A stretch of 46,875 nucleotides of DNA, from contig MEQQ01000140.1 of assembly GCA_001770285.1 (NCBI GenBank), positions 4,767 to 51,641 of the forward strand. Direction: 5' to 3'. The stretch's first letter is position 1, and each line of letters starts with the position of its first letter. Of this stretch, positions 1-46,875 are shown piece by piece. The position numbers and the translations under genes are program-made. Under the pieces are notes generated by a model. It searched no databases, had not been told where the DNA came from, and saw only the letters and a program-made list of their open reading frames with translations. Source of the DNA: Betaproteobacteria bacterium RBG_16_66_20 (GTDB taxonomy: Bacteria; Pseudomonadota; Gammaproteobacteria; Burkholderiales; SG8-39).

Positions 1-2
1 AG

Positions 3-476
3 CGCGCCGAGCGTGGCGAACGCCGGCCGGACCAACCGCGTCCGGCGCAGTCGCGTCCGGATCAGTCCGTCTATGCGCAGCAGCTCGAGGAACACCGCCT
101 GAAACAGCAACGCGAAGCAGAAATGCACGAGGCCGAATCGCAGGCGCATCACGCGCCCGCGCCGCAGCCCGAATCACCGCCCTCCTTCGCGCTCGTACCC
201 GGGATGGAAGAACAAGTCCGGGAGCAAGCGCCCCAAAGTGAGGAACCGCGCATCGAAGCGCCTCGCATCGAAGCGCCGAGGGTCGAAGTACCGCGCGTGG
301 ATCCCAAGGAGTTGCTCGCCAGCGCGGGACTTCAGATGGTGGAGACCGATGCCTCGAAGGCCGGGCAACCGGCCCCCGAGCCCGAACCCGTCAAGCTGGG
401 GCGGCCCCGGCGCGAAAAGCCGGTTATCCAGCCCGCTTCAGAAGAGCTGGTTCAGGTCGAAACGCGCGACAAGTAA
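3..476 (+). CDS. rne: Ribonuclease E C-terminal region (partial, 5' end outside the window)
   Basis: Open frame from base 3 reads [47 protein letters not shown]... and ends ...DPKELLASAGLQMVETDASKA...PVKLGRPRREKPVIQPASEELVQVETRDK*, which resembles the C-terminal tail of betaproteobacterial RNase E. Confidence 0.72.
   Translation, partial: RAERGERRPDQPRPAQSRPDQSVYAQQLEEHRLKQQREAEMHEAESQAHHAPAPQPESPPSFALVPGMEEQVREQAPQSEEPRIEAPRIEAPRVEVPRVDPKELLASAGLQMVETDASKAGQPAPEPEPVKLGRPRREKPVIQPASEELVQVETRDK
241..303 (+). repeat. Short degenerate in-frame tandem repeat, (E/P)PR(I/V)E(A/V), in the rne tail
   Basis: Translated repeat PRIEAPRIEAPRVEVPRVDP; the DNA repeats cgcatcgaagcgcc / tcgcatcgaagcgcc / gggtcgaagtaccg. 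Confidence 0.6.
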
Positions 477-676
477 CCCCGGACATGGTCGACGAGGCCG
501 CGTGCGGCGGCCTCTGCCATGTCCAGCACCTGCTCGAATCCCTCCGGCCCGCCGTAGTACGGGTCGCGGAGGTCCGTTTCCTTCATGCCCGCAAGCACGC
601 GGAGCGCCGATATGTCGTAGCCGCGGCGAAGCGCGTGCGCTGTCGCGCGCCGGTCCGGCGCAGCGAGAGTACGCAC
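452..676 (-). pseudogene. Remnant of a low-molecular-weight protein-tyrosine phosphatase
   Basis: Translation ...DRRATAHALRRGYDISALRVLAGMKETDLRDPYYGGPEGFEQVLDMAEAAARGLVDHVRGYL. It has the LMW-PTP (R)RGYD(I/L)SxLRxR-like and DPYYGGxEGFExVLDxxExAARGL segments, but no N-terminal CX5R P-loop, and the middle of the domain is missing. Confidence 0.65.
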
Positions 677-824
677 GAAAGAGCGACAATGCGCTGCAGC
701 ACATTCAAATGACTACCATGAACCCGTAGCGATCGACAAGAAAGCTGGACGATTGAAGATCAGCGGCAATAGCGTTGCTCGAAGCCTGCTCCAGGTTCTG
801 GCGCTGTTCCGGCGCGGCGGCTGG

Positions 825-3800
825 ATGGCCGATTACGCGATCGAAGAGCCGCCGCTGCGATCGGAGCTGTTCAGCGCCGATCAGATGGAGCAGCACGGCA
901 AGGCGCTGGCGGCCTCGCATTCGCTGGGGGCCAAACGCGCCCGCGACCTGCTGCTCACCCGCCTCGCAGAGAACGGAGGCGTGCTGCTCAGGGCCTGCGA
1001 ACTGCTGACAGCGGCGATCCAGGACAAGCGCCCGGGCACGCCTGCCGGGGAATGGCTGCTCGATAACTTCCACCTCATCGAAGAGGAAATTCGCACCGCC
1101 AGAAGGCACCTGCCCAAGGACTACAGTCGCGAACTGCCGCGCCTGGGCAACGGCCCGTCGGCCGGGCTGCCGCGGGTCTACGACATCGCGCTGGAAACCA
1201 TATCCCACGGCGACGGACAGGTGGACCCGGAGAGTTTCGGCCGTTTCATCGCGGCCTACCAGACCGTCACCACGTTGACCCTCGGCGAACTGTGGGCCGT
1301 TCCGATCATGCTGCGTCTGGCGCTGATCGAGAATCTGCGCCGCGTGGGAACGCGCCTCATCGCCCATCGCACGGGCCGGGATCTGGCCGATTTCTGGGCG
1401 GACGAGATGACGGAGACCGCCCAGAATGACCCCAAGAGCCTGATCCTGGTGGTCGCGGACATGGCACGGTCCAACCCGCCCATGAGCAGTTCCTTCGTGG
1501 CGGAACTTGCGCGGCGGCTGCAAGGGCAGAGCGCGGCGCTGGCGATGCCGCTCAACTGGATCGAGCAGCGGCTTTCGGAACTCGGCCTGTCGATCGAGCA
1601 ACTGGTGCAGTCGGAAAACCAGCAGCAGGCCGCCGACCAGGTCTCCATCAGCAACAGCATCGGCAGTCTGCGCCTGCTGGCCGCGACCGACTGGCACGCG
1701 TTCGTCGAAACGATGAGCGTCGCCGAACGCACTTTGCGCGAGGACCCCGGCGGCGTGTACGGCCGGATGGACTTTGCCACCCGCGACCACTATCGCCACG
1801 TGCTGGAAAAGATCGCCAGGCGCAGCGGGCTCGCCGAGGACCAGGTGGCGCGCAGCTGCCTGCAACTGGCGCGCGAGGCCGCGGCGCGGAACGATGGCGA
1901 CGATCGCGCCGCGCATGTCGGTTTCTACCTCGTCGGCCGAGGCTTGCCGCAGCTGGAAGCCGTGACCCGAATGCGGGTTCCCGCTTCCCTGGCGTTGCAG
2001 CGCATCTCCGGCCGCTACATTTATCTCGGGCCGATCGCACTGCTGACGGCGGCATTCGCGGGGGGCCTGCTCGCGCAAGCCCATGCCAGCGGGGCGCGCG
2101 GCTGGCTTCTGGTGCTGTGCGGCATCCTGGCGATACTCGGCACCAGTCAACTTGCCGTAGCCCTGGTGAACTGGCTGGCAACCCTGATGGTGACGCCGCG
2201 GCCGCTGCCACGCATGGATTTTGCCAAAGGCATTGCGCCGGAATCGCAGACTCTGGTCGTGGTTCCGACGTTCATTCACAGTGCACAGAATGTCGAGGAC
2301 CTGGTCGAGGCGCTCGAAGTCCGCTTCCTGGGCAATCGGGACGCGCACCTGCAATTCGGTCTGCTCACCGATTTTGCGGATGCGCGCGAAGAAACGCTGC
2401 CACAGGACGAGCCGCTGCTGCAACTGGCCGAACAGCGCATCGCGGCGCTGAATGAAAAATACCGCGGTACCGAAGGCGCCGGGGACGACGATGTCTTTTT
2501 CCTGTTACATCGTCCGCGTCGCTGGAATCCCCGCGAGCGGGTCTGGATGGGCTACGAGCGCAAGCGCGGCAAGCTGGGCGACCTGAATGCCTTGCTGCGC
2601 GGCGGCGCGCTCGATCGGTTCTCGCGCATCGTCGGCCGGATCGCCATCCTGTCCAGCGTCCGCTACGTGATCACGCTGGACACCGATACGCAACTGCCGC
2701 GCGACGCGGCGCGGCAACTGGCCGGCACCATGGCGCATCCGCTGAATCGCGCGCGCTACGACGACGCCAGCGGGCGCGTGACGGAAGGCCACGCCATCCT
2801 GCAGCCGCGCATGGCGGTGAGCCTGACCGACGCGAACCGCACGCGCTATGCCCGGCTGCATGGCGAGGAGGCCGGCATCGACCCGTATACGCGCATGGTC
2901 TCCGACGTCTACCAGGATCTGTTCGGCGAAGGTTCGTTCATCGGCAAGGGCATCTACGAGGTCGATGCGTTCGAGCGCGCGCTGAAAGGCCGCTTTCCGG
3001 AGAACCGCATCCTGAGTCACGATCTGCTGGAAGGGTGCTATGCGCGCGCCGGGTTGGCCAGCGACGTGCAGCTCTACGAGCAGTATCCCGCGCGCTACAG
3101 CGAAGATGTCAGCCGGCGGCACCGCTGGATGCGCGGCGACTGGCAGCTGGTGGGCTGGCTGCGCCGGCGCGTTCCCAGGAGCGACGCAGGCTCGGAAAAG
3201 AATCCGCTCTCGGGCCTCGCCCAGTGGAAGATCTTCGACAACCTGCGCCGCAGCCTGGTCGCCCCGGCATTGACCGTGCTGCTGCTGCTCGGATGGACCA
3301 TCCTGTCGCCGGCGTGGTTCTGGACCGTGGCGGTGCTGGCAGTGATGCTGCTTCCTGCCTTGAGCGGATCGATCGTGGAGCTGTTTCGCAAACCGGACGA
3401 CGCCGTGCTGCGCTCGCACCTTGCCGGCGTCCTGCGCTCGGCCGGAGGGCGCCTCGCGCAGGCGGCATTTAGCCTTGCCTGCCTGCCCTTCGAGGCCTGC
3501 TTCAGCCTGGACGCGATCCTGCGCAGCGCGGTGCGGCTGGTCACGCGCCGGCGCCTTCTGGAGTGGACGCCTTCCGGCCAGCTCGATGGCAACAGCAGTA
3601 CGGGCCTTCTGGATTCCTTCCGTTGGATGTGGATCGCGCCGTTCCTGGCGATCACCACGATGTTGTATCTGTTGCAGGCACGGCCTGGAGCGCTGGCGGT
3701 GGCCGCGCCGATCCTGCTCCTGTGGCTGGCGTCCCCGCTGGTGGTGTGGTGGCTCGGCCGGCCGCTGGCGCGTCCGCAGGCGAGGCTCTCGCCCGGGCAG

Positions 3801-6800
3801 ACCGCGTTTCTGCGCCTGGTATCGCGCAAGACCTGGGCCTTCTTCGAGACCTTGGTCGGGCCAGACGACCATTGGCTACCGCCGGACAACCTGCAGGAGG
3901 GCCCCGCCGCGGTGCTCGCCCGACGCACCTCGCCGACCAACATGGGACTCGCGCTGCTGGCGAACCTTTCAGCGTACGACTTCGGCTATCTGACGGCAGG
4001 GCAACTCCTCCAGCGCACGCGCAATGCGTTCGCCACGATGCACAGGCTGGAACGCTACCGCGGGCACTTCTACAATTGGTACGACACGCAGTCGTTGCAG
4101 CCGCTGCTGCCGATGTATGTTTCCACGGTCGACAGCGGCAACCTCGCCGGTCATCTGCTGACGCTGCGGCCGGGCCTCGCCGCCCTGGCTGAGCGGCCGA
4201 TTCTCGCCGCGCGATGGCTCGAGGGGCTCGAGGACACGTTGCGGGCCTTGCGCGAGGCCGCTCCGCAGATTGCGTCGCGCGCCCTGCTCCGGTTCCGGCA
4301 GGATCTCGCGTCGGCCCTGGCGGACCGACCGGCGACGCTCCCGGCCGCGCGCCAGGTCCTGCAACGGCTGGCGGCAAACGCCGCGCAGGTCCTGCGCGAT
4401 CTCGACGAGGAATCGCGCATTGAAGCCGACTCCGAACCTGCAGCCTGGGCGCGTGCCCTCGACCGGCAATGCCGGGATGTCCTGGATGAATTGACGTTTC
4501 TCGCGCCATCGCCGGCAATGCCGGACATGAACGCAATGCCGACACTGCGTGAGCTGGCGGTGCAAGGCGTTGCGCATGCCAAAGACCGCATGGAGGAGAT
4601 CGCGCGGCTCGCATTGCAGGCGGGCCAAATGGCGCACATGGACTATGACTTCCTGTACGACGAGGTGCGGCATCTGCTGGTGATCGGATATAGCGTGACC
4701 GAGCGCAGGCGCGGACACAACGTGACCGAACACAGGCGCGACGCCAGCTACTACGACCTGCTCGCATCGGAGGCCCGCCTCGCCGTTTTCGTCGCGATCG
4801 CGCAGGATCAGCTGCCGCAGCAGAGCTGGTTCGCGCTGGGACGATTGCTCATCGACGCGGGCAGCGGAGCGACGCTGCTTTCCTGGAGCGGTTCGATGTT
4901 CGAATACCTGATGCCGCTGATCGTGATGCCGGCCTACGACAACACGCTGCTCGACGAAAGCTGCCGCGCCGCGGTCAGACGCCAGATCGAATACGGCGCC
5001 GAGCGCGGCGTGCCGTGGGGCATGTCGGAGTCCGGGTACAACACCGTCGATGCGGCGCTCACCTATCAGTACCGCGCATTCGGCGTGCCGGGCCTCGGTC
5101 TGAAACGCGGCTTGAGCGAGGATCTGGTGATTGCGCCGTATGCCACGGCGCTCGCGCTGATGGTGGAGCCCGAGGCGGCCTGCGAGAACCTGCAACGGCT
5201 CGCAGCCGACGGCATCCTCGGCAGATTCGGTTTTTACGAAGCGGTCGACTACACCCCGGCGCGTTTGCGCCGCGGCGAAACCAGCGCCGTGGTGCGTTCG
5301 TACATGGCCCACCACCAGGCCATGAGCCTGCTGTCGCTGGCTCACCTGCTGCTCGACCGGCCGATGCAGCGGCGCTTCGCGTCGGACCCGCTGTTCCAGG
5401 CGACCCTGCTGCTGCTGCAGGAACGGATACCACGCGCCAAGGTGCGCTATTCGAGCGATACGGAGCGCGTGGATTCGCGGGCGGCCGCCGAGACGCTCGA
5501 GATGCCGATGCGCGTCTTCAGTACGCCCGATACGAGGATACCGGGCGTGCAGCTGCTGTCCAACGGCCGTTACAACGTGATGATCACGAACGCGGGCGGC
5601 GGCTACAGCTGCTGGAAAGACATCGCCGTCACCCGCTGGCGCGAGGACGGCACCAGCGATCAGTGGGGCACGTTCTGCTACCTGCGCGACCTGAGCAACG
5701 GCAAGGCGTGGTCATCGGCTTTTCAGCCGACGCTGCAGCGCCCCGATCATTACGAAGCGGTCTTCACCGAACAGCGGGTCGAATTCCGCCGGCATGGCCC
5801 GGACTTCGACACGCATACCGAGATCGTGGTGTCGCCCGAGGACGACATCGAACTGCGCCGGCTGCGCATTACCAACCGCTCGCGCAGCCGCAGGACGATC
5901 GAGGTGACCAGCTATGCCGAAGTGGTGCTCGCCTCCGCTGCCGCGGACGCCCTGCATCCGGCGTTCGGCAACCTGTTCGTGCAGACCGAGATCGTCAACG
6001 CGCGGCAGACCATCCTGTGCACGCGCCGGCCGCGCTCGCGCGGCGAGCAGGCGCCGTGGATGCTGCATCTGATGGCGGTGCATGGCGCGGAGGTGGAATC
6101 GGTTTCGTACGAGACCGACCGCGCGCGATTCATCGGCCGCGGCAATAGCGTGGCCGCGCCGCAGGCGCTGCGCGATTCCTCCCCGCTCTCGGGCAGCCAG
6201 GGCTCGGTGCTGGACCCCATCGTCGCCATCCGGCAGCGCATTACCCTCGATCCGGCGCAGACGGCCACGCTCGATCTGGTCACCGGCATCGGCGACGGCC
6301 GCGCCGCCTGCCTGCAGCTGGCCGAGAAATACCAGGATCGGCGCCTCGCCGATCGCGCGTTCGAGATGGCCTGGACGCACAGCCAGGTGGCGCTGCGCCA
6401 GATCAACGTCACCGAGGCCGAAGCGCAGCTCTACGGGCGCCTGGCCGGCTCGATCATCTACGCCAATGCCACGCTGCGCGCGGAGGCGAGCGTCATCGCC
6501 AAGAACCGGCGCGGGCAATCCGGTTTGTGGGGATACGCGATCTCCGGGGATCTGCCCATCGTGCTGGTGCAGCTGAAGGATCCGGCCAACATCGAGCTGG
6601 TGCGCCAGCTGGTCCAGGCCCACGCCTACTGGCGCCTGAAGGGCCTGGCGGTCGACCTGGTGATCTGGAATGAAGAGCGCGGCGGTTACCGGCAACTGCT
6701 TCACGACCAGATCATGGGTCTGATCGCCGCCGGCGTGGAAGCCCATGTCATCGACCGGCCGGGCGGCATTTTCGTGCGCTCCGCCGATCAGATTTCGAAC

Positions 6801-9413
6801 GAGGACCGGATACTGCTGCAGGCGGTCGCACGCGCCGTATTCACCGACAGCCAGGGAACCCTCAAGGATCAGGTCAAGCGGCACCCCCCGGGCGAACCGG
6901 CCATCCCGCGCTTCGCCGCGACCCGTGTGCGCGGCGCCGCACCGGCACAGGAGCGCGAAACGCCGTCGCGCGATCTGGTCCTTGACAACGGACTCGGCGG
7001 TTTCACCCCCGACGGGCGCGAGTACGTGATCACGACAACCCCCGGGCAGGCAACCCCCGCGCCCTGGGTGAACGTGCTGGCCAATCCGCACTTCGGATGC
7101 GTGATCTCCGATAGCGGAGCAGCCTATACCTGGCATCAGAACGCCCACGAGTTCCGCCTCACCCCCTGGCACAACGACTCCGTCGGCGATGCCAGCGGCG
7201 AGGCCTATTACCTGCGCGACGAAGAAAGCGGTCACTACTGGTCACCGTCCGCGCTTCCTTGCCGCGGCACGGGCGCTTACGTCAGCCGTCACGGATTCGG
7301 CTACAGCGTGTTCGAGCACAGCGAGGACGGCATCGAAACCGAACTCACGGTCTACGTGGCCCACGACCTGCCGGTAAAGTTCGCGGTCCTGAAGGTGCGC
7401 AACGCCTCGGGCCGGTCGCGCCGGCTGTCTGCGACCGGCTACGTGGAATGGGTGCTGGGCGCATTGCGGCCGAAATCGAGCATGCACGTAGTCACCGAAA
7501 TCGATCCCAACAGCGGGGCGCTGCTCGCGCGCAACGCCTATAACCCCGAGTTCGCCGAGCAGGTCGCCTTCTTCGACGTCGACGACGTGACCCGCACCAT
7601 CAGCGGCGACCGCACCGAGTTCATCGGGCGCAACGGCACGCTCGCCAATCCGGCCGCGCTGGCGCGGGCACGGCTTTCGGGCAAGGTGGGCGCGGCCATG
7701 GACCCCTGCGCCGCGATCCAGGTCCCGTTCGACCTCGCCGACGGATCGTCGCGCGAGATCATCTTCCGCATGGGCGTCGGACGCGGCACCGACGACGCGA
7801 GCCGCCTGGTGCAGCGCCTGCGCAAATCGAGCACCGCCAGCGCGGCGCTCGAAGCGGCAAAGCAGCATTGGAAGCGGGTTCTGGGCGCCGTGCAGATCGA
7901 AACCCCCGACGTATCGCTCAACGTGCTGTGCAATGGCTGGCTGCTCTACCAGACGATGGCCGCCCGGCTCTGGGGCCGCAGCGGCCATTACCAGTCGGGC
8001 GGCGCCTTCGGATTTCGCGATCAGCTGCAGGATGTCATGGCGCTGGTTCATGCCGATGCGCAGCTGGTGCGCGAGCACCTGCTGCTGTGCGCGTCGCGCC
8101 AGTTCCTGGAGGGCGATGTGCAGCATTGGTGGCATCCGCCTTCCGGGCGCGGGGTGCGCACCCGCTGCTCGGACGATTATCTCTGGTTGCCGCTGGCGAC
8201 CTGCCGCTATGTGCTTTGCACCGGGGACCGCGCGGTCCTGAGGGAGCAGGTTCAGTTCCTGGACGGCCGTGCCGTGAATCCCGAGGAGGACTCGTATTAC
8301 GACCTGCCGCTGCGCTCGCTGGAAGCCGCGAGCCTGTACCAGCACTGCGTGCGGGCGATACTCATGGGGCTGAGATTCGGCGCGCACGGACTGCCGCTGA
8401 TGGGGTCGGGCGACTGGAACGACGGCATGAACCTGGTGGGCGCGCAGGGCAAGGGCGAGAGCGTGTGGCTCGCCTTTTTCCTGCACGACGTCCTGACGCA
8501 GTTCGCCCCTATCGCGCGCGGCGAAAACGATGCGGCCTTCGCCGATCGCTGTGAGGCTGAAGCGGCCCGGCTGCGCGGGAAAATCGACCAGCATGGCTGG
8601 GACGGCGAGTGGTATCGCCGCGCCTACTTCGACAACGGCATGCCGCTCGGCTCGTCGGGCAACGCCGAATGCCGGATCGATTCGATTGCGCAAAGCTGGT
8701 CGGTGCTGTCCGGAGCGGGCGCCCCCGAGCGTTCGCGGCAGGCGATGGAGGCGCTGGATCGGCGCCTGGTGCGCCGGGACCACGCGCTGGTCCAGCTATT
8801 GGATCCGCCGTTCGACACCTCCGACCTTGATCCGGGCTATATCCGCGGCTACGTGCCCGGCGTGCGGGAGAACGGCGGGCAGTACACGCATGCGGCGATC
8901 TGGGCGGCAATGGCATTTGCCGCGCTGGGCGAGACTGCGCGGGCCTGGGAACTGCTCGGCATGATCAATCCATTGCACCACGGCGAGTCGCCCGAGAGGA
9001 CCGCCGTCTACAAGGTGGAACCCTACGTCGTCGCGGCCGACGTCTATGCAGTCGCGCCGCATACCGGCCGCGGCGGCTGGACCTGGTACACGGGCTCCGC
9101 CGGCTGGCTGTACCGCTTGATCATGGAATCGCTGCTGGGATTGAGATTGACGGCGGACCGGCTGCAATTCGCGCCTTGCCTGCCGGCCGACTGGCAGGGA
9201 TTCCAGCTGCACTACCGCTACCGGGAAACCCTCTACCACATCACGGTCCGCCAAGTCTCCGACGACAACGGGATCGCCGTCAGCGTGGACGGCGTAGTGC
9301 AGTCGGAGCCTGCGATACCGCTCGCCGATGATCGCCTCGACCATCAGGTGGAAGTGACCGTGCAGAAGCAGACTATTCCGAATGTAGTTCGACCCCGAAG
9401 ACGCGCTTCTTGA
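825..9413 (+). CDS. ndvB: Cyclic beta-1,2-glucan synthase, NdvB/ChvB-like (glycosyltransferase domain plus GH94-type phosphorylase domain)
   Basis: About 2860-aa ORF with membrane segments. Glycosyltransferase motifs: [48 protein letters not shown]. Two carbohydrate-binding/GH94-like regions: [16 protein letters not shown]...[16 protein letters not shown] and [15 protein letters not shown]. The ORF is open from a TTG at 753; ATG at 825 ([17 protein letters not shown]) looks the better start. Confidence 0.92.
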
Positions 9414-11403
9414 GCTCGGCGAGCTGGTCGCGCGCCTGCGCCGCCTTTTCGAATTCGAGGTTCCTGGCGCAGTCCAGCATCTGCTTCTCCAGCGCGCGGA
9501 TCTCGCGCGCGAGCTGCTTCTCGCTCATCGCCTCGTAGCGCGCGCCGGCCTGCGCCGCCTTCAGCTCCTGCCGCGCCCCGTCGGCGTCGTAGACACCGTC
9601 GATCAGGTCCTTGATGCGCTTCTGCACGCCGATCGGCGTGATGTTGTGCTTCGCGTTGTAGGCGATCTGCTTGTTGCGCCGCCGGTCGGTCTCGGCGATG
9701 GCGCGCTTCATGGAATCCGTCATCCGGTCGGCGTACAGGATCGCGGCGCCGTTGATATGGCGCGCCGCGCGGCCGACGGTCTGGATCAATGAACGCTCCG
9801 AGCGCAGGAAGCCCTCCTTGTCGGCATCCAGGATCGCCACCAGCGACACCTCGGGCAGGTCCAGGCCCTCCCTGAGCAGGTTGATGCCGACCAGCACGTC
9901 GAATTCGCCGAGCCGCAGGTCGCGGATGATCTCCACCCTTTCCACGGTCTCGATCTCGGAATGCAGGTACCGGACCTTGACGCCGTGCTCGCCGAGGTAA
10001 TCGGTCAGCTGTTCGGCCATGCGCTTGGTCAGGGTGGTGACCAGGACGCGCTCCTTCTTCGCGACCCGCAGGCTGATTTCCGACAGCAGGTCGTCCACCT
10101 GCGTCGCCGCCGGCCGCAGCTGCACCGGCGGATCGATCAGCCCGGTCGGGCGCACCACCTGCTCCACGATCTGCGCGGATTTGCCCGCCTCGTAGTCGGC
10201 CGGCGTCGCCGAGACGAAGATCGTCTGCCGCACCACCGCTTCGAACTCGTCGAAGCGCAGCGGCCGGTTGTCGAGCGCCGAGGGCAGTCGAAAGCCGTAA
10301 TCGACCAGGTTCTCCTTGCGCGAGCGGTCGCCCTTGTACATGCCGCCGAGCTGTCCGATGGTGACGTGGCTCTCGTCGATGATCATCAGCGCGTCGGGCG
10401 CCAGGTAGTCGATCAGCGTCGGCGGCGGCTCGCCCGGCTTGCGTCCGGAGAGGTGGCGCGAATAGTTCTCGATGCCCTTGCAGAAGCCCAGTTCGACCAG
10501 CATTTCGAGGTCGAAGCGCGTGCGCTGCTCGATGCGCTGCGCCTCGACCAGCTTGAGCGCTTTCTGGAAGAAATCGATGCGCTCGCGCAGCTCGAGCTTG
10601 ATCGCCTCGATCGCGCGCAGCGTGGTGGCGCGCGGCGTCACGTAATGGCTCGAGGGATAGACCGTGAAGCGCGCCATCGGGTGCTGCACCCGGCCCGTGA
10701 GCGGATCAAATACTTCCAGTTTTTCCACCGCATCATCGGACAATGAGATTCGAATTGCATGCTCGGCATGCTCGGCCGGGAAGACGTCGATCACGTCGCC
10801 GCGCACCCGGAAAGTGCCGCGGCGGAAGTCGAGCTCGTTGCGGTCGTACTGCATCGCCACCAGCCGCGCGATCACCTCGCGCTGCTGCAATTTCTCGCCT
10901 TGGCGCAGGTGCAGGATCATGCCGTGGTACTCGGAAGGATCGCCGATGCCGTAGATCGCCGACACCGTGGCGACGATCACCACGTCGCGCCGCTCCAGCA
11001 GCGACTTGGTGGCCGACAGGCGCATCTGCTCGATGTGCTCGTTGATCGACGAGTCCTTCTCGATGTAGAGATCGCGCGACGGGACGTAGGCCTCGGGCTG
11101 GTAGTAGTCGTAGTAGGAAACGAAGTACTCGACCGCGTTGTCGGGGAAAAACTCGCGGAATTCCGAATAAAGCTGCGCCGCGAGCGTCTTGTTGGGCGCC
11201 AGCACCAGCGCCGGGCGGCCGAGCCGCGCGATCGCGTTGGCCATGGTGAAGGTCTTGCCCGAGCCGGTCACGCCGAGCAGCGTCTGGAACGCGAGGCCGT
11301 CCCCGATCCCCTCGACGATCTTGGCGATCGCCTCCGGCTGATCGCCCGCCGGCGGATACGGCTGGTGCAGTTTGAACGGGCTATTGGGGAAAGCGAGATC
11401 CAC
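9373..11403 (-). CDS. uvrB: Excinuclease ABC subunit B
   Basis: [24 protein letters not shown]...[15 protein letters not shown]...[39 protein letters not shown]...[34 protein letters not shown] motif near the C-terminus. GTG start at 11403 chosen from the conserved N-terminus; the upstream ORF extension is rejected. Confidence 0.96.
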
Positions 11404-11411
11404 GGGTAAAC

Positions 11412-11426
11412 TATTGCAGCGCAATA
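11412..11426. promoter_or_regulatory. Perfect inverted repeat TATTGC-AGC-GCAATA between divergent uvrB and the aminotransferase gene
   Basis: Direct reading; 6-bp perfect arms, 3-nt spacer, centred in a 45-bp divergent intergenic region. Confidence 0.45.
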
Positions 11427-11448
11427 ACCAACATTCCAGTCTAGCAGA

Positions 11449-12666
11449 ATGAACGCACCGCACGCACCCTCCCCGCTCGCCGCGGTCGATATGGCGCCCA
11501 AGGACCCGATCCTTGGCGTCACCGAGGCGTACGTCGCCGACCAGAACCCGAAAAAGGTCAATCTCGGCGTCGGCGTCTATACCGACGACAACGGCAAGGT
11601 GCCGCTGCTCGAGTGCGTGCGCCGCGCCGAGGACAGCCGCGTCAGGAGCGGCGCGCCCAAGTCTTACCTGCCCATCGACGGCATTGCCGCTTATGACAAA
11701 GCTGTCCGGGAACTCGTTTTCGGTTCTTCTTGTAGTGCTTTGAATGAAAACCGGGTCGTAACCATTCAGGCCCTGGGCGGCACCGGCGGCCTGAAGATCG
11801 GCGCCGACTTCCTCAAGCAGATCAGTCCCGCCGCGACGGTCTGGATCAGCGAGCCGAGTTGGGAGAACCATCGCGCCCTGTTCGAAGGCGCGGGTTTCGC
11901 GGTCAGGGAATACCCGTACTACGACCCGAAGACGCACGGCCTGAACTTCGAAGGCATGCTGGGCGGGCTGAAAAAGCTGCCGGCGGGTGCGATCGCGGTG
12001 CTGCATTCCTGCTGCCACAACCCTACCGGCGTCGACCTGACCGAGGACCAGTGGAAGCAGGTGCTGGAAGTCGTCCGGGCGCGCGCGATCGTGCCGTTCC
12101 TCGACCTCGCCTACCAGGGCTTTGCCGAGGGCGCCGACGCCGACGCCTACGCCCCGCGCCTGTTCGCGCAAGCGACGCAGCCCGTGTTCCTGTCGAGTTC
12201 CTTCTCCAAGTCCTTCTCGCTCTACGGCGAGCGCGTCGGCGCCTTCAGCCTGGTCGCCGGCAGCAGCGACGAAGCCGCGCGCGTCCTCTCGCACCTCAAG
12301 CGGATCGTGCGCGCCAACTACTCCAACCCGCCGACGCACGGCAGCGACATCGTCGCGCGGGTGCTCACGAACCCGGAACTGCGCGCGCTCTGGGATCGGG
12401 AACTGGGCGCGATGCGGGACCGCATCAAGACGATGCGCAAGGCCCTCGTCGACGGCATCCATGCGCGCGTCGCCGGCGCCGACTTTTCCTTCGTCATGCA
12501 GCAGCGCGGCATGTTCTCCTATTCCGGCCTCACCCGGGAGCAGGTCCTGCGTCTGCGCAGCGAATATTCGATCTACACCATCGAGACCGGGCGCATCTGC
12601 GTCGCCGCGCTGACGACGAAGAACATCGACTACGTCGCCGAGGCCATCGCCCGAGTGCTCAAGTAG
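11449..12666 (+). CDS. Aromatic amino acid / aspartate aminotransferase (class I PLP enzyme)
   Basis: [22 protein letters not shown]...[15 protein letters not shown]...[18 protein letters not shown]...[11 protein letters not shown]...[17 protein letters not shown]; typical TyrB/AspC family. Confidence 0.93.
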
Positions 12667-12686
12667 GTCTGCGGCCTTTTTTTCTA

Positions 12687-12692
12687 TATAAT
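12687..12692 (+). promoter_or_regulatory. Candidate -10 box (TATAAT) of tRNA-Asn, followed by a GC-rich discriminator
   Basis: ctataTATAATtccggcccttcgc 18 nt upstream of the mature tRNA; no good -35 seen. Confidence 0.4.
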
Positions 12693-12710
12693 TCCGGCCC
12701 TTCGCACGAT

Positions 12711-12786
12711 TCCTCGATAGCTCAGTTGGTAGAGCGTCGGACTGTTAATCCGCAGGTCCCTGGTTCGAGTCCAGGTCGAGGAGCCA
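12711..12786 (+). tRNA. tRNA-Asn (anticodon GTT), CCA encoded
   Basis: 76-nt cloverleaf TCCTCGATAGCTCAGTTGGTAGAGCGTCGGACTGTTAATCCGCAGGTCCCTGGTTCGAGTCCAGGTCGAGGAGCCA; acceptor TCCTCGA/TCGAGGA, GGTTCGAGTCC T-arm, GTT anticodon. Confidence 0.97.
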
Positions 12787-12829
12787 GACCCCAGTGCGAC
12801 CCTCAAACCTCACTGCCCGGGTTCAATCG

Positions 12830-13006
12830 ATGGAAATGTCAGCCGAAGAAATCAAGCAATTCTGGCGCGGCTTCTGCCAGCGCCGCAAGATCAGCGCGGA
12901 CGTCGTCGCCAAGGGCGAGGCGATCATCGACAAGGACCCGGAATACTGGGCCGACCAGACCATGGGCGACCTGCTCGATTCGATTTCCGGCAAGAAGCCG
13001 AGTTGA
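12830..13006 (+). CDS. Small hypothetical protein (58 aa)
   Basis: MEMSAEEIKQFWRGFCQRRKISADVVAKGEAIIDKDPEYWADQTMGDLLDSISGKKPS; compact, hydrophilic, plausible codon usage, sits just after tRNA-Asn. Confidence 0.5.
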   Translation: MEMSAEEIKQFWRGFCQRRKISADVVAKGEAIIDKDPEYWADQTMGDLLDSISGKKPS

Positions 13007-13063
13007 GCGGGCCGCAGCGCTGCCGCCGCTTCCCGGTCATTCGGCCTTGAAGCCGATGGGGGA

Positions 13064-13849
13064 GTGATCGAAGCGACGGCAAGCGGGGCGTTGCTGCGCG
13101 TGCTGAACGTCGGTGTGCGCTTTGGCGGCATCGTTGCGCTCGACGATGTCTCCTTCGACGTGCCCTCGGGAAGCATCGTCGGCCTGATCGGGCCGAACGG
13201 CGCGGGCAAGACCACGCTGTTCAACTGCCTCTCGCGCCTCTACCAGTGCGGCAGCGGCGACATCGTTTTCGACGGCAGTTCGCTGCTCAGCGTCCCGCGC
13301 CACCGCGTTGCGGTGATCGGCATCGGCCGCACTTTCCAGAACCTCGCGCTGTTCCGCACCATGACGGTGCTCGAAAACATCATGGTCGGCCGTCATTGCC
13401 GCACGCACAGCGGCTTCTTCGTCAACGCGCTGCGCCTGCCCGCCGTCGCAAGGGAAGAGCACGCCACGCACGACAGTGCCCGCGCGCTGCTCCGGCTTCT
13501 CGATCTGGAATCACTCGCCGGCACGCGGGTCGCCGAATTGCCCCTCGGCACGCAGAAGCGCGTCGAGCTGGCGCGCGCGCTCGCCTCCGAGCCGAAGCTG
13601 CTGTTGCTCGACGAACCGGCGAGCGGTTTGAACCACGAGGAAGTCGGCGCGCTCGGCAAACTGATCTGCGATATCCGCGAGCGCCTCGCCCTCACGGTGC
13701 TGTTGGTCGAGCATCACATGAGCCTGGTGATGAGCATCTCGGACCGCGTCGTGGCGCTGAATTTCGGCAGGAAGATCGCCGAGGGCACGCCCGCCGAGGT
13801 GCAGCAGCATCCGGAACTATTACAGGCATACCTCGGGAGCACAGGCTAA
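13064..13849 (+). CDS. livG: Branched-chain amino acid ABC transporter ATP-binding protein
   Basis: GPNGAGKTTLFNCLSRLY (Walker A), LPLGTQKRVELARALASEPKLLLLDEPASGLN, GTG start with a purine-rich leader. Confidence 0.92.
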   Translation: MIEATASGALLRVLNVGVRFGGIVALDDVSFDVPSGSIVGLIGPNGAGKTTLFNCLSRLYQCGSGDIVFDGSSLLSVPRHRVAVIGIGRTFQNLALFRTMTVLENIMVGRHCRTHSGFFVNALRLPAVAREEHATHDSARALLRLLDLESLAGTRVAELPLGTQKRVELARALASEPKLLLLDEPASGLNHEEVGALGKLICDIRERLALTVLLVEHHMSLVMSISDRVVALNFGRKIAEGTPAEVQQHPELLQAYLGSTG

Positions 13850-14559
13850 TGGCGTTGCTTGAGACCGCCAACCTGCACGCGGCCTACGGCCAGACCCGGG
13901 TGCTGCACGGCATCAGCTTTTCGATGGAGGAAGGCACGATTACCACGCTGCTCGGCGCCAACGGCGCCGGCAAGACGACCACCTTGCGCGCGCTCTGCGG
14001 CATGGTCCGGACCGAAGGCGAAGTGCGCTTCGGCGGCCAGCGCATCGACGGGCGCGCCACCGAGGACATCGTGCGGCTGGGAATCGCGCATGTGCCGGAC
14101 GGCCGCGGGACTTTCGTCAACCTCACCACCGAAGAGAACCTTCGGCTGGGCGCCTACACCCGCAAGGACCGCGCCGCGATCGACGCCGATCTTGAACGCG
14201 TCTATGGCTACTTCCCGCGGCTCGGGGAACGGCGCGCCCAGCAGGCGGGCACGCTCTCCGGCGGCGAGCAGCAGATGCTGGCGGTATCGCGCGCCCTGAT
14301 GCTGCGGCCCAGGCTGATGCTGCTGGACGAGCCCTCCTTCGGACTTGCGCCGCTCATCGTGCGGGAACTGTTCGGCATCCTGCGCGCGCTGAACCAGAAG
14401 GAGCACGTCAGCATGCTGCTGGTGGAGCAGAACGCGGCGATGGCGCTCGACCTCGCCGACCACGCCTACCTGATCGAAACCGGCCGCGTGGTGCTGTCCG
14501 GCACCAGCGGCGAGATCAAGAGCAACGACGCCGTTCGGCGTTCGTATCTGGGCTACTAG
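13849..14559 (+). CDS. livF: Branched-chain amino acid ABC transporter ATP-binding protein
   Basis: MALLETANLHAAYGQTRVLHGISFSMEEGTITTLLGANGAGKTTTLRALCGM...LSGGEQQMLAVSRALMLRPRLMLLDEPSFGLAPLIV. Confidence 0.92.
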   Translation: MALLETANLHAAYGQTRVLHGISFSMEEGTITTLLGANGAGKTTTLRALCGMVRTEGEVRFGGQRIDGRATEDIVRLGIAHVPDGRGTFVNLTTEENLRLGAYTRKDRAAIDADLERVYGYFPRLGERRAQQAGTLSGGEQQMLAVSRALMLRPRLMLLDEPSFGLAPLIVRELFGILRALNQKEHVSMLLVEQNAAMALDLADHAYLIETGRVVLSGTSGEIKSNDAVRRSYLGY

Positions 14560-14567
14560 GCGCGCAC

Positions 14568-15440
14568 GTGGAACCATTCATCCACCAGGTCCTTGCCGGG
14601 CTCGCCACCGGCGGCATCTACGCGAGCGTCGCGCTGGCGCTGGTGATGATCTACCAGGCCACCCATCTGGTGAATTTCGCGCAGGGCGAACTGGCCATGT
14701 TCTCGACCTATATCGCCTGGAGCCTGATCAACGCCGGCATGCCGTACTGGGGCGCTTTTTTCCTGACCGTGGGCTTGTCGTTCGTGCTCGGCGTCGTGAT
14801 CGAACGCGTCGTGATCCGACCGGTCGAGAACTCCCCGGTGCTGGCGGTGGTGGTCGTGTTCATCGCACTGCTGGTGATACTCAACAGCGTCACGGGCTGG
14901 ATCTACACCTTCACCATCAAGACCTTCCCCAGCCCGTTCCCGGGGCAGCCCCTGTTCGGCAACAAGTACATGTCGTCGCACGAAATCGGCGCCATCGGCG
15001 TCACCCTGGTGGTGCTCCTGCTGCTGTACGTGTTCTTCCGCTTCACGCCGCTCGGGCTCGCGATGCGGGCCGCCGCGCAGAATCCGGAATCGAGCCGCCT
15101 GGTCGGGATCCGCGTCGGCTGGATGCTTGCGCTCGGCTGGGGTCTTGCGGCCGCGATCGGCTCGGTGGCAGGCATGATGGTGGCGCCGATTGTCTTTCTC
15201 GATCCCAACATGATGGGCGGCGTGCTGCTCTACGCGTTCGCGGCCGCGCTCGTGGGAGGCATAGACAATCCGGCCGGCGCGGTATTCGGCGGTTTCCTCG
15301 TCGGGGTGCTGGAGAACGTGCTCGGCGCATTCGTCATCGGCAACGAACTCAAGCTCGCAGTGGCGCTGGTGCTGATCATCGGCGTGCTGACGGTGCGGCC
15401 TTCGGGCTTGTTCGGCAAAGTCCACGTGACGCGGGTATGA
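14568..15440 (+). CDS. livH: Branched-chain amino acid ABC transporter permease
   Basis: Hydrophobic; GLATGGIYASVALALVMIYQATHLVNFAQGELAMFSTYIAW is LivH-like. Confidence 0.92.
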   Translation: MEPFIHQVLAGLATGGIYASVALALVMIYQATHLVNFAQGELAMFSTYIAWSLINAGMPYWGAFFLTVGLSFVLGVVIERVVIRPVENSPVLAVVVVFIALLVILNSVTGWIYTFTIKTFPSPFPGQPLFGNKYMSSHEIGAIGVTLVVLLLLYVFFRFTPLGLAMRAAAQNPESSRLVGIRVGWMLALGWGLAAAIGSVAGMMVAPIVFLDPNMMGGVLLYAFAAALVGGIDNPAGAVFGGFLVGVLENVLGAFVIGNELKLAVALVLIIGVLTVRPSGLFGKVHVTRV

Positions 15441-16411
15441 GCAGACGCAGCCTGGCCGGATTCGCGATCCTTCTGCTGCTTGCCTGCGCGCTGCCGTTCA
15501 TGGTCAGCGAGTACCGCAGCTTCCAGTTCACGCTGGTCCTGGTCTATGCGATCGCGCTGCTCGGGCTGAACATCCTCACCGGTTACAACGGCCAGATCTC
15601 GCTCGGCCATGGCGCCTTTTATGCGATCGGCGCCTACTGCGCCGCGATCCTGATGGACAAGTACGGCGTTCCCTACTGGGCCACGATCCCGGTTGCCGGC
15701 GCCGTATGCCTCGCGGCGGGGTTCCTGTTCGGCCTGCCCGCGCTGCGGCTCGAAGGCCTGTATCTTGCGCTCGCCACGTTCGCGCTCGGCGTTTCGCTGC
15801 CGCAGCTCCTGAAATACCACCACCTGGAGGAATGGACCGGAGGCGTGCAGGGCATCACCATTCAGAAACCGGACGCGCCCGCCTTTTTCGCCGAGTTCGG
15901 CCTTGCGCTGGACCAGGATCAGTGGCTGTACTTGTTCACCCTGGCGGTTGCAGTCGTCATGTTCGTGCTTGGCTGGAATCTGCTGCGTGGCCGCATCGGC
16001 CGGGCGATGGTCGCGATACGCGACAACCACGTTGCCGCCGAGGCGATGGGTGTGAATAATGCGCTCATAAAATCGCTCGCCTTCGGCGTCTCGGCCATGT
16101 ACACGGGGATCGCGGGCGCCCTCGGCGCGATCGCGGTGCAGTTCGTCGCACCCGACAGCTTCAACTTCTTCCTTTCGATCACCTTGCTGGTCGGAATCGT
16201 CATCGGCGGACTGGCATCGATCCCGGGCGCCCTGTACGGTGCGCTGTTCATCCAGTTCGTGCCGAATATCGCCGATGAGATCTCGAAGGCCGCGCCGTGG
16301 GCGATTTTTGGCCTGTTCCTGATCGGCTTTGTGTACCTGATGCCCGCCGGCGTCGCAGGAGCCGTGCGCATGGCCGTAGCACGGCTGGGTCGGAAAAGGC
16401 AAAATACCTGA
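15437..16411 (+). CDS. livM: Branched-chain amino acid ABC transporter permease
   Basis: GLNILTGYNGQISLGHGAFYAIGAYCAA...GRAMVAIRDNHVAAEAMGVNNALIKSLAF; LivM family; 4-bp overlap with livH. Confidence 0.92.
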   Translation: MSRRSLAGFAILLLLACALPFMVSEYRSFQFTLVLVYAIALLGLNILTGYNGQISLGHGAFYAIGAYCAAILMDKYGVPYWATIPVAGAVCLAAGFLFGLPALRLEGLYLALATFALGVSLPQLLKYHHLEEWTGGVQGITIQKPDAPAFFAEFGLALDQDQWLYLFTLAVAVVMFVLGWNLLRGRIGRAMVAIRDNHVAAEAMGVNNALIKSLAFGVSAMYTGIAGALGAIAVQFVAPDSFNFFLSITLLVGIVIGGLASIPGALYGALFIQFVPNIADEISKAAPWAIFGLFLIGFVYLMPAGVAGAVRMAVARLGRKRQNT

Positions 16412-16436
16412 TGTTCCATCGAAGGCGGAGACCGTC

Positions 16437-17642
16437 ATGAAGCTGAAGCTGATGCCCGTTGCGGCCCTGCTCGCCGCCGCGCTCGCGAGTCCGGCGGCGC
16501 TGGCGCAGAAGAAGTACGACCCGGGCGCCTCCGACAAGGAGGTTCTGCTTGGCCACATCAATCCGTATAGCGGGCCGGCATCCGCCTACGGAACGATCGG
16601 CAGGGTCATCGCCGCGTACTTCAAGAAAGTGAACCAGGAAGGCGGCGTCAACGGCCGCATGCTCAACATGATCAGCTACGACGACGGCTACAGCCCGCCG
16701 AAGACGGTCGAGATGGCGCGCAAGTTGGTCGAGCAGGACAAGGTGCTGCTGATCTTCCAGCCGCTCGGCACGCCGCCGAATTCGGCGATCCACAAGTACA
16801 TGAACGCGAAGAAAGTGCCGCAGCTGTTCGTCGCCACCGGCGCCACCAAGTGGAACGATCCGAAGAAATTTCCCTGGACCATGGGCTGGCAGCCGAACTA
16901 CCAGACCGAGGGCAAAATCTACGCGCAGCACATCCTGAAGACCAGGCCCAATGCCAGGATCGCCGTGCTCTACCAGAACGACGATTATGGCAAGGACTAC
17001 CTCAAGGGCTTCCACGACGGGCTGGGCGCCAGGGCGAAGGCGATGATCGTCAGGGAGGCCTCCTACGAGGTCAGCGACCCGACGGTCGATTCGCAGATGG
17101 CGCAGCTGCAGGCTTCGGGCGCGGACACCTTCTTCAACATCACGACGCCGAAGTTCGCCGCACAGGCAATCCGCAAGGCCTGGGATAGCGGCTGGAAGCC
17201 GGTGCACTACCTGAACAACGTTTCGGTCGGCGTCGGCGCGGTGCTCAAGCCCGCGGGGCTGGAGAAAGCGGTCGGCCTGATCACCACCAACTACATCAAG
17301 GACCCGACCGATCCGCAATGGAAGGACGACGCGGCGATGAAGGGCTGGACGGATTTCATGCAGAAGTACTACCCGGAGGGCGACCTGACCGACAATACCA
17401 ACGTTTACGGTTATGCCGTCGCCAAGACCCTGGCGCAGACGATCAAGCAGGCCGGAAACGACCTGACGCGCGCCAACGTCATGCAGCAGGCGGCAAGCCT
17501 GAAGAACTTCGAGGTCGATGTCCTGCTGCCGGGCATCAAGATCAACACCAGTGCGAGCGACTTCGCGCCGATCGAATCGGTGCAGCTGGCGAGGTTCGAC
17601 GGCAAGACCTGGGTGCGCTTCGGCGAAGTCATGGGCAATTAG
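16437..17642 (+). CDS. Branched-chain amino acid ABC transporter substrate-binding protein
   Basis: Signal peptide MKLKLMPVAALLAAALASPAALAQ then VLLGHINPYSGPASAYGTIGRVIAAYFKKVNQEGGVNGRMLNMISYDDGYSPPKTVEMARKLVEQD; LivK-like. Confidence 0.92.
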   Translation: MKLKLMPVAALLAAALASPAALAQKKYDPGASDKEVLLGHINPYSGPASAYGTIGRVIAAYFKKVNQEGGVNGRMLNMISYDDGYSPPKTVEMARKLVEQDKVLLIFQPLGTPPNSAIHKYMNAKKVPQLFVATGATKWNDPKKFPWTMGWQPNYQTEGKIYAQHILKTRPNARIAVLYQNDDYGKDYLKGFHDGLGARAKAMIVREASYEVSDPTVDSQMAQLQASGADTFFNITTPKFAAQAIRKAWDSGWKPVHYLNNVSVGVGAVLKPAGLEKAVGLITTNYIKDPTDPQWKDDAAMKGWTDFMQKYYPEGDLTDNTNVYGYAVAKTLAQTIKQAGNDLTRANVMQQAASLKNFEVDVLLPGIKINTSASDFAPIESVQLARFDGKTWVRFGEVMGN

Positions 17643-17656
17643 GGGAAAGGAAATAC

Positions 17657-18058
17657 ATGGACAAGAGAAACCACAAGGAGCGCCACGAGGCCGGCCTGAA
17701 GACGCGCCGCGAGGTGCTGGGCGCGGAGTACGTCGACAGGTCGCAGGCGGCGGCGGACGACTTCAACCGGCCGTTCACCGAACTGCTCAACACCTACTGC
17801 TGGAACGACGTCTGGAACCGGCCGGGACTGTCGCGCAAATCGCGCTCGATGCTGAATCTGGCGATGCTTTCCGCGCTCGGCCGGACGCATGAACTGAAGC
17901 TGCACGTGAACGGCGCGCTCAACAACGGCCTGACCAAGGAGGAGATCCGCGAGGTGTTTCTCCAGGTGGCGATCTACTGCGGCGTGCCCGCCGCCGTGGA
18001 GAGCTTCCGCTGCGCGAAAGAAGTCTTCAAGGAGCGCGGTCCTTCGCCTAAGGCATGA
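17657..18058 (+). CDS. Carboxymuconolactone decarboxylase family protein
   Basis: RREVLGAEYVDRS...FNRPFTELLNTYCWNDVWNRPGLSRKSRSMLNLAMLSALGRTHELKLHVNGALNNGLTKEEIREVFLQVAIYCGVPAAVESFR; PcaC-like CMD fold. Confidence 0.9.
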   Translation: MDKRNHKERHEAGLKTRREVLGAEYVDRSQAAADDFNRPFTELLNTYCWNDVWNRPGLSRKSRSMLNLAMLSALGRTHELKLHVNGALNNGLTKEEIREVFLQVAIYCGVPAAVESFRCAKEVFKERGPSPKA

Positions 18059-18689
18059 TCCAGCCGTGCTGGTAGCCCTGGATCACGGGCGCGCAGCCGA
18101 TCTTGGCAAAGAACTCCGCGACATAACCGCCCTTGCCCGCGACGCCGTAGTCGTGGACGATCATCTCCCGGCCCTTGAACTGCACCAGGGCCTGATTCCT
18201 CGCTGTATCGTCGACCACAATCAGGGTGCCGCTGGCGAGCAGCGGCATGATCGCGCACAACTCGTGCAGGTGATGCAGGGCGGCAGGATGCGGGTTGCGC
18301 CAGTCCAGGTCGAAGGAATCCAGGTAAAGGAGGTCGATGCCGGATTCGTCGGACCGGGTCAACTCCCTCAGATAGGCGACGCTGTCCGAACAGGTGACGG
18401 TGACCTTGCTGCTCACCCTGCCGCGAAGCCAGGTACAGGCGTCCTGGCTGATGTCGACCGTCCGCACGCTGCCGCCCCAGTGGTTGACGAAGCGATCGAA
18501 CAGCAGCGTGCTCTGGCCGTCGCCATACCAGTTGCCCTCCGCCCTGGCGCAGCCGGTTTCCACGATCGTGTAGCTGGATTTCTCCATCGCCTCGAGGATC
18601 GCGAATGCCTGGCGAAAGGTTTCGCCGCGCAAGCCCAGCTTCTCGGCGTACTCGGCGTCGTATATCGGGAGAAAGGAAGTTCCGGCCAC
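18048..18689 (-). CDS. Class I SAM-dependent methyltransferase-like protein
   Basis: TIVETGCARAEGNWYGDGQSTLLFDRFVNHWGGSVRTVDIS...IDLLYLDSFDLDWRNPHPAALHHLHEL. The ORF is open to 18752; GTG at 18689 falls just after the upstream stop. Confidence 0.65.
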   Translation of the reverse strand: MAGTSFLPIYDAEYAEKLGLRGETFRQAFAILEAMEKSSYTIVETGCARAEGNWYGDGQSTLLFDRFVNHWGGSVRTVDISQDACTWLRGRVSSKVTVTCSDSVAYLRELTRSDESGIDLLYLDSFDLDWRNPHPAALHHLHELCAIMPLLASGTLIVVDDTARNQALVQFKGREMIVHDYGVAGKGGYVAEFFAKIGCAPVIQGYQHGWIMP

Positions 18690-18702
18690 CGGTTCTGCGA
18701 CC

Positions 18703-20064
18703 TCAGGTGGCCGAGCGCTGCTGCTGCAGGCCGAAGGTCTGCTCCATTTCACGGCGCAATTTCACCGCGGGCAGGCTGGCCTCGAAGGCGACGTCGCCCC
18801 AGCTGAGCGCCTGACCGGCGGCGACCGGCCGCAACAGCTTCCAGCCGTGCGCGAGGCCGAGCGGCAGGCAGCCCTGCGCCAGCGAAGCCTGCGCGGGCAT
18901 CAGGCGCCCGACCACGGTGTACCCACCCTCACCATCGAGAATTTCGCTTTCATTCAAATCTTTTTTTGCAACTGCAACAGCGTCCGCACGCCATCCTGTC
19001 GCGCAGCCGGTCGGCTCGCCGCGCAAGCCCACGGAGGCGACCGAAATGCCGACCTCCAGCCCGATCAGGTGCCAGCGCTTGTACATGCAGGCGTAACGCC
19101 CCGACGGGTCGGTCTGCACGCCGTACTCGGAAAAGCAGCGCCGGATGTACTCCGATTCGCCCTCGAACACCACCCAGACGCCGAAGCGGATGTCGTAGGG
19201 AATGACCCTGCCGTCGCGCTCCAAAGACGACACCACCTCGACCTGTCCCTTGTGGTGCAGTTGCCCGCCTTCCTCCCGGGGCCGCATCACGCTTGGCAGC
19301 TGATCAATGGAACAAGCTGGAAAAGAAAGGCCAGCGGGCGCCGGCGTCAAACCGGTGGCGTTGCACACCGCGCTCGCTTCGATCGCCGGCTTGGAGCCAT
19401 CGAGAAAGGAATTGAACATCTTCGGATTGAGGCCGCCGACGCTGGCCTGCTCCGGCGTGAGCCCGTAGTAGCCCCACACCGTCTCGGGCGTGGATTGCGC
19501 ATAGTGCGGCAGCCACTTGTGGCCGCGACCTGCCGCAACGACCGGAAAACCCGCCGCGCGCGCCCAGTCCACCAGATCGCAGATGAGCGCCGGCTGGTCG
19601 CCGTAAGCGAGGCTGTAGACGACCCCGGCCTGCCTGGCGCGCTGCGCCAGCATCGGCCCGCAGAACGCATCGGCTTCGACCGTCACGTTGACGACATGCT
19701 TGCCGTTCCGGAACGCGTCCAGGATGTGCTCGACCGCAGCCACCGGGTTGCCGGTCGCCTCGATCACGATGTCGATCGAAGGATGCGAGACCAGCGCCTG
19801 CCAGTCTTCAGAAATGTGGGTAATACGGTTCTTGAGCGCGTGTTCAATTGAAGTTCCAGAATAATTTCCGGGACTCCAGCCAACGCGGCCTAGATTCGTC
19901 TTCGCATTCTCCGGAGAAAGGTCTGCGATCGAGACCAGATGCACGCCCGGGGTGCGCGGCACCTGCGCGAGATACATCGCCGCGAATTTTCCCGCGCCGA
20001 TCAAGCCGATGCGGATCGGTTTACCCTGGTTTTCTCTTTCCTGCAGTTTTGCGTAGAGGTTCAT
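18703..20064 (-). CDS. NAD(P)-binding Gfo/Idh- or homoserine-dehydrogenase-like oxidoreductase with C-terminal SAF-like domain
   Basis: RIGLIGAGKFAAMYLAQVPRTPGVHLVSIADLSPENAKTNLGRVGW...DIVIEATGNPVAAVEHILDAFRNGKHVVNVTVEADAFCGPML...; C-terminus with VAVAKKDLNESEIL...AGQALSWGDVAF. Confidence 0.75.
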   Translation of the reverse strand: MNLYAKLQERENQGKPIRIGLIGAGKFAAMYLAQVPRTPGVHLVSIADLSPENAKTNLGRVGWSPGNYSGTSIEHALKNRITHISEDWQALVSHPSIDIVIEATGNPVAAVEHILDAFRNGKHVVNVTVEADAFCGPMLAQRARQAGVVYSLAYGDQPALICDLVDWARAAGFPVVAAGRGHKWLPHYAQSTPETVWGYYGLTPEQASVGGLNPKMFNSFLDGSKPAIEASAVCNATGLTPAPAGLSFPACSIDQLPSVMRPREEGGQLHHKGQVEVVSSLERDGRVIPYDIRFGVWVVFEGESEYIRRCFSEYGVQTDPSGRYACMYKRWHLIGLEVGISVASVGLRGEPTGCATGWRADAVAVAKKDLNESEILDGEGGYTVVGRLMPAQASLAQGCLPLGLAHGWKLLRPVAAGQALSWGDVAFEASLPAVKLRREMEQTFGLQQQRSAT

Positions 20065-20906
20065 GCCGCCTCCAGCGCTCCCTGCAGTTCTTCGGCCGGC
20101 GTGCCGTCCTTCCAGGGCAGCGGCACGTCGTAGGGCTTGCGCAGGCAGTCGTCCGGCAGGCACCGGATCGGCGCGAAATCGCGGTGCGCGATGTAGCCGG
20201 GCCGCTTGAAGCGCCGGATGTGGTTCGACACCGCGCACAGCGACAGATACACGCTGACCCGGTTCCAGGGCGACAGGTTCGAGCCCGAGGCATGCACCAG
20301 GCAGCCATGGAACAGGATCATCGAGCCGGCCGGCCCTTTCGGCGCCACGATGCCGCCGTGTTCGACCAGTTTCCCTATGCTTTCGTTATTTATGGTCCAA
20401 AGCGGATAACTCGTCGTGCTGGTGTCGTGCTGCGCCTCCAGCACGCCGAGTGTGTGGCTGCCGGGGATCAACATCAGCGGCCCGTTGAATTCGTTCACTT
20501 GGTCGAGGAAGATCGCCACGTTCATGGCGCGCGCCTCGGGCATCTGGTCGTCGTTGCGCCAGGTGCCGTAGTCCTGGTGCCACTGCCAGAGGTCGCCGTC
20601 GAACGCCTGCTTGCCGTTGATCTTGAACTGGTGCATGTAGACGTCTTCGCCGAACACCTGCTGCACCGGCTCGACCATGCGCGGGTGGCGCGCCAGCCGC
20701 GCGAAAGGCGCGCTGTACATGTGCGCCGCGAAATTGGTGCGCACGACATCGCCGGTCTTCTCGCGCACGTTCTCGGGCCGGCGCTGGGCGTAGAGCGCGG
20801 GCACCTCGTCGGTCAGAACCTTGATTTCCTCCGGCGTGAACAGACCGGGAAAGAACAGGTAACCGTCGCTGTCGAAGGTGTCGAGCTGGGCTTGCGTCAG
20901 TTTCAT
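20061..20906 (-). CDS. Phytanoyl-CoA dioxygenase (PhyH) family protein
   Basis: MKLTQAQLDTFDSDGYLFFPGLFTPEEI...LWQWHQDYGTWRNDDQMPEARAMNVAIFLDQVNEFNGPLMLIPGSHTLG (HxD-type Fe(II) ligand motif)...MILFHGCLVHASGSNLSPWNRVSVYLSLC. Confidence 0.9.
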   Translation of the reverse strand: MKLTQAQLDTFDSDGYLFFPGLFTPEEIKVLTDEVPALYAQRRPENVREKTGDVVRTNFAAHMYSAPFARLARHPRMVEPVQQVFGEDVYMHQFKINGKQAFDGDLWQWHQDYGTWRNDDQMPEARAMNVAIFLDQVNEFNGPLMLIPGSHTLGVLEAQHDTSTTSYPLWTINNESIGKLVEHGGIVAPKGPAGSMILFHGCLVHASGSNLSPWNRVSVYLSLCAVSNHIRRFKRPGYIAHRDFAPIRCLPDDCLRKPYDVPLPWKDGTPAEELQGALEAA

Positions 20907-20929
20907 GGGCAACCTCTCCAAGCTTGTGT

Positions 20930-20935
20930 ATTATA
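20930..20935 (-). promoter_or_regulatory. Candidate -10 (TATAAT on minus) for the PhyH cluster
   Basis: Plus strand gtgtATTATAgattt; divergent start codons at 20906 (-) and 20958 (+). Confidence 0.4.
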
Positions 20936-20957
20936 GATTTTCCTGAGGAGGAGACCG

Positions 20958-22532
20958 ATGCAGCTCAAGCGATTCCTGGCGGCCGCGCTCGCCGCCGCCG
21001 CGCTGTGCGCCGCCCCGGCACACGCCGTCACGCTCAAGTGGGCGGCGCAGAACGACGTCATCACGCTCGACCCGCATTCCCAGAACCACGCCACCACCAA
21101 CGGCATCATGCAGCACGTCTACGAGGGGCTGGTGCGCTACAGCAAGAAATTCCAGGTCGAGCCCTCGCTCGCCACCGGCTGGAAGGAAGTTGCGCCGAAC
21201 CAATGGCGCTTCACGCTGCGCAAGAACGTCAAATTCCACGATGGCAGCCCGTTCACCGCCGACGACGTCGTCTTCTCCTACGGCCGCATCATGCAGCCGC
21301 AAGGCACCATGCAGATCTACGTTGCCGGCGTGAAGGAAGTCAGGAAGGTCGATGATTTCACCGTCGACCTGATTCTGTCGGGCCCGAACCCGGTGCTGCT
21401 GCGCAACCTCGTTGATTTCCGCGTCATGAGCAAGGCCTGGTCCGCGAAGAACCGGTCCGAGAACGTACAGGACTACAAAGGCAAGGAAGACACGTACGCC
21501 TCGCGCAACACGAACGGCACGGGGCCGTATGTTCTCAAGCTGTGGGAGCCCGAGAAGCGCATCCTGATGCAGGCCAACGCCGCCTGGTGGGACAAGATCG
21601 AAGGCAACGTTACCGAGGTGATCTATACGCCGATCCGCTCGGATGCGACGCGCGTCGCCGCCCTGCTGTCGGGCGACGTCGACCTGCTCACCGACATGCC
21701 GACGCAGGACGTGGCGCGGATGCGCAACGACCCCAAACTCAAGGTGCTCGACGGCCATGAGGTTCGCACGATCTTCATCGGCATGGACCAGTTCAGTCCG
21801 GAACTGAAGTATTCGAACATCAAGGGCAAGAATCCGTTCAAGGACATCCGGGTGCGCAAGGCGCTCAACCTGGCGGTGGACCGCGAGGCGATCCGGCGCG
21901 TCACCATGCGCGGCCTGTCGCTGCCTGCCGCGATCATGGTCGCACCGGGCGTGCATGGCCACTCCCCCGAGCTCGACAAGGTGCTTGCGGCGGACGTCGA
22001 GGGCGCGCGCAAGCTGCTCGCGGAAGCGGGCTATCCGAACGGTTTTGAATTCACGCTCGACTGCCCGAACAACCGCTACGTGAACGACGAGGAGATCTGC
22101 CAGGCGCTGGTCGGGATGTGGGCCAAGGCCGGCCTCAAGGTAAAACTGCTCGCGGCGCCGATGGCGACCTTCATCGCCAAGATCCAGAACTTCGACCACA
22201 GTGCCTACATGCTGGGCTGGGGCGTGGCGAATTTCGACGCCAATTACACCCTGTTCTCGCTGGTGCATACCAAGTCCACGGGCGCGGCCGGCAGCTTCAA
22301 TCTCGGCCGCATCAACGACGCGAAGCTCGATGCGATCATCGCCGGGATCAATACCGAGACCGACACCAGGAAGCGCGACGCGATGCTGCGCGAAGCGCTG
22401 ACCATCACGCGGGACCAGTACTATTACGTGCCCCTGCACCACCAGCTGCGGCCCTGGGCGATGAAGAAGAACGTCACCACGGTCCACAAGGCCGACGACC
22501 GGCCCGAATCCCGCTTTGCGCGGGTGGATTAG
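20958..22532 (+). CDS. ABC transporter substrate-binding protein, peptide/SBP_bac_5 family
   Basis: Signal peptide then LKWAAQNDVITLDPHSQNHATTNGIMQHVYEGLVRYSKKFQVEPSLATGWKEVAPNQWRFTLRKNVKFHDGSPFTADDVVFSYGR. Confidence 0.93.
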   Translation: MQLKRFLAAALAAAALCAAPAHAVTLKWAAQNDVITLDPHSQNHATTNGIMQHVYEGLVRYSKKFQVEPSLATGWKEVAPNQWRFTLRKNVKFHDGSPFTADDVVFSYGRIMQPQGTMQIYVAGVKEVRKVDDFTVDLILSGPNPVLLRNLVDFRVMSKAWSAKNRSENVQDYKGKEDTYASRNTNGTGPYVLKLWEPEKRILMQANAAWWDKIEGNVTEVIYTPIRSDATRVAALLSGDVDLLTDMPTQDVARMRNDPKLKVLDGHEVRTIFIGMDQFSPELKYSNIKGKNPFKDIRVRKALNLAVDREAIRRVTMRGLSLPAAIMVAPGVHGHSPELDKVLAADVEGARKLLAEAGYPNGFEFTLDCPNNRYVNDEEICQALVGMWAKAGLKVKLLAAPMATFIAKIQNFDHSAYMLGWGVANFDANYTLFSLVHTKSTGAAGSFNLGRINDAKLDAIIAGINTETDTRKRDAMLREALTITRDQYYYVPLHHQLRPWAMKKNVTTVHKADDRPESRFARVD

Positions 22533-22541
22533 AAGGAGCCG

Positions 22542-22565
22542 GAAATCGGGCCCTGACCCCGATTT

Positions 22566-22566
<1 letters not shown>
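22542..22566. terminator. Perfect 9-bp inverted repeat GAAATCGGG-ccctgac-CCCGATTTC between convergent genes
   Basis: Direct reading; the stem sits exactly between the stop of the binding protein (22532) and the stop of ftsB. It could be a bidirectional terminator or a REP-like palindrome. Confidence 0.6.
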
Positions 22567-26663
<4,097 letters not shown>

Positions 26664-26716
26664 CTACAGGAACCGCGCCCGCCTCACAAATCCGGATCGC
26701 TCCCGCGCAATGCCGG

Positions 26717-28636
26717 TCAGGCCTGCGAAAGCTCCAGCCGGCCGCGGAACTGCTCCAGGGCTTCGGGATTGGCGAGCGCCTCGAGATTTTTCACCTGCCG
26801 GCCGTGCACCACGTCGCGCACCGCGAGCTCGACGATCTTGCCGCTCTTGGTGCGCGGGATGTCGGCCACCTGGATGATCTTGCCGGGCACGTGCCGCGGC
26901 GTGGTGTTGTCGCGGATCTTCTGCTTCACCCGGGAAATGAGCTGGTCATCCAGGGAAAGCCCTTCCTGAAGTTTCACGAACAGCACCACCCTCACGTCCC
27001 CGTCCCAGTCCTGCCCGATGACCAGCGCTTCGACCACTTCGTCGAGCTGCTCGACCTGGCGGTAGATCTCCGCCGTGCCGATCCGCACCCCGCCCGGATT
27101 GAGCACCGCGTCCGAGCGTCCGTAGATGACCATGCCGCCATGCCCGGTCAGTTCGCACCAGTCGCCGTGGCGCCAGACGTTGGGAAATCTCTCGAAGTAT
27201 GCGGCCCGGTACCTGGCATCACCGGGATCGTTCCAGAAACCGACCGGCATGGATGGGAAGGGTCTGGTACAAACCAGTTCTCCTTTTGCTTGCTTGAGAG
27301 AAAAACCGTTCTCATCAAAAACCTCGATCGCCATGCCGAGGCCCTTGGCCTGGATTTCGCCGCGCCACACCGGTCCCATCGGGTTGCCGAGCACGAAGCA
27401 GGAGACGATGTCGGTGCCGCCCGAGATCGAGGACAGGCAGAGGTCGCCCTTGATGTTCGCGTAAACGTAGTCGAAGCTCTCCGGCACCAACGGCGAGCCG
27501 GTGGACAGCACCGCACGGAGCTTCTCCAGCCTGTGGGTCTCGGCCGGCTTGAGCCTGATCTTGGCGATGGCGTCGATGAATTTTGCGGACGTCCCGAAGT
27601 GCGTCATGCCCTCGGCATCCGCGAAATCGAACAGGATCCTGCCGCGTCCGGCGAACGGCGAGCCGTCGTAGAGCAGCAGGGTCGCCCCGGCAGCCAGGCC
27701 GGAGGCGAGCCAGTTCCACATCATCCAGCCAAGCGTGGTGAAGTAGAACACCCGGTCGCCCGGCTTCACGTCGGAATGCAGGACGTGTTCCTTCAGGTGC
27801 TGCAGCAGCGTGCCGCCGGCGCCATGCACGATGCACTTGGGGACGCCCGTGGTCCCGGACGAATACAGGATATAGAGCGGATGATTGAACTCGACCTGCT
27901 CAAAATGAATTTCCTTCGGGGAAAAAGACGAGACAAAATTTTCCAATGAAACTCCAACCTTTAATTCCGCCCCGATATACGGCACCACGACGCACTGCCT
28001 GACGCAGGGCAGCTTCGCCAGGATCTCTGCGGCCTTCTCTTGCGCGTCGAATTCCTTGCCGCCGTAGAGGTAGCCGTCGGCGCAGAACAGCACCTTCGGC
28101 TCGATCTGGCCGAAGCGGTCGAGCACGCCCTGGACCCCGAAATCCGGCGAGCAGGAGGACCAGATCGCCCCCAGGCTGGCTGTCGCGAGCATTGCAGCGA
28201 CGGCTTCGGGAAGATTCGGCAGATAAGCTGCGACGCGGTCGCCCTTCCTGATTCCGGCGGCGGCCAGCGCCTGCTGCAGGCGGGAGACGAGATCATGGAG
28301 CTGCTTGCGGCTCAGGCGCCGCTTGATCCGGTCCTCGCCCCAGAAAACGATCGCATCGGAATCGTCGCGCCCGCGCAGCAGGTTTTCCGCAAAGTTGACG
28401 CGTCCGTCGGGAAACCATTTCGCCCCCGGCATCCTGCCGCCGTCCACCAGCGTGCGCGCGCCCTTCATGCCGCGCACGGCGCAGAAATCCCACAGTAGGT
28501 TCCAGAACTCCTCGCTGTGCTCGACCGACCAGCGGTGTAGCGCTGCGTAGGAACCCGGCGTACCCGCGCGCGCCATGAACCGCGCCATGTTGGTCTGCGC
28601 TGCGCGTTCCGGCGACGGCCTCCAGAGCGGATTCAC
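26717..28636 (-). CDS. Acetoacetate--CoA ligase (acetoacetyl-CoA synthetase)
   Basis: [18 protein letters not shown]...[74 protein letters not shown]...[19 protein letters not shown]...[20 protein letters not shown] start. Confidence 0.95.
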
Positions 28637-28646
28637 AGCGCCATTC

Positions 28647-28652
28647 TATAAT
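28647..28652 (+). promoter_or_regulatory. Candidate -10 box TATAAT, 7 nt upstream of the ETF-QO ATG
   Basis: gccattcTATAATccccggcATGacg; no Shine-Dalgarno sequence fits in between. Confidence 0.5.
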
Positions 28653-28659
28653 CCCCGGC

Positions 28660-30288
28660 ATGACGCGCGAATCGATGCGATACGACATCGTGATCGTGGG
28701 CGGCGGCCCGGCGGGCCTCGCCGCGGCGATCCGGCTCAAGCAACTGTCGCCCGATTGCTCGGTCTGCGCAATCGAGAAAGGCTCCGAAATCGGCGCCCAC
28801 ATCCTTTCCGGCGCGGTGATGGATCCCCGCGCGATGGACGAACTGTTCCCCGACTGGAAGGCCAAGGGCGCGCCGCTGAATGTTGCCGTTGCCGAGGACA
28901 GATTTTTATTCTTGAGAGAGAAAACGGCATTCAGGACACCGAACTTCCTGCTTCCCGCCTGCTTCCAGAATCACGGCAACTACGTGATCAGCCTCGGCAG
29001 CGTCGCGCGCTGGCTCGGGCAGCAGGCCGAAGCGCTGGGGGTCGAGATCTTCCCCGGTTTCGCGGCCGCGGAGGTCCTTTACGATGAAAAGGGCGCGGTA
29101 AAGGGCGTCGCCACGGGCGACATGGGCGTCAACCGCAGGGGCGAGCGCACCGACGCGTTCCAGCCCGGCATCGAACTGCACGCCAAATACACCTTCTTCG
29201 CCGAAGGCTGCCGCGGCAACCTGGGCAAGCAGCTCGAGACAAAATTCGACCTGCGCAGGGGATCCGATCCGCAGGTCTACGGCATCGGCCTCAAGGAACT
29301 ATGGGACCTGAAACCGGATAAGCATCAGCCGGGACTGGTGGTGCACACCGCCGGTTGGCCGCTCGAGAGCGACACCTATGGCGGTTCGTTCCTTTACCAC
29401 CTGGAGAACAACCAGGCCGCGGTCGGTTTCGTGGTCGGGCTCGCCTATACCAACCCATACCTCAGCCCCTACGAGGAATTCCAGCGCTACAAGACGCATC
29501 CCGCGATCCGCAGTTTCCTCGAGGGCGGAAAACGCGTCGCCTACGGCGCCAGGGCGATCGCCGCGGGCGGCCTGCAATCGCTGCCCGAGCTGGCCTTCCC
29601 GGGCGGCTGCCTGATCGGCGACGATGCGGGCTTCCTGAACGCTTCCCGCATCAAGGGCAGCCACTGCGCGATCAAGTCCGGCATGCTCGCGGCCGAAGCC
29701 GCGCACGCTGCGCTTGCCGCCGGCCGCGCAGGCGATACGCTGGCGTCCTACCCGGAAGCCTTCAGGCAAAGCTGGCTGTTCGACGAACTCTACCGGGCGC
29801 GCAACTTCAAGCCCTGGATGGCCAAGGGCCTGTACACCGGCTCGCTCATGTTCGGCGTCGACCAGATCGTGTTCGGTGGCAAGGCGCCCTGGACGCTGCA
29901 CCACGGCCATGCCGACCACGAGACCCTGAAGAAAAAGACCGAAGCCGAGCCGATCGCCTATCCCAAGCCCGACGGCGTGCTGAGTTTCGACCGGCTGACC
30001 AGCGTCTCGTTCTCGAGCACCAACCACGGCGAGGACCAGCCGGCGCACCTGACGCTCAAGGACGCGTCGGTGCCGGTCAATGTCAATCTCGAGCTCTACG
30101 ATGCGCCCGAGCAGCGCTACTGCCCGGCGGGCGTCTACGAGATCGTGCGCGAGGCCGCGGGGGCGCGGCTGCAGATCAACGCGCAGAACTGCGTCCACTG
30201 CAAGACCTGCGACATCAAGGATCCGACGCAGAACATCGTCTGGGTCACGCCGGAAGGCGGCGGCGGACCCAACTACCCGAACATGTAG
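28660..30288 (+). CDS. Electron transfer flavoprotein-ubiquinone oxidoreductase
   Basis: MRYDIVIVGGGPAGLAAAIRLKQLSPDCSVCAIEKGSEIGAHILSGAVMDPRA...; C-terminal Fe-S motif CVHCKTCDIKDPTQNIVWVTPEGGGGPNYPNM. Confidence 0.96.
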   Translation: MTRESMRYDIVIVGGGPAGLAAAIRLKQLSPDCSVCAIEKGSEIGAHILSGAVMDPRAMDELFPDWKAKGAPLNVAVAEDRFLFLREKTAFRTPNFLLPACFQNHGNYVISLGSVARWLGQQAEALGVEIFPGFAAAEVLYDEKGAVKGVATGDMGVNRRGERTDAFQPGIELHAKYTFFAEGCRGNLGKQLETKFDLRRGSDPQVYGIGLKELWDLKPDKHQPGLVVHTAGWPLESDTYGGSFLYHLENNQAAVGFVVGLAYTNPYLSPYEEFQRYKTHPAIRSFLEGGKRVAYGARAIAAGGLQSLPELAFPGGCLIGDDAGFLNASRIKGSHCAIKSGMLAAEAAHAALAAGRAGDTLASYPEAFRQSWLFDELYRARNFKPWMAKGLYTGSLMFGVDQIVFGGKAPWTLHHGHADHETLKKKTEAEPIAYPKPDGVLSFDRLTSVSFSSTNHGEDQPAHLTLKDASVPVNVNLELYDAPEQRYCPAGVYEIVREAAGARLQINAQNCVHCKTCDIKDPTQNIVWVTPEGGGGPNYPNM

Positions 30289-30307
30289 TGCGGGATAATC
30301 TCCCACC

Positions 30308-31141
30308 ATGGACCGAAAATTGACCGTTCTGGATCTCAAGGGGCGCAAGGGTGCGCGCCTCGTAATGCTCACCGCCTACGACGCGCCTACCGCGCGCCTG
30401 GCCGTCGCCGCCGGCGTCGACGTGCTCCTGGTAGGCGATTCGCTCGGCATGGCAGTCCTCGGTTACGACTCCACGGTGCCGGTCACGATGGAAGACATGC
30501 TCCATCACGCCAAGGCCGCCCGGCGCGGCGCGCCGGGCGCCTTCATCATCGCCGACATGCCGTTTCTGTCGTTTGCCACCGTGGAGCGGGCTCTGGACAA
30601 TGCCGCGCGCTTCCTGAAGGAGGCCGGCGCCGATGCGGTAAAACTGGAAGGCGGCGTGGAAGTCGCGCCCGTCGTCGAGGCGCTGGTGCGGGCGGGCATC
30701 CCGGTGATGGGGCATCTCGGCCTCACCCCGCAGACCGCCTCCGCTCTGGGCGGTTTCAAGCTTCAGGCCAGGGACGAGGACGGCGGGCGCAAGCTCCTTG
30801 CCGACGCGCGCGCGCTCGAGCAGGCCGGCTGCTGGAGCATCGTGCTCGAACTGGTCCCCGCGCCCCTCGCCAAGCTCGTCACTTCGCGCGCGGGCATTCC
30901 GACGATCGGCATCGGCGCGGGCCCGGACTGCGACGGCCAGGTGCTCGTCTACCACGACCTCGTAGGGATCACCGCGCCGGAGTTCCGTCCGAAATTCCTC
31001 AAGCGTTACGCCGAGGCGGGCGAGGCAATGCGCGCAGCCATCGCACAGTACGCGGCGGAAGTGCGCGCCGGCCGCTATCCGGACGAAGCGCACAGTTTCG
31101 GCATGAATGCCGACGTCCTGCGCCGCATCGAAAGCGGCTGA
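30308..31141 (+). CDS. panB: 3-methyl-2-oxobutanoate hydroxymethyltransferase
   Basis: LVMLTAYDAPTARLAVAAGVDVLLVGDSLGMAVLGYDSTVPVTMEDMLHHAKAARRGAPGAFIIADMPF...GIPVMGHLGLTPQ...TIGIGAGPDCDGQVLVYHDLVG. Confidence 0.96.
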   Translation: MDRKLTVLDLKGRKGARLVMLTAYDAPTARLAVAAGVDVLLVGDSLGMAVLGYDSTVPVTMEDMLHHAKAARRGAPGAFIIADMPFLSFATVERALDNAARFLKEAGADAVKLEGGVEVAPVVEALVRAGIPVMGHLGLTPQTASALGGFKLQARDEDGGRKLLADARALEQAGCWSIVLELVPAPLAKLVTSRAGIPTIGIGAGPDCDGQVLVYHDLVGITAPEFRPKFLKRYAEAGEAMRAAIAQYAAEVRAGRYPDEAHSFGMNADVLRRIESG

Positions 31142-31154
31142 CCCCGATTTTCTA
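31139..31154. repeat. Half-copy of the 22542-22566 palindrome: TGACCCCGATTTTCTA
   Basis: TGACCCCGATTTTCTA here versus TGACCCCGATTTCTA at 22554-22568; both sit at convergent 3' junctions and include the minus-strand TAG stop. Confidence 0.6.
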
Positions 31155-32942
31155 GGCGGCGAGGAACTGCTCGTCCGAGAGCGCCATCACCGCGGCCGAA
31201 CCGCGGGTCACCGTGGCGGCGAGCCCCGGCGCCTGTGTCAGCACGTGGTCGGCGAAGAAACGCGCCGTCGCGATCTTGGCGGCGTAAAAACCCTGATCGC
31301 CTTCCTTTGTTGCCAGTTTCTTTTCCGCAATCAACGCCGCGCGCGCCATCTGCCAGCCGCCGGCGGTGATCCCCATCAGCTTGAGGAACGGCACCGCGCC
31401 CGCGAAGACCGCGTTGGGATCCTTGCTCGCGGTGGCGAGGATGAAATCGACGCTGTCGGAGACTGCCTGCACCGCGGCGGAAACACAGATACGTATAGCT
31501 TGAATATCCGGATTTCCCGAACTGGAAAGTTCCGCATCGAAATTCCTCAAGCCAACAATCCATTCCCTGACGGTCGCACCCGCCTCGCGCGCGATCTTGC
31601 GCCCGACGAGGTCGCCCGCCTGGATGCCGGTGGTTCCCTCGTATATCGTGGTGATGCGCGCGTCGCGCAGGTGCTGCGCGGCGCCGGTCTCCTCGATGAA
31701 CCCCATGCCGCCGTGCACCTGCACGCCGAGCGAGGCGATTTCGATGCCGGTCTCGGTGCTCCAGCCCTTGACCACAGGAATCATCAGGTCGACGAAGGCC
31801 TGGTGTTTCCTTTGCTCTTCCGGATTCTTGGTCCTTAAAGAAAAATCCATCGAGGCCGCCACGACATAGGCGAGCGCGCGCGCCGCCTCGGTCTGCGACT
31901 TCATCAGCATCAGCATGCGGCGCACGTCCGGGTGGCGGATGATCGGGACCGTGTTGCCGCCCTGCACCAGGTCCTTGCCCTGCAGCCGCTCCTTGGCGTA
32001 GGCCAGCGCGCGCTGGAACGCGCGCTCGGCGATCGACACGCCCTCCAGCCCGACGCTGAAGCGCGCCGCGTTCATCATCACGAACATGTACGCGAGGCCC
32101 TTGTTCTCCTCGCCCACGAGGTGGCCGACTGCGTCCTCGAACACCATCACCGCCGTAGGGCTGGCGTGGATGCCGAGCTTGTGCTCGATCGACGCGCATT
32201 TCGCACGGTTGCGTTCGCCGGGCGTGCCGTCGGGTTTGAGCAGGAATTTCGGCACCACGAAAAGCGAAATGCCCTTCACGCCCTCGGGCGCGTCCGGCGT
32301 GCGCGCAAGCACCAGGTGCACGATGTTGTCGGTGAGGTCGTGCTCGCCGTAGGTGATGAAAATCTTCTGCCCGGAGATCAGGTAATGATCCCCCTTGGGC
32401 ACCGCCCGCGTGCGCACCAGCGCGAGGTCCGACCCCGCCTGCGGTTCGGTCAGGTTCATGGTGCCGGTCCAGTGGCCGGCGACCATCTTGTCCAGGTAGG
32501 CCTTCTTCAGCGCGTCCGAACCGCACAGGATCAGCGCGTGAATCGCGCCCTGCGTGAGCAGCGGGCAGAGCGAAAAGGACATGTTGCTCGAGGTGAGCAT
32601 TTCCTCGACTGCGGTGGCAACCAGCTTGGGCAGGCCCTGCCCGCCGAACGCCTCCTCGAACGGCAGCGCGGGCCAGCCTGCCTCCACGTACTGCCGGTAG
32701 GCCTGCTTGAAGCCCTTGGGCGTTGTCACCGCGCCATCGCGCCATTGGGAGCCTTCCTGGTCTCCGGAGTAATTCAGGGGGTCCAGGATCTGCGTGGCGA
32801 ACTTGGATGCTTCTTCCAGGATCGCGTCCACGGTGTCCGGGCTCGCCTCGCCGAATCCCGGCAGCTTCGCGACTTCGGCAAGGCCGGCGAGCTCGTTCAG
32901 CACGAAGCGCATGTCCTTCAAAGGCGCGACATAAGAGCTCAT
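31152..32942 (-). CDS. Acyl-CoA dehydrogenase (about 596 aa, long FadE5/AcdB-like type with C-terminal extension)
   Basis: [20 protein letters not shown]...[74 protein letters not shown]...[39 protein letters not shown]. Confidence 0.95.
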
Positions 32943-33874
32943 TTCTTAAGTTCCTCGATCAATTCCGGGACCACCTTGAACAGATCGCCCACGATGCCGT
33001 AATCGGCCACCTGGAAGATCGGCGCTTCCTCGTCCTTGTTGATGGCGACGATCACCCGGCTGTCCTTCATCCCGGCCAGGTGCTGGATGGCGCCGGAGAT
33101 GCCGACCGCGACGTAGAGCTCGGGCGCCACGATCTTTCCGGTCTGCCCTACCTGCCAGTCGTTCGGCACGAAGCCCGCATCCACTGCCGCGCGCGAAGCG
33201 CCCATGGCCGCGTTCAGCCTGTCCGCCAGCGGCTCGAGGATCTTGAAGTTCTCGCCCGAACCCATGCCGCGTCCGCCCGAGACGACGATCTTCGCGGCGG
33301 TGAGCTCCGGGCGCTCGGACTTGGAGATTTCGCGGCTGACGAAGCTCGAGAGGCCACTATCGGCAGGAGGATCCATTTTTTCGATAGCAGCATTTCCCCC
33401 GGCAGGCGCGACCGCATCAAACCCGGTCGTGCGCACGGTAATGACCTTGATCGCGTCTTTCGACTTCACCGTGGCGAGCGCGTTGCCGGCGTAGATCGGC
33501 CGCACGAAAGTATCCGGCGACTCGACCGCGATGATCTCGGAGATCTGCTGCATGTCGAGCAGCGCGGCGATGCGCGGCGTCACGTCCTTGCCGTTCGAGG
33601 TCGCGGGCGCAAGGATGTGCGAATAGCCCTTTGCGATCGAAACCACCAGGGCAGCGACGTTCTCCGCGAGAAACTCGGCGAGCTGCGGCGCTTCCGCGTT
33701 CAACACCTTCGCCACCCCCGGGATCTGGGCGGCGGCCTTGGCCGCGCCGTCGGCATTGTGCCCGGCGACCAGGACGTGGACCTCGCCGCCGATCTTGTGC
33801 GCCGCGGCCACCGTATTGAGCGTCGCGCCCTTGAGCGTGCCGTGGTCGTGCTCCGCAATCACCAGGATGGCCAT
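32939..33874 (-). CDS. etfA: Electron transfer flavoprotein alpha subunit
   Basis: [25 protein letters not shown]...[103 protein letters not shown]. Confidence 0.98.
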
Positions 33875-33876
33875 GG

Positions 33877-34626
33877 TCAGATCACCTTGGCTTCGTTGCG
33901 CAGCTTGTCGACCAGCGCTTTCGCGTCGGGCACCCTGACCCCGGCCTTGCGCTTGGGCGGCTCGACCACTTTCAGGGTCGCGAGGCGCGGCGCGATGTCG
34001 ACGCCGAGCGCATCGGGCTTGAGGTTCTCGAGCGGCTTTTTCTTCGCCTTCATGATGTTGGGCAGCGTGACGTAGCGCGGCTCGTTCAGGCGCAAGTCGC
34101 TGGTCACGATCGCGGGCAGCCTGACCGATACCGTCTCCAGGCCGCCGTCGACTTCGCGGGTGACTTGCGCCTTGTCATTTTCTATTTTTATTTTCGAAGC
34201 AAACGTGGCCTGGGGCCAGCCGAGCAGCGCGGCGAGCATCTGCCCGGTCTGGTTCGAATCGTCGTCGATCGCCTGCTTTCCCAATATGACCAGTCGGGGC
34301 GCTTCCTTTTGACAGACTGCTTTCAGGATCTTTGCAACCGCAAGAGGCTGCAACTCCTCGTTGCTCTCCACCAGGATTGCCCGATCCGCCCCGATCGCGA
34401 GCGCCGTGCGCAGGGTCTCCTGGCAGGCCGCGGCGCCGCAGGAAACGGCCACCACCTCGGTCGCGACGCCGGCTTCCTTCAGCCGCACCGCCTCCTCCAG
34501 CGCGATCTCGTCGAACGGGTTCATCGACATTTTCACGTTGGCGGTCTCGACGCCGGTGCCGTCGGCCTTGACGCGCACCTTGACGTTGTAATCGACCACG
34601 CGCTTGACGCTGACCAGTACTTTCAT
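33877..34626 (-). CDS. etfB: Electron transfer flavoprotein beta subunit
   Basis: [51 protein letters not shown]...[31 protein letters not shown]...[41 protein letters not shown]. Confidence 0.98.
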
Positions 34627-34655
34627 GGGCTGAGGGCGGGATGCAATGGAGCGAA

Positions 34656-34661
34656 ATTATA
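34656..34661 (-). promoter_or_regulatory. Candidate -10 (TATAAT on minus) for etfB-etfA-acyl-CoA dehydrogenase
   Basis: Plus strand cgaaATTATAgcccgg, 29 nt upstream of the etfB ATG. Confidence 0.4.
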
Positions 34662-34732
34662 GCCCGGCACTCTTTGGCTGCGGCCGTTTGAAACAGACCT
34701 TTCGCTTTGCCGCGCATGCGACAATCCGGCCA

Positions 34733-35638
34733 ATGGTCAAGGACAAAGTAGTCGTAGTGACCGGGGCGGGCGGCGGCATCGGTCGCGACTTCGCGCTCGC
34801 AATGGCGGCGCATGGCGCCAAAGTCGTGGTCAACGACATCGGCGCCTCGGTCGCCGGCGAAGGCAAGGACGCGGGGCCGGCGCAGAAGGTGGTCGAGGAG
34901 ATCAGGGCCAAGGGCGGCACCGCGGTCGCGAATGCCGACAGCGTCGCCGAGTGGGAGTCGGCAAACCGGATCATCAAATGCGCCGTCGATTCATTTCAGC
35001 GAATCGACGTCGTGGTGAACAACGCCGGCATCCTGCGCGACCGCTTCTTCTTCAACATGTCGGTCGAGGAATGGAAAGCCGTGATCGACGTGCACCTGAA
35101 CGGCACGTTCTACGTCTCGCGCGCCGCGGCGCCCTATTTCAAGGGCCAGAATTCGGGCCGCTACATCAACATGACCTCGACCTCGGGCCTGATCGGCAAC
35201 TTCGGGCAGGCCAACTACGCCGCGGCCAAGCTCGGCATCGCCGCGCTCTCGAAGTCCATGGCGCTGGACATGTCCAGGTACCAGGTGACCTCGAACTGCA
35301 TCGCGCCCTTCGCCTGGAGCCGGATGATCGGCACGATTCCCGCGGAGACGCCCGACCAGAAGGCGCGGCTGGAGAAGCTGAAGCGCATGCAAACCGCCAA
35401 GATCGCGCCGCTCGCGGTCTACCTCGCGAGCGACGCCGCGCAGGATGTGAGCGGGCAGATTTTTGCGGTGCGCGCCAACGAGCTGTTCCTGATGTCCCAG
35501 AACCGCCCGGTGCGCTCGGTGCACCGGTCCGAGGGCTGGACGCCGGAAACGATCGCCGAGCAGGCGATCCCCGCCATGCGGGCGCACTTCTACGCACTGG
35601 ACCGCTCGCAGGACGTTTTTTCCTGGGATCCGATCTGA
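34733..35638 (+). CDS. SDR family oxidoreductase (HSD17B4/FabG-like 3-hydroxyacyl-CoA dehydrogenase type)
   Basis: VKDKVVVVTGAGGGIGRDFALAMAAHGAKVVVNDIGASVAGEGKD...VNNAGILRDRFFFNMSVEEWKAVIDVHLNGTFYVSRAAAPYFK...YINMTSTSGLIGNFGQANYAAAKLGIAALSKSMALDM. Confidence 0.93.
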   Translation: MVKDKVVVVTGAGGGIGRDFALAMAAHGAKVVVNDIGASVAGEGKDAGPAQKVVEEIRAKGGTAVANADSVAEWESANRIIKCAVDSFQRIDVVVNNAGILRDRFFFNMSVEEWKAVIDVHLNGTFYVSRAAAPYFKGQNSGRYINMTSTSGLIGNFGQANYAAAKLGIAALSKSMALDMSRYQVTSNCIAPFAWSRMIGTIPAETPDQKARLEKLKRMQTAKIAPLAVYLASDAAQDVSGQIFAVRANELFLMSQNRPVRSVHRSEGWTPETIAEQAIPAMRAHFYALDRSQDVFSWDPI

Positions 35639-35667
35639 GCCGAGCCTGAAGCGATCGAACGCGGCTC

Positions 35668-37500
35668 TTGCCCGCTGCGCCGAATTCCGCGAAGCTAGCG
35701 GCAGGGGAAACTGGTCTGGAAAAGAAGCAGTTCGGGCGTTACCTGATCGTCGCCGAGCTCGGCCGCGGGGCCATGGGCGCGGTGCACCGCGCCATCGATC
35801 CGCTGATCCAGCGGGACGTTGCGATAAAAACGCTGCTGCCGAACCTGCCCCCCGAAATCATGGACGAAGTCAGGGAGCGGTTCCTGCGCGAGGCGCGCTC
35901 CGCGGGCCGGCTCAATCACCCCAACATCGTCACCATCTACGACGTCGGCGAGCAGGACGGCATCGCCTACATGGCGATGGAGCTGCTCGAGGGCAAGTCG
36001 CTGCAGCAGATCCTGCGCGAAACGCCGCGCCTGCCGGTCGCGACCATCGCGGACCTCGTGGCGCAGGTGGCCGACGGGCTCGATCTCGCGCAGCGCTTCC
36101 AGATCACGCATCGCGACATCAAGCCCGCGAACATCATGGTGTCGGCGGACTGGCGCGCCAAGCTCACCGACTTCGGCGTGGCGCACGTGGCGTCGTCTTC
36201 CATGACGCAGACCGGGTCGGCGCTCGGCTCGCCCAAGTACATGTCGCCCGAGCAGGTGACCGGGCAGACCGTCGATCCTCGCTCCGACATATTTTCGCTG
36301 GGCGTGGTGCTCTACGAAATGCTGGTGCGCCGCACCCCGTTCGAGCGCACGGGCGACAATACGGTGTTCGCGGTGATGCACCGGATCGCCGCCGAAGCCC
36401 ACCTGCCCGTGGCCCGGATCGACCCGCAGATCCCCACCGCGTTCGACCTGATTCTCGACCGCGCGCTGGCAAAGTCACCCGACAAGCGCTACCAGCGCGC
36501 CGGCGACATGGCGAACGACCTGCGCAACTACAAGGCGCTCGCGGGCGCCGCGCCTTCGGCCGAGCCGCAGTACGAAAAAACAATGCTGGTCGAGCGCACG
36601 CCCGGCCGGCCGCCGGCCGGCCCCGCGGGCACAGACCCGGCCACATCGACGCTGATCGAGGACCTGGACGCCTTCGCCAGGAGTTTCGAACAACGGCAGC
36701 AGGAGGCGCTGCGCGCCGAGGCCGAGGAGCGGCAACGCAAGGAAGACGCGATCCGGCGCTGGGCGGAGGCGGAGCAGAAGCGGCGGCAGGAGTTCGAGCG
36801 CGGACGCGACGCCAAGGCGGGTGCGACCCAGGGTGGGCAGCGGCGCAGCGCGGCGCTGGACCTGCTCAAGCAAAAGGCTGCCAGCCGCACCACGATCGCC
36901 GGCGCCGACCAGGTGAAAAAGGCGGAAAGCGTCGCACGCATCGACGAGCGGCTGCGCGCCGCATTCCGCTACCTTTCGGAGTTCACCAACGTGCTCAACG
37001 AGGCCCATCCGGTGTCGGACGGGCTGCAGGGCGTGATGTTCTTCGGCGACCGGGCGGGCATGATCCTGGGCGACGGCTTCACCGACATGCGCACCCGCGA
37101 CCTGAACGGCAAGTCCTGCGCGGATTACGTCACATTCAGGTACAAGGTCCGCTTCCCGCAGCCGGTCAAGCTGGAAGTGACCGCGGCCGAGGCGCCGCGC
37201 ATCCAGGAACGGCTCAAGGCGATGGGCGTCAAGCACGAGCATTTCGCGAAGAAGAACGAACTGGGACAGGTGACCCACGCCACCTTCATGCTCGCCGGCC
37301 CCTTCCCCTGCCAGGCGCTGCTGCGCGGCGACTACGACGAACCGGGCATCGTGATCGAACTGACTAACGTGAGGCACCATGGCACCGCGAGAACGCGCCT
37401 CGCGGCCGAGGAACTCAACGACGACGTGCTCGACGAATTCGGCACCTGGGTGCTGGGCGCCGACGAAGCGTTCGAACGATTCCTGAAGACCCGCGCATGA
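35668..37500 (+). CDS. Hanks-type serine/threonine protein kinase with coiled-coil linker and C-terminal domain of unknown function
   Basis: GRGAMGAVHRAIDPLIQRDVAIKTL, HRDIKPANIMV, LTDFGVAHVAS, GSPKYMSPEQVTG; then charged EERQRKEDAIRRWAEAEQKRRQEFERGRD; then an unidentified C-terminal domain. Start uncertain (non-ATG). Confidence 0.9.
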   Translation: MPAAPNSAKLAAGETGLEKKQFGRYLIVAELGRGAMGAVHRAIDPLIQRDVAIKTLLPNLPPEIMDEVRERFLREARSAGRLNHPNIVTIYDVGEQDGIAYMAMELLEGKSLQQILRETPRLPVATIADLVAQVADGLDLAQRFQITHRDIKPANIMVSADWRAKLTDFGVAHVASSSMTQTGSALGSPKYMSPEQVTGQTVDPRSDIFSLGVVLYEMLVRRTPFERTGDNTVFAVMHRIAAEAHLPVARIDPQIPTAFDLILDRALAKSPDKRYQRAGDMANDLRNYKALAGAAPSAEPQYEKTMLVERTPGRPPAGPAGTDPATSTLIEDLDAFARSFEQRQQEALRAEAEERQRKEDAIRRWAEAEQKRRQEFERGRDAKAGATQGGQRRSAALDLLKQKAASRTTIAGADQVKKAESVARIDERLRAAFRYLSEFTNVLNEAHPVSDGLQGVMFFGDRAGMILGDGFTDMRTRDLNGKSCADYVTFRYKVRFPQPVKLEVTAAEAPRIQERLKAMGVKHEHFAKKNELGQVTHATFMLAGPFPCQALLRGDYDEPGIVIELTNVRHHGTARTRLAAEELNDDVLDEFGTWVLGADEAFERFLKTRA

Positions 37501-39215
37501 CGCTGCCAAGCGCGCGCGCGCCGGAGGGCGTGCCCGAATCCCGCGGCCTGAACCTGTTCGAGGCGGACCCCTCCTACCGGGGGCTGCTGGAGCTGCACCT
37601 CGAGCCGAAGCTCTGCGCCCACCTGCTGCCTCATTTCGCGCAGTTAGGCGCGATGGCGGGCGGTGATCTTGATGAATTGGCGTTGGAAGCAGACAAGAAT
37701 CCTCCGGTATTGAACGGCCAAAGGATAGAAAAAAGCCAGGCCTACAAAAAACTGGAGGAAGTCGCCTTCGCCAAATACGGCCTTGCCGCCATGTCGCACC
37801 GGGGCGGCGTGCTCGGCTGGCCGGAGCCGCTGCCGCCCGCGGTCAAATACGCGCTCACCTATGTTTACGTGCAGGCCGAATTCGGCGTCTGCTGCCCTCT
37901 GTCGATGACCGATGCGCTGACGCGCACCATCCGCAAATACGCCGATCCGGCGCTGGTGGCGCGCTATCTGCCCGGGCTGACATCACAGGACCTCGACGCG
38001 TTGACGCAGGGTGCGATGTTCATCACCGAGCAGCAGGCCGGTTCGGACGTTGGACTGGTACAAACGCTTGCAACAAGAGAAAAAGATCATTGGCTGCTGT
38101 CCGGCGACAAATGGTTCTGCTCCAACGTCGATGCCGGTCTGGCCCTGGTCCTCGCGCGCCCCGAGGGTGCGCCCGGCGGAACCGCCGGCCTTTCCCTGTT
38201 TCTGCTGCCGCGCACGCTGCCGGACGGATCGCCCAACCGTTACCGCATCGTGCGCCTCAAGGACAAACTCGGCACGCGCGACATGCCGAGCGGCGAGATC
38301 AAGCTCGAGGGCGCGCTCGCCTGGCTGGTGGGCGACCCGCAGCAGGGCTTCAAACAGATGACCGACATGATCAACATGTCGCGCCTGTCCAACGGCATGC
38401 GTGCTGCCGGCATGATGCGCCGCGCGCTCACCGAGGCCCTGTTCGTCGCACGGCGGCGCATGGCGTTCGGCAAGCCGCTGATCGAGCTGCCGCTGATGCG
38501 CCGGCAGCTGCTCAAGCTGATGCTGCCAGCGGAGGCCGCGCGTTCCGTTCTATTCTTTATTTCAAAGGATTTGGAAAAAGCAGACGCGGGAGATGAGCTC
38601 GCGCGGCGCCGCGTCCGGCTTCTCACGCCGCTCATCAAGTTCCGCGCCTGCCGCGACGCGCGCCGCGTCACCGCAGACGCCATGGAGGTGCGCGGCGGGG
38701 CCGGTTACATCGAGGAATGGTCGGATCCCCGGCTGGTGCGCGACGCGCACCTGGGCTCGATCTGGGAAGGCACCTCCAACATCGTCGCGCTCGACGTGCT
38801 GCGCGCGATCCGGCGCGAGAAATGCCTCGAAGCGCTGCTGCCGGAGCTGGACGAGCGCATCGCGCGCGCGCCGCGCCTGCTCGCCGGGCGCCTGGCCGCA
38901 TCGCTCGACAAGGCCGCGGAGTTTGCGCACGAGACCGCGAGCACGCAAAGCGAGGCCCATGCGCGGCAGGCTGCGACCGGTCTTTACTACGCTTGCGCCG
39001 CGGCCCTGCTTGCCGACGAAGGTACGCGCCTCGGAGAACGCGGCGATGCGCGCCGCCAATTGCTCGCATTCCTCGCCTACGTGCACCGCCTCGCACCGCG
39101 CGATCCTCTGCGGCGCGTCACGACCGGCTTCGAAGCCGAGTTCGCGCAAGCCTTGCTGCCCGAAACGCCCATTGCGCCGGATGCGGCCGAGCGCATTCTG
39201 ACGCGCCTTGCCTGA
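37497..39215 (+). CDS. Acyl-CoA dehydrogenase family protein (AidB/DmdC-like)
   Basis: GAMFITEQQAGSDVGLVQTLATREKDHWLLSGDKWFCSNVDAGLALVLARPEGAPGGTAGLSLFLLPR...VRGGAGYIEEWSDPRLVRDAHLGSIWEGTSNIVALDVLRAIRR. Confidence 0.93.
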   Translation: MTLPSARAPEGVPESRGLNLFEADPSYRGLLELHLEPKLCAHLLPHFAQLGAMAGGDLDELALEADKNPPVLNGQRIEKSQAYKKLEEVAFAKYGLAAMSHRGGVLGWPEPLPPAVKYALTYVYVQAEFGVCCPLSMTDALTRTIRKYADPALVARYLPGLTSQDLDALTQGAMFITEQQAGSDVGLVQTLATREKDHWLLSGDKWFCSNVDAGLALVLARPEGAPGGTAGLSLFLLPRTLPDGSPNRYRIVRLKDKLGTRDMPSGEIKLEGALAWLVGDPQQGFKQMTDMINMSRLSNGMRAAGMMRRALTEALFVARRRMAFGKPLIELPLMRRQLLKLMLPAEAARSVLFFISKDLEKADAGDELARRRVRLLTPLIKFRACRDARRVTADAMEVRGGAGYIEEWSDPRLVRDAHLGSIWEGTSNIVALDVLRAIRREKCLEALLPELDERIARAPRLLAGRLAASLDKAAEFAHETASTQSEAHARQAATGLYYACAAALLADEGTRLGERGDARRQLLAFLAYVHRLAPRDPLRRVTTGFEAEFAQALLPETPIAPDAAERILTRLA

Positions 39216-39225
39216 AGGATCCGCC

Positions 39226-40449
39226 ATGGCCGGCCCTCTTTCGCACCTCCGCGTCCTCGACCTGTCGCGCGTGCTTGCCGGGCCGTGGGCGGCGCAGAAC
39301 CTCGCCGATCTGGGCGCCGAGGTGATCAAGATCGAGCGCCCCGGCGCGGGCGACGATACGCGCGGCTGGGGCCCGCCCTGGATGAAGGACGCCCAGGGCA
39401 AGGACACCGGCGAATCCGCCTATTTCCTCTCGGTCAACCGCAACAAGAAATCGGTGACGCTCGACATCGCCAAGCCCGAGGGGCAGCAGATCGCGCGCGA
39501 ACTGGCGGACAGGTGCCAGGTACTGATTGAAAATTACAAGGTCGGTACGTTGAAAAAATACGGCCTGGGTTATGAAGAATTAACGGCATCCAACCCGTCC
39601 CTCATCTACTGCTCGGTCACCGGCTTCGGGCAGGACGGCCCCTATGCGCCGCGCCCGGGCTATGACTTCGTCTTCCAGGGCATGGGCGGGCTGATGTCGA
39701 TCACCGGCGAACGCGACGGGCAGCCGGGCGCCGGTCCGCAGAAAGTCGGCATCGCGATCACCGACGTGCTCACGGGGATGTACGCGAGCGTGGCGATCCT
39801 TGCCGCGATCACCCACCGCGAACGCACCGGCCAGGGGCAGTACATCGATGCGGCCCTGCTGGACACCATGGTCGCCTTCAACGCCAACCAGATCGTGTCC
39901 TACTTCTGCTCGGGGAAGATTCCGGTCCGCTGGGGCAACGCGCATCCGCAGGTCGTTCCCTACGAGGTATTCCCGACCGCCGACGGCCACATCATCCTCG
40001 CCATCGGCAACGACGGCCAGTTCGAGCGCTTCTGCGAGGTCGCCGGCGCCGCCGCGCTGGCGCAGGAACCGCGCTTCAAGACCATGTCGCAGCGGATCAT
40101 CCACCGCGGCGAGCTGATCCCGCTGATCGCCGAAATAATGCGCACGCGCAGCAAGCGCGAATGGATCGGGCAGCTCGAGGCGGCCACCGTTCCCTGCGGC
40201 CCGATCAACAACATGAAGGAAGTGTTCGAGGACCCCCAGGTGCGGCACCGCAAGCTGCGCGTCGACATGCCGCACCCGCTGGGCGGCGTCGCGCCGGTCG
40301 TGGCGAGCCCGCTGCGGCTTTCGGAGACGCCGGTTGAATACCGCATTGCGCCGCCGACGCTCGGTCAACACAACGAGGAAATCCTCCAGGGCCTGCTCGG
40401 CAGAAGCGCCGCCGACCTGAAACGCCTCAAGGACGCGGGAATCGTCTAG
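39226..40449 (+). CDS. CaiB/BaiF family (class III) CoA-transferase
   Basis: LSHLRVLDLSRVLAGPWAAQNLADLGAEVIKIERPGAGDDTRGWGPPW...NRNKKSVTLDIAKPEGQQIARELADRCQVLIENYKVGTLKKYGLGYEEL...YCSVTGFGQDGPYAPRPGYDFVFQGMGGLMSITG. Confidence 0.96.
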   Translation: MAGPLSHLRVLDLSRVLAGPWAAQNLADLGAEVIKIERPGAGDDTRGWGPPWMKDAQGKDTGESAYFLSVNRNKKSVTLDIAKPEGQQIARELADRCQVLIENYKVGTLKKYGLGYEELTASNPSLIYCSVTGFGQDGPYAPRPGYDFVFQGMGGLMSITGERDGQPGAGPQKVGIAITDVLTGMYASVAILAAITHRERTGQGQYIDAALLDTMVAFNANQIVSYFCSGKIPVRWGNAHPQVVPYEVFPTADGHIILAIGNDGQFERFCEVAGAAALAQEPRFKTMSQRIIHRGELIPLIAEIMRTRSKREWIGQLEAATVPCGPINNMKEVFEDPQVRHRKLRVDMPHPLGGVAPVVASPLRLSETPVEYRIAPPTLGQHNEEILQGLLGRSAADLKRLKDAGIV

Positions 40450-40471
40450 GATTTGAGCTACGGAGGATCCA

Positions 40472-41434
40472 ATGAAGAAAATGCTGCTGGTTTCCGTTCT
40501 TTTGACTCTTGCCTCGGCGGTGCAGGCGCAGAGCTACCCCAACAAGCCGATCCGCTGGGTGATTCCGTACCCGCCGGGCGGGATCACCGACAACGTGACG
40601 CGGATGGTGACGCTGAAGATGCAGGAGTCGCTTGGCCAGCCGATCGTGATCGAGAACAAGCCGGGCGCCAACTCCATCATCGGCGCCGACCTCGTGGCCA
40701 AGGCGGCGCCCGACGGCTACAGCATCGTCACCGTGATCGCCGCGCACGCCGCAAATGCGACGCTCTACCAGGGCAAGCTGCCGTTCGACCCGGTGAAGAG
40801 TTTTGCGCCGGTGTCCCTGGCGGTGGTCGCGCCGCTGATCCTGACCGCGAACAACAACTTCCCGCCGAAGTCGGCGAAAGAGCTGGTCGAATACGCGAAG
40901 AAGAACCCGGGCAAGATTTCCTTCGGCTCCTCCGGCATCGGCGCGGCGGCGCACCTCACGACCGAGCTTTTCAAGCAGACCACCGGCGTGGACATGGTGC
41001 ACATTCCGTACAAGGGCACCGCGCCGGCCCTGCAAGGGCTGATGGGCGGCGACATCCAGATCCTGGTGGACGTGCCGAGCACCTTGATGCCCCAGGTGCG
41101 CGGCGGCAAGATCAAGGCGCTCGCGATGTTCTCCGCGCAACGGGTGCCGGGCGCGCAGGAAGTCCCGACCATGGCCGAGGCCGGCGGCCCGCCGATCGAA
41201 TCCTCCACCTGGCTGATGTTCCTCGCGCCCGCCGGCACGCCGCGCGAAATCGTCAACCGCCTGTCGCAGGAGGCGGACAAGGTCGTCAAGTCCAGCGAGA
41301 TGAGGGCGCGTTTCGACCAGCTGGGCATCTTCCCCGGCGGCGGCACGCCCGAGCAGGCGGCGAAATTCCTCGCCGACGAGATCACCAAGTGGGCGCGCGT
41401 CATCTCCACTGCGGGCGTAAAGGCGACCGATTAG
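40472..41434 (+). CDS. Tripartite tricarboxylate transporter (Bug family) substrate-binding protein
   Basis: Signal peptide, SYPNKPIRWVIPYPPGGITDNVTRMVTLKMQESLGQPIVIENKPGANSIIGADLVAKAAPDGYS; typical Bug family. Confidence 0.95.
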   Translation: MKKMLLVSVLLTLASAVQAQSYPNKPIRWVIPYPPGGITDNVTRMVTLKMQESLGQPIVIENKPGANSIIGADLVAKAAPDGYSIVTVIAAHAANATLYQGKLPFDPVKSFAPVSLAVVAPLILTANNNFPPKSAKELVEYAKKNPGKISFGSSGIGAAAHLTTELFKQTTGVDMVHIPYKGTAPALQGLMGGDIQILVDVPSTLMPQVRGGKIKALAMFSAQRVPGAQEVPTMAEAGGPPIESSTWLMFLAPAGTPREIVNRLSQEADKVVKSSEMRARFDQLGIFPGGGTPEQAAKFLADEITKWARVISTAGVKATD

Positions 41435-42583
41435 ATGGAGGCCGAAGAGTCCCACGCAGAACTGCGCGACGCCGTCCGCGCGCTCTGCAATACCTTCGAT
41501 TCCGCCTACTGGCAGAAGGTCGACGCGGCGCGCGCCTACCCCGAAGCCTTCGTCGACGCGCTCACCAAGGCGGGCTGGATGTCGGCGCTGATCCCCGAGG
41601 AATACGGCGGCTCCGGCCTGTCGCTCACCGAAGCCTCGGTAATCATGGAAGAGGTCACCCGCACGGGCGGCAATGCCGGCTGCTGCCACGGCCAGATGTA
41701 CAACATGAACACGCTGCTGCGGCACGGCTCGGCCGAGCAGAAGACGAAGTACCTGCCGAGGATCGCCACCGGCGAGCTGCGGCTGCAGTCGATGGGGGTG
41801 ACCGAGCCGACCGCCGGCACCGACACCACCAGCATCAAGACGGTGGCCGTAAGGAAGGGCGACCGCTACGTGGCCAACGGCCAGAAGGTCTGGACCTCGC
41901 GCCTGCAGCACTCCGAGCTCATGATCCTGCTCGCGCGCACCACGCCGATTTCCGAAGTCGCGAAGAAATCCGAAGGGATGTCTATTTTTCTTGTAGAAAC
42001 AAAAAGTAAAGGCTTGGAGATCAAACCCATCCGGAATATGGTGAACCACGAGACCAACGAGGTGTTCATCGACAACCTCGAGATCCCGGCCGAGAACCTG
42101 ATCGGCGAGGAAGGCAAGGGCTTCAGATACATCCTCGACGGCCTGAACGCCGAGCGCATCCTGATCGCCGCCGAGTGCATCGGCGACGGCTACTGGTTCA
42201 TCGAACGCGCCGCCAAGTATTCCAAGGAACGCGTGGTGTTCGGCCGGCCGATCGGCCAGAACCAGGGCATCCAGTTCCCGATCGCCGAGTCGTACATGGA
42301 AATCGAGGCCGCCAACCTGATGCGCTACAAGGCGGCGGCGCTGTTCGACGAAGAAAAGCACTGCGGGGCGGAGGCCAACATGGCCAAGCACCTTTGCGCC
42401 AAGGCCTCCTGGGAAGCGGCCAACGTCTGCATCCAGACCTACGGCGGCTTCGGTTTCGCCGCGGAGTACGACGTGGAGCGCAAATTCCGCGAGTCCCGGC
42501 TCTACCTGGTCGCGCCGATCTCCACCAACCTGATCCTCGCCTACGTCGCCGAGCACGTGCTCGGCCTGCCTAGGTCCTTCTGA
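41435..42583 (+). CDS. Acyl-CoA dehydrogenase family protein
   Basis: LIPEEYGGSGLSLTEASVIMEEVTRTGGNAGCCHGQMYNMNTLLRHGSAEQKTKYLPRIATGELRLQSMGVTEPTAGTDTTSIKTVAVRKGDRYVANGQKVWTSRLQHSELMILLARTT...YGGFGFAAEYDVERKFRESRLYLVAPISTNLILAYVAEHVLGLPRSF. Confidence 0.95.
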   Translation: MEAEESHAELRDAVRALCNTFDSAYWQKVDAARAYPEAFVDALTKAGWMSALIPEEYGGSGLSLTEASVIMEEVTRTGGNAGCCHGQMYNMNTLLRHGSAEQKTKYLPRIATGELRLQSMGVTEPTAGTDTTSIKTVAVRKGDRYVANGQKVWTSRLQHSELMILLARTTPISEVAKKSEGMSIFLVETKSKGLEIKPIRNMVNHETNEVFIDNLEIPAENLIGEEGKGFRYILDGLNAERILIAAECIGDGYWFIERAAKYSKERVVFGRPIGQNQGIQFPIAESYMEIEAANLMRYKAAALFDEEKHCGAEANMAKHLCAKASWEAANVCIQTYGGFGFAAEYDVERKFRESRLYLVAPISTNLILAYVAEHVLGLPRSF

Positions 42584-43853
42584 GCTCCGCGAAGATGTTC
42601 CGGCAGCGCGTCTCGCGCAGCCGGAACGCGGCCACGACGCCGATCAGCGCGATGACCGCGAGCAGCGCCGCGGCGCTCCGATAGCCGACCAGCGGACCGC
42701 CCGCGCCGGCCCGGTCGAGCACCCATCCCACCAGCGGCTGGAACAGCGCGGTGCCGAGAAAGCCGCCGGTATTCACCAGACTGGTGGCGGTTCCCGAAAG
42801 CGCGGGAGGATTGAGTTCCTTGGCCAGTGCCCAGGCCAGCGTCGCCCCGGCGATTCCGACCCCCATCAGGATGAACAGGGCGAGCGAAGCCGCCACCGCA
42901 AGCTGCCACCCCATGACCCACGGCAGCCAGCTCACGAGGTACAACAGCGACAACGCGCGCAGCAGCGGCAGGCGCCGCCCCATGCGATCCGAAATCGCAC
43001 CGACGGCAAACGAACCGAACGCGAACGCGACAATCATCGCGGTGACGTGCAGCGTCGCGCTCGCGCGCGTCAATCCGAGGCCGTCGGTCAGATACGGCAC
43101 CGCCCACAGGCCCGAGAACGTGAGGTACGAACCGATCATCCCGAGATGCATGAAGAATCCGGGCCAGGTATCGCGGTTGGCCGCCACCCGTGCGAACCCG
43201 TCCCACCATCCCGAGTGCGTCTGCGATGCCTCGTCCTTGCCTTCGAGGGCGCGCGCCGAAGGCAGTCCGGCGTCGCGCGGATCGTCGCGCACCCAAAGCC
43301 AGATGCACAGCGCGAGCGCGAGCGACAGCACGCCGGTCACCACGAACACCGTGCGCCAGGAAGCGTACTGGATCACCCAGCCGAGCGGATACGCAGCCAG
43401 CACCGCGCCCAGGTTTCCGAGCAGCATCAGCACGCCGACCCAGGTGCCGAACTCGCGTTCGCTGTACCAGGAAGCGATCAGCTTGAGCACCGATACGAAG
43501 ACCACCGCCACGCCCAGCCCGACCAGCGCACGGCCCGCGAGCAGCCAGTCGACGCTCGGCGCGAACGCGAACAACAGCGAACCGATCCCGGCGACCACGG
43601 ACCCGGCGGTGAACAGGCGGCGCGGCCCGATCGAGTCGGCGAGTACCCCGGAGGGCAATTGCATCGCGGCGTAGGGATAGAAGTACAGCGCCGCAATGAA
43701 CCCGAGCGTGGTTGCGCTGGTGTCGAAGGCCGCGCGCAGGTCGGCGGCGATCGCGCCCGGCGCCACGCGATGGAAGAAGGCGAGGATGAACGCCGCCGCG
43801 CCGAGCGCGTAGGCGAGCCCGCGCAGCTGCCTATAGCGGTCGGATTGACGCAA
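42570..43853 (-). CDS. MFS transporter
   Basis: 12-TM-like hydrophobic pattern; FFHRVAPGAIAADLRAAFDTSATTLGFIAALYFYPYAAMQLPSGVLADSIGPRRLFTAGSVVAGIGSLLFAF. Confidence 0.92.
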   Translation of the reverse strand: MRQSDRYRQLRGLAYALGAAAFILAFFHRVAPGAIAADLRAAFDTSATTLGFIAALYFYPYAAMQLPSGVLADSIGPRRLFTAGSVVAGIGSLLFAFAPSVDWLLAGRALVGLGVAVVFVSVLKLIASWYSEREFGTWVGVLMLLGNLGAVLAAYPLGWVIQYASWRTVFVVTGVLSLALALCIWLWVRDDPRDAGLPSARALEGKDEASQTHSGWWDGFARVAANRDTWPGFFMHLGMIGSYLTFSGLWAVPYLTDGLGLTRASATLHVTAMIVAFAFGSFAVGAISDRMGRRLPLLRALSLLYLVSWLPWVMGWQLAVAASLALFILMGVGIAGATLAWALAKELNPPALSGTATSLVNTGGFLGTALFQPLVGWVLDRAGAGGPLVGYRSAAALLAVIALIGVVAAFRLRETRCRNIFAELRRT

Positions 43854-44777
43854 TCAGAGCGGCTTCTTGAGCCAGTTGCCGAGCTCGCCGACCACGCCGC
43901 GGCGGAAGGTCAGCACGCAGATCACGAAGATCGCGCCCTGCACCACGGTCACCCAGGCGCCGAGCTGCGCCAGGTAGTTTTCCATCGTAATGATGATGAA
44001 GGCGCCAACCACGGGGCCGAACACGGTTCCGAGCCCCCCCAGCAGGGTCATCAGCACCACCTCCCCCGACATGCTCCAGTGCACATCCGTCAACGAGGCG
44101 AGCTGGAACACCAGCGCCTTGGTGGCGCCGGCGAGGCCGGCCAGGGTCGCCGACAGCAGGTACGCGAGCAGCTTGTAGCGGGTGACGTCGTAGCCGAGCG
44201 AAATCGCGCGCTGCTCGTTTTCCCGGATCGCCTTCAGCACCTGGCCGAACGGCGAATGGATCACCCGGTAGATCAGCAGGAAACCGGCGAAGAAAACCGC
44301 CATCACCGTGCCATACATCGCCCAGATATTCGCCAGATCGATCACCCCGAACAGCATGCCGCGCGGCACCGCCTGGATCCCGTCCTCGCCGTAGGTGAAC
44401 GGCGCCTGCAGGTAGTAGAAATAGATCATCTGCGCGAGCGCCAGCGTGATCATCGCGAAATAGATGCCCTGGCGGCGGATCGCAAGCAGCCCTGTCACCA
44501 GACCGAGCAGCGCGGCGGCGGCGGTGCCGAACAGGATCGCGAACTCGGGCGCGAATCCCCATACCTTGGCCGCGTGTGCGGTGGCGTAGCCGGCGGTGCC
44601 GAGGAACATCGCGTGGCCGAACGACAGCAGGCCGCCGAAGCCGATCAGCAGGTTGAAGGCGCAGGCGAACAGGGCAAAGCACATCGCCTTCATCAGGAAC
44701 ACCGGGTACACCGCGAGCGGCGCGGCGAGGAAGAACGCGAACATCACCCCGAGCGCGATTTTCTGTGAACGCGGCAT
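43854..44777 (-). CDS. livM: Branched-chain amino acid ABC transporter permease (LivM-type)
   Basis: FNLLIGFGGLLSFGHAMFLGTAGYATAHAAK...FGQVLKAIRENEQRAISLGYDVTRYKLLAYLLSATLAGLAGATKALVFQ. Confidence 0.92.
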   Translation of the reverse strand: MPRSQKIALGVMFAFFLAAPLAVYPVFLMKAMCFALFACAFNLLIGFGGLLSFGHAMFLGTAGYATAHAAKVWGFAPEFAILFGTAAAALLGLVTGLLAIRRQGIYFAMITLALAQMIYFYYLQAPFTYGEDGIQAVPRGMLFGVIDLANIWAMYGTVMAVFFAGFLLIYRVIHSPFGQVLKAIRENEQRAISLGYDVTRYKLLAYLLSATLAGLAGATKALVFQLASLTDVHWSMSGEVVLMTLLGGLGTVFGPVVGAFIIITMENYLAQLGAWVTVVQGAIFVICVLTFRRGVVGELGNWLKKPL

Positions 44778-44789
44778 GCGTGGCTTGCC

Positions 44790-45677
44790 CTACTTTTGCG
44801 ACCCGAACAGGCCAGCCGGCTTGAACATCAGGACGATCGCCATGATGATGAAGATCACCGTATTGGATGCTTCCGGGTAGAACACCTTGGTCAGCCCCTC
44901 GATCAGGCCGAGCGCGAAGCCGGTCACGATCGAGCCCATGATCGAACCCATGCCGCCGATCACCACCACCGCGAATACCACGATGATCAGGTCGGCGCCC
45001 ATCTGCGGGCTCACCTGGTAGATCGGCGCCGCCATCACGCCGGCGAACGCGGCCAGCGCCACGCCGAAGCCGTAGGTGAGCGTGATCATGCGCGGCACGT
45101 TGATGCCGAAGGCCTGCACCAGCGCGGGGTTCTCGGTGGCCGCGCGCAGGTAGGAACCGAGCTTGGTCTTCTCGATCACGAACCAGGTGCCGATGCAGAC
45201 CCCCAGGGAGGCCACGATGACCCAGGCGCGGTAGTTCGGCAGGAACATGAAGCCGAGGTTGCGGCCGCCGGCCAGTTCCGCCGGCATCGCGTACGGCAGG
45301 CCGGAGGTGCCGTATTCGTTGCGAAACAGCCCCTGGATGATCAGCGCGAGGCCGAAGGTGAGCAGCAATCCGTACAGGTGGTCGAGCCGGTAGAGCTTCG
45401 AGAGCATCAGGCGCTCGATGACCACGCCGGTGAAGCCCACCACGAGCGGCACCAGGGCAAGCGACCACCAGTAACCGAGACCCGCCTTGCTGGCCAGCAG
45501 GTAGGCGACGAAGGCGCCCATCATGTACTGGGCGCCGTGCGTGAAATTGATGATGTTGAGCAGGCCGAATATCACCGCCAGCCCGAGCGACAGCAGCGCG
45601 TAGAACGAGCCGTTGATCAGGCCGATCAGCAGCTGGCCGAACAACGCCTGTACCGGAACGCCGAAGATGGAGTCCAT
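44790..45677 (-). CDS. livH: Branched-chain amino acid ABC transporter permease (LivH-type)
   Basis: MDSIFGVPVQALFGQLLIGLINGSFYALLSLGLAVIFGLLNIINFTHGAQYMMGAFVAYLL. Confidence 0.93.
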   Translation of the reverse strand: MDSIFGVPVQALFGQLLIGLINGSFYALLSLGLAVIFGLLNIINFTHGAQYMMGAFVAYLLASKAGLGYWWSLALVPLVVGFTGVVIERLMLSKLYRLDHLYGLLLTFGLALIIQGLFRNEYGTSGLPYAMPAELAGGRNLGFMFLPNYRAWVIVASLGVCIGTWFVIEKTKLGSYLRAATENPALVQAFGINVPRMITLTYGFGVALAAFAGVMAAPIYQVSPQMGADLIIVVFAVVVIGGMGSIMGSIVTGFALGLIEGLTKVFYPEASNTVIFIIMAIVLMFKPAGLFGSQK

Positions 45678-45724
45678 TGCGGTGGTGCGGAAGGGGGCTC
45701 GCACCCCCTTCCCTCACATCCTGT

Positions 45725-46875
45725 TTACTTCACCAGGGAACAGCCGCCGTCCTTCTCCGGGCGGAATGCCTGCTCGGCCGGGATGGTGGCGCGGATCTTG
45801 TAGTAGTCCCAGGGCGCCTTCGACTCGGAGGGCTTCTTTACCTCGACCAGCAAGGCCGGATGGACTTTGCGGCCGTCGGCGCGGATGCGGCCCTTGCCGA
45901 ACAGCGGATCGTCGGTGGGCGTGTCCTTCATCTTGGCGATGACCTTGGTGCCGTCGTCGCTCTTCAGCGCCTCGACCGCCTTGAGGTAATGCAGCACGCC
46001 CGCGTACACGCCGGCGTGGATCATGGTCGGGTGGATACCGCGATTGGCCGTCGCGAAGCGCTTGCCGAAGGCGCGCGTCTGCGCGTTCTGGTCCCAGTAG
46101 AAGGTCTCGGTGAAGATCAGGCCCTGCGCCTTTTCCAGCCCGAGCCCGTGCACGTCCGTCAGGAACACCAGCAGCCCGGCGAGGCTCTGCCCGCCCTTGA
46201 CGATGCCGAATTCGGACGCCTGCTTGATCGCGTTGGTGGTGTCGCCGCCCGCGTTCGCCAGCCCGACGATCTTGGCCTTGGAGGCCTGCGCCTGCAGCAG
46301 GAAGGAAGAGAAATCCTGCGTGTTGAGCGGATGGCGCACCTTGCCGAGCACCTTGCCGCCGGACTTCAGCACCACCGCCTCGGTGTCGCGCTCCAGCGCA
46401 TGGCCGAAGGCGTAGTCGGCGGTGAGGAAGAACCACGAGTCGCCGCCGGTCTTGACGATGGCGTTGCCGGTGCCGTTGGCGAGCATCCAGGTGTCGTAGG
46501 TCCAGTGGATGGTGTTCGGCGAGCACGCTTTGCCGGTCAGATCCGAGGTCGCCGCCCCCGATACCACGAAGGCCTTGCCCTTGTCGCGCGTGATCTGACT
46601 CACTGCCAGCGCAACGCCCGAGTTCGGCACATCGAAGATCGCATCTACCTTGTCCACGTCGTACCACTGGCGCGCGACGGCCGAGCCGACGTCGGCCTTG
46701 TTCTGGTGGTCGGCGTACAGCACCTCGACCTTCATGCCCTTCTTCGCCGCGCCGAAGTCCTCGATCGCCATGCGCGCGGCCACCACCGAACCCTGGCCGG
46801 TCAGGTCCGCGTACAGGCTCGAGCCGTCGTTCAGGACGCCGATCTTGATGACGCCGTCCGACACCTGGGCGCTGG
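45725..46875 (-). CDS. ABC transporter substrate-binding protein (LivK-like), 5' end outside the window
   Basis: ...AQVSDGVIKIGVLNDGSSLYADLTGQGSVVAARMAIEDFGAAKKGMKVEVLYADHQNKADVGSAVARQWYDVDKVDAIFDVPNSGVALAVSQITRDKGKAFVVSGAATSDLTGKACSPNTIHWTYDTWMLANGTG. The frame stays open to the window edge, and the AQ|VSDG junction looks like a signal-peptide cleavage region. Confidence 0.93.
   Translation of the reverse strand, partial: SAQVSDGVIKIGVLNDGSSLYADLTGQGSVVAARMAIEDFGAAKKGMKVEVLYADHQNKADVGSAVARQWYDVDKVDAIFDVPNSGVALAVSQITRDKGKAFVVSGAATSDLTGKACSPNTIHWTYDTWMLANGTGNAIVKTGGDSWFFLTADYAFGHALERDTEAVVLKSGGKVLGKVRHPLNTQDFSSFLLQAQASKAKIVGLANAGGDTTNAIKQASEFGIVKGGQSLAGLLVFLTDVHGLGLEKAQGLIFTETFYWDQNAQTRAFGKRFATANRGIHPTMIHAGVYAGVLHYLKAVEALKSDDGTKVIAKMKDTPTDDPLFGKGRIRADGRKVHPALLVEVKKPSESKAPWDYYKIRATIPAEQAFRPEKDGGCSLVK

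Follow-up and report, generated by a model that had tools for sequence, protein, structure and literature searches.

Why should a gene whose codons mostly end in G or C contain ten consecutive codons that all end in A or T? The window analyzed here, a stretch of 46,875 nucleotides on contig C140 of an uncultured, GC-rich member of the Burkholderiales (genome G000, a draft assembly of 2.94 Mb and 155 contigs with a completeness of 87.7%), carries on its forward strand an acyl-CoA dehydrogenase (ACAD) gene at 41435-42583. This gene encodes 382 amino acids, has a GC content at third codon positions (GC3) of 0.89, and contains the N-terminal, middle, and C-terminal ACAD domains (Pfam PF02771, PF02770, and PF00441). 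Its codons 183-192 (41981-42010, forward strand) read in frame TCT ATT TTT CTT GTA GAA ACA AAA AGT AAA and encode SIFLVETKSK between GC-ending flanks, exactly as an earlier sequence-only reading had located and translated them. This is the second-longest run of A/T-ending third positions (AT3) in the window, the longest being a 14-codon run in kdsA (24709-24750, reverse strand). The same reading took the segment to be a normal strand with a largely synonymous shift. This holds for the SIFLV part (41981-41995), the protein sequence of which is nearly invariant, but not for the KSK part, which belongs to a remodelled and shortened hairpin, ETKSKG (41996-42013), with R-to-K and D-to-E changes. 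The hairpin is three codons shorter than, for example, the DTRSAIGKG or DLREAIGKG of congeners and other genera that keep these codons, and it aligns gap-free to the solved ACAD 5lnx.

The comparison of ACAD genes covered 13 sampled species of the genus, one genome each, with orthologs from 12 congeners aligned to that of G000. Three codons of the beta-hairpin, usually A-I-G, are missing in seven of the 13 species and present in the other six, as they are in all of the aligned homologs from other genera. AT3 at codons 183-192 amounts to 53% in the seven species with the deletion, compared with 7% in the six that keep the codons and 11% in other genera; at the SIFLV codons alone it is 51%, 3%, and 5%, respectively. 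The seven are not independent observations, because they are related and their branching order is not resolved by the gene trees. Among these seven the A/T-ending state is graded, with 10, 9, 5, 4, 4, 3, and 2 of the ten codons. The patch itself is shared to a varying degree: G004, another species, has 28 of its 30 bases, others have part of it, and six congeners have none. One species, G001, carries the deletion with codons that are nearly all GC-ending, reading VDTRSKG where G003 reads VDTRS-AIG-KG, which suggests that the deletion came before the AT shift. Alternatively, the state of G001 may have arisen by decay from an AT-rich one, and parsimony does not decide between gain and decay, because the internal branches among the congeners are short and their gene trees conflict, which gives no resolved species tree.

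The patch is not peculiar to the ACAD gene but is one of a genus-wide class of AT islands. The chance model was a simulation in which the probability of AT3 was conditioned on the amino acid and on gene-level bias, and 867 kb of the G000 genome was sampled. Runs of at least 10 A/T-ending codons were observed nine times in about 194,000-237,000 codons, compared with 0.00 in the simulation, and with a stricter gene filter there were 28 runs of at least 7 codons compared with 0.23-0.30 simulated. Segment scoring gave 72 segments with a score of at least 14 and 0.0 simulated; some of the top segments from this genome-wide scan lie in wrongly called frames, and the counts therefore rest on filtered gene sets. 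Rare synonymous codons thus cluster beyond amino-acid-conditioned chance. The sequence-only reading had called the run non-random unless equivalent runs should prove to occur at chance frequency across the genome, and this view is upheld by statistics conditioned on both amino acid and gene, since runs of this kind, common as they are, greatly exceed the chance expectation. Its further statement that ACAD paralogs bear patches elsewhere is also accurate, the patches being shorter (8 codons long at 38067, 6 codons long at 31508). As a separate observation, A/T-ending runs of at least 6 codons that fall within 20 codons of a gene start number 16 in G000 and the congener loci, compared with 4 expected. 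AT enrichment at gene starts is known, and start-site errors are another possible source.

An excess of A/T-ending runs was found in every congener tested. Newly examined congener sequence has 10 runs of at least 7 codons in 83,000 codons, including one of 18 codons in ppsA of G006, whereas 54,000 codons from other genera of the family contain 4 such runs and none of at least 10. ACAD loci from many other genera have no run of at least 7 in 49,000 codons, and isolate replicons (Cupriavidus, Paraburkholderia, Burkholderia, Variovorax, Caballeronia, and Paracoccus, with plasmid-borne replicons included) have 4 in 119,000 codons, one of them 10 codons long. AT3 is autocorrelated about twice as strongly in the genus as in these controls. 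Clusters of rare codons beyond chance have been described in ordinary genes (Clarke and Clark 2008, PMC2565806), and the islands resemble them in that rare synonymous codons are clustered beyond chance in ordinary genes; they differ in being much stronger than in related genera, specifically A/T-ending, and situated beside indels and variable segments. Because the other genera and the isolate controls show far fewer runs but not zero, the islands look like an amplified form of this known clustering.

Most islands lie at different places in different congeners. In the window, the kdsA island is private to G000, with 14 of 14 codons A/T-ending and nearly all of them changed in this one genome, in a gene that shares about 83-84% identity with its closest relatives. 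Other runs are a 7-codon run in pyrG (25260-25280, reverse strand; codons 452-458, LAFSVYG) and the 8-codon run of the AidB-like ACAD paralog (38067-38090, forward strand). A 9-codon run at 12219 lies within an open reading frame of 1029 amino acids (9373-12462, reverse strand) upstream of its UvrB domains, the first domain match being at residue 374, and the part of the frame upstream of these domains, run included, is probably non-coding. In G006, the 18-codon run lies in ppsA on the reverse strand (L233, 8284-10713); six of seven congeners are AT-rich at this place, although each has different amino acids there. The ACAD gene has a second, different AT island at codons 298-313 (L028, L034), common to G001 and G007 only, and the nitrite reductase gene nirB (L018, 4152-6674) has three separate islands, one in common with G009, one not, and a third that is not comparable.

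Two further features of this neighbourhood were observed. Codons 7-23 of pyrG (24966-26633, reverse strand) have almost frozen synonymous codons, 94-100% identical among G000, G012, G004, G009, G001, and G003, compared with 66-77% at such codons in the rest of the gene among the same six congeners. Part of this string, GTT TCC AGT CTT GGA AAG, is kept even in the G008 gene of 94% GC3, and an overlapping signal near the start of pyrG is possible. In addition, kdsA (24118-24969, reverse strand) occurs among the congeners as two types with about 70% protein identity in an otherwise conserved eno-kdsA-pyrG neighbourhood, which suggests that the gene may have been replaced within the genus.

What do the islands have in common? 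When 15 window genes were aligned to five congeners and AT3 was regressed on indels and variability, 16.9% of the codons in runs of at least 5 proved to have an indel no more than 5 codons away, compared with 2.1% of other codons (about eight times as often). Neighbourhood variability predicts AT3 with a coefficient of 3.07, whereas the coefficient for a site's own variability is 0.43. Even in columns where the amino acid never varies, AT3 increases with neighbourhood variability, from 0.12 to 0.20, and it stands at 0.25 close to indels compared with 0.135 away from them. In the ACAD gene, AT3 correlates with neighbourhood variability in the congeners (0.146) but not in other genera (0.017). 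The association of islands with heterology, both indels and divergence, is what a local loss of GC-biased conversion predicts. Not every divergent window is an island, and windows rich in G000-specific amino acids are not AT-rich in general. Because the effect is regional rather than site-level, selection for accuracy site by site would not give this pattern, whereas a regional process would.

From these observations we infer, at close to an even chance, that the maintenance of GC-ending codons failed locally around the remodelled segment and let AT-ward mutations accumulate. In this sequence of events, 9 bp would have been lost in frame from the beta-domain hairpin in an ancestor of the seven species, and a GC-favouring process, whether recombination-linked GC-biased conversion, codon selection, or both, would then have become ineffective across about 10 codons there. 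AT-biased mutation would have piled up, including in neighbouring codons with unchanged amino acids. The GC-favouring process would depend on homologous pairing that heterology interrupts. GC-biased gene conversion has been proposed for bacteria (Lassalle et al. 2015, PMC4450053) as a force that keeps recombining sequence GC-rich, and its local absence would leave AT-rich stretches. That work compared gene with gene, whereas the scale here is about 10-15 codons inside a gene, where conversion is presumed. A local loss accounts for the regional effect, the association with indels, the graded states, the near-native codons of G001, and the AT-richness of ppsA despite its turnover. A narrower form of the idea, in which pairing is blocked by indels and hypervariable segments, GC-biased conversion is lost over the surrounding 30-45 bp or so, and every remodelled segment thereby acquires a halo of AT-rich sequence, appears doubtful. 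Indel and variability covariates together lift the expected number of window runs of at least 7 codons to only 0.2, compared with 4 observed, which weighs against local loss in general.

Short-tract recombination import could also set a short, divergent, AT-rich segment into a conserved gene. The islands would then be tracts of about 30-80 bp copied from an AT-rich homologous gene, for example by uptake of fragmented DNA, and decaying GC-ward at the ordinary rate, which we consider possible but less probable. Several observations that are awkward for local loss fit such imports. The kdsA island, changed privately across 14 codons, is hard to reach by relaxation alone on one short branch. Codon choice in the islands is like that of a long-evolved AT-rich genome (TTA rises from 2 to 25%, AGA from 17 to 37%, and ATA from 21 to 46%), although long AT-biased drift predicts the same, and AT3 in the ACAD deletion species (0.53) also fits ordinary decay from a fully AT ancestor (about 0.6 expected). 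In addition, third bases in islands show no correlation with the native ones, with a transition fraction of 0.47-0.49 in runs of at least 4 versus 0.60 in singletons (p 0.03, 0.008), and G000 departs from the congener consensus in its amino acid at 44% of the codons that belong to runs of at least 7, compared with 10% of GC3 codons. However, a search with two islands in 369 class-level and 399 phylum-level genomes found no donor but just short, chance-like matches, and AT-rich KdsA genes with similar residues exist that do not match at the level of bases. Import should leave sharp edges, whereas the island edges are soft, with AT3 fading over about 10-15 codons on average; the place in ppsA is still AT-rich while its sequence turns over; and G001 bears the deletion with nearly native GC-ending codons as an intermediate. 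Islands common to two species diverge like their flanks, and recent transfer of shared islands between species is not supported. For the ACAD patch we favour local loss of the GC-favouring process over import, and both may operate.

Rare codons may also be selected to slow the ribosome and aid co-translational folding, as rare-codon clusters have been read (PMC2565806), and the patch does sit at a beta-hairpin. This is quite unlikely because the site is not conserved: the patch is missing there in six congeners and in other genera, which rules out location-conserved pausing at the ACAD site, and congener islands elsewhere are mostly unshared. An internal promoter, an RNA structure, a protein-binding site, or another nucleic-acid element is more improbable still. 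The AT-rich composition would be in keeping with such an element, as would a weak match to a terminator on the minus strand (42028-42010), but the patch has no promoter-like site, a fold z-score of 0.00, and no Rfam match, and k-mer enrichment across islands is weak. Single-strand cytosine deamination is ruled out by the many transversions and by the equal rise of A and T at third positions. Chance or an assembly artefact is scarcely credible, since, for all the draft state of the genome, the expected number of such runs is about zero and the patch recurs almost base for base in G004.

Overall, the patch is neither a new gene nor an element but a real footprint of evolution, the cause of which is debated. 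How bacterial genomes stay GC-rich against AT-biased mutation is an open question. Whichever explanation applies, AT islands in genomes of this kind should be tested before they are called regulatory elements or pause sites. If the islands are imports, very short foreign tracts would often enter housekeeping genes. If instead a GC-favouring process fails in small, countable patches beside indels, recombination and selection could be set against each other in site-by-site tests, and, should every remodelled segment indeed be surrounded by AT-rich sequence, past heterology inside genes could be read off from GC3 as from a map.
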